Of a DNA stretch of 64,000 nt, positions 1 through 64,000 are shown piece after piece (the first letter of the stretch is position 1; every line of letters starts with the position of its first letter). Source of the stretch: Acidimicrobium ferrooxidans (GTDB taxonomy: Bacteria > Actinomycetota > Geothermincolia > Fen-727 > Anoxymicrobiaceae); assembly GCA_020723485.1 (NCBI GenBank), contig DYIU01000002.1, forward strand, positions 839,190 through 903,189, written 5' to 3'. Under the pieces are notes generated by a model that was not told the DNA's origin, made no database searches, and saw only the letters and a program-made list of their open reading frames with translations. A program made the position numbers and the translations under genes.

Positions 1-106
1 CCTCTCCGGGATAGGCCGCTTCAGCAAGTAGCGGGGTGCCTGCCCGGGCAATCCAGTAGAAGCGCTGTCTTCGGGACAGTGCGGCGCGACAGAAGAAAGG
101 ACCCTT

Positions 107-562
107 GTGACAGCCAAGAGAATCGCGTCCCTCGTTATCTGTATGGCGGTCGTCGCGTCGCTCGCGGCTTCGCTCGCCGGCTGCGGCTCCACCGCCTCGG
201 ATGACAAGGGCGAGGGGGCGGAACCATCCTGGGTTCAGACCGAGCTCTTCTTCGGAAGGAGCATCCCGGCCGGGGGCGAGGTCACCGAGGAAGCTTTCCA
301 GCAGTTCCTCGAGGAGGTCGTCACGAAGGAGTTCCCGGCGGGACTGACCGTTTGCGACGCCTACGGACAGCAGCAGGACGAGGGCGCCCCGATAACGAAG
401 CAGAAGACCAAGGTTGTGCTGCTTGTCCACCAGAAGACCGAGTCCAACGAGGACGCCGTCGAGCGCGTAATAGCGGCCTACCGGCAGCGCTTCGGCAAAC
501 CGCAGGTCATGCATACCGAGCAGGCCGTCGAGCCGGAGTTCTTCGCGGGCGGCGTGGATTGA
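107..562 (+). CDS. DUF3574-family lipoprotein
   Basis: A 151-residue secreted protein with a GTG start preceded by a purine-rich RBS (AGAAAGGA). Residues 1-26 form a lipoprotein signal ending in the lipobox LAGC, so the mature protein should be membrane-anchored outside the cytoplasm. The remainder (WVQTELFFGRS..., FPAGLTVCDAYGQ, VVLLVH, then a helix with AYRQRFGKPQV) matches the layout I know for DUF3574, a small ferredoxin-like fold of unknown function. The 5' leader carries an imperfect hairpin at 62-82. Nothing in the sequence gives a biochemical role; the next gene is also a lipoprotein. Confidence 0.8.
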   Translation: MTAKRIASLVICMAVVASLAASLAGCGSTASDDKGEGAEPSWVQTELFFGRSIPAGGEVTEEAFQQFLEEVVTKEFPAGLTVCDAYGQQQDEGAPITKQKTKVVLLVHQKTESNEDAVERVIAAYRQRFGKPQVMHTEQAVEPEFFAGGVD

Positions 563-644
563 CGGGGCGGCGCGACCGCCCGTGAGCCTGGAGCAAAGGC
601 CCGACAGGCATTACTGGGGAGGCCGGGGGGCCGCCGGCGTATAG

Positions 645-1490
645 ATGACCATGCACATAGAGCACAAGAAGAGCGCCTGCCTTATACTGGCTGTCCTGCT
701 CCTGGCTCTCCTCGCCATGGGCGGCTGCGGAGGCGGCTCGGGCGGCGGGGCGGCATCGGCTCCCGGAACCCGGCCTTCATCTCCGTCGGCGCAGGGCGGC
801 GAGCGGTTCAGCTTCATCGTCTGTGGTGACCCGCAGAACAACTACGAGGTCTTCGACAGGGTGCTCGAGGCGGCTAAGTCGGTGGACTTCCTCATCATCG
901 CGGGAGACCTCACGGGGAGCGGGACCGCGACGGAGTTCCAGAGCTTCGTGAACGCCATTGATGCGAGCGGGGTCAAGTACTACGCGGTGCCCGGCAACCA
1001 CGACGTGGCTGCATCACCCGTTGACGGCAACTACGCCACGTACGTCGGAGCGCCCCACAGCTCGTTCAGCTACAAGAACGCGCACTTCATCCTGATCGAT
1101 AACAGCACGCCCGAGCTCGGTTTCTATCCAGCGGAGCGGGCATGGGCGCGCAGGGACCTCGACGCCGCGCGCAAGAAGGGATACGAGCATCTTATCGCCG
1201 TGGCGCACGTGCCCCCAGGCTACCCTTACTCGGCGTCGGCCACTGCCGACCAGATAACGGGGCTCGACGCCAACCACGAGCTGATACCGGTGCTTTCCGA
1301 GGGCGGCGTGAAGAACCTGTTCTGCGGACACCTCCACACGTACATGGAGGAGAGGGACGACGGGGTCACCGTCACCATCACCGGCGGCGCGGGCGCCCCG
1401 CTGCACTACATCGGCGGGGACGCCTACTACCACTATGTCCTCGTCGAGGTCGATGGTGACAGGCTCACCCGGAAAGCGGTTAGAATATAG
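645..1490 (+). CDS. Calcineurin-like metallophosphoesterase, lipoprotein
   Basis: A 281-residue protein with a lipoprotein-type signal (hydrophobic LILAVLLLALLAMG followed by GC) and a Gly/Ser-rich spacer. The metallophosphoesterase motifs occur in order: GDPQ, GDLTG, GNHD (about residue 120), AHVP and GHLH (about residue 225). These residues bind the two metals in the calcineurin-like superfamily. It probably hydrolyses a phosphoester at the outer membrane face; the substrate cannot be deduced. The ATG at 651 is an alternative start. It belongs with the flanking small genes on the plus strand. Confidence 0.85.
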   Translation: MTMHIEHKKSACLILAVLLLALLAMGGCGGGSGGGAASAPGTRPSSPSAQGGERFSFIVCGDPQNNYEVFDRVLEAAKSVDFLIIAGDLTGSGTATEFQSFVNAIDASGVKYYAVPGNHDVAASPVDGNYATYVGAPHSSFSYKNAHFILIDNSTPELGFYPAERAWARRDLDAARKKGYEHLIAVAHVPPGYPYSASATADQITGLDANHELIPVLSEGGVKNLFCGHLHTYMEERDDGVTVTITGGAGAPLHYIGGDAYYHYVLVEVDGDRLTRKAVRI

Positions 1491-1531
1491 CGGTAAGAGG
1501 CGCGGAGACGCCCCGGCCCGACAGGAGGTAC

Positions 1532-1918
1532 ATGGCAGGCACGGGCAAACAGAAGGAGATAATAGTCCTCCTCGAGGAGGTGTTCGGCACCCATCCGGGC
1601 TCCGAGCTGGGGAAGCCCCTCAAGGAGGGCGCCTGCATTCAGGGGCAGGTCGAAGGGGAGGATTACAGCCTGGTCAAGAAGGGCGGCGTCCTGGTCGTCT
1701 CGCGGGGCACCGTGCCGAATCCGGATATCACCGTTGAGCTCAACCGGGCCGCCTGCGAATATATCGCAGGGGCGAAAGAGCTGCCCGAGTTCATAGAACG
1801 CGCACGGGAGTGTATCCGCGGCGAGAAAAAGGGCTGCTTGTTCACCTACTGCTACGACGCGAGCTTCCCGCGGCTTATGATGAAGGGCTACATGGACTTC
1901 GCCCGCGCGTTCATTTAG
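1532..1918 (+). CDS. SCP2-like small protein
   Basis: A 128-residue cytoplasmic protein with a strong RBS (AGGAGGT, 4 nt before the ATG). The pattern G-E-DYSLVKKGGVLVV..PNPDITVELN..ACEYIAGAKEL, with a C-terminal LMMKGYMDFAR, resembles SCP2/sterol-carrier-like lipid-binding domains, which use a similar 'PDxTV' strand and a C-terminal hydrophobic helix. The lipid-binding role is inference. The stop codon TAG is the first three bases of the palindromic element that follows. Confidence 0.55.
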   Translation: MAGTGKQKEIIVLLEEVFGTHPGSELGKPLKEGACIQGQVEGEDYSLVKKGGVLVVSRGTVPNPDITVELNRAACEYIAGAKELPEFIERARECIRGEKKGCLFTYCYDASFPRLMMKGYMDFARAFI

Positions 1919-2036
1919 GGTCAGACCACTTTCGTTCCATTAGAAACACCAGCATCATCAGCAACGCGCGCTACGCCGCAGGGATGTTCGTAATGTTGTT
2001 AGTGTTGCTTATGGAACGAAAGTGGTCTGACCCCTA
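1916..2036. repeat. Palindromic REP-like element, copy 1
   Basis: Two perfect 21-bp inverted arms (1918-1938 and 2013-2033) begin with GGGTCAGACC and enclose about 75 bp of lower-GC DNA. Outside the arms sit TAG on the left and CTA on the right, which are the stop codons of the two convergent genes on either side. The transcript would fold into one long hairpin and could act as a bidirectional terminator or mRNA stabiliser. The same arm core recurs at about 6.5, 10.2, 27.7, 35.7 and 62.0 kb. Confidence 0.85.
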
Positions 2037-4826
2037 CTGGGCGAGCTGGTCAAGTATCTCCTTGAGCTGGTTCAGGTAAGTGCCGTACGCGGCCCAGTCC
2101 CCCGCCTTCTGAGCGTCCACCGCCTTGTTGTAGAGGTCGAGCGCCTGCTTGCCCAGGTCGGTCGACGGCGCGGGCTGCTCGGCAGGCGTCGTGGGCGCCA
2201 CGGGCGTCGCCGGCGCCCCGGCGAAGATGCGCGCCACCGCCCCCTCGAGGGTAGGCTCCATCGCCACCTGGTCGCCGTACACGACCACCACCCTCTTCAC
2301 CTGCGGTATCTTTATCTGGGTCGCCTGAAGGTACAGCGGCTCCACGTATATGAGGGAGTCCTCGATAGGTATGACCAGGAGGTTCCCCCTTATGACCTGG
2401 GAGCCTGCCTGCCGCCACAGTGACAGCTGCCTGCTTATCTCCGGGTCCTGCTCGATGCGGCCTTCCACCTGTTCGGGCCCGTAGACCAGCTTGCCCGATG
2501 GGAAGACGAAGTTGATGAGCTCCCCGTAGTGGCCGGGGTCCATGCGCGCGCCCAGCCAGGCGATCATGTTCTGCTTGTTGTTCGGGGTGAACGGAAGGAG
2601 TAAGACCATCTCCTCGCGGGCTTCCCCGGGGATCTTCATGATGATGTAGTAAGGCGTCATCGGGAGGGCCTGGCCGTCCAGGGACTCCTTCGGGAACGCC
2701 CACTCGTCTTCCTTGTTGTAGAACTGGTCGGGGTTGGTCATGTGGAACGTGCGCAGGATGTTCGACTGGGCCAGGAACAGGTCCTCCGGGTAGCGGACGT
2801 GCCTGACGAGGTCGGCGGGCATCTTGTCGAGCGACGTGAATATCTGCGGGAATATCTTGCGGTAAGTCTGGATGACCGGGTCCCTGGGGTCGAAGACGTA
2901 GAGCTTCACCGTACCGTTATACGCGTCGATGACCGCCTTGACCGAGTTGCGCACGTAGTTGCCGATGCCCGAGGTCGGGACCGAGTAAGGGAACTTGTCG
3001 GTCGTCGCGTAGCAGTCGGCTACCCAGTAGAGCTTGCCGTCTTCCGAGAGCACCATGTAGGGGTCGGCGTCGAACTTGAGGAACGGGGCGCACTTGGCCA
3101 GCCGCTCCCTGATGTCGCGGTTGTACATCACCAGTGAGTCGTCGCGCACCTGGGCGCTGAACAGCAGGTTGACGTCGCGGAACCGTATGGAGAACAGCAG
3201 CTTGCGCCAGAACGAGTTGACCTTGACGCCGCCGGTGCCCTTGTAGACCTGGTGGACCTCCTTGTCCTTGGCCGGGTAATTGAACTCGGGCTCGGTGGTG
3301 CGCGTGACCACGTAGCTCTTCTGCAGCTCGCCGAAGTAGACCTCAGGCCTCGTGTTCTGCAGGTTTGTCGGCCCGGTTGGCGGGATATCGCTCAAGAGGA
3401 AGTTGGGGTTGCCCTCGGCGGTGACATCGTTGGTCGGGCTCATCACGGCCCCGAAGCCGTGTGTGTAGACCAGTGTCTTGTTGACCCAGGTCTGGGCAGA
3501 GGCCGGCAGGTTGGACTGGAGCATCTCCCTGGGCGCGATGTTCATCTGGCGGAAGTCGCCGTCGACGACATAGCGATCGACCCCTATGTCGTTGAACCGG
3601 TAGTACTGCCTGATGGACTGCAGCTGCTCGTAGGCGTCGAGCGCCGGGCGCGGGTCCCACAGCCTCACGTTCCGGAGCGTGGCGCGGTTGCGCACGATGG
3701 AGGCCAGGTCGAGGTTCTGCTCCGCGGGAAACGGGGTCGACTGCACCTTTTCGATGTCGTAGGCGTCACGGGTGAACTCGATCTCGCGCGCTATGTACTC
3801 TCTCTCCCTGGCACGCTCGGACGGCTTGACCACGTAGTTCTGCACTACGAGCGGGATTATTGTGCCGGCAACGAGCGCGACCACCACAAGAGACCCCACC
3901 GCAATGGCCGGCAGGAGCCAGCCCTTGCGCCAGATGTTGATGACGAGGATGGCCGCCGCGGCGATGGCGAGCCCCAGCATCACCCAGAGCGCGGGGACGC
4001 GCACGTTGGCGTCGGTATAACCGATGCCCTGGACAACGCCACGCTTGCTGAACAGGAGCTCGTACATGTTCAGCCTGTAGGACCAAGCCTTGACCAGGAA
4101 TACAGCCGCGAGGAGCAGTGAAAGGTGCGCCTTCACGTTCGGGGCGAACATATCGGGCCCGCGCCGCAGGCGGATGCCTCCGTCGAGCACGTATACCACG
4201 GCCACCGCTATGAAGACGAAGATGAGGGTACCCAGCAGCCAATCGACCAGCGCGCGCTGGAACGGGTAGGAGAACACATAGAAGCCTATGTCCTTGCCGA
4301 AGACCGGGTCGGTCCTGCCGAACGAGCTGTGATTGAGGAACTTCAAGAGGAGGTCCCATTTGCCTGCCCAGCCGAGCCCGGCGAAGAACGCCGCGACCAG
4401 CGCGAATATGAGGATGCCCCATCCAACCACGCGTTTCCACACGACGCGGGCCTTACCCACGAACTCCTCCAGGGGCGAGCCGGCCGCGTCGATCTGCTGG
4501 GGCGGCGGTATCTTCCGGGCGAGCCACAGGTTCCCGAAAAGAATCCCGAAGAAGAGCGCGCCGAATACGACCACCATCAGTATCTTCGCCACAAACGTCT
4601 TCCAGAAGAGGTTCTGGAAACCAATGTGGTTGTACCACAGGGCGTCCGTGTAGAACATCGCGAACGGGGTGATCACCGCGAAGAAGACGATGACGAGCAG
4701 CAGCACCACGAGTATTGCCACGCGCCGCTTGGTAAAGCCCGCCTTGATGCTGCTCTTGAGGTCGCCCACCTTGACCTTCTTGAGCCTGCTGGTGAGGTCC
4801 TCTATGTTGCCTGGTCCGGACGGCAT
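2034..4826 (-). CDS. UPF0182 (COG1615) integral membrane protein
   Basis: A 930-residue protein, the usual length for UPF0182, which is common in Actinobacteria and cyanobacteria and has no assigned function. About seven hydrophobic helices occupy residues 30-330, starting at RRVAILVVLLLVIVFFAV. A large polar domain (about 340-870) follows, with family-like blocks such as RNATLRNVRLWDPRP and YNRDIRERL. A Pro/Ala linker then leads to a C-terminal helical tail (KQALDLYNKAVDAQKAGDW) resembling a TPR-like helical pair. It lies 12 nt downstream of the sirtuin gene and is probably co-transcribed with it. Its stop codon abuts element copy 1. Confidence 0.9.
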   Translation of the reverse strand: MPSGPGNIEDLTSRLKKVKVGDLKSSIKAGFTKRRVAILVVLLLVIVFFAVITPFAMFYTDALWYNHIGFQNLFWKTFVAKILMVVVFGALFFGILFGNLWLARKIPPPQQIDAAGSPLEEFVGKARVVWKRVVGWGILIFALVAAFFAGLGWAGKWDLLLKFLNHSSFGRTDPVFGKDIGFYVFSYPFQRALVDWLLGTLIFVFIAVAVVYVLDGGIRLRRGPDMFAPNVKAHLSLLLAAVFLVKAWSYRLNMYELLFSKRGVVQGIGYTDANVRVPALWVMLGLAIAAAAILVINIWRKGWLLPAIAVGSLVVVALVAGTIIPLVVQNYVVKPSERAREREYIAREIEFTRDAYDIEKVQSTPFPAEQNLDLASIVRNRATLRNVRLWDPRPALDAYEQLQSIRQYYRFNDIGVDRYVVDGDFRQMNIAPREMLQSNLPASAQTWVNKTLVYTHGFGAVMSPTNDVTAEGNPNFLLSDIPPTGPTNLQNTRPEVYFGELQKSYVVTRTTEPEFNYPAKDKEVHQVYKGTGGVKVNSFWRKLLFSIRFRDVNLLFSAQVRDDSLVMYNRDIRERLAKCAPFLKFDADPYMVLSEDGKLYWVADCYATTDKFPYSVPTSGIGNYVRNSVKAVIDAYNGTVKLYVFDPRDPVIQTYRKIFPQIFTSLDKMPADLVRHVRYPEDLFLAQSNILRTFHMTNPDQFYNKEDEWAFPKESLDGQALPMTPYYIIMKIPGEAREEMVLLLPFTPNNKQNMIAWLGARMDPGHYGELINFVFPSGKLVYGPEQVEGRIEQDPEISRQLSLWRQAGSQVIRGNLLVIPIEDSLIYVEPLYLQATQIKIPQVKRVVVVYGDQVAMEPTLEGAVARIFAGAPATPVAPTTPAEQPAPSTDLGKQALDLYNKAVDAQKAGDWAAYGTYLNQLKEILDQLAQ

Positions 4827-4838
4827 ATCGCCCTCCTC

Positions 4839-5702
4839 CTAGTTCTCCCGCACCGCGGCGAGAGCCTTGTAGGCCTCCACGGCCTCAGGAAGCCTCTCGC
4901 CCGCTTTTCCGAGCACAATGATGTCAGCGAGGTCGTCGAACGCCGTGGACGCCACGTTGAAGAATACCATCCCCGCGTTGTTCCTGCGTGCGTACGTCGG
5001 AAGCGAGGCCGCGGGGAACACCTCCAGGCCGCATCCTACCACCAGCATGAGGTCGCAGCCCGTTGCGAGCTCCACGGCCCTGTGCAGGACCGGGGCGTTC
5101 AGGGGCTCGCCGAAGAGGACCACGTCCGGCTTTATCACACCGGCGCACTCCTTGCAGCTCGGGACCTCCCCGAACCAGCCGGTCTGCTTTATCTCGTCAT
5201 ACTGGTGGCGGCAGCCGCATGCCAGGCACGTCCCGGTGCGGTACGTGCCGTGAAGCTCGAGCACGTCGGTGCTGCCGGCGTCCTGGTGCAGGTTGTCGAT
5301 GTTCTGGGTGATGACCGCCTCGCACTTGCCCAGCCTCTCGAGCTCGCTGAGCGCGAGGTGCGCGGGGTTCGGCGTGGCGTTCTCGAGCAGGGGGTGCAGC
5401 TCCGAGGCCATCGACCAGAACTTGGAGGGGTCGTTCACGAACGACTCGAAGGTCGCGTATACGGAGGGGTCGAACCTTGTCCACAGCCCCCCGGGGGACC
5501 GGAAGTCGGGGATCCCGGACTCGACAGAGATGCCTGCGCCCGTCAGCGCGACTATCCTCTTCGACGCCTGGATCCTTCTCGCAACTTCCTCGATGTCTTC
5601 GCTCAAGAGGACCTCCGCCTCGAAGCCCGCCTTAATGCCTGCATGAACAAAACCGGCCTGGCTCACTTCAGCCACGGGGCCGGAACGGGGGCTTCGAGCC
5701 AT
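4839..5702 (-). CDS. Sir2-family NAD-dependent protein deacylase
   Basis: A 287-residue sirtuin. The NAD-binding motif GAGISVESGIPDFR (about residue 55), the catalytic TQNIDNLH followed by the general-base His in LELHGT, and a four-Cys zinc site (CLACG and CKECAG) are all present, so the enzyme looks complete. It should remove acyl groups from protein lysines using NAD+. The first 35 residues precede the normal sirtuin core and no clear Shine-Dalgarno sequence precedes this ATG, so the true start may lie further in. The UPF0182 gene follows 12 nt later. Confidence 0.93.
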   Translation of the reverse strand: MARSPRSGPVAEVSQAGFVHAGIKAGFEAEVLLSEDIEEVARRIQASKRIVALTGAGISVESGIPDFRSPGGLWTRFDPSVYATFESFVNDPSKFWSMASELHPLLENATPNPAHLALSELERLGKCEAVITQNIDNLHQDAGSTDVLELHGTYRTGTCLACGCRHQYDEIKQTGWFGEVPSCKECAGVIKPDVVLFGEPLNAPVLHRAVELATGCDLMLVVGCGLEVFPAASLPTYARRNNAGMVFFNVASTAFDDLADIIVLGKAGERLPEAVEAYKALAAVREN

Positions 5703-5740
5703 AGTTTATCACAACCCCCCGAGCGGGAAGTTGCTTTAGC

Positions 5741-6481
5741 TCAACCCCGGTCGGGGACGGGGCGGGGGACCTTGAAGCGGGCGGCGTCCAGGGCGATGCG
5801 GCTCAAGACTTTTGCCATGAAGAAGAAGCATGTGATGCTGCGGATTGATGAGGCACCCCGGAAGCGGCGCCGCATCCTCACGGGGACCTCGACCCAGCGT
5901 ATCCCCGCCGCGTGCATGAGGACCAGGGACTCGCTCTCCGGGTAGTCGAGCGGGTAGCTCGCTGCCAGGAAGGCTAGCGCCCTCCCGTTCATCGCGCGGA
6001 ACCCGGAGGTGGTGTCGGTCGCCCGCCTGCCGGTCGCGGCGCGCACCGCGGCGGCGAGCAGGAGCGTCCCCAGCCTCCTGTGCCACGGCGGCCTGTATCC
6101 AGATGTCCCGAGGAAGCGGGAGCCGATGACGACATCGGCCCTGCCCGAGGCGATAGGCGCCAGGAGGAGGTACACCTGGGACGGGTCGTGCTGGCCGTCA
6201 CCATCGACCTGGACCGCCATGTCGTACCCGTGCTCGAGAGCGAAGCTCATGCCCGTGCGCATGGCCGCCCCGATGCCCAGGTTCTCCCGGTGGCTGATGA
6301 CGCGTGCCCCTGCGGCCTCCGCCTCGGCGGCCGTAGAGTCGCCCGAGCCGTCATCCACAACCAGTACGTCCAGGAAGGGCGCCTGGTTCACGAGCTCGCG
6401 GACGACAATGCCCACGTTTCCCTGCTCGTTGTGGGCGGGGACTATAGCTATTATCCTGCCGTGGGCCGCCGCCTCCATCAC
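5741..6481 (-). CDS. GT2 family glycosyltransferase (DPM-like)
   Basis: A 246-residue GT-A enzyme. Seen in order: IAIVPAHNEQGNV, the nucleotide-binding VVDDGSGDST, ENLGIGAAMRTG, the metal-binding DGDGQHDP, and IGSRFLG. This order is typical of dolichol/polyprenyl-phosphate sugar transferases. It lacks the extra C-terminal membrane helices found in some relatives. Its start overlaps the stop of the upstream GT-C-like gene by 4 nt, so the two are translationally coupled. A lipid-linked sugar made by this enzyme could feed that membrane transferase (inference). Confidence 0.88.
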   Translation of the reverse strand: MMEAAAHGRIIAIVPAHNEQGNVGIVVRELVNQAPFLDVLVVDDGSGDSTAAEAEAAGARVISHRENLGIGAAMRTGMSFALEHGYDMAVQVDGDGQHDPSQVYLLLAPIASGRADVVIGSRFLGTSGYRPPWHRRLGTLLLAAAVRAATGRRATDTTSGFRAMNGRALAFLAASYPLDYPESESLVLMHAAGIRWVEVPVRMRRRFRGASSIRSITCFFFMAKVLSRIALDAARFKVPRPVPDRG

Positions 6482-8316
6482 GCCTCCGCAACATCGGGGT
6501 CAGGTCGTTTTGTTGCGTTTCCGGTCGGCAGGAGCGGGTGCACCCAGTCGATGACAACCAGTATGAGCGCCGCCGCGAGCAGGGAGTAGACCACCCACCA
6601 GCCTATCACCGTCCCCGGGCCCGAGGTGCGGACATCCGAGGCGGCAGGGTTGCGGTAGACCGCGTAATCCCCGGCCGCGCCGACGTACTCGAGCTCCGAG
6701 AGGTCGACCTGCTTCAGCTTTTCCGCCCCGGCGCCCCCGAGCTGCATGCCCGGAGGCTTTATGCCGCTCGCGGCGGCGTCCACCACCGAGGTAGCCGAGT
6801 CGGGCACCACTACGAGCCAGGAGTCCTCGAGCCTGTCCGCCGCGTCACTCCCGGGGCCAGGGCCGCTGTCGGAGCCGCCGTCCGTGGAGCTGACCTCGCG
6901 GAACATGCCCCCGGTCGTGGGCCGGCCGGTCAGGCCTGTTATGAGGTTCCCGAGTGACGGATCCATGGTGTGCACCACCTGCCCCGGCTCGCTGTTCGCC
7001 GCCACCAGCGCGGCGAGTTCCCCGGTACCCTCATCGAGGATGGGCTCGGCGTCCAGCGACTGGCTGCCGTGGTGCTGCCCGGCGCCCAGCAGGCTCAGCA
7101 GGGTCGAGGACCTCGCCTCGACAGGCCCCCGCCCCGGCACCTTCACCCCGGCGGGGATGTCGAGGCCGCCCGGCGGTGGCGCCTGGCCCATGCCGGGGCC
7201 GGGAGCGGCCTGGTCGAGCCTGTTCTTCAGGGCGCCGGCGGCACTCTTCCGCGCGCCGCCTCGCGTCGCGAACACCGGGTCGACCATCAGCAGCAGGGCC
7301 ACGGGTACTGACATTGCGGCGACCACCGCGACCTTCCAGCCCGACGACCCCCCCGCATAGTCCCGGGCACGGTCCGTGACGAACCCGTGGGCGGCCGAGA
7401 GGGCTATGCCTCCCAGCATCGCCAGGGGCACGAACACGTGACCGTCCCAGAACCTGTGGGGATAGAAGAAGAGTATGGGCACCATGCCAAGCAGGAAGCT
7501 GACCGGGAGGTAGTACCTGCCCTTCCTGAAGTAACAATAGATGACGCCGGCCGCCGCGGCCGCCCAGACGAGCAGGTGCAGGGTCATCCCCTCCGAGCCC
7601 CCCATCGGGCTCTCCAGGCTCAGCGACCGGTAGTTCACCAGGATATGTATTCCCCAGGGAAGCCACAGTGCGTAGGCGCCGACGAGGACGATGACGACCT
7701 CCTTCATGCGGTCCCGCCAGCGGTGAAGGCCGTAGATGAGGATGCCGAACGCCACCAGGTGCCCCAGTACGAGATGGCTGTAAAGCGCAAGGCCCAGCAG
7801 CACCGCGGCGGCTACCTTGCGGTCCTCCTCGAGCGAGATGAAGATGAAAGGAGTGATGATGAGCACCAGCGACGCGGCGCTCGTCACCGCGGTCTGCCAG
7901 AAGAAGACGAAGCAAGACGACAGGATGACAGTCCCGTAGAGCGCGGCGCGGCTCGAGAACAACCTGCGCATGCCGTACCAGGTGGAGAGCAGCACCATGT
8001 GAAAAGCGGAGAAGCTCACCAGCCGCCCGACCGTACTCATGGAGAACCCGAGGGAATCGAGGGAGTACATGACTACATGGAGGAGCGGCGGGTAGAGGTG
8101 CGGCCTTCCCACGGGGGCGAACTCCCAGAAGTCGTGAAGCGCAATCCCACCCGCGTCGCCGAAAGCGCGCGCTGTGCCCATGTGGTAGTAGATATCACGG
8201 AAGATGGGGAACTTGCTCCAGTTCGCTAGGGCGAGCGCGAGTAGAACCGCGATGAGGCCCAGCGATAGCGCGTCGTAAACGTCGAGGCGTCGGAACGCCG
8301 CGCGCAACCGGTCCAA
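6478..8316 (-). CDS. Multi-pass membrane protein, likely GT-C glycosyltransferase
   Basis: A 612-residue protein with a TTG start behind GGAGGGGAG. About ten hydrophobic helices lie in residues 15-345. An acidic-aromatic first loop (FRDIYYHMGTARAF, then HLYPPLLHVVMY) resembles the catalytic loop of PMT/STT3-type GT-C enzymes. A large extracytoplasmic domain (about 350-565) and a last helix (VIGWWVVYSLLAAALILVV) follow. Family assignment is by topology only. The last 14 or so codons (from GNATKRPDPDV) are encoded by a half copy of the REP-like element, so the C-terminus appears to have been rewritten by an insertion. Confidence 0.65.
   Translation of the reverse strand: MDRLRAAFRRLDVYDALSLGLIAVLLALALANWSKFPIFRDIYYHMGTARAFGDAGGIALHDFWEFAPVGRPHLYPPLLHVVMYSLDSLGFSMSTVGRLVSFSAFHMVLLSTWYGMRRLFSSRAALYGTVILSSCFVFFWQTAVTSAASLVLIITPFIFISLEEDRKVAAAVLLGLALYSHLVLGHLVAFGILIYGLHRWRDRMKEVVIVLVGAYALWLPWGIHILVNYRSLSLESPMGGSEGMTLHLLVWAAAAAGVIYCYFRKGRYYLPVSFLLGMVPILFFYPHRFWDGHVFVPLAMLGGIALSAAHGFVTDRARDYAGGSSGWKVAVVAAMSVPVALLLMVDPVFATRGGARKSAAGALKNRLDQAAPGPGMGQAPPPGGLDIPAGVKVPGRGPVEARSSTLLSLLGAGQHHGSQSLDAEPILDEGTGELAALVAANSEPGQVVHTMDPSLGNLITGLTGRPTTGGMFREVSSTDGGSDSGPGPGSDAADRLEDSWLVVVPDSATSVVDAAASGIKPPGMQLGGAGAEKLKQVDLSELEYVGAAGDYAVYRNPAASDVRTSGPGTVIGWWVVYSLLAAALILVVIDWVHPLLPTGNATKRPDPDVAEA
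6487..6518. repeat. REP-like element, single arm inside a coding 3' end
   Basis: One arm of the palindromic family (CGCAACATCGGGGTCAGGTC, then GTTTTGTTGCG) lies within the last codons of the GT-C gene. Short terminal repeats CGCAACA/TGTTGCG can pair across about 30 nt. No second arm is present nearby. Confidence 0.7.
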
Positions 8317-8403
8317 GCTCCCCTCCTCCGTCGAAGTCCGTTCTCAAGTGGATTATCGAGGGGGCCGGTTAAGCGCCGATTACCCGGCTGTTAAAAACGC
8401 GTT

Positions 8404-8424
8404 AAACGCAACACGGGGTCAATA
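8404..8424. repeat. Degenerate REP-like arm at the glyA stop
   Basis: The plus strand reads AACGCAACACGGGGTCAATA, close to the family arm AACGCAACATCGGGGTCAGG. On the minus strand its CTGACCCC block has become TTGACCCC, and the TGA inside it is the glyA stop codon. The flank 8317-8403 between glyA and the GT-C gene shows no other feature. Confidence 0.55.
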
Positions 8425-9666
8425 CAGGGGGAAGTTGCCGATGAGGTCGCGGGCCTCGGCGCGGACCCAGTCCAGCACCGAGTCGTCGTTCATGTTCTTG
8501 AGCGCCCTGGAGATGAGCCCTCCGAGCGCGTCCATGTGCTCCGGCTTCATGCCGCGGGTGGTGACCGCCGGGGTGCCCAGGCGGATACCCCTTGTGACTG
8601 TGGGCGGGGTGTCGTCGTAAGGTATCTCGTTCATGTTGGCGGTTATGCCCACCGACTCCAGCACGTCCTGCGCCTGGCGTCCCGAGATCTGCTGCTGGGT
8701 GAGGTCTATCAGGAACAGGTGCGTCTCCGTTCCGCCCGAGACTATCCTGAATCCCTCAGAGGCCATCTTGTCGCAGAGCGCGCGAGCGTTGGCGACGATG
8801 GTCTCCTGGTATGCCTTGAACTCCGGCGCCATGGCCTCCTTGAAGCAAACCGCCTTGGCGGCTATCACGTGCATCAGCGGGCCGCCCTGAGCTCCGGGGA
8901 AGACGGCGGCGTCCAGCGCAGCCCCGTGTTCGTCCTTCGTCAGCACGAATCCTCCCCGAGGGCCTCTCATGGTCTTGTGAGTAGTGCCCGTCACGAAGTC
9001 CGAGTGCGGCACCGGGTCGGGGTGCACGCCCCCCACGACCAGCCCGCCGAAGTGAGCCATGTCCACCATCAGCTTCGCTTCGACGCTGTCCGCGATGCGG
9101 CGGAACGCTTCGAAGTCCAGGGCCCGCGGGTAGGCGCTGGCGCCGGCCACGATGAGGCGCGGTCGCTCGACCTCCGCCAGCTTCGCGATGGCATCGTAGT
9201 CGAGCATCTCGGTCCTGCGGTCCACCCCGTAGTGCACCGCCCGGTAGAACTGCCCCGAGAAGTTCGCCGGGGAGCCGTGTGTGAGGTGCCCTCCGCACCG
9301 GAGGTCCATGGCGAGCACCGTCTCCCCGGGCTGGAGCGCTGTCAGGTACGCGGCCATGTTCGCCTGGGCGCCCGCGTGCGGCTGGACGTTCGCGTACTCG
9401 CAGCCGAACAGCTCTTTCGCCCGCTCGATGGCGAGGCTCTCAGCCATATCGACGGGCTCGCACCCGGAGTAGTAGCGCTTTCCGGGGTAGCCCTCGGCGT
9501 ACTTGTTGGTGAGGATCGAGCCCTGCGCCTCGAGGACGGCGAGCGAGGCGTAGTTCTCGCTCGCTATGAGGTTGATCCTGGTGCGCTCGCGCTCGAGCTC
9601 CATGCGTACGGCCTGTACGACCTCCCTGTCGAAGCCCTCGAGTGCGGATAGGTGGCTCTCTAGCAA
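8419..9666 (-). CDS. glyA: Serine hydroxymethyltransferase
   Basis: A 415-residue PLP enzyme interconverting serine and glycine with tetrahydrofolate, feeding one-carbon metabolism. Hallmarks: LIASENYAS near the N-terminus, YSGCE, GAQANMAAY, the PLP-lysine motif TGTTHKTMRGPRGG (about residue 230) and IRLGTPAVTTRGM near the end. A TTG start is chosen because AAGGAGTG sits at proper spacing and the start lies just past the rpiB stop. It is the last gene of the rho-to-glyA block, an order also known in Firmicutes. Its stop lies inside a degenerate REP-like arm. Confidence 0.97.
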   Translation of the reverse strand: MLESHLSALEGFDREVVQAVRMELERERTRINLIASENYASLAVLEAQGSILTNKYAEGYPGKRYYSGCEPVDMAESLAIERAKELFGCEYANVQPHAGAQANMAAYLTALQPGETVLAMDLRCGGHLTHGSPANFSGQFYRAVHYGVDRRTEMLDYDAIAKLAEVERPRLIVAGASAYPRALDFEAFRRIADSVEAKLMVDMAHFGGLVVGGVHPDPVPHSDFVTGTTHKTMRGPRGGFVLTKDEHGAALDAAVFPGAQGGPLMHVIAAKAVCFKEAMAPEFKAYQETIVANARALCDKMASEGFRIVSGGTETHLFLIDLTQQQISGRQAQDVLESVGITANMNEIPYDDTPPTVTRGIRLGTPAVTTRGMKPEHMDALGGLISRALKNMNDDSVLDWVRAEARDLIGNFPLY

Positions 9667-9667
9667 C

Positions 9668-10147
9668 TCAACACTCCTTCATGTGCGCGCGCTCCGCGTC
9701 CTTCATCTTATCCAGTCTCGCCGCGTGCCTGCCGGCTTCGAAGTCGGTACTCATGAATATCCGCATTATCTCGAGGGCATCGTCCTCCCCGATGACACGG
9801 GACCCTACGGTCAGGATGTTCGCGTCGTTGTGCCTCCTGCAGTACTCCGCGGTATAAGGCTCGTTTGCGGCCACGGCCCTTACTCCCGGCACCTTGTTCG
9901 CGACCATCGCCATGCCCGCCCCCGTGCCGCAGATCAGGACCCCGCGGCCAGCTTCCCCGCGGCTCACCGCATGTGCTACGGCAAGAGCGAAGTCCGGGTA
10001 GTCACACGACTCCTCGGAGTCCGTTCCCATGTCGCTGACCCGGTAGCCCATGCTCTCGAGCTCTTTCTTGAACCGTTCCTTCAGGAGGTACCCGGCGTGG
10101 TCGCTCCCTACCGCCACGGTCTCCTGGCTTCTATCAGGCGCCATCAT
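9668..10147 (-). CDS. rpiB: Ribose-5-phosphate isomerase B
   Basis: A 159-residue RpiB. The motif GSDHAG (about residue 14), the catalytic Cys in ICGTGAG, and RHNDANIL are present and the length is normal. It interconverts ribose-5-P and ribulose-5-P in the pentose phosphate pathway. It immediately precedes glyA, as in B. subtilis, and is separated from the phosphatase gene upstream by a REP-like element. With no rpiA in view it may be the only isomerase locally, next to the TalC and hexulose-phosphate synthase genes elsewhere in the window. Confidence 0.95.
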   Translation of the reverse strand: MMAPDRSQETVAVGSDHAGYLLKERFKKELESMGYRVSDMGTDSEESCDYPDFALAVAHAVSRGEAGRGVLICGTGAGMAMVANKVPGVRAVAANEPYTAEYCRRHNDANILTVGSRVIGEDDALEIMRIFMSTDFEAGRHAARLDKMKDAERAHMKEC

Positions 10148-10182
10148 GCTCCTTACCCGGTGCCGGTTTAGCCAGATTCTAA

Positions 10183-10277
10183 CGCAACATCGGGGTCAGG
10201 TCACTTTGTTGCATCTAATCGGCTTGATACTTGTTGACGCGGTAGATGCAACAAAGTGACCTGACCCCGATGTTGCG
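10183..10277. repeat. Palindromic REP-like element, copy 2
   Basis: A perfect 34-bp inverted repeat (10183-10216 with 10244-10277) around a 27-bp loop. Arms contain CGCAACATCGGGGTCAGG. It fills the rpiB/phosphatase intergenic space and starts 2 nt after the phosphatase stop codon. A degenerate partial arm (GTGGCCTGACCCC) continues into the 3' end of the phosphatase gene at 10294-10306, suggesting nested insertions at the same site. Confidence 0.9.
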
Positions 10278-10279
10278 CT

Positions 10280-10828
10280 CTAGCGCAGCAGGAGTGGCCT
10301 GACCCCGCTCACGATGACACCGGCGACCGCCGCGTACTCCCCGAGGGGCAATCCGATGGGATCGCCGACCTCGTAGGCGTGAGACGGGAGGTCCCAGCCA
10401 CCTGATTCCTCCAGCCCGCGCGCGAAGTCGAGCAGGCGCTCCCGGTCGTAGAGGGTGAGCCTTGACTTACGGGCGGCCTCCACCAGCTTCAGAAGCAGAA
10501 ACGCCGGGAGGTCGCTCATCTCCTCCACCAGGCGCTTGTGCCGCTCCTCCATCACGAGCACCAGGTCGCTCTCCCCGAGGATTTCTTCGGAGAGCGTCCT
10601 CGCCCGGTGAGAGCTTATGTCGATTCCCATGGATTCCATCGCGAGCATGGCTTCCCTTGTGGGAGGTTCGCCCGCGAGGCCGGCGGTCCCGGCTGAAGCG
10701 AATGAAAGGGGGGTCGACCAGCCTTTGGGGTGCTCACTCTCGATAAGGGACCAGGCGACGCCCTCTGCCATCGGGCTGCGGCAGATGTTCCCGGTGCAGA
10801 CGAACAGGACTCCCACCTGCTCAGACAT
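10280..10828 (-). CDS. Low-molecular-weight protein-tyrosine phosphatase family
   Basis: The signature CTGNICRS (CX5R active-site loop) lies about 10 residues from the N-terminus, and a DP pair (DPIG, about residue 156) supplies the likely general acid. The ATG at 10828 (MSEQVGVLFVC) is chosen because it overlaps the Sua5 stop codon; the longer open frame would overlap Sua5 by 50 nt. The 182-residue product resembles YwlE-type phosphatases (arginine phosphatase in B. subtilis), whose gene sits in the same order next to ywlC and rpiB. The final codons (GVRPLLLR) derive from REP-like sequence. Confidence 0.9.
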   Translation of the reverse strand: MSEQVGVLFVCTGNICRSPMAEGVAWSLIESEHPKGWSTPLSFASAGTAGLAGEPPTREAMLAMESMGIDISSHRARTLSEEILGESDLVLVMEERHKRLVEEMSDLPAFLLLKLVEAARKSRLTLYDRERLLDFARGLEESGGWDLPSHAYEVGDPIGLPLGEYAAVAGVIVSGVRPLLLR

Positions 10829-11477
10829 CGGTTCCGCCCGGCTCGGCCGGGTTCGAGAGCGCCCGGTCAATGTCTTCGGCGGGAATTGCCCCTTCGCGGA
10901 GAACGCGCACCCCCGCGGTCAGGTCCACCACGGTCGACTCCACCCCGCAGGGGCAGGCTCCGGCGTTCACGACGAAGTCGACCACGTCCAGCAGGTCGCC
11001 GGACACGTCGCCCAGTGTAGCCGGGGCGGAAGCTCCCGCGGGGTTGGCGCTCGGCACAACCAGGTAGCCCGCGTGCTCGATGAGCGACAGGCAGAACATC
11101 TCGTCGGGTATGCGCAGGCCTATCGTCTTCTCGTCCTGGAACGCGAGCTCCGCGGCGAAGGGCCTCCGCTTGAGGACCATGGTGAGCGGGCCCGGCCAGA
11201 ACCTCTCCGCCAGGGCGGAGGCCTCCGCGCCGTCGGCCTCGGCGAGGATGTTCGCCTCCCTCATGGTGGCGACCTGGACAGGGAGCGGCTTATCCGCCGG
11301 CCGTCCTTTGAGCTCGAGCACCCGCCTCACGGCCGCCTCATCTCCCGCGACGGCCGCAAGCCCGTAGACCGTGTCGGTCGGGATTATCCCGACGCCTCCA
11401 CCTGTGAGCATCGCGGCGACTGCCTCGACGTCCGCCGGCTCGAAGCCGGCCATGATATCTATGTGCCGCACCGTCAT
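10821..11477 (-). CDS. ywlC: L-threonylcarbamoyladenylate synthase (Sua5/YrdC/YwlC)
   Basis: A 218-residue enzyme that makes threonylcarbamoyl-AMP for the t6A37 modification of tRNAs. Motifs seen: GGVGIIPTDTVYGLAA, KGRPADKPLPV, FWPGPLTMVL, IGLRIPD and VVPSANPAG. The C-terminal Sua5 extension domain is absent, so it is the short YrdC/YwlC form. It overlaps prmC at its start and the phosphatase at its stop, so the three genes are coupled. Confidence 0.95.
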   Translation of the reverse strand: MTVRHIDIMAGFEPADVEAVAAMLTGGGVGIIPTDTVYGLAAVAGDEAAVRRVLELKGRPADKPLPVQVATMREANILAEADGAEASALAERFWPGPLTMVLKRRPFAAELAFQDEKTIGLRIPDEMFCLSLIEHAGYLVVPSANPAGASAPATLGDVSGDLLDVVDFVVNAGACPCGVESTVVDLTAGVRVLREGAIPAEDIDRALSNPAEPGGTDV

Positions 11478-12334
11478 CCCCCCGTTTCCGCCGCAAGCCT
11501 CGCCCGCACGACCCTGGGCCGGCCTGTGAGGTCCTCGAAGACCTCTACCGGGGCCCAGCCTGCGAGCAGGTCCCCCGCAACAGCGCCTGCGTGGCTCTCG
11601 TCCACCTCGAGGACGAGCCAGCCACCTTCCCTCAGGAAGCCCGGCGCTCCCTCTATTATCCTCCTTATGCAGTCCGTCCCGTCAGGCCCCGCGAACAGCG
11701 CCTCCGGCGGCTCAAACTCCCTGACCTCTACGGGGAGGCCCTCGCGGCACCCGGACGGCACGTACGGCGGGTTCGAGACCATCACGTCGAAGGCCAGGCC
11801 CGCCTCCTCCAGGGGCCCGAACAGGTCGCCGCTCATGACAGTCACCCGGTCGGACACGCCGCATGACTCCGCGTTGCCCCGGCACGTCTCGACCGCGGCG
11901 GGCCCGATGTCGACGGCGGTCACGCGCGCGAGCGGGCGCTCCCGGGCTACGCTCACCGCGATGTTCCCGCAGCCGCAGCACAGGTCCAGCACGTCCGCCT
12001 CTACAGCGGGGAGCACCTCCAGCGCCTTCTCGACCAGCACCTCGGTCTCCGGTCTGGGGATGAACACCCCGGGCCGCACCTCGAGGGTCAGGCCCCTGAA
12101 CCCCGCCTCGCCGGTCAGGTACTGGAGCGGCCACCCGGAGGCCCGCTTCGCCAGCAGGTCACGGTAGGCGTCGGCGTCCGCCTCGGACAGGGGCCGGTCG
12201 AACCCGGTATAGATGTCCAGGCGGGTGATACCGAGCAGGTTCGCAAGCAGCAGCTCCGCGTTAAGGCGAGGGGATGCCACCTGGTGCCGCTCGAGGTACG
12301 TGGTCGCCCTGAGCAGGTAATCGACCAGTTTCAA
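11474..12334 (-). CDS. prmC: Release factor glutamine methyltransferase
   Basis: A 286-residue SAM-dependent methyltransferase with an N-terminal helical domain, then VLDLCCGCGNIAV (SAM loop, motif I) and the catalytic NPPYVP motif. It methylates the GGQ glutamine of release factors. It is encoded directly after its substrate, prfA, with a 4-nt overlap. The SAM-loop sequence CCGCGN is slightly cysteine-rich compared with the usual GTGSG. Confidence 0.96.
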   Translation of the reverse strand: MKLVDYLLRATTYLERHQVASPRLNAELLLANLLGITRLDIYTGFDRPLSEADADAYRDLLAKRASGWPLQYLTGEAGFRGLTLEVRPGVFIPRPETEVLVEKALEVLPAVEADVLDLCCGCGNIAVSVARERPLARVTAVDIGPAAVETCRGNAESCGVSDRVTVMSGDLFGPLEEAGLAFDVMVSNPPYVPSGCREGLPVEVREFEPPEALFAGPDGTDCIRRIIEGAPGFLREGGWLVLEVDESHAGAVAGDLLAGWAPVEVFEDLTGRPRVVRARLAAETGG

Positions 12335-13422
12335 GCGCGGTCCACTTCCTTGAGGGCCTTCGCGTTCTCCTCGTCCCTGAGCGCCGCGACCACGTCGTCG
12401 AGGTCCCCCTCCAGGATGTCGTCTAGCCTGTGGAGCGTCAGGCCGATGCGGTGGTCGGTGACGCGCCCCTGTGGGAAATTATAGGTCCTCACCTTCTCGC
12501 TCCGCTCGCCGGTGCCGACCTGGCGCCTGCGGCTCTCGGCCTCCTCGGCCTGCTGCGTGCGGCGGGCCTCGTCGAGCAGGCGGGCGCGCAGGATGCGGAT
12601 GGCCTTCTCCTTGTTCTGCAGCTGGGACTTCTCGTCCTGGCAGGAGACCACCGTGCCGGTCGGCTTGTGGGTGACCCTGACCGCGGAGTCGGTGGTGTTC
12701 ACCGACTGGCCGCCCGGGCCTGTGGAGCGGAAGACGTCTATCTTGAGGTCCGAGGAGTCGATGGCGATGTCGACCTCCTCGGCCTCCGGAAGGATGGCGA
12801 CAGTGGCGGTCGAGGTGTGGATGCGCCCCCCGGACTCGGTGACCGGCACCCTCTGGACCCTGTGCACGCCGGACTCGTACTTCATGCGCGGCCAGACGTC
12901 GCGCCCCTTCAGCGAAAAGATGACCTCCTTGAAGCCTCCCACGTCTGACGGGCTCGAGGAGAGCAGCTCCTGCTTCCAGCCGTTCTTCTCCGCGAAGCGC
13001 GAGTACATGCGGTGCAGGTCGCCTGCGAAGAGCGCCGCCTCGTCACCGCCGGTCCCGGCGCGTATCTCGACTATGACGTCCTTGTCCGCGAGCTCGTCCT
13101 TCGGCAGCAGCAGGACTTTCAGGAGCTCCTCCTGCTCGCCGAGCGCAACCTCGAGCTCATCGACCTCGGCCCGGACGAAGTCGGCCATCTCGGGGTCCTT
13201 CTCCTCCCCCAGAAGCCCGCGGGCGTCCTCGAGCTGCCGTTTGAGGTCGAGGTACCGGTCGTAGGCATGGACCACCTCCTCCAGGTTCGCGCGCTCGCGC
13301 ACCAGCGCCTGGTAGGCGTTGCGGTCCGAGGCGACGGCCGGGTCGGCCATCGTCTCGTTCACCTCTTCGAATCTCTTCTTCAGCGAATCCAGCCTGTCGA
13401 ACATCTTCTTCTTCCGGCTCAC
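12331..13422 (-). CDS. prfA: Peptide chain release factor 1
   Basis: A 363-residue RF1. The GGQ motif ([17 protein letters not shown]) is present. The region [18 protein letters not shown] has a PVT tripeptide and the nearby sequence typical of RF1 rather than RF2. [15 protein letters not shown] is conserved. It terminates translation at UAA and UAG and is the substrate of PrmC encoded next. It overlaps the DUF1385 gene by 4 nt. Confidence 0.97.
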
Positions 13423-14414
13423 GCGCCCGCGGTCGCCGGTTCCTCCCTGACTGTGGCGGCTTCGAGCGCCGTTATGGCTACCTCGATCTGAGGCTCGTCG
13501 GGCTGCCGCGTGGTGAGCTTCTGGAGCAGGAGTCCGGGCGCCATCAGGACCTTCATGACGAGCGAGTCCTCGTATTTTCCCGCGAACCTGATTATCTCAT
13601 ACGAGACGGCGGCCACCAGCGGGATGAGGGCCAGGCGCTCCAGTATGCGCAGCCAGAGCGCGGGCCGGCCGAGGAGCGAGAACACCAGGATGCTCAGGAT
13701 GAGCACAATCATGATGAACGCGGTCCCGCACCGCATGTGCGCGGTCGAGAATTTCGCCGCCTCCTCCGGGGTAAGAGGGCCGCCATGCTCGTAGGCGTGG
13801 ACCACCTTGTGCTCCGCGCCGTGGTACTCGAAGACCCGCCTGATGTCGGGGAGGACCGACATCGCCGCCAGGTAGCCTACAAAGACCGCGACCCTCAGGG
13901 CCCCCTCTACGAGGTTGTACACCACCGTGTTGGACAGGTACTCGTCGAGCGATTTCGCGACGACCGCCGGCAGGACGATGAAGAGCCCCAGGAACAGCCC
14001 GAGCGCCATCACCAGCGCGAACGTCATGGCGGCGGTCGACATCGCCGCGTGCTCTTCCTTGGGCTTACCGCCGGGAGCGGCTGCCTCGGCGCGCCTGCGC
14101 TCGCGGCGGGTCAGGGGCCTGGGCTCGGCCTCGGCCTCCTCCGGCTCCTCCAGGGATATAGCCCCGCTTATCGAGAGCGATTTCACGCCGATGACCAGGG
14201 AGTCGACGAGTGTGAAGATACCGCGGATGAGGGGCTTGTTCCAGCGCGGGAAGCGCTGCGCGAGGGTGTTGGCGGGATTCACCGCCACGTACATCTCGCC
14301 ACAGGGGCGCCTCACCGCCAGCGCCCATTTTTCCGGCCCGCGCATTACCACGCCCTCGATGACCGCCTGGCCGCCTATCTGTATTTCGGCACGCGAATCG
14401 GAATCAGAGCGCAA
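13419..14414 (-). CDS. DUF1385 (YqhQ-like) membrane protein
   Basis: A 331-residue protein with the N-terminal family block IGGQAVIEGVVMRGP and an internal EYHGAEHKVVHAYE motif rich in His and Glu. About four membrane helices lie at residues 125-275. DUF1385 proteins are conserved next to prfA and rpmE in Firmicutes and related bacteria; the function is unknown, and the conserved His/Glu residues suggest metal binding. TTG start. The rpmE stop lies 24 nt upstream. Confidence 0.88.
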   Translation of the reverse strand: MRSDSDSRAEIQIGGQAVIEGVVMRGPEKWALAVRRPCGEMYVAVNPANTLAQRFPRWNKPLIRGIFTLVDSLVIGVKSLSISGAISLEEPEEAEAEPRPLTRRERRRAEAAAPGGKPKEEHAAMSTAAMTFALVMALGLFLGLFIVLPAVVAKSLDEYLSNTVVYNLVEGALRVAVFVGYLAAMSVLPDIRRVFEYHGAEHKVVHAYEHGGPLTPEEAAKFSTAHMRCGTAFIMIVLILSILVFSLLGRPALWLRILERLALIPLVAAVSYEIIRFAGKYEDSLVMKVLMAPGLLLQKLTTRQPDEPQIEVAITALEAATVREEPATAGA

Positions 14415-14438
14415 TTGGTCCCCGGTGGGTGGCTGCGG

Positions 14439-14699
14439 CTAGGTGCTCGGCGGAGGGGTCTCGGTCTTCTTCCTTCTGCCCTTGCTCTCTTTCACGTCGA
14501 GGTGCGACTGGTAGCGTTTCTGGAAACGCTCCACGCGGCCTCCCGAGTCGACGAGCTTCTGCTTGCCGGTGTAGAACGGGTGGCACTGTGAGCAAATCTC
14601 GACGTGCAGCTCCGGCTTGGTCGACCTGGTGGTGAAGGTGTCGCCGCAGGAGCAGGTCACCTTCGTCTCCATGTATTCCGGATGTATACCTTTTTTCAC
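14439..14699 (-). CDS. rpmE: Ribosomal protein bL31, zinc-binding type
   Basis: An 86-residue bL31. A GTG start is chosen so that the protein begins (M/V)KKGIHPEY, the normal L31 N-terminus; the longer open frame has no L31 homology. Zinc-type cysteines are present (CSCG and CSQC), followed by [12 protein letters not shown]. The C-terminal Lys/Pro tail is slightly longer than average. rpmE following rho is a widely conserved order; here mscL and a lipoprotein gene intervene. Confidence 0.96.
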
Positions 14700-14807
14700 G
14701 ACTCGATAACCTTTGCTTTCCTTCGGGTGCAGACCAGATGGTAGCACAGAGGCGCCCCGCGAACAACCGAGGCGCTCAACCACCAGGAAATCGTGCGCCC
14801 TCTGAGT

Positions 14808-15515
14808 CTATCTGCGGACCTCGATGAGTTCGACGCGGCCCTCGCCGCCCTTGACGAACTGCTCGAGCACGAGGCCCACGCCGGGGGCGTAGTACTTCTG
14901 CTCCTCCACGTCCGGCTCGAGGGGCGTCCAATCCCTGGTGACGAGCACGTCAGAGTAGGAGCCCGCCGGGACGGTCACGCTCTGGCCGAGCTCGACCACC
15001 TTGGCCATGTCCTCCGCTTCACCCGCGTAGTATTCCTGTCGGTAGGAGTCGCCGACCTGCGGGTCGGCCTGCATTATGATGCCGGGCTGAGCTCCGTCGA
15101 CGCCCGCTTCCCAGGAACCTTTCGTACTGGTCACCTTGCCGTCCTCGTAGTCCTTCGAGTCCTCGCCGAAGTACCAGACGTTCCCTTCCCTGTCCTGGGC
15201 GTACCAGTCGAACGTCTCCTCAATGAGGGAGCCGTCCAGGCTGACCCTGTCATGCAGCACGACGCATGAGACTCCCATCACCACGCGCCGCTCCGTGGTG
15301 ACGCGGTCCTCGACCCTCTCGAGGCCGTCGGCCGTCTGCCCCTCGTAGACGAGGGTGGTCCCGGGCTCCAGCGGGAAGTACTGATTCGTGACGTCGCGGA
15401 CGAAATCAGCGGGGTCGATCTCGGGCGAACATCCCGCCTCGCCTCCGCAGCCCCCCAGCGCGAGAGCCACAGTGAACACTACGAGCAGCAGCACAAGAGT
15501 TTTCAACGACACCAC
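14808..15515 (-). CDS. Lipoprotein of unknown function
   Basis: A 235-residue protein with a clear lipoprotein signal (LVLLLVVFTVALALGGC). The mature part is acidic and beta-rich: QYFPLEPGTTLVYEG, then ETFDWYAQDREGNVWYFGED, then KYYAPGVGLVLEQFV. I recognise this pattern from small secreted proteins in many Actinobacteria and Proteobacteria but cannot name the family. It is divergent from mscL and lies between rho and rpmE, so it looks like an insertion into a conserved operon. Confidence 0.7.
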   Translation of the reverse strand: MVSLKTLVLLLVVFTVALALGGCGGEAGCSPEIDPADFVRDVTNQYFPLEPGTTLVYEGQTADGLERVEDRVTTERRVVMGVSCVVLHDRVSLDGSLIEETFDWYAQDREGNVWYFGEDSKDYEDGKVTSTKGSWEAGVDGAQPGIIMQADPQVGDSYRQEYYAGEAEDMAKVVELGQSVTVPAGSYSDVLVTRDWTPLEPDVEEQKYYAPGVGLVLEQFVKGGEGRVELIEVRR

Positions 15516-15656
15516 CCCTTATCCCGGTTGGAGACTCGTTTCACCGAATCCCCGTGGATTCCTTCGTGAAGCATTACGCGGCTGACTTGCGGGGTGCCGT
15601 CGATATAGACTTGCGGCGTGGCAATCCGTTTCTACACAGGACACAAGGGGGGCGGC

Positions 15657-15974
15657 ATGAAGGGATTCATCGAGTTCATCAGGAAGCAGGGCGTCGTCGG
15701 CCTGGCCATCGGCTTTATCGTCGGCGTCGCGACGAGCGGCCTGGTGACCGCGCTGACCAGGGACCTGATAAGCCCGATCATCGGGATGATAATCCAGACA
15801 AACAACCTGACCCGTCTCTACGTCACCATAGGCGACGCCAGGTTGATGTACGGCGACTTCATCGCGGTGCTCATCAACTTCTTCATCATCCTCGCGGTCG
15901 TTTACTTCGGCTTCAAGCTGCTCGGGCTGGAGAAGCTCGACCTCGCCGAAGAAGAGGAAGAAGAGAAGAAGTAG
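15657..15974 (+). CDS. mscL: MscL-like mechanosensitive channel
   Basis: A 105-residue protein. The ATG at 15657 follows AAGGGGGG; a longer GTG-started form from 15618 is possible. The sequence GFIEFIRKQGVVGLAIGFIVGVA is the TM1 signature of MscL. Helix 2 is GDFIAVLINFFIILAVVYFGF, and the cytoplasmic tail is Glu/Lys-rich. The periplasmic loop is short. It would open a large pore on membrane stretch during hypo-osmotic shock. Its stop codon abuts the convergent rho stop codon. Confidence 0.88.
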   Translation: MKGFIEFIRKQGVVGLAIGFIVGVATSGLVTALTRDLISPIIGMIIQTNNLTRLYVTIGDARLMYGDFIAVLINFFIILAVVYFGFKLLGLEKLDLAEEEEEEKK

Positions 15975-17318
15975 CTAGCGCGGCTCCTTGACCTGGGCCA
16001 GGAACTGGGCGTTGTTCTTGGTCTTCTTGAGGCCGTCGATGAGTATCTCGACCGCGGCGCCCGGGTCGGGAAGGCCGTGGAGCACGCGGCGGAGCTTCCA
16101 TACCTGCTGGGCCTCGGCCGGGTCCATGATGAGCTCTTCCTTCCGGGTTCCTGACTTCTCGATCTCGATGGCCGGGAAGATGCGCTTGTCTGCGAGCTTT
16201 CGGTCGAGGTGTATCTCCATGTTACCGGTGCCCTTGAACTCCTCGAAGATGACCTCGTCCATGCGGCTGCCGGTGTCCACAAGGGCGGTCGCTATGATTG
16301 TTAGGCTGCCGCCGAACTCTATGTTGCGCGCGGCGCCGAAGAACCGCTTCGGCGGGAACAGCGCGGTCGAGTCCACGCCTCCCGAGAGGATGCGCCCGGA
16401 CGCCGGGGTGCTCAGGTTGTAGGCGCGGGCGAGTCTCGTTATCGAGTCGAGCAGGACCACGACGTCCCGGTGGTGCTCAACAAGGCGCTTTGCGCGCTCG
16501 AGCACGAGCTCGGAGACCGCGATGTGGTTGTCGCTCGGCTGGTCGAAAGTCGAGGAGACGACCTCCCCGGTGACCGACCGCTCCATGTCGGTGACTTCCT
16601 CAGGCCTCTCGTCCACCAGCAGGACCATCAGGTAGCACTCCGGGTTGTTCTCGGTGATGCTGTTCGCTATCTGCTTGAGGACCGTCGTCTTGCCGGCCTT
16701 GGGCGGCGAGACGATGAGGCCTCTCTGGCCCTTGCCGACCGGCGCGATGAGGTCGATGAGGCGGCTCGTGAGCGAGCCTGTCTTGGTCTCGAGCCTCAGC
16801 CGGTCATTCGGATAGAGCGGGGTGAGCGTCTCGAACTGCCTGCGTTTCTGGGCGACCTCTGGGTCGTCGCCATTGACCGCCTCTATGCGGAGCAGGGCGT
16901 TGTACTTCTCGGAGTCCTTCGGAGGCCGTATCTGGCCGCGAACCTCGTCGCCGCGCTTCAGGCGGAAGCGCCTTATCTGCGACATCGATACGTAGATGTC
17001 CTTCTCGGAGGCCAGGTACCCCTTGGTGCGCAGGAACCCGTAGCCGTCGGAGAGGATGTCGAGTATGCCGCTGCCTACTCCCTCATCCTCTTCCTCTTCT
17101 TCCTCCACTACCTCCCCGTTCGGCTCCTCACCGCCGGTGGGCACCTCCGAGAGGACGACCGCCGGTCCATCCTCCGTCGCGACGCCCGCCTCGTTCATGA
17201 TGGCGTCTATCAACGCCTTCTTGCGGAGCTTCTTCACCCCGTCTATCTCCAGGGCCAGCCCTATCTCCTGTAGCTCGGGCAGCAGCTTGGCCTCGAGTAC
17301 GCTCCTGTCGACTTCCAT
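15975..17318 (-). CDS. rho: Transcription termination factor Rho
   Basis: A hexameric RNA helicase/ATPase. The ATG at 17318 ([11 protein letters not shown]) is chosen for its GGAGGT RBS. An acidic stretch at about residues 64-80 (EEEEEEDEG) precedes the RNA-binding cold-shock domain ([21 protein letters not shown]). The Walker [13 protein letters not shown]-like segment (PPKAGKTT), [13 protein letters not shown], Walker [16 protein letters not shown] and [15 protein letters not shown] are all intact. The N-terminal insertion is short compared with high-GC Actinobacteria such as Micrococcus. Confidence 0.97.
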
Positions 17319-17376
17319 TTGTGTAGTTACCTCCTTGAAGAGTGCGCGCATGTTTCGCGCCGCCAGTACTCCTTTG

Positions 17377-18024
17377 TCACAGGTCTTTTATCTTCTCCCA
17401 GTCCGCCAGGAACCTCTCGATGCCGATATCGGTCAGCGGGTGGCGGACCATGGACTTGAACACCTCGTACGGGATGGTCGCTATGTGGGCGCCGGCGAGC
17501 GCGGAGCCTATTACGTGCTGGGGATGGCGAAGGCTCGCCGAGATGACCTGGGTCTCTACAGCGTAGTACTCGTAGATCTCCACGATCTCCGCGAGCAGCC
17601 GCAGCCCGTCGTTGCCGATGTCGTCGAGCCTCCCCAGGAACGGGCTCACGAAGGTCGCCCCGGCGGAGGCCGCGAGCATTGCCTGGTTCGCCGAGAAGAC
17701 AAGCGTGCAGTTGGTCTTTATCCCCTCTGACCTGAGCGCGCTTATGGCCTTCAGGCCCTCCGGGCACATGGGGATCTTGACGTTTACGTTGTCTGCGATG
17801 GCCGCGAGCTCCCGCGCCTCGACGATCATGCCGGGCGCCTCCATCGAGACGGCTTCCGCGCTCACCGGCCCGGAGACTATGCCCGCTATTTCAGCCACGC
17901 ACTCGCGGTAGTTGCGGTTCTCCTTGCAGGCCAGGGTCGGGTTGGTGGTCACGCCCTCGAGGACTCCCCATGAGTTGATCTCGCGGATGTGCTCCACGTT
18001 CGCCGTATCGATGAAAAGCCTCAA
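17377..18024 (-). CDS. Transaldolase, TalC/Fsa type
   Basis: A 215-residue short transaldolase. [22 protein letters not shown] and the Schiff-base lysine in NVKIPM are seen, along with [10 protein letters not shown] and ASLRHPQHV. It transfers dihydroxyacetone units, or acts as fructose-6-phosphate aldolase; the two cannot be separated from the sequence. TTG start with GGGAGGAATGAC upstream. fsa also lies upstream of rho in B. subtilis. Confidence 0.92.
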
Positions 18025-18039
18025 GTCATTCCTCCCTCT

Positions 18040-19032
18040 CTAGCTGCCCTTCTGCCCGGGCGCGAGCGTCCTCTGGCGCGCCCCGTCGAGCTCGTCCGCC
18101 CTCTCGAGCGCCTGGGCCATGTCGGCGCTGTATTCGACGAAAACCTGGTTGATGATGTAGTCGAGGACATCCGCGATGGTCTGGTCCATGTTGTAGCAGG
18201 GGAAGACGGGGACGTCCTGCTCTCCCGCGAGCTTCAAGATGTAGTCCTGTATCTTGCGGATGTTCCCAATATTGTCCAGATAACGCGCGAACGGCCTTGC
18301 GCCCTCGGTCTCGACCTCGCGTATCTCGAAATGGCTGCGGTGCTGCTGCTCGTCGCCGACGGAGAGCACCAGCTGGATGATTATCGCGTCCTTGAAGTAC
18401 TTCGGGTCGACTATGCCCGGGACTACGTGAGCCCCCTCCACTATGAAGTTGGTCCTCTCGATTATCGCACGCTCGATGAGCGCCCTGATGCCCACCCACA
18501 CCATCGCCGCCTGCTCGAGGAACCCCACAATGACCTTGTCGGTCGTCTCGGGAAGGGGGATGCGCAGCTTCTCGAAGGCGCTGAACGAGGAGTTATAGAG
18601 GCTCGGGATGAGCTCGGGCGCGAACGAGGAGCGCATGACCTCGCGGATGACGTCGGTGGAGACCTGGCGGGTTATTCCGAGCCGGGCCGCGAGCATCGTA
18701 GCCACCGTCGACTTGCCGACGCCGGTGGCGCCGCCGATGAGCAGGATGATGGGCTTGTGGAGCCGGCCCATGGACTGCCACTTGCGGTAGATGTCGACGT
18801 ACTTCGAGCCGACCTCGCGCTCGATGATGGCCTCCGCCGTGCTGCGCACGTGCTCCATCGAGACGGTCGGCGAGCCCTCGTCCCGCAGCGCCTCCTCGAT
18901 CATCGACGCGATGTTGTACGCGACGTCGGGGGGCAAGCCGGTGGCCATTATCGAGATGGCTGTCAGGCCCTTCGAGTAAGGGAGGTGGTGCTCCTCGTCG
19001 ACTATGGTTATCTTCTGAAGCCGTTCGGTCAT
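18040..19032 (-). CDS. 2-phosphoglycerate kinase
   Basis: A 330-residue kinase. The N-terminal ATP-cone-like segment (ITIVDEEHHLPYSKGL, GLPPDVAYNIA) is followed by the P-loop GGATGVGKST and TDVIREVMR. This combination is that of archaeal 2-phosphoglycerate kinases, which make 2,3-bisphosphoglycerate from 2-phosphoglycerate and ATP, the first step of cyclic 2,3-diphosphoglycerate synthesis in methanogens. It lies 93 nt downstream of the cyclic 2,3-diphosphoglycerate synthetase gene on the same strand, which strongly supports the call. Unusual for a bacterium. Confidence 0.88.
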   Translation of the reverse strand: MTERLQKITIVDEEHHLPYSKGLTAISIMATGLPPDVAYNIASMIEEALRDEGSPTVSMEHVRSTAEAIIEREVGSKYVDIYRKWQSMGRLHKPIILLIGGATGVGKSTVATMLAARLGITRQVSTDVIREVMRSSFAPELIPSLYNSSFSAFEKLRIPLPETTDKVIVGFLEQAAMVWVGIRALIERAIIERTNFIVEGAHVVPGIVDPKYFKDAIIIQLVLSVGDEQQHRSHFEIREVETEGARPFARYLDNIGNIRKIQDYILKLAGEQDVPVFPCYNMDQTIADVLDYIINQVFVEYSADMAQALERADELDGARQRTLAPGQKGS

Positions 19033-19125
19033 CCTGGCCTCTTCACGCGCGTCTTGAACGCTGCCTGTTTCCGGGATCTGCCATAAGGGAATACCTGGGG
19101 ATTCGAATACCTCGCCCGGGGGCGA

Positions 19126-20481
19126 TTACCTGCTGAGGTACCTTTCTTGAGCCTTGTTCTCCAATATGTCTATCTCCTCCTCGAGAACCCCATCGAGCTC
19201 TACCGGGACGTTCTCGAGGTAAACCAACTGCCTGCCGCTCTCGGCCGCGAGCCGGGAGACCGTGTCCACCCCCGCCGCCTTTAGCTCGGTCGCGAACACC
19301 TCCACGTCGCCCGCGCCTTCAAGGTCGCGCGCGAGGGCGGCCCTGTCCGCAAGATGGGGACTCTTTCCGATCACCAGTGCCCCGAATTCCTTCTCCAGGT
19401 GCTCCGCCTGGGTGTCGAGGCCCAGAGGCGGGGCCGTGCTCGCGATGAACACCTTTCGTCCGTTCAGGTCGCCAAGGGGTCGGGGTCGGAATACGGTCTT
19501 TACGACCTTCACCTCGGGATTGATGGACAGAGCGCCATCTACGAGCCTGCGAAGTTTCTCGCTGGATACCTGGAATTCTTCACACATTGTAACGACAAGG
19601 AGGTCCGAAAGCAATAGCCGGTACGGTCCCATGTAACCGAGCAGGTACTCGAGCGGCTGCGCGGCCGACGCGACGAGCATCACCGAGTCTACCCCCACCG
19701 GCGGTATGGCGGCGCCGCTCCCCTCGAACAGGACCAGGCCGGCGTCCTGTTCGCAGGCGAGCTCCGCCCCCTCGGCCACGTTGGAGTAGAACGGCGCGCC
19801 CGCGAGCCCTCCGCCGCACCGCCGGCACCCGATGGCCGGCACGGTCCCCATCATGGCGTCCTCGAAGTGGTCGCTCGCCGCGTGCCTGCCGGCGTCGGCC
19901 CTGCCCCTGAGGTACTCGTCTGTCACATCCTCGGGCGAGTGGAGCAGCTCGGGGTGTGGAGGCCCTCCCCTTCCCATAGTACAGACACATGGCCGCGAGC
20001 CCTTCGCCTGGAGGTACCTGGCAGCGAATCCTGCGACCGCCGTCTTGCCGACCCGCTTGCCGGAACCCCACACGCCGATCGACGGCTTGTCGCACAGGTA
20101 AGGCAGGCGTGGCGCCTCGAACGTGAAGTCGGCGCCGGCGTAGGAGACCCCGCGGGCGAGCGCTTCGCACGCCAGGCGGAACCTCTCGTGGTAGCCGACC
20201 ACGGGCTCGTCGGAGAGGTCGTAGACCGTGTCGGCTGGATTCTCATCGATAGCGCGGCGCAGGTCGGCCACCTGCCCGGCGCCCGAATAGACGGGCAGGT
20301 CGCCGAACGTCGAAGAGTCGAGCTTCGCGAGCTTCTCGGTGCCGCCGAGGAACACCAGCGCCACCAGGCGCACGCCTCGCGACTCCGCCAGGTAGCGAAG
20401 CGCGTCGCGCGTGACCTCCGGGTAATGCTCACCGTCTACGAGCGCTATGGCCCTCTGAGCCGGTCCGGGGTTGTCGTCCAA
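19126..20481 (-). CDS. Cyclic 2,3-diphosphoglycerate synthetase
   Basis: A 451-residue enzyme. The N-terminus IALVDGEHYPEVTRDAL, the ATP loop GVWGSGKRVGKTAVAGF (about residue 135) and a VLFEGSGAAIPPVGVDSVMLV block match the archaeal cDPG synthetase, which closes the intramolecular phosphoanhydride of 2,3-bisphosphoglycerate using ATP. A CRRC pair lies at about residue 218. TTG start behind GGAGAG. It sits between a phosphoesterase and 2-phosphoglycerate kinase. Family recognition is from sequence memory only. Confidence 0.85.
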   Translation of the reverse strand: MDDNPGPAQRAIALVDGEHYPEVTRDALRYLAESRGVRLVALVFLGGTEKLAKLDSSTFGDLPVYSGAGQVADLRRAIDENPADTVYDLSDEPVVGYHERFRLACEALARGVSYAGADFTFEAPRLPYLCDKPSIGVWGSGKRVGKTAVAGFAARYLQAKGSRPCVCTMGRGGPPHPELLHSPEDVTDEYLRGRADAGRHAASDHFEDAMMGTVPAIGCRRCGGGLAGAPFYSNVAEGAELACEQDAGLVLFEGSGAAIPPVGVDSVMLVASAAQPLEYLLGYMGPYRLLLSDLLVVTMCEEFQVSSEKLRRLVDGALSINPEVKVVKTVFRPRPLGDLNGRKVFIASTAPPLGLDTQAEHLEKEFGALVIGKSPHLADRAALARDLEGAGDVEVFATELKAAGVDTVSRLAAESGRQLVYLENVPVELDGVLEEEIDILENKAQERYLSR

Positions 20482-20511
20482 GGCTCTCTCCGGGTCCAGG
20501 ATGGGTAAGAC

Positions 20512-21315
20512 CTATTTCACCAGGCGGTCCGGGTGTCCTTCGAGGTTGTGGGGATGCTTCTCCCTGTTCACCGGGAAGGTCACCACGTCGACCGTCTCTC
20601 CGAACGGGTACTTGCGCTTTACGCTGCAGGTATCCGGCGTTATCTCGACTATGTTGTAGCAGGGCTTGGCGTACCCCCGCACGCGCAGGCTCGAGACGGT
20701 GCCGGCGTTCGAGATGAAGAAGTCCTCGAACCGCCACGTGTGTGGCACGTGCTTGTGGCCTGAGAGGACCAGGTCTACGCCCTGGCCCACAAGCAGCTCC
20801 AGGAAGTCACCCGCGTCCTCGATGATGTTCCTCTCGCGCCCGGTCCCGGGGAGCGGGAGGAGGTGGTGGTGCAGGGCAACTATCTTGAAGTCGTTCGGAT
20901 TCACGAACCTGTCGACCATCCAGCGGTAGTTCTGGCGCCCCAGCCTGCCTTCGTTGAGGTCCGGCTGGGAGGAATCAAGCGCGACCATCGTAATCCCCGG
21001 AAGGTACAGGGCGCTGTTCCGCGAGCCGAATATGTCCTCGAAGTGCACGTAGCCGACGTTGCGCGAGTCGTGGTTGCCGGGGATGACCGATATACGCTCG
21101 CAGTCGATGTTCTCCAGGTAGGCGCTGGCCGCGCTGTACTGCTGGCGGAATCCCTCGTTTGTGAGGTCGCCCGAGACCAGCACCACGTCCGGCTCCATCT
21201 CGTTTATCTCGAAGACGGCGCGGTTGAGGAGGTTACTCACGAAGTGATTGGAGCCCACGTGGATGTCGGATATGTGGGCTATCTTTATGTTCTCCCTGGG
21301 CCCGTACTTCTCCAT
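20512..21315 (-). CDS. Metallophosphoesterase, cytoplasmic
   Basis: A 267-residue calcineurin-like phosphoesterase: HISDIHVG, SGDLTNEG, PGNHDSRN, LHHHLLPLP and SGHKHVPH, all metal ligands present. The ATG at 21315 overlaps the upstream stop codon (TAATG), indicating translational coupling to the phosphoglycerate-mutase-like gene. There is no signal peptide. Placed between that gene and the cDPG synthetase, it is a candidate phosphatase for cDPG or 2,3-bisphosphoglycerate, but that is inference from position only; related proteins act on cyclic nucleotides or are uncharacterised. Confidence 0.85.
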   Translation of the reverse strand: MEKYGPRENIKIAHISDIHVGSNHFVSNLLNRAVFEINEMEPDVVLVSGDLTNEGFRQQYSAASAYLENIDCERISVIPGNHDSRNVGYVHFEDIFGSRNSALYLPGITMVALDSSQPDLNEGRLGRQNYRWMVDRFVNPNDFKIVALHHHLLPLPGTGRERNIIEDAGDFLELLVGQGVDLVLSGHKHVPHTWRFEDFFISNAGTVSSLRVRGYAKPCYNIVEITPDTCSVKRKYPFGETVDVVTFPVNREKHPHNLEGHPDRLVK

Positions 21316-22499
21316 TATTCCACCCATCTGCCGGTTAGCGACGCCATGAGCCCGTATCCGGGGTCGAAATGCGGTCCGCCGGCCGCCGCCGCCTTCTCAT
21401 TGAAATAGTTCGGCCCCGAGGGCGCGATTCCTGAGCCGAACGCCGCGTACGGCACCGGCGAACTGTCGTGCGTCCTGGTCGCGATGAAAGTCGGGTGGTC
21501 GGGGCAGACCAGCACCCGGAAATCGGCCCCGGAGCCCTCCAGGCAGGCCACCACCGGTCCGACCACCTCGGAGTCGAACCGCTCCAGCGCCCTCACCTTC
21601 TCCTCGATGTCTCCCATGTGCGAGGCCTCGTCCGGGGCCTCCACGTGCACGTAGACGAAGTCTTCCTCGGCCAGGAGCGAGCAGGCCGCCTCTCCCTTTG
21701 CCCCGTAGTCCGTGTCGAGGAAGCCGGTCATACCCGGGACGTCCAGCGGCCGCAGCCCGGCGAGCCTTCCAAGGCCGCACACCAGGTCAACGGCGCTTAT
21801 CACACCGCCGGTCATGCCGTAGAGCTCGGCGAAAGGCTCGAGCGTCATCCTCGTCCCCTGGCCCCACGGCCATATCATGTCGGACACGGTTACGCCCCCG
21901 GGCAGCCCGGCGAGCACCTCCCTGGAGCGCGACATGAGCTCAAGTATCCTCTCGGAGCCCTTACCGCCCGGCATGTGCCCCTCGAGCGGCTCCCCGGTGA
22001 TGTCGTGTGGGGGTGTGCACTCGACCGCCGAGAAATCGCCCCTTACGAGCATTATGTTGCGATACGACTTGCCCTGGAAGAAACGCACGTCCTCTCCGCC
22101 CAACACCCTGTCCAGCTCGTCGATGAGGCGCCCGGCCTCCTCCGCGGATATGTGCCCGGCGCTGTAGTCGAGCATCCTCTTCCCGTCCGTGGAAACCAGG
22201 TTGCACCTGAACGCGGTCCAGCCCGGCGGTATCTCGATGCCCAGGTTCGCGGCCTCGATGGGACCCCGCCCGCCGTAGTGCGTCGCCGGGTCATACCCGA
22301 GGAGCGAGAGGTTGGCGACGTCGCTGCCCGGCGGCATCCCGGCGGGCACCGTGTAGGCCAGCCCCACGCAGCCGCGGGCGGCCACGGCGTCCATGTTCGG
22401 GACCCGGGCTGACTCGAGGGGGGTCATGCCTCCCAGCTCCTCCAGCGGGAGGTCGGCCGCCCCGTCGGGGACGAGCACGGCGATTTTGAGTGGTGCCAA
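21315..22499 (-). CDS. ApgM-type phosphoglycerate mutase or ThrB2-type homoserine kinase
   Basis: A 394-residue alkaline-phosphatase-superfamily enzyme of the archaeal cofactor-independent mutase type: VPDGAADLPLEELGG, PPGSDVANLSLLGYDP with the phosphorylated-Ser region, YVHVEAPDEASHMGD and CPDHPTF. It starts 4 nt after thrC in the order hom-thrC-X, exactly where thrB lies in Actinobacteria, and mutase-like proteins in this position act as homoserine kinase in some bacteria. The alternative is a true 2-/3-phosphoglycerate mutase supplying the nearby 2-phosphoglycerate kinase. Sequence alone does not decide. Confidence 0.88.
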   Translation of the reverse strand: MAPLKIAVLVPDGAADLPLEELGGMTPLESARVPNMDAVAARGCVGLAYTVPAGMPPGSDVANLSLLGYDPATHYGGRGPIEAANLGIEIPPGWTAFRCNLVSTDGKRMLDYSAGHISAEEAGRLIDELDRVLGGEDVRFFQGKSYRNIMLVRGDFSAVECTPPHDITGEPLEGHMPGGKGSERILELMSRSREVLAGLPGGVTVSDMIWPWGQGTRMTLEPFAELYGMTGGVISAVDLVCGLGRLAGLRPLDVPGMTGFLDTDYGAKGEAACSLLAEEDFVYVHVEAPDEASHMGDIEEKVRALERFDSEVVGPVVACLEGSGADFRVLVCPDHPTFIATRTHDSSPVPYAAFGSGIAPSGPNYFNEKAAAAGGPHFDPGYGLMASLTGRWVE

Positions 22500-22502
22500 G
22501 CG

Positions 22503-23576
22503 CTACCTCCGGGAGGCGTAGATGGCGTCGAGGATGGCGTCGGGCTCGGGCGGGACCAGCGGGGGCTGGCTCGACTCCTTGACCGCCCTCTCCGGGTCTT
22601 TGAGCCCGTGCCCGGTAAGGATACATACCGCGGTGAGCCCGTCTTCGACCAGTCCGCCCGCGCGCGCCTTCATGAGGCCGGCGACCGATGCCGCCGACGC
22701 CGGTTCCACGAACAGGCCCTCTCCCGCGGCGAGCAGGTGGTAGGCGTCAAGTATCTCCGCGTCGCTCACCATGTCTATCGCGCCGCCCGAGTCGTCCGCC
22801 GCGGCCCTCGCGCCCTCCCAGGAGGCGGGATTGCCGATGCGTATCGCGGTGGCGATGGTCTCGGGCTTCTCAACGGGGTGCCCGCGCACTATCGGGGCCG
22901 CGCCCTCGGCCTGGAAACCCAGCATGCGCGGCGGCTTCTCGATGAGGCCCGCTTCGTGGTACTCGCGGTACCCCTTCCAGTAGGCGGTGATATTGCCCGC
23001 GTTCCCCACAGGGATAGCGTGGACGTCCGGGGCGCGGCCCAGCGCGTCGCAGATCTCGAACGCGCCGGTCTTCTGTCCTTCTATGCGGTAGGGATTGATG
23101 CTGTTGACGAGCACGATGGGGTGCTTCTCGGTTATCTCCCGCACCACCCGCAGCGCGTCGTCGAAGTTGCCGTCCACGGCCAGCACCTGGGCGCCGTGCA
23201 TAAGCGCCTGGGAGAGCTTGCCCAGGGCTATCGCCCCGCTCGGTATGAGGACAATACAGCGGAGGCCCGCCTTCGCCGCGTAGGCCGCGGCCGATGCGCT
23301 GGTGTTCCCGGTGGAGGCGCAGATGACGGAGTCGGCTCCCTCCTCGAGGGCTTTGCTTATGGCCATCGTCATGCCGCGGTCCTTGAACGAGCCGGTGGGG
23401 TTCACGCCCTCATACTTGAGATAAACTTCGAGCCCGAGCCTCTCGGAGAGCGCCCGTGCCCGCAGCAGGGGGGTGTCACCCTCGAGCAGCGTGACGATGG
23501 GAGTCTCATCTGAGACAGGGAGTCTAGCCCTATATTCCTCTATGACGCCGCGCCAGCGCGGCGATTCAACCTTCAC
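22503..23576 (-). CDS. thrC: Threonine synthase
   Basis: A 357-residue PLP enzyme making threonine from O-phosphohomoserine. The PLP lysine is in [11 protein letters not shown], and [33 protein letters not shown] and the phosphate-binding loop [10 protein letters not shown] are conserved. Length and motifs are those of the short actinobacterial/Bacillus class. It lies between hom and the mutase-like gene in an operon for aspartate-family amino acids. Confidence 0.96.
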
Positions 23577-23663
23577 CTGCCTGTCCCTTTCTCAGCCTGA
23601 CGCACCTCTGATCAAGCTCGTGTAAGCATTCAACATGAGCCGATCATCCTCAGCCCGCTGCGC

Positions 23664-24959
23664 TCACGCGCCTTCCTCCACCCGTATCACGCTCGGTATC
23701 TCCTGGACTACCTCAAGCCTCTGGAGACCTTCCCGGGCGGCCCTGAAGTTCTTCTCCGAGACCTCATGGGTTATGAGCACTATCTGCGCGCTGTCGCCGA
23801 TGCCCTTCTGGACGACACTCTCGAGGCTCACCTCGTTTTCCCCGAAGATCCCCGCGATCTGTGCCAGCACCCCGGGTCTGTCCACGACCTTGAGCACCGT
23901 GTAAAAGCGGGTCTTGACGTCGTCCATGGGGATGAGCTCGCCCGGCCGTGACCAGTAGGAGCGCTTTGAGACCGGCGGCCTGCCGAGGTTGCGCACGACG
24001 TTCACCACGTCGCCAAGTATGGCGGTCGCGGTAGGCAGCGAGCCCGCGCCCTGACCGTAGAACATCAGGTCGCCGACTGACTCACCGATGACGAATATCG
24101 AGTTGAAGTTCCCCGAGATGCTCGCAAGCGGGTGCTCGAGCGGTATCATCGTCGGGTGCACCCTGGCGTAGACTCCCCCGTCGGCGCGTCCCGCAACGGC
24201 CAGGAGCTTAACCGCGTAGCCCAGCTCGCGGGCGTTCTCGATGTCTTCCGGGCGCACCTTCTGTATGCCCTCCCGGTACACCTGCTCGGACGTATACCCC
24301 GCCTTGAACGCTATGGAGCACAGGATGGCAAGTTTGCTTGCCGCGTCGTTCCCCGATACGTCGGCGGTCGGGTCGGCCTCGGCGTAGCCGAGCTTCTTTG
24401 CCTCGGTCAGCGCCTCGGAGTAGGTGCCGCCCTCGGAGCTCATGCGCCAGAGCACGTAGTTGGTCGTGCCGTTAACTATGCCCATCACCTTCTGGATGAC
24501 GTCGCCGCCGAGCGACTCCTCCATCGGGCGGATGAGCGGTACGCCTCCGCCGACGGCCGCCTCGAACCTGACCGTGGCGCCGGTGGCCGCCGCGGCCTCC
24601 ATCAGCTCGCGGCCGTGGTGGGCGACGAGCTCCTTGTTCGAGGTCACGAGCGACTTACCGCGGCCCAGCACCTCCAGGGCGTACGAGCGGGCAGGCTCGA
24701 GGCCTCCCATGACCTCGATGTACAGGTCGATCTCGGGATCGTTCAGCGCTTCACGCGCGTTCGTCGTCATGCGTGTGCGGTCGACCAGGAACGGCCGGGG
24801 CTCCTCGAGCTCTTTGACCAGTATATGTGCGAGCGACAGCGGCCTGCCGGCGGCCTCGGTCAGCTCGGCCGCGTTCTTCCTCAGAAGGTGGAAAACCCCC
24901 GAGCCTATGGTGCCGCACCCGAGCAGCCCGATGTTGACCTCTCTCACGGAATCGTTCAT
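23664..24959 (-). CDS. hom: Homoserine dehydrogenase
   Basis: A 431-residue enzyme reducing aspartate semialdehyde to homoserine. The ATG at 24959 (MNDSVREVNIGLLGCG) is chosen for its GGAGACG RBS. The NAD(P) loop GLLGCGTIGSGV, VTSNKELVAHHG, VGGGVPLI, MGIVNGTTNYVL and the catalytic KLGYAEADPTADVSGNDAASK are present. The C-terminal ACT domain (about residues 350-428, VVDRPGVLAQIAGIFGENEVSLESV) implies feedback regulation, probably by threonine. It is the first gene of the hom-thrC operon and diverges from the hexulose-phosphate synthase gene. Confidence 0.96.
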   Translation of the reverse strand: MNDSVREVNIGLLGCGTIGSGVFHLLRKNAAELTEAAGRPLSLAHILVKELEEPRPFLVDRTRMTTNAREALNDPEIDLYIEVMGGLEPARSYALEVLGRGKSLVTSNKELVAHHGRELMEAAAATGATVRFEAAVGGGVPLIRPMEESLGGDVIQKVMGIVNGTTNYVLWRMSSEGGTYSEALTEAKKLGYAEADPTADVSGNDAASKLAILCSIAFKAGYTSEQVYREGIQKVRPEDIENARELGYAVKLLAVAGRADGGVYARVHPTMIPLEHPLASISGNFNSIFVIGESVGDLMFYGQGAGSLPTATAILGDVVNVVRNLGRPPVSKRSYWSRPGELIPMDDVKTRFYTVLKVVDRPGVLAQIAGIFGENEVSLESVVQKGIGDSAQIVLITHEVSEKNFRAAREGLQRLEVVQEIPSVIRVEEGA

Positions 24960-25046
24960 CGATCGTCTCCTTGTGCGTGTGATTCCAGATGAGGTTATCA
25001 CACTGCGTTTTACGCGTCGATTAGAGGAGGGGAGGCTCGGCCGCTA

Positions 25047-25055
25047 TGCTATACT
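25047..25055 (+). promoter_or_regulatory. Extended -10 upstream of hps-rraA
   Basis: TGCTATACT is an extended -10 element 57 nt before the start codon; no good -35 is seen 17 nt upstream. A GC-rich hairpin (GCCGGGC...GCCCGGC, 25070-25088) lies in the untranslated leader. The site is in the divergent hom/hps region. Confidence 0.5.
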
Positions 25056-25111
25056 TAACTTCGTTTCGCGCCGGGCGGGGAGCCCGGCAAAGTAGAGAAA
25101 ACGGGAGGGAA

Positions 25112-26404
25112 ATGGACCAGCCGATACTGCAGGTGGCACTCGATTTCGTCGACCTGGAACGGGCCGTCGAGGTGTGCCGCGAGGCCGTCGAGGGCGGCGT
25201 CGACTGGATAGAGGTCGGGACGCCGCTCATCAAGAGCGAAGGCCTTAACGCGGTGCGCACCATGCGCTCCGAGTTTCCCAACCACAAGATAATTGCCGAC
25301 ATGAAGACCATCGACGCGGGCCGCACGGAGGTCGAGTCCGCCGCCAAGGCCGGGGCGAACATCATCGACGTGCTCGGCGCCTCATCGGACGCGACGATCG
25401 CCGAGTGCGTGGACGCCGCGCACAACTACGGGGCCGAGATCGTGGTCGACATGATAGAGGTGGCCGACCCCGTCCGCAGGGCGAAGGCCGCCGAGGAGGC
25501 GGGAGCCAACTACATAGCGGTCCACACGGCGATCGACGTCCAGATGACCGGCGGGGACCCGTTCGAGGTGCTCCAGCACGTGTGCGAGGCGGTCGACATC
25601 CCGGTGGCGTGCGCGGGAGGCGTGAACAGCGAGACGGCCGCCCAGGCGATAGCCCACGGGGCTTCCATCGTCATTGTCGGCGGCGCAATCATCAAGTCCT
25701 CGGACGCGAGGCAGGCGGCCTCCGAGCTTAAGGAGGCTATGCTCACCGGCGTCGCGCGCGAGACCAGGCTCTACAAGCGGGTGGACGAGACCAGCATCCG
25801 CGAGGCGCTGGAGATGGTCTCGACCGCAAACATATCCGACGCGATGCACCGCACGGGGGACCTGGCCGGTATCCGGCCGGTGAGCCCGGGGCTCAAGATG
25901 GTGGGTCCGGTGGTGACCGTGCGCACTTACCCCGGCGACTGGGCCAAGCCGGTGGAGGCCATAGACGTTGCGGGCGATGGTGAGGTCATAATCATCGATG
26001 CCGGCGGGCAGGGGCCGGCGATGTGGGGTGAGCTGGCCACGCACTCGGCGATACAGCGCAAGATAGCTGGCGTCGTGGCCGAAGGCGCTGTCAGGGACAC
26101 CCCGGAGATACGCGAGCTCGGATTCCCGGTCTGGACCCGCCTTGTCATGCCTACCGCGGGCGAGCCGAAGGGCTTCGGCGAGATAAACGTCCCCATCAAG
26201 ATAAGCGGGGTACGCATCCACCCCGGTGACTGGGCGGTCGGAGACGACGACGGAGTCGTCATAATACCGAAGGCCCGGGCGGCGGAGTTCGCAAACCGCG
26301 CCATGGATGTCCTCGAAAAGGAAAACCGCCTCCGCGGCGAGATCAACCGCGGCAGCACCCTGAGCCAGGTCGCTTACCTGGAAAAATGGGAGAAGAAAAA
26401 GTAA
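25112..26404 (+). CDS. 3-hexulose-6-phosphate synthase fused to RraA-like domain
   Basis: A 430-residue two-domain protein. Residues 1-210 are an OMP-decarboxylase-superfamily TIM barrel: LQVALDF, VGTPLIKSEG, DMKTIDAG and GGVNSETA, the pattern of hexulose-6-phosphate synthase, which condenses formaldehyde with ribulose-5-phosphate or runs in reverse to make ribulose-5-phosphate. Residues 225-430 match the RraA/demethylmenaquinone-methyltransferase-like fold (ISDAMHRTG, DGEVIIIDAGGQGPAMWGELA, GAVRDTPEI, VGDDDGVVIIP). The fusion is known in archaea and some bacteria. GGGAGG precedes the ATG. No separate phosphohexuloisomerase is in view. Confidence 0.9.
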   Translation: MDQPILQVALDFVDLERAVEVCREAVEGGVDWIEVGTPLIKSEGLNAVRTMRSEFPNHKIIADMKTIDAGRTEVESAAKAGANIIDVLGASSDATIAECVDAAHNYGAEIVVDMIEVADPVRRAKAAEEAGANYIAVHTAIDVQMTGGDPFEVLQHVCEAVDIPVACAGGVNSETAAQAIAHGASIVIVGGAIIKSSDARQAASELKEAMLTGVARETRLYKRVDETSIREALEMVSTANISDAMHRTGDLAGIRPVSPGLKMVGPVVTVRTYPGDWAKPVEAIDVAGDGEVIIIDAGGQGPAMWGELATHSAIQRKIAGVVAEGAVRDTPEIRELGFPVWTRLVMPTAGEPKGFGEINVPIKISGVRIHPGDWAVGDDDGVVIIPKARAAEFANRAMDVLEKENRLRGEINRGSTLSQVAYLEKWEKKK

Positions 26405-26419
26405 CCGGGACTCGCTACA

Positions 26420-27652
26420 ATGCCAGGAACCAACACGCCGAAAAAGCCTCCCACGCTCCTCGAAAAGATCTTCGATGGAATCGATGCCGTTGCCCGGAGG
26501 GTCGTCGATTACCTCCCCCTGGGCAGGGGGATTCGAAACGTCATGCGCTCGACCGGGGACGGGCTCATAGGCTGGGACCACGTCCGGGAGATAGCGGTGG
26601 CGGCGCTCGAGCTGCAGCGGGGGAAGCCCCAGCCCATCTCAGGTGAGACGGTCGGCCAGTACCAGGGGATGCTCGCGGACGCGCAGCGCCAGGTCGCCGA
26701 CTACACCGGTCTCCGGGCTACGAAACTGCCCGCCGAAGTCGAGGTCTTCACCCAGGAAGACTGGATCGACGCAAACATAGTGTCCTTCAAGTTCCTCTTC
26801 GACCCCATCTCCGAGAGGTACGTCAGGCTCATCGAGGAGCTCGAGGAGCAGCAGGGCGGGGGCCGGGGGGCACGGCGAGCGGCGAGGGCGGTCCTGTCCG
26901 TCCAGGTCGGCATCATTATGGGGTACCTCGCCCGCAACGTGCTGGGGCAGTTCGACCTCTCGATACCGGAGCCCGAGAGGGGCGGCAGGCTCTACGTGGT
27001 GGAGACCAACGTCGGGCGAGTGCAGATGGAGATGAACCTCGAGCCGCTCGAGTTCCGCCAGTGGATAACGCTCCACGAGGTCACGCACTCGTTCGAGTTC
27101 CACTGCAACGACTGGTTGAGGGACTACCTGACCGGCTCCATGAAAGAGTACCTGGACACCATCAACTGGAGGGGGCTCTCGCGCCCGGAGCTGTTCAGGA
27201 AGATAAGGGCGGAGCGCTCCAACGTGCCCGACGAAGACGCTCTCAAGGCCGGCGGGCTCATCAACATCATAGCGACGCCAGAGCAGAGGGCCGTGCTCGC
27301 GCGCCTGCAGGCGGTGATGTCTGTGCTCGAGGGCTACTCCAACCACGTGATGGACGGGGTCGGTAAGGACCTGCTGCCTTCATACGACGTCATGAAGCGG
27401 AGGTTCGAGCGAAGGCGTGAGTCGAAGAGCGGCGCAGAGCGGCTTTTCCAGCGCCTGATCGGCATCAGCCTCAAACTTCAGCAGTACAAGGTGGGCCAGG
27501 CTTTCGTAGACGCCGTCGTCAACCAGGAGGGTATCGATTTCCTTAACAGGGTCTGGGTCCAGGCGGAGAACATGCCCTCGCTGGAGGAGGTCAACAGCCC
27601 CGCCATCTGGATCGACCGCATGAAGGGCAAGATCCGCCAGTTCCCCAAATAG
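26420..27652 (+). CDS. Zinc-dependent metalloprotease-like protein (F420-biosynthesis-associated family)
   Basis: A 410-residue protein with the zincin motif LHEVTHSFEFHCNDWLRDYL (about residue 216). Surrounding blocks (GWDHVREIAVAALELQ, LGQFDLSIPEPE, GGRLYVVETNV, LQAVMSVLEGYSNHVMDGVG) match the DUF2342-type family annotated as associated with coenzyme F420 biosynthesis in Actinobacteria. It has no signal peptide and so is probably cytoplasmic; its substrate is unknown. It follows hps-rraA by 15 nt. The TAG stop is the first codon of element copy 3. Confidence 0.85.
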   Translation: MPGTNTPKKPPTLLEKIFDGIDAVARRVVDYLPLGRGIRNVMRSTGDGLIGWDHVREIAVAALELQRGKPQPISGETVGQYQGMLADAQRQVADYTGLRATKLPAEVEVFTQEDWIDANIVSFKFLFDPISERYVRLIEELEEQQGGGRGARRAARAVLSVQVGIIMGYLARNVLGQFDLSIPEPERGGRLYVVETNVGRVQMEMNLEPLEFRQWITLHEVTHSFEFHCNDWLRDYLTGSMKEYLDTINWRGLSRPELFRKIRAERSNVPDEDALKAGGLINIIATPEQRAVLARLQAVMSVLEGYSNHVMDGVGKDLLPSYDVMKRRFERRRESKSGAERLFQRLIGISLKLQQYKVGQAFVDAVVNQEGIDFLNRVWVQAENMPSLEEVNSPAIWIDRMKGKIRQFPK

Positions 27653-27770
27653 GGTCAGACCACTTTCGTTGCGTTAGCCACACTTATTGACTTACACAAC
27701 ACCACGGTGCTCTCACCTGTGACTGATGTGTTTAATGTTGCTAACGCAACGAAAGTGGTCTGACCCCAAA
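27650..27770. repeat. Palindromic REP-like element, copy 3
   Basis: Arms begin GGGTCAGACCACTTTCGTTG on the left (from 27652) and end with the complementary sequence near 27769, around about 65 bp of AT-richer DNA. The left end provides the TAG of the metalloprotease. The right arm is read in the convergent membrane-protein gene as its last nine codons (GVRPLSLR then stop). Confidence 0.85.
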
Positions 27771-28739
27771 GCTGTTGATGACGGCGTTGAAGACGGGGAG
27801 GTTGGCCTCGAAGTCCGAAGACAGCGAGTGGCAGTTGAGTCCGAGCACCGTACCGTCGGCACCCTGGGCCACCACCTGAACGGTGCGCAGCTTGAGGTTC
27901 CGCTCCCCGCTCCTGTGATCCCATTCGAACTCCCGCCTCGCGGCCGGTGTCCCGCCGAGCGAATACACCTGGAACTGGGACGCGGGCGCCCCGCCCTCTG
28001 GAGCCAGCACCCCGTTGAGGTAGGCGGGGTCCACCGATGTGTAGCCGGTCTCGACGACCGCGAAGCGCGGCGGGTACACACTTCCCTGCGCCGTGAATCC
28101 CGCGAGCGCCTCGTCGGTCGACGCCTCGTCGGCGATGGCCCACCCGGACGGCACGCCGATGGTGAAAGCTCCCTCCGGGTCTTCGTAGGTGACGAGCCCG
28201 CTTCCGCTCTCCAGCTGGCCCATTGTGAATGTCGCCTCGCCTTCCCGCCGCCCGTCTACGTAGACCGTCACCCGGTAGTCGCCCCCGAGCCAACCGTCAG
28301 CGGGCCTGTCCAGGTAGAACGCGACGTTTCCCCGCGCCGCCAGGGACCTGCCGGTGGTCTTCTTCGCGATAGCCCCGAACGTCCCGCTGTAGCCTCCCAC
28401 CTGGGCGCTTCCCAGGTACCAGCGCACCTCCAGCACTGTATCCTCGAACGCCTTCAGCCGGGCGCAGCAGTAGACGCGCCGCTCCCTGCCGGTGAACTCG
28501 TCGGTGGGATCGACCGGCCTGTACCGGCTGTCCACTTTCGCCGCCGTCTTCACGCCGGACAGGCTGGGACTGCTGAAGCGCAGGACTCCCGTGAAGAAAA
28601 GGACTGTGAGGACGACGACCAGCGCCATGCACGCCGCCGCGATGGTTATCGCCAGCGCCCTCCCCTTCCCGAAGGGCGCTGGGGGCGCCGGGCCGAGCCC
28701 TGCATCGCCGGCGGGAGGGCCGCCCCAGGGCGCCGTCAC
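27741..28739 (-). CDS. Membrane-anchored extracytoplasmic protein, unknown function
   Basis: A protein of about 332 residues. The GTG at 28739 is chosen because it overlaps the stop of the upstream phosphatase (GTGA). One membrane helix (ALAITIAAACMALVVVLTVLFF) lies after a proline/glycine-rich cytoplasmic N-terminus. The exterior part has two regions: a beta-rich domain with a CC pair (RVYCCARL) and a later segment (YEDPEGAFTIGVPSGWAIADE) like lipoprotein-type PsbP/LpqN folds. Its last codons come from element copy 3, so the native C-terminus was probably altered. Confidence 0.6.
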   Translation of the reverse strand: MTAPWGGPPAGDAGLGPAPPAPFGKGRALAITIAAACMALVVVLTVLFFTGVLRFSSPSLSGVKTAAKVDSRYRPVDPTDEFTGRERRVYCCARLKAFEDTVLEVRWYLGSAQVGGYSGTFGAIAKKTTGRSLAARGNVAFYLDRPADGWLGGDYRVTVYVDGRREGEATFTMGQLESGSGLVTYEDPEGAFTIGVPSGWAIADEASTDEALAGFTAQGSVYPPRFAVVETGYTSVDPAYLNGVLAPEGGAPASQFQVYSLGGTPAARREFEWDHRSGERNLKLRTVQVVAQGADGTVLGLNCHSLSSDFEANLPVFNAVINSFGVRPLSLR

Positions 28740-29359
28740 TCCGCCGCGACCTCCGGCGCGCGGTTCCACGACTCGAGCACCCATCCCGAGCCGTCCTCCC
28801 AGCTGAGGAGGCTCACCGAGCCGTTGTCCAGCCCCAGCCTCCAGAAGTAATCGAAATCGACTCCCATAGCTACGATGAAGCAGACCTTGAGGACCGCGAG
28901 GTGGCTGACCGCCGCGGCCACCTGCGGGCCGGCGCAGGCGACCCGCTCGAGCGCGGAGCCCAGGCGGGCGGCAACCGAGTCCATGCTGTCCCCACCCGGG
29001 AACGTGAACCCGCCCGGGTCACGCTTCCACGAGCCCAGCACCTCGCCGCCGAACCTATCTTCGACCTCCTCGACGGTGAGGCCCTGCCACTCCCCGTAGT
29101 CGATGTCCGTGAACCCGTCGTCGATCTCGACGGCCGCGCCCAGCGCGTCACCGATGATACGGGCGGTCTCCACCGCGCGCGGAAGAGGGCTGGTATAGAT
29201 GACCTCGAGCCCGGAGGGCTCGAGGGCCGCTGCGGCGCCGGTCGCTTCCAGGCGTCCCCGGGCGTTCAGCGGGGCGTCGCTGAATCCACGGAACCGCCGG
29301 TCGCGGTTCAGCTCGGTCTGACCGTGCCGCACAAGGTAGAGTCTCAAGGGTTGTTCCAT
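28736..29359 (-). CDS. Histidine phosphatase superfamily protein
   Basis: A 207-residue protein with LYLVRHGQTELNRDRRFRG (RHG catalytic His), TSPLPRAVETARI (second Arg), the acid-base region IDYGEWQGLTVEE and a late His in AAVSHLAVLK. This is the layout of phosphoglycerate-mutase-like phosphatases such as GpmB or CobC. The substrate is not deducible. It is translationally coupled to the membrane protein downstream. Confidence 0.85.
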   Translation of the reverse strand: MEQPLRLYLVRHGQTELNRDRRFRGFSDAPLNARGRLEATGAAAALEPSGLEVIYTSPLPRAVETARIIGDALGAAVEIDDGFTDIDYGEWQGLTVEEVEDRFGGEVLGSWKRDPGGFTFPGGDSMDSVAARLGSALERVACAGPQVAAAVSHLAVLKVCFIVAMGVDFDYFWRLGLDNGSVSLLSWEDGSGWVLESWNRAPEVAAE

Positions 29360-29434
29360 GCCGAGTCCGCCGCCCGGGTGTATCCTGTTCTGCGCTACCG
29401 CTGGGAGCCCGGGATGTCAGCCCGGGTAAGGCCT

Positions 29435-29893
29435 TTACCTTACCGCACGCTGGCTGGCGGCCTTCGCCTCGCGGTAGCCGATAAGGGCGAAGTAAATGCC
29501 CCTGTCGTAGTAGAGGACGACCTTGTTGTTGAGCTCGAGGGTCTGGTAGATGTTGAGGTCGGTGGTCATCAGGCCCATTTCCAGGAGCGCCAGCCAGAGG
29601 TAGCGCTTCAGGAGGACCAGGACCATGATGACCTCTTCCAGGTCGAAGCCGCGGTGGTACATGGAGCTGCCGAAGTCCGTGTAGGTGTCCTTGATGTCCT
29701 TGCTCCCGGACGGGCTCAACCACCTGCTCAGGTTCGAGTACACGGTGATCGCCATGCGCATGCCCTCGTCCTCGGAGACGTTGTGCATGGTAGGGATGTA
29801 ATGCGACTCCTGCATGTCGCGGTACCATCGCTGGCTGACCTCGCTGGACTTGCTCTCGATTATCTCTACTAACCGTTCCTCAAGTTCTGACAC
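29435..29893 (-). CDS. RsbRD N-terminal-like sensor domain protein
   Basis: A 152-residue stand-alone helical protein: LVEIIESKSSEVSQRWYRDM, then a long helical region with RGFDLEEVIMVLVLLKRYLWLALLE. This is the appearance of the RsbRD N-terminal domain, usually the input module of stress or kinase regulators. No output domain is attached. It may bind a small ligand or partner protein. It lies between a histidine phosphatase and the Moco operon. Confidence 0.6.
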   Translation of the reverse strand: MSELEERLVEIIESKSSEVSQRWYRDMQESHYIPTMHNVSEDEGMRMAITVYSNLSRWLSPSGSKDIKDTYTDFGSSMYHRGFDLEEVIMVLVLLKRYLWLALLEMGLMTTDLNIYQTLELNNKVVLYYDRGIYFALIGYREAKAASQRAVR

Positions 29894-29950
29894 CGGTCCC
29901 CCATTCCATATAGGTCACTGTCAAATTATCGGCCAGCCGCCGAATTCAAG

Positions 29951-30472
29951 TCAACCGGAGGCGGGCGGCTCCGTCGCGCACTCCGAGACCTCGCCGGCGG
30001 CTACCTCGAGAGCATGAGGCAGAGCCCCCATCACGACCCCGAGGCACTCAGCCGCGCCCTTCGGGCTCCCGGGGAGGTTTATCAGCAGGGTCGTGCCCTT
30101 CATGCCGCAGACGGCGCGCGAGATCATAGCGTGCGGGGTCACCTTGAGGCTCTCGGCGCGCATCGCTTCGGCCATTCCGGGGATTTCTTTGTCTATCACG
30201 GCGAGGGTAGCCTCGGGGGTGACGTCCCGCGGGGAGAGACCCGTCCCACCGGTGGTGACGACCAGGTTGAGACCCTCCGAGCAGAGCTCGGAGAGCAGTT
30301 CCTTCAAGGCCTCGAGGTCGTCGGGTACTATCGCGGTCCTCTCGACCTGGATCCCCGCTCCCTCGAGCAGCTCGCGGACGACGGCCCCGCTCCTGTCCTC
30401 GCGCTCTCCGGCAGCTCCCTTGTCGGACACTGTCACGACGGCTGCGGTGAACCCGACCTGATCGCTTTTCAT
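29951..30472 (-). CDS. Molybdopterin adenylyltransferase (MogA/MoaB family)
   Basis: A 173-residue protein. The ATG at 30472 overlaps the MOSC stop (ATGA). VVTVSDKGAAGEREDRSG, VVTTGGTGLSPRDVTPEAT, IPGMAEAMR and INLPGSPKGAAECL are the family motifs. It adenylylates molybdopterin before metal insertion by MoeA. It is the last gene of the tungstate/Moco operon. Confidence 0.93.
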   Translation of the reverse strand: MKSDQVGFTAAVVTVSDKGAAGEREDRSGAVVRELLEGAGIQVERTAIVPDDLEALKELLSELCSEGLNLVVTTGGTGLSPRDVTPEATLAVIDKEIPGMAEAMRAESLKVTPHAMISRAVCGMKGTTLLINLPGSPKGAAECLGVVMGALPHALEVAAGEVSECATEPPASG

Positions 30473-30954
30473 TCGTCCGCCTCTATCTCGATAGAGTCGC
30501 CGACCTCGACCTTGCCGCCCTTGAGGACGCGGGTGAAGATGCCCTCCTTCGGCATCACGCAGTCCCCAGCCTGGTAATAGATGGCGCAGGGCTTGTGACA
30601 CTCCTTGCCTATCTGCGTCACCTCGAGCAGTACGTCGGAGCCTACCCTCAGCCGCGTCCCCAGCGGGAGCGAGACGAGGTCCACCCCCTGGGTGGTGAGG
30701 TTCTCGGCGAAGTCCCCCGGCCAGACGTCGAGCCCGGACAGCCTGATCTTGTCTATGCTCTCCACCGCGAGCAGGCTTATCTGCCTGTGCCAGTCCCCGG
30801 CGTGGGCGTCGTTCTCGAGGCCGTGCTCCTCGACGGCCAGGCAGCAGGTGACGTTCCGCTTCTTCTCACCGGTCTTCTCGGATATATTCACCGACACTAC
30901 CATCGGCTCTTTGTCGCTCATGGGTCTCTCCGTGCCAGTCATAGAATCAGACAT
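30469..30954 (-). CDS. MOSC-domain protein
   Basis: A 161-residue stand-alone MOSC domain: VEEHGLENDAHAGDWHRQISLLAVESI, WPGDFAENLTTQG, LPLGTRLRVG and the conserved Cys in GKECHKPC. MOSC domains handle Moco sulfur or metal; the MOSC-MogA pairing is common in anaerobes. The second methionine (MSDKEP) is an alternative start. It is coupled to mogA. Confidence 0.9.
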   Translation of the reverse strand: MSDSMTGTERPMSDKEPMVVSVNISEKTGEKKRNVTCCLAVEEHGLENDAHAGDWHRQISLLAVESIDKIRLSGLDVWPGDFAENLTTQGVDLVSLPLGTRLRVGSDVLLEVTQIGKECHKPCAIYYQAGDCVMPKEGIFTRVLKGGKVEVGDSIEIEADE

Positions 30955-30966
30955 GACCCCGGGATA

Positions 30967-31455
30967 TTACCGGTGCCAGTCGCCGGACTTGCCGCCTGAT
31001 TTCCGCACCAGGCGCAGGGATGCCACCTCCATCCCGCGGTCGGCGGCCTTGCACATGTCGTATATGGTGAGCGCGGCCACGCCCGCCGCCACCAGCGCCT
31101 CCATCTCGACACCGGTTCGGTCGGTCGCGCGCGCCCTGGACTCAACCCTTATCCTCGAGCCCGTCTCGTCAACCTCGAAATCCACCGTGACGGAGTCTAT
31201 CTGTAGAGGATGGCAGAGCGGGATCAACTCGTGGGTGCGTTTCGCGGCCATGATACCCGCGAGCCTCGCAGATGAGAACACGTCACCTTTGGCAACGCTG
31301 CCGCCGGTGATGAGCGCCAGGGTCTCGGGTTTCATCGAGACCCACGCCTCGGCGGTCGCCTCCCGGGCGGTGAGCTTCTTCTCGCCAACGTCCACCATCC
31401 TGGCCGCGCCCGATTCGTCCAGGTGGGTGAGTTCAGGCTTCTCCCTGTCCGCCAA
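30967..31455 (-). CDS. moaC: Cyclic pyranopterin monophosphate synthase
   Basis: A 162-residue Moa[65 protein letters not shown] and IYDMCKA(AD)RGM are textbook motifs. It completes the MoaA reaction. It lies 6 nt after moaA. Confidence 0.97.
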
Positions 31456-31461
31456 CTGTCC

Positions 31462-32457
31462 TCACCCCCCGATCCTCGACATGTGGTCGGCGGCCCTCAC
31501 GTGCGCGCCCGGCGGCGGTTTCTGGTCCCCCTCGGCGCGCTTCCGCTCCAGCTCGTCCACTATTATCTCACGAAGCCGCTCGCCGCTCGCTCCGGAGCGC
31601 AGCTCTCGCTTGACGTCGTAGCCGTTCCGGTCGAAGAGGCACGTGCGCATCCTGCCGTCGGCCGTCAGTCGAAGCCTGTTGCAGGAAGGGCAGAAATGGC
31701 AGGAGACCGGGGAGATGAACCCCAGGGTCCCCTGAGCGCCCTTCATCCTGGCGTAGCTCGCCGGCCCCCACCCCTCCGGGGACTCGACGTCCTCGAGCTT
31801 TCCCGCGGCCTCCAGGCGCGCGCGGATGACGTCCGACGGCACGTACCACTTGCCGTGCTCGCCGAAGTAAGGCATGAACTCGATAAACCTGACGTGCACC
31901 GGGAGCTCGGACGCCATTCGGGCGAACGGCAGGGGGTCGTCGTTCAATCCCTTGAGGACCACCACGTTCACCTTGACCGGCTCGAGGCCTGCGTCGATCG
32001 CCGCCCGGAGCCCGGCGAGCGCGTCCTCCAGCTCCCCTACCCTGGTTATCGAGCGGTACGTCCCGGGGTCGAGGGTGTCCAGGCTTATGTTGACCCGCGC
32101 GAGCCCGGCCTCCCTGAGCTCCCCGGCGTACCGGGAGAGCAGCACGCCGTTGGTGGTCAGCGATACCTTCAGCCCGGGCTCCAGCCCCGAGAGCATCCTC
32201 ACGAACCCTACCGCGCCCTTGCGCACCAGCGGCTCGCCCCCTGTGAGCCGGACGCGCGATATGCCCACGCCGCGGGCCGCTTCGGTGAAACGCAGGATCT
32301 CCTCGTAGGAGAGTATCTGCTCGTGGGACATGCTCTCGACGCCCTCGGCCGGCATGCAGTAGACGCAGCGCAGGTTGCAGCGGTCGGTTATCGATATCCG
32401 CAGGTAATCTATTACCTGTTCGGGCTTTTCCTCCATCCGTTCCTTCTCTTCCGGCAT
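31462..32457 (-). CDS. moaA: GTP 3',8-cyclase
   Basis: A 331-residue radical-SAM enzyme that starts Moco biosynthesis. The SAM cluster CNLRCVYC, TGGEPLVR, the second cluster motif CHFCPSCNRLRLTADGRMRTC and the C-terminal GG tail needed for activity (SRIGG) are all present. It sits between the moeA-PBP fusion and moaC. Confidence 0.97.
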   Translation of the reverse strand: MPEEKERMEEKPEQVIDYLRISITDRCNLRCVYCMPAEGVESMSHEQILSYEEILRFTEAARGVGISRVRLTGGEPLVRKGAVGFVRMLSGLEPGLKVSLTTNGVLLSRYAGELREAGLARVNISLDTLDPGTYRSITRVGELEDALAGLRAAIDAGLEPVKVNVVVLKGLNDDPLPFARMASELPVHVRFIEFMPYFGEHGKWYVPSDVIRARLEAAGKLEDVESPEGWGPASYARMKGAQGTLGFISPVSCHFCPSCNRLRLTADGRMRTCLFDRNGYDVKRELRSGASGERLREIIVDELERKRAEGDQKPPPGAHVRAADHMSRIGG

Positions 32458-32466
32458 CCTGGATTC

Positions 32467-34392
32467 CTAGCCTAGCGGGACCTCCTCGCCCGAGGACGAG
32501 AGGTCGTAACCGCCCAGCTCTTCCACCTCCCTGCGGTAATCGGGATCAGCCAGCACGCGCACGAGGGCCTCGTGGCCCCTGGTCCCAACGAATGATCTCA
32601 AGACCAGCAGGTCGTACCGCTCGCTCGCCACCGGGATGAAATCCAGCTTGAGCGCGGTCGCGGCCGCGAGCACGCCCAGCCCGACGTCCGCTGTGCCGCC
32701 CGCTACCGCGGCGGCGACGGCGGTATGCGTGAACATCTCCCGGTCGTAGCCCCTCACAGCCCCCGGGTCCAGGCCCTCCTCCTTCAAACGGTAGTCGAGC
32801 AACAGCCGCGTGCCCGACCCTTTCTGCCTGTTGACGAAGAGCACGTCGGGGCGCGCCAGGTCGGCTATCCCGGCGATGCCCATGGGGTTGCCGGGCCGCA
32901 CCATCAGCCCCTGGGAGCGCAGCCCCAGGGTGATGAGCACCGCCTCCTCCCGGGATAGCTGGCGGAGTACATAGGGCACGTTGAAGGCCCCTGTCTCCGG
33001 GTCGAGCAGGTGGGTGCCCGCGATGTGCGCCTGCCGCTGCTTGACCGCCAGGATGCCGCCCATACTGCCGACGTTTGCCGACGCCAGGCTGAGCTCGGGG
33101 TCCTCGAGCCTAATGCGGCCGGCCAGCAGGTCGAGCGAGACGTCGTGACTGCCCACCGCCAGGATGGTCCCGTCGATGTTGACGTCGCGGTCGTGCAGCA
33201 GGACCTCGACGCTCTCCCACCTGCCCACGCCCTCGCTCCGGGCAGGGACACGCACCACCCCGTCGGAGCGGACCAGCGACATGGAGACGCCGGAGCCCCT
33301 CGGCAGCGGCACCGCCACCACCTCACCCTCGACCCGCCCCACCTTCACCTGTACGAACTCGTCGAATCCAGGCGCCGAGAATATCTTGCGGGCGAGCCGC
33401 GCCTCGATCCTCGAAGCGGGCCTGCCGGGAAGGCCGACCAGCTCCATCAGCATCGGCGCCAGGAACTCCTCTGCCCCCCGGTAGTTAGCAACCGGGAAGC
33501 CGGGCAGCCCTATGACAGGCTTCCCCCGGGCAGCGCCCAGCACGACCGGCTTGCCCGGCCTCATGGCCACGCCGTGCACAGCCACCCTGCCCAGTTCCTC
33601 GACGATGGACCTGGTGAAGTCCTCGCGCCCGGCCGAGGTGCCCGCGTTTACGACGACCACGTCCGCTGAATCGAGCGCGCCGGCAAGCGACCTCTTGATG
33701 GTGCCGTAATCGTCGGGCACCAGGTCGAGGCGGACCGGCTCGGCGCCGGCCTCCCGCACGAAGGCGGAGAGAGTCCTCGAGTTGCTCTCCATCACCTTGC
33801 CCGGGGCCAGGAGCTCGGGGTCCTCGACCAGCTCGGTGCCAGTCGGGATTATCGCGACCTTCGGCCAGGGCCGGACCGGGACCTCGACGAACCCGGCGTT
33901 CAGCAGGGCGCCGATGTCCACCGGCCTTATCCTGTGTCCCGCGGGGAGCACGAGCTCGGTCTGAACGATGTCCTCTCCCAGGGGCCTCACGTGCTGCCAG
34001 GGAGCCGCCGGCTTTGTTATCTCGTAGGCCCCACCGCCCAGTTCGTTCAGCTCCTCGACCATGATCACCGCGTCGAAACCGCCCGGCAGGGGCTCCCCGG
34101 TATCTATCAGCTCGATGTCGACACCCAGGCGCAGTGTCACCGGAGACGCCTCAGTCGCGCCGTAAGTCGCCTCAGCCCTTACCGCGACCCCGTCCATCGC
34201 TGAAGAGTGGAACGGCGGGGACGACTGGCGGGCGAAGAGGGGCTCAGCGGTCACCATGCCCAGCGTATCCGAAGTCGCCACCCTGACCGGCTCGAGCGGC
34301 ATCCTCACGCCTTCGGCCCGGCACAGCGCCAGCCAGCGCTCCATCGCCTCCGACAGTTCGACGTTATCCAGGTATATGTTGCGTTCCATCAT
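32467..34392 (-). CDS. MoeA fused to periplasmic-binding-like (LysR substrate-type) domain
   Basis: A 641-residue fusion. The ATG at 34392 overlaps the upstream moeA stop (ATGATG); the longer frame is spurious. Residues 1-410 are MoeA: SSPPFHSSAMDGVAVRA, GEPLPGGFDAVIMVEE, VVVNAGTSAGREDFT and GKPVIGLPGFPVAN. Residues 430-635 are a PBP-like domain (GSHDVSLDLLA, GTHLLDPETGAFNVPYVL, NRQKGSGTRLLLDY, GGTADVGLGVLA), which may sense molybdate or tungstate. It is the second moeA in the operon, a set-up often associated with tungsten use. Confidence 0.93.
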   Translation of the reverse strand: MMERNIYLDNVELSEAMERWLALCRAEGVRMPLEPVRVATSDTLGMVTAEPLFARQSSPPFHSSAMDGVAVRAEATYGATEASPVTLRLGVDIELIDTGEPLPGGFDAVIMVEELNELGGGAYEITKPAAPWQHVRPLGEDIVQTELVLPAGHRIRPVDIGALLNAGFVEVPVRPWPKVAIIPTGTELVEDPELLAPGKVMESNSRTLSAFVREAGAEPVRLDLVPDDYGTIKRSLAGALDSADVVVVNAGTSAGREDFTRSIVEELGRVAVHGVAMRPGKPVVLGAARGKPVIGLPGFPVANYRGAEEFLAPMLMELVGLPGRPASRIEARLARKIFSAPGFDEFVQVKVGRVEGEVVAVPLPRGSGVSMSLVRSDGVVRVPARSEGVGRWESVEVLLHDRDVNIDGTILAVGSHDVSLDLLAGRIRLEDPELSLASANVGSMGGILAVKQRQAHIAGTHLLDPETGAFNVPYVLRQLSREEAVLITLGLRSQGLMVRPGNPMGIAGIADLARPDVLFVNRQKGSGTRLLLDYRLKEEGLDPGAVRGYDREMFTHTAVAAAVAGGTADVGLGVLAAATALKLDFIPVASERYDLLVLRSFVGTRGHEALVRVLADPDYRREVEELGGYDLSSSGEEVPLG

Positions 34393-35636
34393 CCGAACAG
34401 CTCCACTGTCACCGTCTCTCCCTGCTCGATCCCCTCTGAGCCCTCCGGTATCCTGACCTGCCCGTGCGCACGGGCGAGCGTCCCGATGAGCGATGACCTG
34501 CCCAGGACCGGCGAAGCGACGAGCGCCATGCCCTCGGTCCTGAGCGACACCGGTACCAGCTCGAGGCGTCCGGTGGCCGATGAGACCGACCTGTCCAACC
34601 TCGCCTCCACGACGCGCGGCGCGCGGCTCCAGGGCCCGGGAACCAGTCCCCTGAGATGCCCGAGCAGGGGCAGCATCACCTCGCGGAAGACGGCCAGGGC
34701 GGATGCCGGGTTGCCCGGCAGGCCTATTGCCGGCTTCCCGCCGCACACGGCGATGAGCGTCGGCTTTCCCGGCTTGAGGTAGAGGCCGTGCGCCAGCACG
34801 CCCGGCTCTCCCAGTGCGTCCAGCACGTCTACGGTCACGTCCCTCACTCCCGCTGAGCTCCCCCCGCTGATCACCAGCGCGTCGCAGGAAGCTAGCGCTT
34901 CGCGGGCCGCCGCCAGCAGCGCCTCCAGGTCATCCCCTACGATGCCGTAGTTCCGCGCCAGGCAACCGGCCTGCTCGACCGCCGCCGCGAGCGCGGGCGA
35001 GTTAACGTCCCTCACCTGGCCGGGGCCCGGCTTCGACCCGGGCGGGACCAGCTCGTCGCCGGTGGAGACGATACCTACTACCGGGAGCGCGAACACCCGC
35101 ACCTCTTGTATGCCCAGGCCGGCAAGCGCACCGAGCTGGGCGGGGCCCAGCTCCTGGCCGGCGGTGAACAGCGTCGAGCCCCGGGACACGTCCTCGTCGG
35201 GACCGACCACGTTCTCACCGGGCGCCACGCCCTTTACGACCTCGATCGTGCCGCCTGAGAGCTCGGTGTTCTCGACCATCACCACCGCGTCCGCGCCGCC
35301 CGGCAGGATGCCCCCTGTGGAGATGCGCGCCGCCTGCCCCGGGACTACCTCGAGCCCGGCGGCGGAACCCATTGGGACCTCGCCGACGAGGTCCAGGTAC
35401 GCCGGTAGCCCCTCTCCGGCCCCGAACGTGTCCGACGCCCGCACCGCGTAGCCGTCCATGCTCGAGCGGGCGAATCCCGGCAGGTCCTCCGGGGCCTCGA
35501 CGTCACCGGAGAGCACCCTGCCCAGCGCCCTGTCCGCTGGGACTGTCTCTTCTCCAGGACGCGGCTCCGGGAGCGCTCCGAGCAGCTCTTCGACCGCCTC
35601 AGGCAGGCTCTTTAACTTAAGAAAATTCTCTGCCAA
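34389..35636 (-). CDS. moeA: Molybdopterin molybdenumtransferase MoeA
   Basis: About 415 residues. Motifs: GFARSSMDGYAVRASD, GGILPGGADAVVMVE, VVGIVSTGDELV, ALVISGGSSAGVRDV and KPAIGLPGNPASAL. The open frame reaches an ATG at 35663, but that codon lies inside palindromic element copy 4 and has no RBS. A TTG at 35636 has GGAG at workable spacing and starts at the normal MoeA N-terminus, so I prefer it. The insertion probably removed the original leader. Confidence 0.93.
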   Translation of the reverse strand: MAENFLKLKSLPEAVEELLGALPEPRPGEETVPADRALGRVLSGDVEAPEDLPGFARSSMDGYAVRASDTFGAGEGLPAYLDLVGEVPMGSAAGLEVVPGQAARISTGGILPGGADAVVMVENTELSGGTIEVVKGVAPGENVVGPDEDVSRGSTLFTAGQELGPAQLGALAGLGIQEVRVFALPVVGIVSTGDELVPPGSKPGPGQVRDVNSPALAAAVEQAGCLARNYGIVGDDLEALLAAAREALASCDALVISGGSSAGVRDVTVDVLDALGEPGVLAHGLYLKPGKPTLIAVCGGKPAIGLPGNPASALAVFREVMLPLLGHLRGLVPGPWSRAPRVVEARLDRSVSSATGRLELVPVSLRTEGMALVASPVLGRSSLIGTLARAHGQVRIPEGSEGIEQGETVTVELFG

Positions 35637-35655
35637 ACCTCTATGCTCCACTGAC

Positions 35656-35748
35656 GTGCACATCGGGGTCAGGTCCCGTTGTGCATTTCCTCAGGCAAAC
35701 GCACCGACTTCCTTCAAATGCACAACGGGACCTGACCCCGATGTGCAC
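35656..35748. repeat. Palindromic REP-like element, copy 4
   Basis: A perfect 33-bp inverted repeat (35656-35688 and 35716-35748) around 27 bp, with arms containing GTGCACATCGGGGTCAGG. It lies between tupC and moeA inside the operon. The remaining intergenic bases to 35805 show nothing else. Confidence 0.9.
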
Positions 35749-35805
35749 TTCTATTGTACGCAAAGCAGGACGGCGGCTCATTGACGACGCTCACCGGTGC
35801 CCGGC

Positions 35806-36921
35806 TCACCTCTCGATCACAACAACGGCTGTCGCCTTGAACCGCGCCTCCACCTGTGAGCCGACATCGAGTCCCAGCTCCTCGAGGGAGCGCCGCGTAA
35901 CGACCGCAACGAGCTGGAACGGGCACTCGATCGTGACCCTGGCGACAGGCCCTCGGAGGTCGACGGCGGCGACCCTTCCGGGCAACCGGTTGCGTGCGCT
36001 CGACAACTCGTCCTCGCACGGAGCGGGCGTGAGCGAGACATCCTCCGGCCTCAGCCCCACCTTCACTCTCTCTCCCGGCTGGAGGTCCGCGACCGCCTCG
36101 ATGCGGTGCCCGCCGACATCGATGTGAGCGAGGCCCTCCTCGGAGGAGACCACCTCCCCGTCATAGATATTTTCAAATCCTATGAAGCCCGCCGCGAATT
36201 CGCCGCTCGGCTGGTAGAAGATGTCGCGCGGCGATCCCTGCTGGACTATCCTTCCCTCGTTGAGAAGGACCATGCGGTCCGCCAGCCTGGCAGCTTCGTC
36301 CTGGTCGTGTGTCACGAACACCGCCGTCATGCCGAGCCTGTGCAGGAGCTCCCTGACCTCCTCCTGGAGGTCCCGCCGGGTAGGAGCGTCCAGGCTCGCG
36401 AACGGCTCGTCGAGCAGTATGACTTCGGGCTCTATCACCAGTGCCCGGGCCAGGGCCACCCTCTGGGCCTCGCCGCCAGAAAGCGTGGTGACGTAGCGGT
36501 CCTCGAGGCCGTCGAGCTTGACGATCCTGAGCATCGCCGCCGCCCTGGCTGCCCTGACCTCGGCCGGCACTCCGCGGACCTTCAACCCGTATGCCACGTT
36601 CTCTCCAACCGTCCCCCTGAAGAGCAGGGGGTCCTGGAATATCAGGGCCATCCTCCGGGACACCTCGACACGCCCGCGCCCCTCGAGCCCCTGTATCTCG
36701 GTGCCGGCGAGCATGACCCTGCCCGAGGTGGGAGGCTCCAGGAGGTTCAGGATGCGCAGGAACACGCTCTTGCCGGCCCCGCTCGGCCCCAGCACCACCA
36801 GTATCTCACCGCGGCTCACCGCGAAACGCTCGACGTCGAGGACGAGCCTGTCCCCGAAAGCCTTGGTGAGATCGACGGCCTCCAGCAGCGGTGCCTGGAT
36901 TTCGATATCGCCTTCAACCAT
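35806..36921 (-). CDS. tupC: Tungstate/molybdate ABC transporter ATP-binding protein
   Basis: A 371-residue ABC ATPase: Walker A GPSGAGKS, signature LSGGEAQRVALARAL, Walker B VILLDEPFASLD, H-loop THDQDEA. The C-terminal region (about 245-371) is a TOBE/MOP-type regulatory domain (VGLRPEDVSLT, then VEARFKATAVVVIER) that usually binds oxyanions for trans-inhibition. It overlaps tupB by 8 nt. Tungstate rather than molybdate is inferred from TupA. Confidence 0.92.
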   Translation of the reverse strand: MVEGDIEIQAPLLEAVDLTKAFGDRLVLDVERFAVSRGEILVVLGPSGAGKSVFLRILNLLEPPTSGRVMLAGTEIQGLEGRGRVEVSRRMALIFQDPLLFRGTVGENVAYGLKVRGVPAEVRAARAAAMLRIVKLDGLEDRYVTTLSGGEAQRVALARALVIEPEVILLDEPFASLDAPTRRDLQEEVRELLHRLGMTAVFVTHDQDEAARLADRMVLLNEGRIVQQGSPRDIFYQPSGEFAAGFIGFENIYDGEVVSSEEGLAHIDVGGHRIEAVADLQPGERVKVGLRPEDVSLTPAPCEDELSSARNRLPGRVAAVDLRGPVARVTIECPFQLVAVVTRRSLEELGLDVGSQVEARFKATAVVVIER

Positions 36922-37654
36922 GGATGTAAGCCCCGGTCAGTCCTTTTGTCTCGGCGGCCTGCCTTCCCTTGTCAGCCTGGAGGCGGGTCAGGAATATGTT
37001 CACAACAATGGCGATCATGATGAGTATGATGCCCGCGGCGAGCGCCTGGTCCATGTATCCCTTTCGGGTCTCCTGGACGATGTAGGTGGTGAGCACCTGG
37101 GTGTCCCCCTTGATGTTCCCACCTACCATCAGCACCGCCCCTACCTCGGAGACCACCCCCCCGAACCCGGCGATGACGGCGGCCACGAGTCCGGCGCGCG
37201 CCTCGCGGAGCTTGACGTAGACGGACTGCACCCGAGTCGCTCCCAGGCTCCTGGCCTGCATACCTATCCGGGGATCGACGTCCTCCAGCGACGCGTTCGT
37301 GAATCCCGCGACTATGGGCGCCGCGAGGACCACCTGGACCATTATCATCGCGGTCGGCGTGTAGAGCAGGTCCATGAATCCCAGCGGACCACTCCGGGAC
37401 AGCAGGAGTACGAACAGCACGCCCATGACGACAGGCGGAAGGCCCATCATCGCGTGTGTGAGCACCAGCGCGGTCTTTCGCCCCGGGAACCGGAACTCCG
37501 CGAGCGCCACCCCGGCCGGAATGCCTATGACGGACCCGATGATGGTCGCGACGCCGTTAACGAAAAGACTGAGGAGCACTATCCTGTAGAACTCCCAGTC
37601 GAACGAGAACAGCATGTAGAACGCTTCCCTGAACGCCCTCAGGATATAGATCAT
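36914..37654 (-). CDS. tupB: Tungstate ABC transporter permease
   Basis: A 246-residue inner-membrane protein with about five helices (e.g. IVLLSLFVNGVATIIGSVIG, PPVVMGVLFVLLLS, AGIILIMIAIVVNIF) and the permease coupling loop EDVDPRIGMQARSLGATRVQS. It forms the channel of the Tup system. An inverted repeat (GGGAGCC/GGCTCCC, 37691-37719) lies in the tupA-tupB gap and may set their relative expression. Confidence 0.92.
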   Translation of the reverse strand: MIYILRAFREAFYMLFSFDWEFYRIVLLSLFVNGVATIIGSVIGIPAGVALAEFRFPGRKTALVLTHAMMGLPPVVMGVLFVLLLSRSGPLGFMDLLYTPTAMIMVQVVLAAPIVAGFTNASLEDVDPRIGMQARSLGATRVQSVYVKLREARAGLVAAVIAGFGGVVSEVGAVLMVGGNIKGDTQVLTTYIVQETRKGYMDQALAAGIILIMIAIVVNIFLTRLQADKGRQAAETKGLTGAYIHG

Positions 37655-37737
37655 CTCAATCGCCTTCCAAAAATCCCGGCAGGACCGGCCGGGAGCCGCC
37701 CACTGAAAAGGAGGCTCCCACTGGCCCCGGTGATCCG

Positions 37738-38619
37738 TTATTCCGTGCTCTCGCCCATGCCTCGCGTCTCGCCCTTCGACGTGGGAATGAACAGCTGCAC
37801 GCCGTTCTTCTTGTATGCTTCGATGAGCTTCTGCCCCTCGTCGCTCGAGAGGAACTCGGCGAAGTCGGCCGCCCCTTCCGTGTTCAGCTCGAGATCAGGG
37901 AACTTGTCCGGATTAACCACTATGACGCTGTACGGGTTCCGCAGGGAGTTATCGCCCTCCAGGAGAACCACGAGCTGGACGGTGCCCTCTCGCGCGGTGA
38001 ACGTCGCGCTGTCGCTGAGAGTGTAGCCCTGCTTTTCGTTGGTAATGGTGAGCGTCTCGCCCATGCCCTGTCCGGTCTCGATGTACCAGGGCTGTCCCTT
38101 CGGATCGACTCCAGCCTGCTTCCAGAGCTCGAGCTCCTTCTTGTGCGTCCCCGAGTCATCGGCGCGGCTCACGAAGATCGCCTTGCCCGCCGCGCCGGCC
38201 TCGGCGATTCTTTTAAACGCGTCCGACCCGGTCTTCACTCCCTTGACCCCGGCGGGGTCCGCTTCCGGGCCGACTACTATGAAGTTGTTCTCCATCACCT
38301 CGACCCGCTCCAGGCCGAATCCGTTCTTCACGAACTCGTCCTCGGAGGTCTTGGCGTGCACCATCAGGACGTCGGCGTCGCCGCGCTCGCCCATCTTCAA
38401 GGCCTCGCCGGTACCGACCGCTATGACCTTGACCTTGACGTTGTACTTCTCCTCGAACTCAGGAAGTATCTCGTCGAGCAGGCCGGAGTCCTGCGTGCTG
38501 GTCGTCGTGGCCAGCACGAGCTTGGTCGGCTCGCCCTGCCCGCACCCGGCGGCCAGGAGGCCCGCTGCCGTGGCGAATAACGCTATGAGGATCACTGCTA
38601 CGAATGTCTTCCTGTACAT
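37738..38619 (-). CDS. tupA: Tungstate-binding lipoprotein TupA
   Basis: A 293-residue substrate-binding protein. The ATG at 38619 follows CAGGAG. Lipoprotein signal FATAAGLLAAGC. The tungstate-site signature TTTSTQDSGLLDEILP is directly after it, and SRADDSGTHKKELELWKQAG and GMGETLTITNEKQGYTLSD are family blocks. The open frame continues upstream through the riboswitch-like leader to 38883 only by chance. First gene of the operon. Confidence 0.95.
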   Translation of the reverse strand: MYRKTFVAVILIALFATAAGLLAAGCGQGEPTKLVLATTTSTQDSGLLDEILPEFEEKYNVKVKVIAVGTGEALKMGERGDADVLMVHAKTSEDEFVKNGFGLERVEVMENNFIVVGPEADPAGVKGVKTGSDAFKRIAEAGAAGKAIFVSRADDSGTHKKELELWKQAGVDPKGQPWYIETGQGMGETLTITNEKQGYTLSDSATFTAREGTVQLVVLLEGDNSLRNPYSVIVVNPDKFPDLELNTEGAADFAEFLSSDEGQKLIEAYKKNGVQLFIPTSKGETRGMGESTE

Positions 38620-38684
38620 GCCATCTCCTGTCGTCTCAACCTCTCCGAGGAGAGGTCGGCACGGGGGCTCCGCGCCCCCAGCCT

Positions 38685-38775
38685 CTCCTTTCCAAACACG
38701 GGAGGCACAACGGTTTCCAGTCGTACCCTTTCGCCCTGGGGCCGTGGCCAAGGCTTTAGGCCCTTCGGGTCGGAG
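38685..38775 (-). promoter_or_regulatory. Moco/Tuco-riboswitch-like leader, promoter-distal copy
   Basis: A roughly 91-nt structured block upstream of tupA. On the minus strand it runs CUCCGACCCGAAGGGCCUAA, then GCCACGG, GGGCGAAAGGG, GGAAACC, GCCUCCCGUG and GGAAAGGAG. The ends (CUCC/GGAG) and the CACGG/CCGUG pair can form nested stems, with GAA- and GAAA-closed hairpins. Position before a tungstate/Moco operon and the CCUCCCG-type core suggest the Moco (Tuco) riboswitch class. Two further hairpins follow before the tupA RBS, so control could be translational. Confidence 0.6.
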
Positions 38776-38823
38776 AGCTATCTCCTGTACCACCTCCTTA
38801 GTTCGAGCCTGCCGCACGCAGGT

Positions 38824-38855
38824 AAAGAAAAAACCTGCCGCGCGAAAAGGCAGGT
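38824..38855 (-). terminator. Rho-independent terminator between riboswitch copies
   Basis: On the minus strand a stem ACCUGCC...GGCAGGU (38833-38855) is followed by UUUUUUCUUU. It lies directly after the upstream riboswitch-like copy and before the second, consistent with transcriptional attenuation by the first unit. Confidence 0.85.
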
Positions 38856-38872
38856 GCTCTGTCTCTGTCCTT

Positions 38873-38964
38873 CTCCTTTCCAAGCACGGGAGGCATCGCG
38901 GTTTCCCGCGTATACCCTTTCGCCCTCGAGCCGTGGCTTTTGCTTTAGGCCCTTCGGGTCGGAG
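38873..38964 (-). promoter_or_regulatory. Moco/Tuco-riboswitch-like leader, upstream copy
   Basis: A second 92-nt block closely similar to the one at 38685-38775, sharing the CUCCGACCCGAAGGGCCUAA start, GGGCGAAAGGG, GGAAACCG, GCCUCCCGUG and GGAAAGGAG while stem pairs vary. That conservation pattern is expected of a functional RNA. It is followed by an intrinsic terminator, so this copy probably controls elongation. Confidence 0.6.
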
Positions 38965-39044
38965 AAACGGCTATTCTGTTTCAAAGATTGAACCACAACC
39001 AGCGACCGAAGGTCAAAGAGCCGGCTCTCTTGCAGTGGCGCTGA

Positions 39045-40709
39045 TCACGCGGGAGGGGGCGCGGGCCTCGGTGCCTCGGGGCGGCCGGAGAGGTTGAACT
39101 TGACCGGCCAGGGGCGGAACGAGACGAGGAACGCGACCAGCCCCGTGATAAGGAACAGTATCACCCACAGCGAGGTGAACGCCCTTCCAAGCGCGAGAGC
39201 CGACTCCCTCAGGAGCGTTGTGGTAGGGAACGGTATGGAGATGCCCTTGAGAACGCTAGGGTACTTGGCATCCAGCATGCCGAAAGCGAACTGCCCGAGG
39301 CACAGTGACATCCAGGCCAGACCGGTGGACAGAAGGCCCAGCTTCCAGCTGAAGTGCCTGCCCGAAGCGAACACTACGACTATGCCGACCGCGAACCCAA
39401 TCACCCAGCCGAAGATCCAGCGCCCGGAGTGGCGCCACCATTCGAATCCCGCGTACGCCGCTGCCAGGACGACCGCGGTCAGCAGGCCGAAGAAGACCGC
39501 CTTGAAGTAAGACGGCTGCCCGGTAACGGCCCCGTCGTAGTCATCGGGGAGCTGCATAGCAACAACCCGGTCGGAGGACTTTTTCCGCTCTTTCTTGGCT
39601 TTCCGGGTGGGGAGCCTCGGCGCGTACTCGTCACGCATGAGCGAATCGTCCGCCGGAACTACCGCCTCGCGAGCTTCCGCCGCCCCTGGAGCCGCCGCCG
39701 CGGGCGGCACCGGGGCGGGTGCCTCGAGCTGCGGCTCGGCCGGGGCGCCGCCGAAAGGCTCCGGCTGCCGCGCGCCGCGCCCGGCGGTGCGCCTGGGTCC
39801 TTTCAGCTCTCCCCAGAACTCATCCTTTTCTTCCGTTGAGAGAGTCGGCTCCGGCGCGGCCTCGCCTGCTCGCTTTCCCCTTCTTCCGGATGGCTTTTCT
39901 GCAGGCTTCTTCAGCTTCCTGGGCTCCTTCCGGCGCTTCCCTTCAACCACCGCCGGTGCCTCCGGAACCGCCGGTACGGGGGACGGAACCGCGGGCGGGG
40001 TGACGGGAACACCTGCGGGGCGCGGGGGCGCTGCCCCGGGCGGGGACACCAGCTGCGCCGGCGGAGCCTGCTCGGCCACCGTCCAGGGAATCTCCGCTCG
40101 AGGCTCCGGGGGCGTCTGCGGCGGCGCTGCGGCAGGCTGCGATTCGACGCGCGGCGGAGCCTGTGCCGCGGGGGGCGGACCCGTCTCCACGCCCGGAGGC
40201 GGGACCGGCGGCACACGCTCGACCGATGGAGACGGAGCGGCCGTAGTAGGCGGCACGGTGTATTCCGTGGGAGCCGAGCTCGGGGGCGGAACGGTGAATT
40301 CGGCTGGAGGCGGCGGGGCCTGGGGCGCCGGAGGCACCGTGTGTTCCACGGTCGGCGCGGCCGGCGCCGTCGGAACCGTATGCTCGATCACAGGTGGTGC
40401 CGCCGGGGCGGGTGGCGCCTGCGGCGGCATGGGCGGCACCGCGGCGGGAGGCGGTGGCGCGGCCTCCGGGACGGCGCCACGTTCGCGCTTCCTCCGGGGC
40501 TCCTTGACCTGGGCGGGCTTCTGCTGACGCGGCTTGCCCTTGGCCGGACGCGCGCTCATCTGCGAGGCGAGCCTCTGCACCTGAGCCGCGTGGCAGTCAG
40601 GGCACTGGTAGGTCTCGTTTGTCTCGCTTATGCATACGCGGCAGAACTTCTGACCGCAGTTAAGGCAGGCCAGGTACGCGTCCTGGCCAGGGTGCCATTT
40701 ACAGTCCAA
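39045..40709 (-). CDS. Zinc-finger, proline-rich, C-terminal membrane protein
   Basis: 554 residues in three parts. Residues 1-42 form a B-box-like zinc finger (CKWHPGQDAYLACLNCG, FCRVC, CPDC). Residues 60-380 are a Pro/Ala-rich low-complexity linker with recurring EHTVP/EFTVP/EYTVP units. Residues 410-540 hold four membrane helices (AVFFGLLTAVVLAAAYAGF, WIFGWVIGFAVGIVVVF, TGLAWMSLCLGQFAFG, LWVILFLITGLVAFLVSF). TTG start behind AGGGGGA, with a TATAAT upstream. Last gene after the three repeat proteins on the same strand; function unknown, possibly an adaptor between membrane and cytoplasmic partners. Confidence 0.7.
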   Translation of the reverse strand: MDCKWHPGQDAYLACLNCGQKFCRVCISETNETYQCPDCHAAQVQRLASQMSARPAKGKPRQQKPAQVKEPRRKRERGAVPEAAPPPPAAVPPMPPQAPPAPAAPPVIEHTVPTAPAAPTVEHTVPPAPQAPPPPAEFTVPPPSSAPTEYTVPPTTAAPSPSVERVPPVPPPGVETGPPPAAQAPPRVESQPAAAPPQTPPEPRAEIPWTVAEQAPPAQLVSPPGAAPPRPAGVPVTPPAVPSPVPAVPEAPAVVEGKRRKEPRKLKKPAEKPSGRRGKRAGEAAPEPTLSTEEKDEFWGELKGPRRTAGRGARQPEPFGGAPAEPQLEAPAPVPPAAAAPGAAEAREAVVPADDSLMRDEYAPRLPTRKAKKERKKSSDRVVAMQLPDDYDGAVTGQPSYFKAVFFGLLTAVVLAAAYAGFEWWRHSGRWIFGWVIGFAVGIVVVFASGRHFSWKLGLLSTGLAWMSLCLGQFAFGMLDAKYPSVLKGISIPFPTTTLLRESALALGRAFTSLWVILFLITGLVAFLVSFRPWPVKFNLSGRPEAPRPAPPPA

Positions 40710-40732
40710 ACCGTCCCCCTGTCGTCATGTCA

Positions 40733-40738
40733 ATTATA
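40733..40738 (-). promoter_or_regulatory. -10 element upstream of the zinc-finger gene
   Basis: A perfect TATAAT on the minus strand, 24 nt before the TTG start codon. The -35 region is poor. It suggests the zinc-finger gene can be transcribed apart from the repeat-protein genes. The remainder of 40740-40851 contains no gene that I can see. Confidence 0.5.
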
Positions 40739-40851
40739 GGGTAACCGGCCCCCGGGCACACATGTTCGACATCGTTGATGAAACCAGCGGGAACCATGGG
40801 GCTCCCGCCGGCGTTTACTGGCTCTTGTCCCTCTGGAGGGCCTTACGCCCA

Positions 40852-43332
40852 TCAGGGAGGTATGGCCTCCTTGTAGACGTTGATGCTCGTCGCGTACAGG
40901 TACGGGCCGAGCAGGCCGTTGTCCTGCCGCGTCTTCATCGTGACCCACCTGAGCGGGTCGTTCGGGTTGTTGGCCATCTGGGCGACTATGAAGTTGACGG
41001 CGTTTTCGTCGTTCAGCGCGATCATTAGCTGCCTGGCCATCGCCTGCGCTCCGGGAGTGTCCAGCGCCTGCGTGATGTTGTACGTTGCCGCCGGGTTGGC
41101 GTTGAGGTCGGCGATGACCGTGTTCAGGAAGGCACGGCCGTTCGCGCTGTTGAGAACGCTGGCCGTAGCGGCCGGGTCCATCCCGCCGAGTATCTCCCCG
41201 AGGAACGCGCCGTTGTTGTTGAGCAGGGCCGCGACCACGTGTGGGTCCAGCCCGCCCAGGGCGACCGGCCTTACCAGGTCGTACAGCGCCCCCCTGGGGC
41301 CGCCGGGGTCGTAGCTGCGCAGCGTCGTGTTGCGCATCGCCTGGTTTATCACGTCAGCGTCGAGGTTGGCGATGAGGCCGCTGATGAACGGCCCGCTGTT
41401 GTTGACCACGTTCGCGAGCATGGTCGGGCTCAGGCCGGTGGGCTCCATCAGCGACTCGGTGAACCCCGGCGTGTTGTTCATGGTCTGGGCCAGCACCGCC
41501 GGGTTGAGCCCGACCGCCGGGTCGAGCATGTTGTTCAGCAGAGCCTGGTTTGCGTTGAGCGCATCTGCGAGCACGTCCGGCGCGAGCTTCCCTATGATCC
41601 CGGTCAGGAACGTGCCGTTGCTGTTGACTATGTAGGCGACGACCTCCGGGTCGAGGTACCTGATGAGCTCGCTGGAGGCCCCCATGGAGTCGTTCATCAC
41701 TCCGGCAACCACGCCGGGGTCCAGCAGCGAGACCAGGTTCGCCGCCCAAGCGGCGTTGGCATCGATCGCATCCGCCGTAGCCTGAGCGTCCAGCTTGCCC
41801 AGGAGCCCGGTCAGGAACGACTGGTTGTTATTGACGATATTCGCTATCACTCCGGCATTGAGCTTGCCGAGGAGGTTCCTGAGGAACGTGGGGTCGTCCA
41901 TCCCCTGGGCGAGCCCGGCCGGGTCCAGCTTGCCCACCAGCCTGGTGAGGAAGTCACCGTTATCGTTGACCACTCCTGCAACCACCGAAGTATCGAGGTT
42001 GGCGACCAACTCCGCGGTCCATCCCCAGGTCGAGCTCAACAGCTCGTTGAGTTTGTCAAGGTCGATGTAGGAGAGCAGGCCTTTGACGAAGCCCGGGTTC
42101 TGGTTTATCGCGTTCGCGGTCCCCGCCGTTGACAGGTTGCCCAGCAAGCCGGCCAGGAAAGCTCCGTTGGCGTTCACCGCGCCGGCTATCGGGTCCGGCG
42201 TGAGCTTGGCGACGATCCTGTTGGCCATGTCGGCGTTGTTGGCGACCGCTGCCAGGAACTCGGTGGAGAGGTGCCCCACCATGCCCGAGACGAAAGGCGA
42301 AGAGTTGTTGACCACCGAGGCCAGTGCGCCCGGGTCCAGGTAGCCTATGAGCGCCGAAGTGAAGTCAGTCGTGATGGAGACACTCGCGGCAAGCGAGGAC
42401 GGGCTGAGCTTCCCGAGGAACCTCGCGATGAAACTGGTGTTGTTGGCTATCGTAGCCACGAAGTTCGGGCTGATGTTCATCGCTACTTCATAGGTGAAGG
42501 CCTCGGTGTCCTTCATCGTCCTGGCCAGCGCGTCCGGGTCCATCGACCCGAGGAGCGCGCTCAGGAACGACTGGTTCGCGTTCACGATGCCGGCGAGGAC
42601 CCCGGTGTTCAGCTGGGGCATCAGCCTCGAGATGAGCGTCGGCCGGTCCGCGAGGCCCTTGGAGAGCGCGGCGGCGTCCAGCTTGCCCAGTAGGTTGGCC
42701 ACCCAGGGCCCGTTCGCGTTGACGACGGCGGCCAGCGCATCGGGGTTTATGAGGCCGACGAGCTTGCTGGCGAACTCGGGGTTGGCGTTGAGGGCCGAGG
42801 CGGCGACCTTGTAATCGGTCAGGCTGAGGACCTGGTTCAGGAACTGGCCGTTCTCGTTCACGGCGTTCGCAATGACCTGGGCGTCGAGCTCCGCGACCAG
42901 GTCGGAGAGGAACGGACCTATCTGGTTCACTATCGTCGCGGTGGCCTCGGGGTCCGAGTTCGCCATGACCTCGGTCAGGAACTTCTCGTTCTTGTTGACG
43001 GCGCCCGCCACCACCTTCGGGTCGATGAGGGAGACTACCTCAATCACCCACTCCGGGTTCTCGTTCACCGCGTTGGCGGTCCCGGTGGGGTCGAGCTCGC
43101 GCATGACCTCCGTGAGGAACTCCGGGTTGTCCTGGATGGCCTGGCCGACGGCCTTCGGGTCCAGCGCGCCGATGAGGCCGCTCAGGGTCTTGGCGTTGCT
43201 CAGCTTACCGATGATAGGCCCCAGGGGGCTGCGGGGAGGCACGAACGCCACCACCGCCAGGACCAGGGATCCCACCACCAGAAGTATCACTACCGCGTTT
43301 ATGATCTTCTGGAGACTCGGGTTATAGAGCAT
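40852..43332 (-). CDS. 23-residue-repeat envelope protein C
   Basis: 826 residues. An N-terminal membrane helix (IINAVVILLVVGSLVLAVVAFV) is followed by the conserved block PPRSPLGPIIGKLSN. From residue 57 to about 740 I count about 29 tandem units of 23 residues with the pattern LDPxVVAxAVNxN, then xxFLTxLLGx; a few units are 22 long or carry insertions (near DPGGPRGALYDLVR). A short C-terminal region ends ATSINVYKEAIPP. Each unit should form a helix-turn-helix or an Asn-stabilised solenoid turn, giving a very long rod outside the membrane. No enzyme motif. It starts 39 nt after the second paralogue ends. Family not recognised. Confidence 0.85.
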   Translation of the reverse strand: MLYNPSLQKIINAVVILLVVGSLVLAVVAFVPPRSPLGPIIGKLSNAKTLSGLIGALDPKAVGQAIQDNPEFLTEVMRELDPTGTANAVNENPEWVIEVVSLIDPKVVAGAVNKNEKFLTEVMANSDPEATATIVNQIGPFLSDLVAELDAQVIANAVNENGQFLNQVLSLTDYKVAASALNANPEFASKLVGLINPDALAAVVNANGPWVANLLGKLDAAALSKGLADRPTLISRLMPQLNTGVLAGIVNANQSFLSALLGSMDPDALARTMKDTEAFTYEVAMNISPNFVATIANNTSFIARFLGKLSPSSLAASVSITTDFTSALIGYLDPGALASVVNNSSPFVSGMVGHLSTEFLAAVANNADMANRIVAKLTPDPIAGAVNANGAFLAGLLGNLSTAGTANAINQNPGFVKGLLSYIDLDKLNELLSSTWGWTAELVANLDTSVVAGVVNDNGDFLTRLVGKLDPAGLAQGMDDPTFLRNLLGKLNAGVIANIVNNNQSFLTGLLGKLDAQATADAIDANAAWAANLVSLLDPGVVAGVMNDSMGASSELIRYLDPEVVAYIVNSNGTFLTGIIGKLAPDVLADALNANQALLNNMLDPAVGLNPAVLAQTMNNTPGFTESLMEPTGLSPTMLANVVNNSGPFISGLIANLDADVINQAMRNTTLRSYDPGGPRGALYDLVRPVALGGLDPHVVAALLNNNGAFLGEILGGMDPAATASVLNSANGRAFLNTVIADLNANPAATYNITQALDTPGAQAMARQLMIALNDENAVNFIVAQMANNPNDPLRWVTMKTRQDNGLLGPYLYATSINVYKEAIPP

Positions 43333-43371
43333 CTTTCCGTCTCCCGCCTTTCGTATACTCCCGTGTTCTCG

Positions 43372-45954
43372 CTACCATGGAGGAAGCGGCTCGTCGATAG
43401 TCGAGTTCCTTCTCGCGTCGTGGAACTGCACGTTCGCGTTGAGTGCAATACCCCCGATGAGTCCCTGCACCATGTCGATCAACCACTGCGGGACGGCGGG
43501 GTCGTGATACTCGATGGCGACTATCTTGGTTGCCCCGTACATCATCACGTTTCGCAGCACGTTCTGGTTTGGAGCCCACCCGGTTCCGGTGCGCGGATTC
43601 GTTCCTGCGTGCGCCACGGGGCCGGCGATGGCATTCACGATGACGTCGGGGCTCAGGCCGCTCATGAGTCCCCTTATCATGTTCCCGGTGTTCACGAGCA
43701 GCGTCCGAGTGCCGGTCGGGCTCATGCTGGCCATGACCCCCGAGACCAGTTCCCGGGTTTCACTGTTACTCAGGATGGGTACCAGGATGTCCGTGTCGAT
43801 CCCCGCCGGGGCCGGCGCGAGCAGCGCCTCGGTCATTTCCGGGTGCGCGCTCATGGCGTCGGCAATCACGCCGCCGTCGAGCAGGCCCACCAGCTGGTTG
43901 GCCATGTTCTGGACGCCCGGAGAGTTGTTGACGATGTCCGCGATGTCAGTAGTGTTCGTGTAGGTGAGCATCTCCTGCAGGAACGCCCCGTTCTGGTTGA
44001 CAGCCGAGGCGACCACGCCGGGGTCCAGCACCGCCAGCAGGTTTGAGATGAACGCACCGTTGTTGTTGAGGAGCCCCGCGACGACGGCGGGGTCGAGGCC
44101 GTCGGAGAGCAGCCTCTCGGTGAAGTTCGCGCCCTGCGGGCTGTTCATTGGAGTGACCAGGCTCTGTATGGCACCGGTGTCGTTCCCTATCTGTGTGAGA
44201 AGGTTCCTGATAAACGTCCCGTTCGCGTTGACGGCGTTGCCCAGCACCTGGGTGTCCAGCTGGGGGAGCAGCGCAGTCAGGAAGTTGCGGCCCTGCACGG
44301 TGTTGAGAGCGCTCGCGGTCACCTGCGGATTCAGGTTGTTCATCAGTCCGGTCAGGAAGTCCCGGTTGTTGTTGACCACCCCGGAGATGACGCCGGCATC
44401 CAGGAGGCCGATGAGGTCGCTTGTCAGCTGCGGGTTGGCGTTCATCGCGTTCGCGAGGACTGTTGTGTTCAGCTTTCCGACAAGGCCGGTGAGGAAAGCG
44501 CCGTTGGCGTTGACCGCGCCGGCGACCACCGTCGTGTTCAGGTACTGCATGAGCTCCTTGGTCATGTCCGGGTTGTCATTGAGAGCGGCCGCAACGACCG
44601 CCGGGTCGAGCTTGCTCAACAGGGCCGCCAGGAACGCCCCGTTCTGGTTGACCGCCCAGGCCGTGTTCGCCGGGTTCATGGCGACCTGCAGCTGGGCCAC
44701 CCAGTCGGTGTTGTTGTTCACTATCCCGGCAATCACCTGGGGGTCGAGCTTCCCGATGAGCGTGGCCATCATGCCGCTGTTCGCGTTGAGGGCCCCCGCG
44801 AGCGACACCGGGTTGAGCTTGGCTATGACGTTGGTGAGGAACGCCTCGTTCTTCACGATGTTGGCTATGACCTCGGGGTCGGTGTTGTTCGTGAGCGTCA
44901 CTACGAACGGGATGTTGCTGTTAAGCACGCTCGCGATGACCGACGGGTCGAGCCCGTTCAACAGCCCGCTGGTGAAGCCGCCGATCTGGTTCACCAGCCC
45001 CGCGATCGACGCGGGCGACAGCTTCCCGATGAGCCGCGCCGTCATCGCCTGGTTGTCGGTGACCGCCTTAAGCACCTGGGGAGAGAGCCCCGCAAGCAGC
45101 CCGGCCACCATGTTGCCACTCTGGTTGACGACTCCCGCTATCACCGTAGGGCTGAGCATGCCGATCAACCTCGTGGTGAACGTCGGGTCCTGGTTGAGCG
45201 CGCGCGCCAGCATGCTCGGGCTGAGCTTGCCCACCAGGCTCGAGAGGAAAGGCCCGCTGCTGTTGAGGATGCTCGCGAGCACCCCGAGGTTGATGAAATC
45301 TATCGCCCTCGCGGTCACGTCGGCGTTTGCGTTCAGGGCGTTCGCAACTACGTCCGGGCTCAGCAGGCCCACCAGCTGCGTGACGAACGACTCGTTGGCG
45401 CTGACCGCGTCCGCCAGGACCTTCGGGTCGAGAAGGGCGGTCACCTTGTTCGTGAAGTCCATGCTGGTCTTCATGGTGTCAGCGACAGCCTGCGGGTCCA
45501 TTTCCCCGATGAGCTCGGAGAGCCACTTGCCGTTTGCGTTGACCGCGTCGGCGACCACCTGCGGCTCCAGGTAAACTGTGACCTCGACCACGACGTCCTG
45601 CACCCCGGCGTCACTGGTTGCCGCGGCCATGACCGCGGGGTCGAGATAGGAGATGAGCTCGGTGAGGAACTCGCCGTTTGCGTTGACCGCGTCGGCGATG
45701 ACCTCGGGCTCGATGTCCGCCAGCAGCTTGGACATCATCGTCGGGTCCGCGTTCAGGGCGGCTGCCAGGACCTTGGGGTCGAGGCCTGAGATCATGCCCG
45801 TGAGCAGCCCCTTCTGGCTGGCGACCTTGCCCAGGAGAACCCCTATCGGGCTCTTGGCAGGGATCACCATCGTTATGCCCAGGATGAAAGTAGCCAGCAG
45901 CAGCAGCACGACCGCTATATTTACTACTCCCTGTACTCCCCGCGATAGTAACAT
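43372..45954 (-). CDS. 23-residue-repeat envelope protein B
   Basis: 860 residues. Membrane helix (VNIAVVLLLLATFILGITMVI), then AKSPIGVLLGKVASQKGLLTG, then about 28 repeats from residue 58, e.g. LDPAVVAGLLNNNGAFIS and LDPKVLADAVSANESFVT. Repeats are interrupted near residue 590 by an insertion (IGNDTGAIQSLVTPMNS). The C-terminal domain (about 780-860) has a PQWLIDMVQGLIGG helix and a possible strand ALNANVQFHDAR; the first paralogue has a similar PQWIKAV segment. Asn at repeat positions 11 and 13 and aliphatic residues at fixed spacing define the fold. The gap to each neighbour is under 40 nt, so this is one operon. Confidence 0.85.
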   Translation of the reverse strand: MLLSRGVQGVVNIAVVLLLLATFILGITMVIPAKSPIGVLLGKVASQKGLLTGMISGLDPKVLAAALNADPTMMSKLLADIEPEVIADAVNANGEFLTELISYLDPAVMAAATSDAGVQDVVVEVTVYLEPQVVADAVNANGKWLSELIGEMDPQAVADTMKTSMDFTNKVTALLDPKVLADAVSANESFVTQLVGLLSPDVVANALNANADVTARAIDFINLGVLASILNSSGPFLSSLVGKLSPSMLARALNQDPTFTTRLIGMLSPTVIAGVVNQSGNMVAGLLAGLSPQVLKAVTDNQAMTARLIGKLSPASIAGLVNQIGGFTSGLLNGLDPSVIASVLNSNIPFVVTLTNNTDPEVIANIVKNEAFLTNVIAKLNPVSLAGALNANSGMMATLIGKLDPQVIAGIVNNNTDWVAQLQVAMNPANTAWAVNQNGAFLAALLSKLDPAVVAAALNDNPDMTKELMQYLNTTVVAGAVNANGAFLTGLVGKLNTTVLANAMNANPQLTSDLIGLLDAGVISGVVNNNRDFLTGLMNNLNPQVTASALNTVQGRNFLTALLPQLDTQVLGNAVNANGTFIRNLLTQIGNDTGAIQSLVTPMNSPQGANFTERLLSDGLDPAVVAGLLNNNGAFISNLLAVLDPGVVASAVNQNGAFLQEMLTYTNTTDIADIVNNSPGVQNMANQLVGLLDGGVIADAMSAHPEMTEALLAPAPAGIDTDILVPILSNSETRELVSGVMASMSPTGTRTLLVNTGNMIRGLMSGLSPDVIVNAIAGPVAHAGTNPRTGTGWAPNQNVLRNVMMYGATKIVAIEYHDPAVPQWLIDMVQGLIGGIALNANVQFHDARRNSTIDEPLPPW

Positions 45955-45990
45955 CCTAACTAAGCCTCCAGTCCAAAGAGCCCTTATTCC

Positions 45991-48807
45991 TCAGTCGTCG
46001 TAGCCCGGGTAATCCATCGCTCCCTCTACCATGTCCCTGACCCAGAGGTCGGCAACCGCCTTTATCCACTGAGGCCACCCGAACAGCCCCAGCAGCGGGA
46101 CCCTGGCCCACACCCTCACCCTTATCTTCAACTTGGCAAAGATGTTGGCGTCACCCAACTGCACGCTCTCGGTGAGGACGCCCGGGTTGAGCATGCCCAG
46201 CAGGTCTCCCATCATGTTGGGGTTCGCGTTCAGCGCGGTGGATATGATAGACGGGTCGACGTAGGAGAGCATCTGCCCCGTCGCCGCCGGGTTCGCGTTC
46301 ATGGCGGTGGCCAGCACCGCAGGGTCGAGGCCGCCCGGTGAGGTGATGAGCTGCAGGATGAGCCCGCCGGGGACCCCTGAGACGTTTGGTGTGTTCACCA
46401 GGTCCGCTATGACCGTCGGGTCGGTGCCGCCGATGAAGTCCGCGAGGAACGCCTCGTTGGAGTTGACCGCGTCCGCGATCGCCTGCAGCGCCCCGGGTGT
46501 CGTGCCTATCGCCCCCATGACCCGCGCCAGGAAATCGTTGTTGCCCTGCGCGAGGTGGACGCGGTGCATCATCTCGGCCATGCCCTGCGCGTCCAGGTTC
46601 GCCACCAGCAGGCTGACGAAGTCCGGGTTTGCCTCTAGCGCGGTGGCCACTATGTTCTCGTCGAGGTTCTGGAGCAGCCCCTCCAGGAACGCCGGGTTGT
46701 TGTTGACGGCGCCCCCGATTACCTCCTCGTCGAGGTAGGTCATGAGCTGCGTGACGAAAGCCGGGCTCTTCTTGGTGGCCTCCTTGACCACCGCGGGATT
46801 GAGCCCCGCAATGAGGTCGGTCACGAACTGCTCGTTGGCGTTCAATATGCCCCCGACGGTGGCCGGCGAAAGGTAGTTCAAGAGGTCAACGGTCATCTGC
46901 GGGTTGCTGTTGACCGCGGTCGCCACCACCGAGGCGTTGAGGTTTCCGACCAGGTTTCGCAGGAACGTCCCGTTGCCGTTGACCACGTTGGCGACGACCG
47001 AGGGGTCCGTCTCTCCCATGACCGCGGTCAGGAACGGCCCGTTGTTGTTGAGCACGCCGGCAAGCGCGGTGGGGCTCAACTTGCCCAACAGCCCGGTGAG
47101 GAAAGGCCCGTTGGCGTTGACTATCTTTGCCGTTACCTGCGGGTCCATCTTGCCCAGCAGCTGATTGATGAGAGAGCCGCTGTCGTTCACCACGCCGGCA
47201 ATGACGTCGGGGCTCAGGTTACCGATGAGGTCCTTTGCGGCCTGCGGCGCCGAATCGAGCGCCGCGGCGAGCACCTGCGGATTGAGCTTCTTGATGAGGG
47301 CGTCCAGGAACGCCTGGTTCGAGTTGACGATGCCGGAGACGATCGACGGGTCGGCCGCGGTGAGCACCTTGCTGAGGAACGCCTGGTTGTTTGCGACGGA
47401 CGCGATGAGGTCGGGCGACACGCCGCCCACGACGTCCGCCAGGAACTGCTTGTGGGCGTCCATGGTCTTCGTCATCTCGGCCGGGTCCAGGTTCTGGACC
47501 AGCGCGATGAGGAACGAGCCGTTGGCGTTGAGCGCCCCGGCCACGGCGGCGGGATTGATGGCCCCGACCACCCTGAGCATGAAGCCCTGGTTATTGATTA
47601 TGTCAGCCACGACAGTCGGATCCATGGAGTTCAGCAGCTTGGGCACGAACGATGCGTTCGCGTTGACGACCCCCGCGAGTACGTTAGGGTTGAGGCTGCC
47701 GAGAAGCCTGGCCAGCCAAGCCCCGTTGCTGTTCACGGCCAGTGCCAGCGGCTCGGGCTTGGTGTTCCTCATCATGGCCATGATGAACGCTTCATTGGAG
47801 TTCACCGCGTTCGCTATGACCCCGGTGTCGAGCCTGCCGAGCACCGCGCCGAGGAAAGCGCCGTTGTCATTCACTATCTTCGCCGTGTTCGCCGGGTCCA
47901 TCAGGCCCATGACGGCGGTAAGGAAAGGCCCGTTGTTGTTTACGGCATCCGCGATTACCACAGGCGACAGGAACGAGATGAGGCTCGTCACGAAGGCGCC
48001 GTTCTCGTTCAGGATGGTCGCGATGACCTGCGGGTCGAGGTACTGCATCAGGTCTGCGGTCAGCTCGGAGTTGGCCTTGACGACCCTGGCGAGCATCTCC
48101 GGGTCGAGGTACTTGATGAGCCCACTGACGGTCTTGCCGCTCTCGTTGAGGATGCGGGCCAGCACCTTCGGCTCGAGCATCCCGATGAGCTTGACGCTCA
48201 TCTCCGGGTTCTTGTTGACGGCGACCGCCACCACCTGCGGAGGCAGGGCAGCCATCGTCTCCGTGACGAACTGGGGGTTCTCGTTGATGGCCTGGGCGAC
48301 CGCCTTTGGGTCAGTGTTCTTTAGCATGCCCTCCAGGATGTACTTCTGGTTGGCGAGCGTTCCGACCACCTTGCCCACCGGCGTCTTGTTCGGCATCGCC
48401 ATGAGGCCGCCCACAATGAGCGTGACGAGCAGCAGCACAATGACCGTCGCGTTCACCAGTGCCTGCAGCCTGGAGTTCAACAGGAGGCTCCCGCCGGCCG
48501 CGGTCTTCGCGGCGCGCGCGCTCTTCCGCGGCGGCCCCGCCGCCGCGGCTCCCGCCGCGGCTGCAGCCACTGGAGCCGCGCCCATGCCGGCGGACAGGAC
48601 CCTCTGCCGGTACGCCTGCCGGGCCTCAGGGCTCATCGCCAGTTGCTGGGCGCTCTCGACCTTCAGGGCCGTCTTGAGGAACGGCTCCAGCTCATCTCGG
48701 ATGTCCGGGTGCTTGTTAAGGACATCCTCGAGCTTGCCCGGGTCCTTTCGGACAACCTCGAGCAACCTGTCGAAAAGGTTACCTGAATCTTCATTCAAGC
48801 TAACCAC
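45991..48807 (-). CDS. 23-residue-repeat envelope protein A with DUF5667-like N-terminus
   Basis: 938 residues, GTG start. Residues 1-75 form a helical cytoplasmic segment (DRLLEVVRKDPGKLEDVL, HPDIRDELEPFLKTALKV, MSPEARQAYRQRVLSAG) resembling the DUF5667-type domains found beside ECF sigma factors. An Ala-rich linker, one membrane helix (about 116-137) and the shared block NKTPVGKVVGTLANQKYILEG follow. About 30 repeats of 23 residues then run from 165 to 880. The C-terminus is a basic-aromatic segment (LKIRVRVWARVP, WPQWIKAVADLW). First of three paralogues, 126 nt after the sigma-factor gene. A role as sigma regulator with a large exterior sensor or scaffold is inference. Confidence 0.85.
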   Translation of the reverse strand: MVSLNEDSGNLFDRLLEVVRKDPGKLEDVLNKHPDIRDELEPFLKTALKVESAQQLAMSPEARQAYRQRVLSAGMGAAPVAAAAAGAAAAGPPRKSARAAKTAAGGSLLLNSRLQALVNATVIVLLLVTLIVGGLMAMPNKTPVGKVVGTLANQKYILEGMLKNTDPKAVAQAINENPQFVTETMAALPPQVVAVAVNKNPEMSVKLIGMLEPKVLARILNESGKTVSGLIKYLDPEMLARVVKANSELTADLMQYLDPQVIATILNENGAFVTSLISFLSPVVIADAVNNNGPFLTAVMGLMDPANTAKIVNDNGAFLGAVLGRLDTGVIANAVNSNEAFIMAMMRNTKPEPLALAVNSNGAWLARLLGSLNPNVLAGVVNANASFVPKLLNSMDPTVVADIINNQGFMLRVVGAINPAAVAGALNANGSFLIALVQNLDPAEMTKTMDAHKQFLADVVGGVSPDLIASVANNQAFLSKVLTAADPSIVSGIVNSNQAFLDALIKKLNPQVLAAALDSAPQAAKDLIGNLSPDVIAGVVNDSGSLINQLLGKMDPQVTAKIVNANGPFLTGLLGKLSPTALAGVLNNNGPFLTAVMGETDPSVVANVVNGNGTFLRNLVGNLNASVVATAVNSNPQMTVDLLNYLSPATVGGILNANEQFVTDLIAGLNPAVVKEATKKSPAFVTQLMTYLDEEVIGGAVNNNPAFLEGLLQNLDENIVATALEANPDFVSLLVANLDAQGMAEMMHRVHLAQGNNDFLARVMGAIGTTPGALQAIADAVNSNEAFLADFIGGTDPTVIADLVNTPNVSGVPGGLILQLITSPGGLDPAVLATAMNANPAATGQMLSYVDPSIISTALNANPNMMGDLLGMLNPGVLTESVQLGDANIFAKLKIRVRVWARVPLLGLFGWPQWIKAVADLWVRDMVEGAMDYPGYDD

Positions 48808-48933
48808 TTCCCACCTTCCATTTTAAGAACATCACGACACTAGGATTTCCCGATATTCTAAACGCTTTCTCTCCCGCAAAGATACGGGTCGAGGGCGAAG
48901 CAAGCGAGAAAGTGAAAGGGCTACCGGACCCGA

Positions 48934-49512
48934 TTATGAGGATTCCGCGTAATCGGGCCCGCTCGAGTTGCCGAGGATCCGGTTGAGGGAGAGAAGCCCG
49001 CGCTTCTGGGTGGACTTTACCGCCCCGACCGAAATCCCCATGATCTCCGCCACCTGGCCGTTCGAGAGGTTGTCGATGAACTTGAGCACCAGCACCTCTC
49101 GCTGGTTGTGGGTGAGCTTCTGCATCGCCCCGTACAGCCGTTCGCTCTCCATGTCCGCCATCACCGTCTCAACGGGATTGCCCCTGGTGGACGCCGCCGG
49201 GGGCTGCTCCTCCATCGGCACGTTCTCCCGCTTTGATTCCCTGCGGAAGTAGTCGACCACAAGGTTGTGCGCGATACGATACAGCCATGAGCTGAATGCC
49301 ACGTCTCGCAGCTCGTACGAATCGAGGTTTTCGAAGGCCTTGAGGAATGTCTGGCCGGTGAGGTCCTGCGCTTCAGTGAAATTCCCGACCTTGTAATAGA
49401 TGTAACGGAAGATCTGGTCCACGTACTCGTCGTACAGTTGCCCGAAAGCGTCAGGGTCGCGGCCCCCCTTGGCCTTCTTGACCAGAGTTCTGATGCCGGC
49501 CTCGCTAGCCAC
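48934..49512 (-). CDS. RNA polymerase ECF-type sigma factor
   Basis: 192 residues, GTG start. Region 2: FGQLYDEYVDQIFRYIYYKVGN, then AQDLTGQTFLKAFEN and WLYRIAHNLVVDYFRR. Region 4: LTHNQREVLVLKFIDNLSNGQVAEIMGISVGAVKSTQKRGL, with a helix-turn-helix. There is no sigma region 1.1 or 3. It is first in the order sigma, repeat proteins A-B-C, zinc-finger protein, so it probably controls that operon or is controlled by protein A. The 126-nt gap to gene A shows no certain ECF promoter. Confidence 0.93.
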   Translation of the reverse strand: MASEAGIRTLVKKAKGGRDPDAFGQLYDEYVDQIFRYIYYKVGNFTEAQDLTGQTFLKAFENLDSYELRDVAFSSWLYRIAHNLVVDYFRRESKRENVPMEEQPPAASTRGNPVETVMADMESERLYGAMQKLTHNQREVLVLKFIDNLSNGQVAEIMGISVGAVKSTQKRGLLSLNRILGNSSGPDYAESS

Positions 49513-49784
49513 TGACGTACTCCCGTCTTCCAGTTCTGCTCAAAGGACGGGTACCCCCTCTGGTGAGAAAAAGGGGTCAGTCAACCCACTCCCAGCTCCA
49601 CCAGTGCCTATAGTTATCTAAAGTTAAGAACCGTTAACTTCAGTTTACTACATTTTCGACATTTTTCCAGATTTTGATAACTCTGTCAAAGGATGTCGCG
49701 AGGTGATTATACCCGGTTGTCAGAAAAATGATACCTACTTCCGTTAAAAATCACTCATATGGTTGTCCTTTTCAGTGGGTCGGT
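49513..49784. other. AT-rich divergent intergenic region (sigma factor / Tad locus)
   Basis: About 270 bp with no gene. The centre (49610-49740) is much richer in A+T than the surroundings and contains TTAAC/GTTAA inverted motifs (AAGTTAAGAACCGTTAACTT). A lone GGGGTCAG at 49573-49580 is probably not a full REP-like element. Likely regulatory DNA for both directions. Confidence 0.5.
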
Positions 49785-49825
49785 TTGACCACCGGCAACA
49801 GCCGTGCTAGGATTTGCTTGTACTG
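49785..49825 (+). promoter_or_regulatory. Sigma-70-type promoter with downstream TTGCTTGTACTG block, Tad promoter 1
   Basis: TTGACC (49785-49790), a 17-bp spacer, then an extended -10 TGC TAGGAT (49808-49813). Immediately after it comes TTGCTTGTACTG (49814-49825), which spans the expected start of transcription. The same block follows the -10 of two other Tad promoters. Confidence 0.8.
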
Positions 49826-49893
49826 CTGGTCTTCGCAGGAGACCTCGGCCCTACAGGCCGGGGAGTTACAGGAATCCACTCGATTTGAGCTCA

Positions 49894-50679
49894 ATGTCTT
49901 CCATAGCCGCCGCGGGGACAGGGGCGCGACGAAGGCCGCCCGTCATCGGGAACTCCGCACGCTGCACTGTGTTTCACGGTGCGGCGGGCGGGGTCGGGGC
50001 GACCTTCCTCGCGTCGGAATCTGTCGCGATGCTCTCGTCCGCGGGCCACCGGGTAGCGGTCGTGGATGCTCACGCTTCGAGGGGAGCCATGCACTACCGC
50101 CTCGATGTCCCGCTCGGCAGGGGCGTTTTCACCATCCAGGACCTGGTACCGGTCCTCGGCGACATGGACGAAAGGATGGTCGACAACGTCCTTACGGCCT
50201 GCCCATGCGGCGCCCGCATGGTGCTTTCCGGGACCGGTGGCGTGGACGAAGCCGCCCTGGCCCCGGAGCAGGTCCACCAGGTGACGGCAGTCCTGAGACA
50301 CAGGTTCGATCACGTCGTGGTGGACACCAGGCCGACAGGAGAAGGCACTGCCATCGCCGGCGCGTGCCGGGACGTCACGGTTGTGCTGGTCGTCATACCG
50401 GAACTCACATGCCTCGGGGGGGCGAGGCGCGCGCTGGATTCCCTCGCCGGGCTCGGGTTCGAACGTGCCGACGTGAAGCTCGTGGTCAACCGCTCTCTCG
50501 GCAGAAGGGACGCCCTGACCCTGCCTGACATCGAATCCTGCCTGGGAGTTCCCGCGGCCGCCCTCCTGCCCGAGGAGACCGCGACCTGTCGACGCGCCGC
50601 GCTCGAGGGAGCCTTCGTCCACTCGGGAAGGTCGGAGCTCGGCAGGGACCTGCGGGCCATGGTGAACCTTCTCTTCTGA
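49894..50679 (+). CDS. CpaE/TadZ-like P-loop ATPase
   Basis: About 261 residues. The ATG at 49894 is chosen because the longer frame begins before the predicted transcription start. A MinD/ParA-like fold: deviant Walker A HGAAGGVGATFLASE, VAVVDAHASRGAMHYRL, HVVVDTRP, VVIPEL, LVVNR. The usual Walker lysine (GKT) is replaced by GAT, as in some TadZ proteins, so ATP hydrolysis may be lost. It probably positions the Tad pilus machine at the membrane. There is no N-terminal receiver domain. Confidence 0.82.
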   Translation: MSSIAAAGTGARRRPPVIGNSARCTVFHGAAGGVGATFLASESVAMLSSAGHRVAVVDAHASRGAMHYRLDVPLGRGVFTIQDLVPVLGDMDERMVDNVLTACPCGARMVLSGTGGVDEAALAPEQVHQVTAVLRHRFDHVVVDTRPTGEGTAIAGACRDVTVVLVVIPELTCLGGARRALDSLAGLGFERADVKLVVNRSLGRRDALTLPDIESCLGVPAAALLPEETATCRRAALEGAFVHSGRSELGRDLRAMVNLLF

Positions 50680-50755
50680 CTCGAGGCGGCCCACGGCCCG
50701 GTTCGCCCGCCGTGCCGGCCCCGGGCTTCGTCCGTTCCAACGACCGCGCCTCTGA

Positions 50756-50796
50756 TTGACAGCCGCTCCCGCATATCATAAAATCTGCTTGTATTG
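50756..50796 (+). promoter_or_regulatory. Sigma-70-type promoter with CTGCTTGTATTG block, Tad promoter 2
   Basis: TTGACA (50756-50761), a 17-bp spacer, TAAAAT (50779-50784), then CTGCTTGTATTG (50785-50796). It lies between the CpaE-like gene and tadA, so tadA-tadB-tadC can be expressed independently. Its presence rules out the longer tadA frame starting at 50756. Confidence 0.8.
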
Positions 50797-50830
50797 CTTA
50801 TCCGGCTCTCCTCGTGACGAAAGGCCTCCG

Positions 50831-51981
<1,151 letters not shown>

Positions 51982-51985
<4 letters not shown>

Positions 51986-52731
51986 GGTGGATCGCCGTCG
52001 CCCTCTGTGGGGCCGCCTCGCTGTATTTCCTGCTGCGCCGGGGCCGGGCGCGCTCCCGCGCCTCGGCGAAGCGGTCCCTGAAGAGACACATACCCGGCGA
52101 CGCATTCACCCAGGGTGCCGGCAGCCGCTTCGCTCGGATCTCCGCCCGGCTCGCGGCGGCCGCCGGTGAGTTCAGGACCCTCTCGGGACGGCAAGCCAGG
52201 TCCGGGCAGTGTGATCTCCTGGTAGCGAGCCTCACCACATACATGCAGTGCGGTGTCCCGTTCGAGGAGGCTCTCTCACTCTGTGTCCAGGACCTGCTGC
52301 CCCCGGTGCGCGAACACCTTCTGCGCTTCTCGAGCCAGCTCGAGCTCGGCGCAGATGTGCCGCATGCCCTGGCTGAGCTCGTTCGCGCTCTCGACAGCCG
52401 CGACTTCGAGCTGGTCGCTATGGCCGCCGTGACTTCCCGGGAAACCGGCTCCGACATAAGGTCGGTCATGAGGGCCCTCGGCGAAGCAGCCCGGGAGCGC
52501 GCGGCCATCCGGCGCGAGCTCGACACCCAGACGATTCAGGGCAGGCTCTCGGGACGTATCGTGGCAGGGTTGCCTCTCATATTCCTGTCTCTCTCGTGTG
52601 CTGTCTCGCGCGGTACCCTGTCCGTCCTCTTCGGCAGCCCCGCCGGTATCCTGATGCTGGCCGCGGCCGGCGTGCTCAACCTCTTCGGATTCCTCTGGAT
52701 AAGAAAGATACTCGACGTCGAGACCTGGTGA
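51982..52731 (+). CDS. tadB: Tad pilus inner-membrane protein TadB
   Basis: 249 residues, GTG start. One N-terminal helix, then the T2SF/GspF-type domain (SLTTYMQCGVPFEEALSLC, SRDFELVAMAAVTSRETGSDI) and two C-terminal helices (GLPLIFLSLSCAVS, ILMLAAAGVLNLFGFLWI). Slightly shorter than typical TadB. With TadC it forms the membrane platform on which TadA acts. Confidence 0.85.
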
Positions 52732-52744
52732 CCCGGGAGGCGAA

Positions 52745-53617
52745 GTGCTCTTCACGGTAGCGACCGCGTTCCTTGCGCTTTACTTCCTGGCCAGGGGAGC
52801 GGGCCCTGGCGCAGGCGAGGAGCCGCTGTCGAGGCTGCGTCGTCTCGACGGGAGGTCCTCGCAGGTGAGTACCCGCAGAGCCAGCCGCAGGACAGGGCTG
52901 GCTGCTGCTCTGCTGGAAATGCCGCGCCGCATCGCCCCGCCTCCTCTCCGGCGCCTGATGGAATCCGGCCTGGCCGACATCGAACCGCTCTCCGGGCTCA
53001 CACTGGAGCGCATGGTAGGCATGCGCGCCTGGGCTTCGGCAGGGCTGCCCGTCGTGGTCATCGTCTCGCTCGGCTTCTCCCGTCTCTCAGCTGCGCTGGC
53101 CTTCCCTCTTTCAGCAGTCGGGTTCATGCTCCCGGTGATGCTTGCTTCCAGGCGCCGGAAGGCATACCTCGGTTCCGTGCTCGCGGACCTCCCATATGCA
53201 GCCGACCTGCTCTTCGCGCACGTCCTGGGGGGCAAGAACCTGGACCAGGCGTTCCGGGGCGCGGCGAAGATGTGCCCTGGAGCGCTGGGGGAACTGCTCA
53301 CCCGGGCTGTCAGGGAGATGGACCTCGGTGCGGGGCGCGACGAGGCTTTCGCCGAACTTACGGGCCGGTGCCCCGTCGGCGAGCTCTCCTCTCTTCTGCG
53401 CTCGCTCCTCGAGTCGGAGCGCCGCGGCCACGAACTCTCCGAGACCCTCGGCGTCTTCTCTCGGGAGATGAGGCTGAGGCGCCGGGACGAGGTGAGGACC
53501 AAGGTGGCCAAAGCGCCTCTGCAGATGCTGGCGCCCCTGGTGTTCCTGATACTCCCGGCGTCAGTGCTGTTGACAGTCGGGCCCACGTTCCTGGTGACCT
53601 TGAGGAACATCGTCTGA
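52745..53617 (+). CDS. tadC: Tad pilus inner-membrane protein TadC
   Basis: 290 residues, GTG start. Helices at about 95-140, and a T2SF domain with LADLPYAADLLFAHVLGGKNLDQAFR and LLESERRGHELSETLGVFSREMRLRRRDEV, followed by PLQMLAPLVFLILPASVLLTVGP. This conserved end is the TadC signature. It is 13 nt after tadB. No further Tad gene follows until 57.5 kb. Confidence 0.87.
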   Translation: MLFTVATAFLALYFLARGAGPGAGEEPLSRLRRLDGRSSQVSTRRASRRTGLAAALLEMPRRIAPPPLRRLMESGLADIEPLSGLTLERMVGMRAWASAGLPVVVIVSLGFSRLSAALAFPLSAVGFMLPVMLASRRRKAYLGSVLADLPYAADLLFAHVLGGKNLDQAFRGAAKMCPGALGELLTRAVREMDLGAGRDEAFAELTGRCPVGELSSLLRSLLESERRGHELSETLGVFSREMRLRRRDEVRTKVAKAPLQMLAPLVFLILPASVLLTVGPTFLVTLRNIV

Positions 53618-53898
53618 AGCCATAAAGCACAGGGCGGCCGGTGCGCATCCCGGCTCAGCCTCGACCTCCACCAGCCTGCTCCCGGACCGCTGATGGATGA
53701 GGTCCTTACCTCGTTGGGCCCGCCCCGCTCTTAGGCGGCACCCGTCGCCAGCCGAACCGTTCGAATGCTTCCAGCCGCCCTGTCTAAACCGCTTTGAGTT
53801 AACGCCAGTCCTGTCAACTCTGGTTCATCTTCCACGCCCGTCCCCAACCTCCTGCACCCCGAAAGTTTTTTTTGAGGGACCGGGTCGAACGGCCGCCA
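53618..53898. other. Intergenic region between tadC and the hybrid kinase
   Basis: 281 bp between two convergent genes with no credible ORF. It includes a T8 tract (53868-53875) just before the kinase 3' end, without a convincing stem. Confidence 0.5.
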
Positions 53899-56800
53899 CT
53901 ACGGCTCGGGGTAGTCGTTGATGGTGAACTCGAAGCAGGCGCCGTCGTCGTTGTACGCCCTGATCGTGCCCCTGTAAGCCCTGATTATCTTGTCGACGAT
54001 GGCAAGGCCGATGCCGGTGCCCCCGCTCTCTCCCTTGACGAACGGCTCGAACAGCTTGTCCAGCAGTTCTTCCGGAATCCCTTCGCCGTCGTCACGCACC
54101 AGGAAGCGGTGAGTTCCTCCCTCGGCGTCCTCCGGTCGGGAGACCTCGATACGCAGGCCGTCCTTGACGTTGTGCCTGACCGCGTTCAGAATCAGGTTCG
54201 AGAACACCTGGTATACATGTGTCCTGTCCGCGCGTATTGCCCCGAGCGGCTCTGATATCTCCACTCGGACAAGCCGCCTTTCCAGCTCGACCCTGTCGTC
54301 GTCCAGGACCCTCCTCACCGCGCTCGAGACGTCCACCTCCTCCACGGAGGTCGGGATCTGCCCCGATTCTGCAAGGGTGAGGAGGTCCTCTATCAGGGCG
54401 TAGCACTTGTCGACGTTCCTCATTATCGCGTCCAGCATGTCACCCGACTCGGCCTCGCTCAGCTCGGACCTCCGCTGCTGCAGGAGCTCCATGTTCAACT
54501 TCATTGTCGCAATCGGGCCCTTGAGGTCGTGCGAGACCGTGTGCGCGAACACCTTGAGCTCGGTGTTCGCGGCGAGCAGGTCTTTCTCCTTCTGAAGTCT
54601 CGCTTCGAGCTCCTGGCTCACGCGCTCGTGGAGCCTGGCCATCCCTATGGCCATCCCCGCCCTGTCTGCAAGGTCCTGCAGGAGAGCCTGGTCCTCCGGG
54701 GTGTACGGCTGGCCTGGATTGTCACGCGAGAGGACCAGAGTTCCAATGACCCTGTCCTCCACCCTGAGCGGGACGATCGCAGTGCTGTTTATCCCGTACT
54801 TTTCAATGTAGGGAGCGAGCCTATCCACCGCCCAGCCAGCCAGTTGCTCGGGCCTGAACGCCCGGGTCGTCACCGGCTTGCCTGTGCTTATGACCTGCGC
54901 GAACACCCCGTCCCCCAACTCCCAGCGTCCGGTGAGCGCGTGGTCCATGGCAAACTCGCGTACTGCGGGGTCACGGTGCTCGATAGCTTCCACCTCGAGG
55001 AACCGGCCGTCCTCCGATACGAGCAGCACAACGCAGACATCGCCTATCTGCTCCGCGAGGCTTCTTGAGATGACCTCGATGGTCTTCGTGTAATCGAGGC
55101 CGGCACGCGCGAACTCATCAGAGACCGTGGCAAGGATCCCCGCCCTGGCCGCTCCCTGGCGCGCAACCTCCTCGGCCCTCTTCCTGTCCGAGATGTCGCG
55201 GCAGTTGAGCAGGGTGCCCAGCACCGTCGAGCCGGACACCAGCGCGCTTCCGATGGTATCGACATGGCACCAGGAGCCGTCCTTCCTTTTCAGGCGCAGC
55301 TCGCGCTGCAGGGTCGAACCGGGGTTCTCCAGCGCGTTAGCGTGCACCGCGATGGCGTCGGGTGCGGCATCGGGGTGGGAGAACTCGAACGCGCTCTTTC
55401 CGACCATCTCGACCGGGGTGAAACCGAGTATCCTCTCCACGGAGGGACTTATGAACTCTATCAGTCCCTCCGGCGAGACGACGGCGATGATGTCGTGTGA
55501 GTGCTCCACCAGCGACCTGAACCGCTCCTCGCTCCGCTTGAGGGCATCCTCGGCCTTCTTCCGGTCAGAAATATCTATTGCGCTGGTGAGCGTGTACCGC
55601 GCGTCGCCGATCTCCATGGGCATCATAGAGACCAGGACGCTTCTCAGCGTGCCGTCCCTGCTCGAAAAATCCGACTCGAGGTTGAATATGCCCCCTTTTT
55701 CGCTGAGCTCGCGCATCAGCTCCTCCCTGCTCCGCGGGCTCGGTGTGAAACCAAGCTCGGCGGCGGTGCGCCCGATAACCTCCTCCCGCGGCATCCCGAC
55801 GACCTCCAGGAAGGCATCGTTGACATCGACCAGTTCGCCGTCCGGCATGGAGGTCATTGCCAGTATATTGGGTGCGCTCTTGAAGGCCGCCCGGAACGTC
55901 TCCCACGACTCCTGGAGCTCCTGCTCCACCTTCTTCTGCGCCGTTATGTCCCTCCCGACGACCTGGAGTTCAATCACATTGCCATCCCGGTCGAATACGG
56001 GGCGGGCGCTCCAGTGCTGCCAGCGCGTCGAGCCGTCCTCCATGATGGTCTTCTCGTCCATCTCGGAACCCTGCCGTTCGGCGGCCACCCGCCTGAGGTC
56101 TTCGCTGACCCTCAGGCCGTCTTCGCCGGGAAGCAGGTTCAGGATGCTGTCACCCAGGAGCCGGTCGGCCCTTATGCCGAAGTAATCGCACATGGCCTCG
56201 TTGAGGAACGTGAACTCGAGCGTGTCGGCGGTCAGCCTGCAGATGAGCTCAGCCTGGTCTTCGACAATGGCCCGGTAACGCTGTTCCGAGCGCCTGAGGT
56301 CCTCTTCCAGCAGCCGGCGCTGCCTGACATCCCGGCCGACGCCGCATATCGCCACGGGGTGGCCTTTCTCGTCGCGGAGCAGGGCACCGGAGAACTCGCA
56401 GGGTATCCGCCCCCCGTCCCTGTCGATGAGGTCTATCTCGTAGAAGGAACCGCTTCCCTCGTCGAGCACCTTCTTCATCCCGCCGACTACCCGTTCGAGG
56501 TCGACACCGCTGCGGCCGTCCGTTATCTTCCGCGAGCCGAGCTCCTCGTCGCCGTACTTCAAGAGCCTCCGCACGGCGCCGTTCCAGTACAGGAGCCGGC
56601 CGTCAAGGTCTACCACCATCACGAGGTCCGCGACGGCATCGATCGCTTGTTCGAGCAGGTCGTGCCCTTCCCTTTCATGGGCGGCGTGGACCAGCGCCTT
56701 CTTCACCGCGTCGACCAGGAGGACGTTCAACCGCTTGTCCTTCACCACGTATCCGAACGCCCCGAGCCCCATCGCGTTCGCGGCCACCTGTTCATCCCCG

Positions 56801-57063
56801 TGGCCCGTGACCATGATAACCGGCGGTGGCTCCTCGAGCCTGCGGATCGCCTCGAGCAGTTCCAGTCCGTTCGCGTCCGGGAGCTGGTAGTCGAGGGTGA
56901 TGACGTCGTACCTTCTCGAGGAGAGCAGCTCGCGGGCAGCCGCACACGAGGATGCCACGTCTACCGCGGCTGGGACCTTGCTCTCGAGTAGAGTCTTTAT
57001 CAACCTTGCCTGGTCCGGCTCATCCTCCACCGAGAGGATGCGAGCCTTTCCGTGAGTTGCCAC
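53899..57063 (-). CDS. Hybrid sensor histidine kinase, REC-PAS4-GAF-HisKA-HATPase
   Basis: 1054 residues, cytoplasmic, no membrane helix. Domain order: receiver at 8-125 (EDEPDQARLI, phospho-acceptor Asp in ITLDYQLPD), four PAS domains (about 140-255, 262-380, 388-510, 518-635), GAF (about 645-800), HisKA with the phospho-His in FAHTVSHDLKGPIATM, and HATPase (NLILNAVRHN, DDGEGIPEELLDKLFEPF, GGTGIGLAIVDK). A receiver at the N-terminus suggests it receives a phosphate from another kinase. It lies on the opposite strand inside the Tad locus and may tune pilus expression (inference). No partner regulator is in view. Confidence 0.92.
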   Translation of the reverse strand: MATHGKARILSVEDEPDQARLIKTLLESKVPAAVDVASSCAAARELLSSRRYDVITLDYQLPDANGLELLEAIRRLEEPPPVIMVTGHGDEQVAANAMGLGAFGYVVKDKRLNVLLVDAVKKALVHAAHEREGHDLLEQAIDAVADLVMVVDLDGRLLYWNGAVRRLLKYGDEELGSRKITDGRSGVDLERVVGGMKKVLDEGSGSFYEIDLIDRDGGRIPCEFSGALLRDEKGHPVAICGVGRDVRQRRLLEEDLRRSEQRYRAIVEDQAELICRLTADTLEFTFLNEAMCDYFGIRADRLLGDSILNLLPGEDGLRVSEDLRRVAAERQGSEMDEKTIMEDGSTRWQHWSARPVFDRDGNVIELQVVGRDITAQKKVEQELQESWETFRAAFKSAPNILAMTSMPDGELVDVNDAFLEVVGMPREEVIGRTAAELGFTPSPRSREELMRELSEKGGIFNLESDFSSRDGTLRSVLVSMMPMEIGDARYTLTSAIDISDRKKAEDALKRSEERFRSLVEHSHDIIAVVSPEGLIEFISPSVERILGFTPVEMVGKSAFEFSHPDAAPDAIAVHANALENPGSTLQRELRLKRKDGSWCHVDTIGSALVSGSTVLGTLLNCRDISDRKRAEEVARQGAARAGILATVSDEFARAGLDYTKTIEVISRSLAEQIGDVCVVLLVSEDGRFLEVEAIEHRDPAVREFAMDHALTGRWELGDGVFAQVISTGKPVTTRAFRPEQLAGWAVDRLAPYIEKYGINSTAIVPLRVEDRVIGTLVLSRDNPGQPYTPEDQALLQDLADRAGMAIGMARLHERVSQELEARLQKEKDLLAANTELKVFAHTVSHDLKGPIATMKLNMELLQQRRSELSEAESGDMLDAIMRNVDKCYALIEDLLTLAESGQIPTSVEEVDVSSAVRRVLDDDRVELERRLVRVEISEPLGAIRADRTHVYQVFSNLILNAVRHNVKDGLRIEVSRPEDAEGGTHRFLVRDDGEGIPEELLDKLFEPFVKGESGGTGIGLAIVDKIIRAYRGTIRAYNDDGACFEFTINDYPEP

Positions 57064-57128
57064 AGTACTGCTTCACCGCTTTCGCCGTGTTCTTCTCCAA
57101 ACAAGAAAATATCATATCTCGTCGAATA

Positions 57129-57163
57129 GAAAAAACCGGCCGCATGCGTGGACGCGGCCGGTT
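57129..57163 (-). terminator. Intrinsic terminator after the small ORF
   Basis: On the minus strand a 10-bp stem (57134-57143 with 57154-57163, AACCGGCCGC type) is followed by a short run of T. It ends transcription coming from about 57.3 kb, separating the 33-aa ORF from the kinase gene. Confidence 0.8.
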
Positions 57164-57184
57164 GTGATTGCGGGGTATCCGGGG

Positions 57185-57286
57185 TCAGCCACCGCTCAAG
57201 GCGACATCCAGTGGCGCGGCGGAGCATAACGTCAGTACGAATATGAGCCTCTTCCTCCTGACACGCAGCCGTCGCATCGTCCTCAT
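57185..57286 (-). CDS. Candidate 33-residue basic-hydrophobic peptide
   Basis: ATG with a strong RBS (GGAGGTGAC, 3 nt before), 33 codons, TGA, then a terminator 22 nt later. The peptide begins with a Lys/Arg-rich stretch (MRTMRRLRVRRKR), has a short hydrophobic core (LIFVLTLCSAAPLDVA) and ends SGG. It could be a signal-like, membrane-active or leader peptide. The independent RBS and terminator favour a real gene, but it is too short for certainty. Confidence 0.4.
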   Translation of the reverse strand: MRTMRRLRVRRKRLIFVLTLCSAAPLDVALSGG

Positions 57287-57353
57287 CTGTCACCTCCATC
57301 GCGTCGCTTTACGTCCCTAGAGTAGTTCTGTGTTCATCGCAGGCTGTCCTCTT

Positions 57354-57389
57354 GCCGCTCGATGGGCCGCTCGATTGGCCGCTCGATTC
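57354..57389 (+). repeat. Three tandem 12-bp repeats
   Basis: GCCGCTCGATTG-type units (third position of the end varies) repeated three times, about 45 bp upstream of Tad promoter 3. They could bind a regulator; nothing else in the gap 57290-57430 is recognisable. Confidence 0.6.
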
Positions 57390-57433
57390 GGCATGGTGGG
57401 ACTCCCCGCCGGTAAATGTTCGTCACCGCCCGC

Positions 57434-57475
57434 TTGACGGGCTTGCTCTGCTCATGCTAACATTTGCTTGTACTG
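57434..57475 (+). promoter_or_regulatory. Sigma-70-type promoter with TTGCTTGTACTG block, Tad promoter 3
   Basis: TTGACG (57434-57439), an 18-bp spacer, extended -10 TGC TAACAT (57458-57463), then TTGCTTGTACTG (57464-57475), identical to promoter 1. It drives the pilin operon. Confidence 0.8.
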
Positions 57476-57531
57476 TTCGCCCGGCCTCTCCCCTCTCCTC
57501 GGTGCGGCCACACTCACCCCAAGGAGGAACG

Positions 57532-57711
57532 ATGATGGGAGAATTCGCACGCTTCATCCTCGAGGAAGACGCCCAGACTACCGCCGAGTACGCGCTGGTC
57601 ATACTGGGCGCCGCCGCGGTCGCCGGGGCACTCATCGCCTGGGCGGCCTCGGGAAAGTCCGTCAAGGGCTTCTTCACAAAGATATTCGACAAGCTGACCA
57701 GCGGATTCTAG
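57532..57711 (+). CDS. Flp-type major pilin (DUF4244-like)
   Basis: 59 residues behind AAGGAGG. A short leader (MMGEFARFILEEDAQ) is followed by TTAEYALVILGAAAVAGALIAWAAS, the Flp/DUF4244 hydrophobic helix with the conserved Glu-Tyr. Cleavage by the prepilin peptidase encoded next is expected near the DAQ/TTAEY region. The small C-terminus GFFTKIFDKLTSGF is amphipathic. It is the probable structural subunit of the pilus. Confidence 0.9.
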   Translation: MMGEFARFILEEDAQTTAEYALVILGAAAVAGALIAWAASGKSVKGFFTKIFDKLTSGF

Positions 57712-57714
57712 GCC

Positions 57715-58254
57715 GTGAGGAGCGCGGCCGTCCTCGCGGTCCTCTCAGCGTTCTGCGCGTGCGCTGTCTCATTCGACCTCCGCACAGGGCGAATACCGAA
57801 CTGGCTGAACGCCCTTGGCTTGCTGGGCGGCACGTCGTTCTGCGCCGCTGCCTGGGGCCTGCCCGGCCTCCGCCGGAGCCTTTCGGGCGCGCTGCTCGGG
57901 GCCGCGCTCCTGCTCCCCTTCTTCCTGCTGCGGATGGTCGGGGCAGGCGACGTGAAGTTCCTCTGTGCCGCCGGTTCACTGGTCGGGTGGAGGCTGCTCG
58001 GCCCCTCTTTCCTGCTGGGCGCGGCTGTCGGCGGAGCCGCCGGCCTCGCGTTGCTGGTCATGCGGGGCGGTGGGACACGCAGTCTCCTTCCGCGACTGGC
58101 TCTGCTCGAGGCGGGCGGCCTGCGTGGAAAGGCGCTGCGGCCGGGAAGGGCGGGCTCGGGCCTACCCGATCTCGCGATGCCCTACGCGCTGCCCCTTTCC
58201 CTGGGCCTGATCTCCATCACCATCACCGCGACCGTAATGGGGCGATTCCCGTGA
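57715..58254 (+). CDS. tadV: Prepilin peptidase TadV/CpaA (A24 family)
   Basis: 179 residues, GTG start, 3 nt after the pilin stop. Five or six membrane helices. The two aspartates of A24 peptidases are in FDLRTGRIPN and GAGDVKF, and MPYALPL is the conserved terminal motif. It should process the Flp pilin and TadE-like pseudopilins. It overlaps tadE by 4 nt (GTGA). Confidence 0.92.
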   Translation: MRSAAVLAVLSAFCACAVSFDLRTGRIPNWLNALGLLGGTSFCAAAWGLPGLRRSLSGALLGAALLLPFFLLRMVGAGDVKFLCAAGSLVGWRLLGPSFLLGAAVGGAAGLALLVMRGGGTRSLLPRLALLEAGGLRGKALRPGRAGSGLPDLAMPYALPLSLGLISITITATVMGRFP

Positions 58255-58664
58255 CCAACCCTGAAAGCCTGAGGCTGCGGCGTCGTCGACAGGAGGGCCA
58301 GGCTTCCGTCGAGTTCGCACTGGTGCTCCCGGTGCTTCTTCTCATAACCGTGGCGGCCTGCCAGGTCGCGGTGACCTTCAATTGCTTCCTGGTTGTCACC
58401 GCCGCCAGCCGTGAGGGAGCGCGGCGAGGCGCTGAGACCAATGATCCGGCGGCGGCCAGGAAGGCCGCCGTGGCCTCCTCCTCCGCGCTCCCGGGGGACC
58501 GCCCCCGAATAGAAGTAGGTTTCCCCGAAGGCCGCGCAAGGGGCGCTCCCGTGCGTGTAACCGTGACATACCGCATGCCCCTGCTCCTGCCCGGGCTCGA
58601 CCGCCTGCTGGGACGCCCGGTGTTCAGCAGGTCGACCGTCATGTCGCTGGAGCGGGGCGATTAG
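58251..58664 (+). CDS. tadE: TadE-like pseudopilin
   Basis: 137 residues, GTG start overlapping the tadV stop. A basic N-terminus (RLRRRRQEG) precedes QASVEFALVLPVLLLITVAACQV, the TadE signature with a Glu five residues into the mature helix, followed by ASREGARRGA and a beta-rich exterior domain. It is a minor pilin for Tad assembly. Confidence 0.9.
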   Translation: MTNPESLRLRRRRQEGQASVEFALVLPVLLLITVAACQVAVTFNCFLVVTAASREGARRGAETNDPAAARKAAVASSSALPGDRPRIEVGFPEGRARGAPVRVTVTYRMPLLLPGLDRLLGRPVFSRSTVMSLERGD

Positions 58665-59507
58665 ATGGTCCCTCCCGCCGGCCTGCGAGCACGCCAGGAC
58701 GGCTCGGCGAGCATCACGCTCGTCGCCGCGATATTCCTCGCACTCGTGCTGTGCCTCTGCGTCGCGGATACCGGCTTCTTACTCGCGGCGCGCTTCCAGG
58801 CGCAGAACGCCGCCGACGCGTCGGCCCTTGCCGCCGCGCAGGAGAGCTTCCCATTGTTCAGCACAGGGCGGAGCCCCCGCTCTGCCGCTTCGGTCCTCGC
58901 CGGCTCGAACGGCGCGGAGCTCGAGAGGATTGATATCTCCAGCGGGGGCGGGCGTGTAACGGTAACGGTGTCGGTCCCTCCCAGGTCGCTCTTTCTGAGG
59001 AAGCTCGGGGTCGGACCGGGCTCCGTCACCGCCACCGCCGCCGCGGAGGTCGACATAGAAGCGCTCCTGTCCAGCCACGGGATATGGTACACAGCCGACC
59101 CCGCTCTGCTCGGTCGCCTGAGGGGTCTGCTATCCGACATGAGGCCCGGTGACCGCGCCGCGGCATCCACCATGGTGGCCCTTCTGGCTTTGAGCCACCT
59201 TGGAAAGCCATACGTCTGGGGCGCGAGCGGCCCGAACTCGTTCGACTGCAGCGGCCTGGTCTGCTTTGTCTATGCGCAGATCGGGGTAAGGCTTCCCCGT
59301 GTGACGTACTCGCAGGTAATGTGCGGCCGCCCCGTCCACCCGGGTCAGCTCGCCGCTGGAGACCTGGTGTTCTTCCGGGACAACGGCCACGTTGGGATCT
59401 ATCTCGGTGGAGGCTGGTACGTCCACGCGCCGCGAACCGGCGACGTGGTCAAGGTCTCGGCCCTAAGCTCTCGGGGTGACCTCTCGGCCTGCCGCCGCAT
59501 CCTCTGA
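58665..59507 (+). CDS. TadG-like pseudopilin fused to NlpC/P60 hydrolase
   Basis: 280 residues; the ATG directly follows the tadE stop. Residues 1-125 are TadG/Rv3654c-like: DGSASITLVAAIFLALVLCLCVADTG, then AQNAADASALAAA. Residues 165-280 are an NlpC/P60 peptidase: KPYVWGASGPNSFDCSGLVCFVY (catalytic Cys), GDLVFFRDNGHVGIYLG (His) and WYVHAPRTG (third polar residue). NlpC/P60 enzymes cut peptidoglycan stem peptides. The fusion would attach a wall hydrolase to the pilus assembly site, plausibly opening the wall for the fibre. No frameshift or break is seen between the halves. Confidence 0.85.
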   Translation: MVPPAGLRARQDGSASITLVAAIFLALVLCLCVADTGFLLAARFQAQNAADASALAAAQESFPLFSTGRSPRSAASVLAGSNGAELERIDISSGGGRVTVTVSVPPRSLFLRKLGVGPGSVTATAAAEVDIEALLSSHGIWYTADPALLGRLRGLLSDMRPGDRAAASTMVALLALSHLGKPYVWGASGPNSFDCSGLVCFVYAQIGVRLPRVTYSQVMCGRPVHPGQLAAGDLVFFRDNGHVGIYLGGGWYVHAPRTGDVVKVSALSSRGDLSACRRIL

Positions 59508-59510
59508 AGT

Positions 59511-59592
59511 CCTCGGGATTGCCTCGGGGGGTCTCTTTCCCAGCTGGGGCGCCTCGGGATTGCCTCGGGGGGTCTCTTTCCCAGCTGGGGTG
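59511..59592 (+). repeat. Tandem 41-bp direct repeat
   Basis: Two almost perfect copies (59511-59551 and 59552-59592, one base different) starting CCTCGGGATTGCCTCGGG, plus a partial third start. They lie just after the Tad operon. A reversed piece of the unit (GGGAAAGAGACCCCC) occurs at 60083-60097. Confidence 0.85.
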
Positions 59593-59700
59593 CCTCGGGG
59601 GCCGTTCTTCCCTCGCTGGCCGGAGTACCAAAGGCTTGTGGGGAGGACCCAGAGCCTCCGAGCCGGCCCGTTTAAGCTGGAGCGCCCCGCAAGGCGCCCC

Positions 59701-59855
59701 GCAGGTTTGAATCACAACAGTTAACAGTAGACTTTCCTAACATCACTATTAATCACCACCCACAGCCTTACTGCGAGTTTCCGGCTCGAACTGTTAATAC
59801 TGAGGCTGGTTATATAGATTGTTAAGTTCTGATTACTGTTGTGATTCAAACCTGC
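59701..59855. repeat. AT-rich element with 20-bp terminal inverted repeats
   Basis: Perfect 20-bp inverted repeats at 59701-59720 and 59836-59855 (starting GCAGGTTTGAATCACAAC) enclose 115 bp that is strikingly AT-rich for this genome and has several AACAGTTAAC/ACTGTTAA motifs. It has no ORF. It looks like a small non-autonomous transposable element or a protein-binding site array. Confidence 0.7.
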
Positions 59856-60208
59856 GGTAGATGACAGGAGCACTCAGGCTCCTGGCAGAGTTCAAGTGGT
59901 GAACCCGGCACGCTACAGGGAGCTCGTGGACGGGCTGACCCGGAAGTGGATTCCCGGTGTAGCGGTGAGATGCGCCGGCGGGCCAGGGGGCCTTTTTCCC
60001 GGGTACTCCGCCGAGCGAGCACCCGGAGCAAGACGAAGGCCCGCGAGGACAGCTTGAGGAAAACTGCCAGCGACGATCAGTGGGGAAAGAGACCCCCGGT
60101 GCGACCTCAGACAGGCCAGCCACGACCACCGAGCCCTCCCGGCGAGGACCAGCGAGGGAAAGAGTGGCCCTGTGGCACTCGGGAGGCATCCCGGGGCACC
60201 CTCCGAGG
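59856..60208. other. Non-coding region with inverted repeats and 16S-like fragment
   Basis: About 350 bp without a credible gene. 59946-59974 (GTGGATTCCC, then GGTGTAGCGGTGAGATGCG) closely matches the conserved 16S rRNA segment around E. coli position 690. Segments at 60002-60010, 60083-60097 and 60149-60160 are inverted copies of sequences at 59.5-59.6 kb. Confidence 0.55.
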
Positions 60209-61903
60209 TTAGATGACGACGCGGAGGACTTCTTCGATTGAGGTGGTGCCCTGCTTGACCTTGTCCCAGCCGTCGTGGCGCATGGATTTCATGCCCTGTT
60301 CAACCGCCACGCTCTTTATCTCGGCCGTGGACGCTTCCTCGATGGTGAGCTGCTCGATCTCGGGGCTCATCTTCATTATCTCGACCAGGGCGATGCGGCC
60401 CTTGTATCCGGTACCGCCGCAGCGGCCGCAGCCGCTGGGGTTAGGACGGTAGAAAGTCGTCCTGCCGTCCTCCACCGGGAATTCGAGCCTCTCGAGGAGC
60501 TCCTGCTCGGGCTCGTACGGCTGCTTGCAGGTGCACAGCCTCCGGCCGAGCCTCTGAGCGAGAACGCAGACGATGCCGGACGCCGTGAGGAACGGTTCGA
60601 TACCCATCTCGGTGAGACGGGTGATGGCGCCGGGAGCATCGTTCGTATGGAGGGTGCTGAACACCAGGTGGCCGGTCAGGGCGGACTCGACCGCTATCTG
60701 GGCGGTCTCGAGGTCTCGAATCTCTCCGACCATTATTATGTCCGGGGAAGTACGCAGTATCGAGCGCAGGGCTGATGAGAACGTCAACCCCGCCTTCGCG
60801 TTTATCTGGATCTGGTTGATGCCTGGAAGCCGGTACTCGACCGGGTCCTCGACCGTGGTAATGTTCTTGGTCTCGTCGTTGAGCACGTTGAGCGTGGCGT
60901 ACAGCGTGGTCGACTTGCCGCTGCCGGTAGGCCCGGTGACCAGAATGGCGCCGTTGGGGCGGCGGAAAGAGCTCTCGTAACGCTCCAGCGTCTCGCCGTC
61001 GTAACCGAGGTCGTTCAGGCGCAGAAGGATGCTCGACTTGTCGAGGACTCTCAGGACTATCTTCTCGCCGAAGACGGTGGGCAGGACCGCGACGCGGAAG
61101 TCGATGGGACGGCCGGAGACGAGCTTCTCGTAGTGACCGTCCTGGGGTATCCTGCGCTCGGCGATGTTGAGGTCGCTCATGATCTTGACACGCGAGGTCA
61201 GGGCAGCGAGGGCCTTGATCGGGAGGCTCTTCACGTCGTGCAGCACCCCGTCGATGCGGTACCTTATGACAATCTCTCTCTCCTGGGGGTCGAAGTGGAT
61301 ATCGCTTGCTCCCCCGGTCACTCCCTCGTTGATTATGTAGTTCACGAAGCGGACCATCGGCTCGTCTGTGGTGGCGGCCCCTATGGCGTCGGCGAGTTCC
61401 TGGTCGTCGAGGTCGGCGGAGTCTATCTCGTTGACCGTCTCTATCCCGCTGGAGTCTTCGCTCTCCCTGTAATAAGTGCGGACCGCGTCCTCGATGTCGC
61501 CCTTGGTCGCGACCACCGGCTTCACCTGGTGGCCGGTGGTCATCCTGATGTCGTCAAGCGCGAAGATGTTGGTCGGGTCGGCCATCGCCACGACCAGTGA
61601 GTCGTCGTCAAACGAGAGCGGGATAGACAGGTGGCGCATCGCCATTTTCTCGTCGAGCAGCGCTACCGCGGTCATGTCGATGCGGTAGGAGGCGATGTCG
61701 ACGAACTCGAGCCCCAGGTGCTGAGCCAGCACCTCCGTGAGCTTGGACTCGGAGACGGCGCCCATCTCGATGAGCGTGCGCGCGAGGGACTTGCCGGTCG
61801 CCTTTTTCTGCTGGAGCGCCTCGAGGAGCTGCTCCTGGGTGACCAGCCCGTCCTCAATGAGCAGGTGTGTTACCGATTTTGCTTTCTTCTTCGCCTGCGC
61901 CAT
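60209..61903 (-). CDS. Type II/IV secretion ATPase PilB/GspE
   Basis: 564 residues. N-terminal MshEN-type domain (LLIEDGLVTQEQLLEALQQ, IEMGAVSESKLTEVLAQHLGLEFVD), then N2 (ASDIHFDPQEREIVIRYRIDGVL), Walker A TGPTGSGKSTTLYATL, Asp box TTVEDPVEYRL, Walker B SPDIIMVGEIRDLETAQIA, His box STLHTNDA and the zinc tetracysteine CTCKQPYEP plus CGRCGGTGYKG. It is the extension motor of a type IV pilus or type II-like system, distinct from TadA. No pilC, pilT or pilin is next to it in this window. TATAAT at 61972-61977 is a likely -10. Confidence 0.93.
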   Translation of the reverse strand: MAQAKKKAKSVTHLLIEDGLVTQEQLLEALQQKKATGKSLARTLIEMGAVSESKLTEVLAQHLGLEFVDIASYRIDMTAVALLDEKMAMRHLSIPLSFDDDSLVVAMADPTNIFALDDIRMTTGHQVKPVVATKGDIEDAVRTYYRESEDSSGIETVNEIDSADLDDQELADAIGAATTDEPMVRFVNYIINEGVTGGASDIHFDPQEREIVIRYRIDGVLHDVKSLPIKALAALTSRVKIMSDLNIAERRIPQDGHYEKLVSGRPIDFRVAVLPTVFGEKIVLRVLDKSSILLRLNDLGYDGETLERYESSFRRPNGAILVTGPTGSGKSTTLYATLNVLNDETKNITTVEDPVEYRLPGINQIQINAKAGLTFSSALRSILRTSPDIIMVGEIRDLETAQIAVESALTGHLVFSTLHTNDAPGAITRLTEMGIEPFLTASGIVCVLAQRLGRRLCTCKQPYEPEQELLERLEFPVEDGRTTFYRPNPSGCGRCGGTGYKGRIALVEIMKMSPEIEQLTIEEASTAEIKSVAVEQGMKSMRHDGWDKVKQGTTSIEEVLRVVI

Positions 61904-61987
61904 AGTTAAACGACTCCCGATAAATAGTTCGGAACGGCGCGTGTTTTTCTAAAGTTTTCTACCTGGATCGATTATACCCCTGTGGTG

Positions 61988-62082
61988 GCGCAACAAGGGG
62001 TCAGGTCGTTTTGTTGCATCTGTTTCCCTGCCGCGAATCACGCCTGGGAGTGCAACAAAACGACCTGACCCCGATTTTGCGC
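61988..62082. repeat. Palindromic REP-like element, copy 5
   Basis: Near-perfect arms of about 31-32 bp (61988-62018 and 62051-62082; the left arm has lost one base) containing GGGGTCAGGTCG. The right end touches the TAG stop codon of the ligase gene. The left arm lies in the promoter region of the PilB-type gene. Confidence 0.88.
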
Positions 62083-63584
62083 TAGAGTTCGGGGCGCTTG
62101 TCGACGAAATGGAGCTCCTTCATGCAGTCGTCCGCTCGAAGCTGCTCCACCAGGTCGTCCAGTGGCAGGAACTCGATCGAGTTCGGCTTTACCTCGGTGG
62201 CGTGCTCGAGCAGGGACTCGAGCTCGAGCCGGAGCTCCTCGCGGTCGCTTCCCTCGGTGGGCGCCACGAATACGTCAAGGACGTCCACCTCGTAGGGATC
62301 GCCGCCGGACTTCGTTATCTGCACCTGCCACTCCTCGACCCGCGGGTGGCCGTCCAGCACGGTGCAGAACGCGCCCTGGTCCACAAGGGTTCCCTTCAGC
62401 TTGATGAGAGAAAAGCCCTTGACCGCGCCGCACCTGGAGATGTCGCTACCCAGCCGGGGTACCCTCCTGCCGCAGGAAGGGCACGGCTCGTAGACCAGGC
62501 CGCCCCTCACGAAGTCGCCGGTGCGGAACCTCACGACGGACGTGCCCTGGCCCTCGAGGCAGGTGTAGACCAGCTCGCCGTCCTCTCCCTCGGCGACGGG
62601 GTCTCCCGTCTCGGGATCCACCAACTCGAAGTAGTCCATGTCGGGAAAGATGTGGTAGCCGGTATCGCAGTCCGGCGCGCACTCCGAGAATGCCTTTCGA
62701 CCCTCGGTGAACCCCAGTGCCCCCACTATATAGAAGTCTCTAGCGCCCATCGCTTCCAGGAACCCGGCCATCTTCTCCTTCATGCCCTCGGAGATCCGCT
62801 CGCCGGAAATGATGACCGCCTTGACGGAGGAGAAATCGCTGCCGGCCGCGGCGGCGGTACGGAGAAGGTGATATGTGTAGCTCGGCATGCCGATTATCCC
62901 GCTCGCCCCCATCGTCTCCACGGCGTAGATTATCCGCTGGGTGCCGAGCCCGCGGCCCCCTCCCGAGTCCAGTGAGAGTATCCCGGCCCGGTCAAGGGCT
63001 CGGGAGGTCATCCAGAATCCCAGGTGGGGAGCGAAAGGCATCGCGTTGACCACCGTGGACCCCATAGAGTCGATCAGTGTGCCGTACCCGGCGAGCTCCA
63101 GGACCCTGCGCCCCGCCTCGGCCATGCGCAGGACGTCCTGGCGCGCGTAGAGTATCGGTGTCGGGATGCCGGTCCTCCCGGTAGTGAACTGTATGTGAAC
63201 GGGCCAGTAGTCGCGGTGGGTCCGCTCGGCCACGAACTCTTCGCCCTTGAACAGCCTGTCCAACCTGCGCCGCGCGTACTTGAGCCTCGGCATGTACCGG
63301 TTCATGAGCTCCTCGTCTGGCTGAAGGATGAACCTCCGGAACCTGTCAGGGTCGTCCGGGCCGGGCGCGATGTCGGCCTTGTAGGTGAACGGCAGCCCCC
63401 GCAGGTCTTCGACCCTCCGGATGCGGTGGGGGTCTATCCTGTTGTCATCGAAGAGTTTGCGGTAGAACTCGCTGTAGGGGTAGAGCTGGGTACGGATGAA
63501 GTAGGAGAGCTTGCGGTCACGATACTCACGCTGCTCATCGAATGACATCCGGTCCCAGTTCCGGGACCATATCTCCCGGGCCAT
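62082..63584 (-). CDS. PaaK-type (phenylacetate-CoA ligase family) adenylate-forming enzyme
   Basis: 500 residues. HIQFTTGRTGIPTPILY (P-loop-like AMP motif), IIGMPSYTYHL, VIISGERISEGMKEKM, GALGFTEGRKAFSEC and VVRFRTGDFVRG fit the PaaK/CapK family. A zinc-finger-like insert (CPSCGRRVPRLGSDISRCG) precedes the C-terminal domain. It activates a carboxylic acid as acyl-AMP and probably acyl-CoA; the acid is unknown. It lies downstream of the truncated gene at the window edge. Its stop abuts element copy 5. Confidence 0.85.
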   Translation of the reverse strand: MAREIWSRNWDRMSFDEQREYRDRKLSYFIRTQLYPYSEFYRKLFDDNRIDPHRIRRVEDLRGLPFTYKADIAPGPDDPDRFRRFILQPDEELMNRYMPRLKYARRRLDRLFKGEEFVAERTHRDYWPVHIQFTTGRTGIPTPILYARQDVLRMAEAGRRVLELAGYGTLIDSMGSTVVNAMPFAPHLGFWMTSRALDRAGILSLDSGGGRGLGTQRIIYAVETMGASGIIGMPSYTYHLLRTAAAAGSDFSSVKAVIISGERISEGMKEKMAGFLEAMGARDFYIVGALGFTEGRKAFSECAPDCDTGYHIFPDMDYFELVDPETGDPVAEGEDGELVYTCLEGQGTSVVRFRTGDFVRGGLVYEPCPSCGRRVPRLGSDISRCGAVKGFSLIKLKGTLVDQGAFCTVLDGHPRVEEWQVQITKSGGDPYEVDVLDVFVAPTEGSDREELRLELESLLEHATEVKPNSIEFLPLDDLVEQLRADDCMKELHFVDKRPEL

Positions 63585-63696
63585 CGCGCAATCCTTTCGG
63601 GGCGTTCAACTCGTGCGCGCAAACATAATACAAGAACCGGGGCAGTAATACACTCGCTCGCGGCCGGCCCGGGGCTCGGCTCTGCGCTGCGGGGCC

Positions 63697-64000
63697 CTAC
63701 TGTATCTTGAGTGGGTCGGGCCGGCGCCTGAATATCCTCTCGGCCTGCCACCCGTAGCCCGCCACGTATCCCCTGGCCACGTCGTGGTAGTGCGTACTTG
63801 ACGGGACCATCCCCTGGTATCTCTGTATCGTGAACGCGGTCTTCATCGGAAGGGGCGGGCAGCCCGGCAGGTAGTATCCCCTGTCGCGGTGCCCGTAAGC
63901 GCACTGGCCCACCACCAGCGTCTTCCGTGGGTCCAGGTCGCCCGGCAGGTCCTCAAGGCCCCTGCCGATGACCACGTTCATCTCGCGGATGCGCCGCCCC
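63697..64000 (-). CDS. Partial gene, C-terminal part only
   Basis: The frame is open to the window edge; about 101 residues are visible. It contains LDPRKTLVVGQCAYGHRDRGYYLPGCPPLPMK, in which a GxC...GCPP pattern resembles the end of iron-sulfur or DUF362-like proteins, but I cannot name it. It is on the same strand as the ligase, 112 nt upstream. Confidence 0.6.
   Translation of the reverse strand, partial: GRRIREMNVVIGRGLEDLPGDLDPRKTLVVGQCAYGHRDRGYYLPGCPPLPMKTAFTIQRYQGMVPSSTHYHDVARGYVAGYGWQAERIFRRRPDPLKIQ

Follow-up and report, generated by a model that had tools for sequence, protein, structure and literature searches.

In Streptomyces, the ECF sigma factor BldN works with a class III membrane anti-sigma factor, RsbN, and governs surface-sheath proteins. 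As for protein architecture, the HEAT/ARM alpha-solenoids, importins and CAND1 among them, stack helix pairs in units of about 40 residues, and MgtE_N and the FliG middle domain are cytoplasmic modules of about 100 aa whose short helices are opened by Leu-x-Pro turns. How does the present locus compare? We analysed a window of 64,000 nt (contig DYIU01000002.1, assembly GCA_020723485.1) in which an ECF sigma factor gene precedes three consecutive genes for giant repeat proteins, here called A, B and C (Table 1).

The three ORFs (938, 860 and 826 aa) lie in tandem on the minus strand, exactly where the original prediction had placed them. The 23-residue period that it had read from the translations is borne out far above shuffled sequences: self-identity at lag 23 is 0.234, 0.199 and 0.195 for A, B and C and is high at lags 46 and 69 as well, while the shuffles never exceed 0.128 at any lag. 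Strict segmentation with an iterated PSSM recovered 27, 24 and 23 clear units (74 together), spaced by 23 residues in nearly all cases, with several 22-residue units and a few insertions. An earlier count of about 88 units is nevertheless fair, because degenerate units occupy the gaps of 45–46 residues and the structural model of B contains 61 helices, or some 30 pairs. The consensus derived from the 74 clear units by an iterated position matrix reads LDPxVVAxAVNxN-GxFLTxLLGx, with Ala7 present in 85%, Asn11 in 81%, Pro3 in 74%, Leu1 and Asn13 in 70% each, and Phe16 in 64% of units; the conserved asparagines at positions 11 and 13 had likewise been recognized beforehand. Asp-Pro would open the first helix of a unit and Asn-Gly/Pro the second, which suggests that much of the asparagine conservation stems from helix capping and not from a binding ladder. 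That the three proteins might serve as rods of three different lengths was probably not the point, since each comprises about 30 units; their main difference is one of identity.

Table 1. Features of the locus and its relatives (window positions, unless a locus is named)
Feature	Position	Strand	Description and basis
Gene A	45991..48807	-	938 aa, GTG start; helical domain, membrane helix, ~30-unit solenoid, C-terminal beta-hairpin; ORF, AF2 model m7d407c06e368
A residues 7-74, N-terminal helical domain, candidate anti-sigma	48586..48789	-	Four AF2 helices, pLDDT ~70 for residues 10-50; aligned in 7 genomes
A residues 112-136, predicted membrane helix	48400..48474	-	Hydropathy, AF2 helix
A residues 144-883, predicted alpha-solenoid of 23-residue repeats	46159..48378	-	27 clear units; paired AF2 helices
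A residues 894-922, C-terminal beta-hairpin, low confidence	46042..46128	-	AF2 strands 894-903 and 913-922, pLDDT ~30-45
Gene B	43372..45954	-	860 aa; membrane helix, ~30-unit solenoid; ORF, AF2 model m3dc161f4fe67, 14 orthologues aligned
B residues 37-777, predicted cap helices and solenoid	43624..45846	-	24 clear units; AF2 helices
Gene C	40852..43332	-	826 aa; membrane helix, ~30-unit solenoid; ORF, 23 clear units, hydropathy
ECF sigma factor gene	48934..49512	-	192 aa; Sigma70_r2 and r4_2 above cut-off; best PDB match 6dxo_A (sigma-BldN); adjoins A in 9 genomes
Putative ECF-type promoter of A-B-C, GTATC-N16-CGTTTA	48859..48885	-	Sigma-A gap; 9/9 genomes, same spacing
Sigma upstream region, TA-rich promoter-like stretch and repeated TTAAC ~10 bp apart	49590..49660	-	Visible in several orthologues
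B-box-type zinc-finger protein, C-terminal membrane helices	39045..40709	-	Cys/His motif; sub-threshold zf-B_box/ANCHR matches
Tad/Flp pilus genes, divergent: CpaE-like ATPase, TadA (T2SSE), TadB and TadC (T2SSF)	49804..53617	+	Pfam
Short relative	L030 7800-8708	+	
Short relative	L031 7974-8831	-	
Short relative	L032 6774-7175	-	
Short relative	L033 7078-7557	+	
Short relative	L034 7004-7330	+	

AF2 models of A and B show paired helices of about 10 residues, some 30 pairs per protein, that together make up a thin alpha-solenoid. Mean pLDDT is 67 for A and 68 for B (alignments of seven sequences), and in B residues ~380–700 mostly reach 75–91; the helix count given above excludes the first cap helices of that protein. 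At this moderate confidence, the models of A and B support the regular solenoid that had been proposed. A strand–hydrophobic loop–strand pattern resembling the hairpin of A is visible by eye in orthologues and in short relatives. As claimed, each protein carries a single predicted membrane helix, but the N-terminal position assigned to it does not apply to A, where the helix is predicted behind a separate helical domain. The charges flanking the helix in B and C are only weakly diagnostic of topology. The repeat proteins are acidic (pI 4.05–4.8) and contain 0–2 cysteines, as would be expected outside the membrane. Omp85 is absent, so the cell is probably monoderm; the same absence rules against an outer-membrane explanation.

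Relatives occur in 30 of the 31 genomes of the deep-branching actinobacterial class, including that of the window, the sole exception being 62% complete, and in none of 28 genomes from other classes (P0002). A profile search of 297 genomes of the phylum matched 25, all of them in the class Candidatus Geothermincolia, and none of the other 272; Candidatus Geothermincola primus is among the records carrying relatives. None were found on plasmids, phages or viral contigs, nor outside the phylum in a non-exhaustive scan of genome contigs with two short patterns. Many MAG contigs end within repeat genes (loci L112–L117 and L120–L126), and the family is thus likely under-counted and fragmented in databases. 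In locus L035 (G005:C14, 6532–9088, minus strand), gene C is divided between two ORFs of 428 and 419 aa, reflecting a frameshift or an assembly fault.

Every sufficiently intact locus contains three consecutive genes. In a tree of 38 proteins, these fall into three ancient paralogue lineages, each spanning the class. In families f5 and f6, the first gene groups with window B (support 99/94), the second gene with C (96/92) and the third with A (96/91). Gene order is hence circularly permuted between families (A-B-C versus B-C-A), which argues for three distinct, jointly required partners. Single units share a mean identity of 0.52–0.70 with their positional counterparts in other genomes, as compared to 0.29–0.33 with other units; this position-by-position conservation implies that the number and identity of units, and hence the length of the proteins, are fixed. 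A second, shorter trio (462, 479 and 452 aa; 12 units each) was observed in locus L119 (G018:C155, 3061–8012, plus strand) with a different ECF sigma gene 5′ of it, and the arrangement of a sigma factor with a solenoid trio has thus originated, or been duplicated, repeatedly.

The sigma factor of the window consists of Sigma70 regions 2 and 4 alone (60.0 and 47.1 bits), which places it among ECF sigma factors. Our genome survey supports its suspected link to the trio: an ECF sigma gene lies 5′ of A at every locus of families f1–f4 with intact flanks, and precedes A throughout the window's order-level group. The best NCBIfam model for this protein, TIGR02952, scores 170.8 bits against a cut-off of 206.45, and an assignment as BldN equivalogue was rejected. 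The motif GTATC-N16-CGTTTA is found in all nine genomes, in seven as an exact match, in G004 with one mismatch and in G009 with two; two of the nine had been held out from motif derivation, and both carry the site. The GGAAC-type ECF promoter consensus is absent from every sigma-A spacer. With its CGT-type −10 element, the conserved bipartite site has the features by which a putative ECF-dependent operon is recognized. In the genomes of G003, G005, G006 and G010, the exact site is unique, and the window genome holds three as compared to one for the control. A wider sigma regulon was dismissed, as the exact motif occurs 0–3 times per genome, which is about control level apart from the trio. Together, the rarity of the motif and its conservation in the sigma-A gap support a narrow, self-contained circuit. 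The TTAAC repeats 5′ of the sigma gene itself look operator-like.

What might control this sigma factor? The gene directly downstream of it is A, whose helical domain of about 75 aa lies before the membrane helix. A helical, predicted cytoplasmic domain, one membrane helix and a gene beside that of the sigma factor correspond to the architecture of a membrane anti-sigma factor, and the N-terminal domain of A may serve as such. Nine loci have both this domain and the adjacent sigma gene, and the long-trio loci of families f5–f7 have neither, although this co-occurrence could stem from a single evolutionary event. In the outer families f5 and f6, the trio is retained without sigma gene or domain, from which it follows that the circuit is not essential to the role of the solenoids. 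The domain has no significant similarity to any Pfam family. Homology to RsbN found no support, with an HHalign probability of 0.1 against one Streptomyces-like RsbN and no match to 6dxo. In locus L048 (G004:C273), the domain forms a separate ORF (194–505, plus strand) between the sigma gene and A (506–3070, plus strand); a single in-frame stop codon separates it from A, either through genuine fission of the gene or through an error in the sequence.

We tentatively favour a reading in which A, B and C form a class-specific envelope scaffold or spacer of three partners and fixed length, supplied in the window lineage through a sigma/anti-sigma loop; we consider this plausible, if short of probable. 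Each protein would be anchored by one helix in the cytoplasmic membrane and project its thin, fixed-length solenoid of about 30 two-helix units to the outside, where the terminal beta-hairpin may dock onto a partner. As obligate partners of one envelope structure, the three would assemble into a hetero-complex and bridge the thick monoderm wall as a scaffold or spacer. In the window lineage, the adjacent sigma factor would transcribe A-B-C from the GTATC-N16-CGTTTA promoter. The cytoplasmic domain of A could bind this sigma factor and release it upon a change in how the solenoids are assembled, thereby closing the circuit. Solenoids typically rise by about 1 nm per helix pair. Thirty units would accordingly reach at most ~30 nm, similar to the thickness of a monoderm wall, and superhelical twist would shorten this span. 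More doubtful is the stronger version, a three-component spacer of a new solenoid repeat that spans the wall throughout the class, with one component reporting assembly or strain to a dedicated sigma factor that has no other promoter than the one driving this structure—in other words, an envelope scaffold that measures itself.

The neighbourhood of the trio invites other readings. Tad genes lie divergently upstream of sigma-A-B-C in the window and in G006 and G010. Family f5 has a single giant solenoid gene of 1261–1532 aa with a B-box neighbour, and in G029 this gene (1261 aa) sits beside Tad genes, too. The solenoids might hence be Tad/Flp pilus accessories, forming a guide or collar through the monoderm wall and so doing the job that a secretin does in diderms, with which the absence of Omp85 is also in keeping. 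We nonetheless regard this as unlikely: neighbourhood alone is a weak argument, the short relatives show no link to Tad, and the neighbours of the f5/f6 trio are different ones, namely MurA, an S8 protease and an ABC transporter. Further genes recur around the solenoid loci. A B-box gene adjoins them in several families of the class; in the window, where it lies downstream of the trio, its product is a Pro-rich bacterial membrane protein with what seems to be a eukaryote-like zinc finger, and in f5 the gene is followed by a STAS-domain gene (L113, 4033–4383). Frequent neighbours are large secreted proteins with TIG, Big_7 or propeller domains, or an S8 protease with DUF5719; secreted DUF5719 proteins, combined with an S8 subtilase or with TIG, recur beside different members of the solenoid family (L042 and L044, both S8 proteins, and L070, 7028–8605, minus strand).

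The window genome further encodes five short relatives (302, 285, 133, 159 and 108 aa) that lack a membrane helix and probably reside in the cytosol, a point against the envelope reading. In several genomes, the relative of ~300 aa is embedded among genes for an acyl-CoA synthetase, a PlsC-type acyltransferase, a DUF6612 lipoprotein and phasin-like proteins. This lipid-metabolic context, together with a weak whole-protein resemblance to the XPC-binding domain and its hydrophobic groove, would fit a family that binds lipids or other hydrophobic ligands in the groove of the solenoid, the anchored trio passing or storing envelope lipid. Like A, B and C, XPC-binding/STI1-type domains have short helices with Asn-Pro-type starts; however, that family has no 23-residue array, its Pfam matches are sub-threshold, and no individual stretch is significant. 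Other short relatives adjoin DNA-repair-like or unrelated genes, and a lipid-related function seems improbable to us.

Where, then, did the repeat come from? The expectation that it matches no known repeat family was confirmed: there is no accepted match in Pfam or NCBIfam, and the strong HMM match that would have spoken otherwise was not found. In Pfam and NCBIfam, TPR, HEAT, ARM, Sel1, PPR, ankyrin, LRR and TALE gave no match to A–C at E ≤ 1 and none to 14 orthologues of B at E ≤ 0.01. PDB sequence searches with the solenoid proteins yielded no accepted match. The S-layer SLH domain is not matched in A–C, and the two SLH matches of the window genome share one ORF on contig C11. With the models of A and B, Foldseek retrieved HEAT-type solenoids by local similarity (E ~1e-6) at a global TM-score of 0.12–0.22; HEAT/ARM membership was rejected on account of this poor global superposition (TMq ≤ 0.22) and of the missing Pfam matches. 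A viral fold library returned generic helical repeats alone. Matches to XopAD/skwp, PRK11475, HTH_69 and XPC-binding are whole-protein sums, below cut-off or with no significant stretch, and were attributed to repeat or composition effects. By profile, the nearest resemblance is to MgtE_N/FliG, which we take as a lead and not as membership. HHalign scores of 26–30 for MgtE_N exceed those of column-shuffled (10–20) and reversed (14–18) controls, the summed MgtE_N (PF03448) score passes its cut-off of 25.9 bits in two giant single-gene relatives only (37.4 and 42.3 bits), and FliG is weakly top in a PDB profile search (E 0.08). The repeat might thus be a highly diverged expansion of such a short-helix superhelix, an origin compatible with any of the functional readings. 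Yet the HHalign probability is only 4–12%, no individual stretch is significant, as Pfam membership would demand, and the summed scores of HTH_69 and XPC-binding are similar, all of which renders this derivation rather unlikely. An adhesin with rapidly evolving repeats, or a surface array subject to phase variation, is more improbable still. Such a reading would accord with the repeats, the inferred surface location and the secreted Ig/propeller neighbours, and is disfavoured by units conserved by position across families, a nearly constant length and three stable paralogue lineages.

We return to the envelope scaffold of three partners. A family with no accepted Pfam or NCBIfam entry that is near-universal in one uncultured class and found in none of the genomes sampled outside it is a candidate for a signature envelope structure. 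If true, a one-promoter sigma circuit in which a giant structural protein carries the candidate anti-sigma domain would constitute an unusually simple system for studying how cells sense that a surface structure is assembled. The predictions on promoter, domain–sigma binding and topology are testable in laboratory hosts, with no need to grow the organism itself.

Alpha-solenoids and ECF/anti-sigma pairs are already known, but the repeats form a new family, and no description of these proteins emerged from literature searches for this kind of repeat or architecture. Compared to HEAT/ARM proteins, with which the models of A and B share stacked helix pairs, the present unit is far shorter, bacterial and membrane-anchored. 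The MgtE_N and FliG domains share the Leu-x-Pro helix openings with the A-B-C repeat, whereas the solenoids extend over ~700 aa and are probably extracytoplasmic. The locus as a whole is reminiscent of BldN/RsbN, in that the gene following the sigma factor encodes a protein with a helical N-terminal domain, a single membrane helix and an extracytoplasmic portion, as predicted for A. In contrast to RsbN, to which the domain of A has no detectable similarity, the extracytoplasmic part of A is predicted to be a solenoid of some 30 units. The targets differ likewise: chaplins in the case of BldN and, by prediction, the solenoid trio itself in the window lineage.
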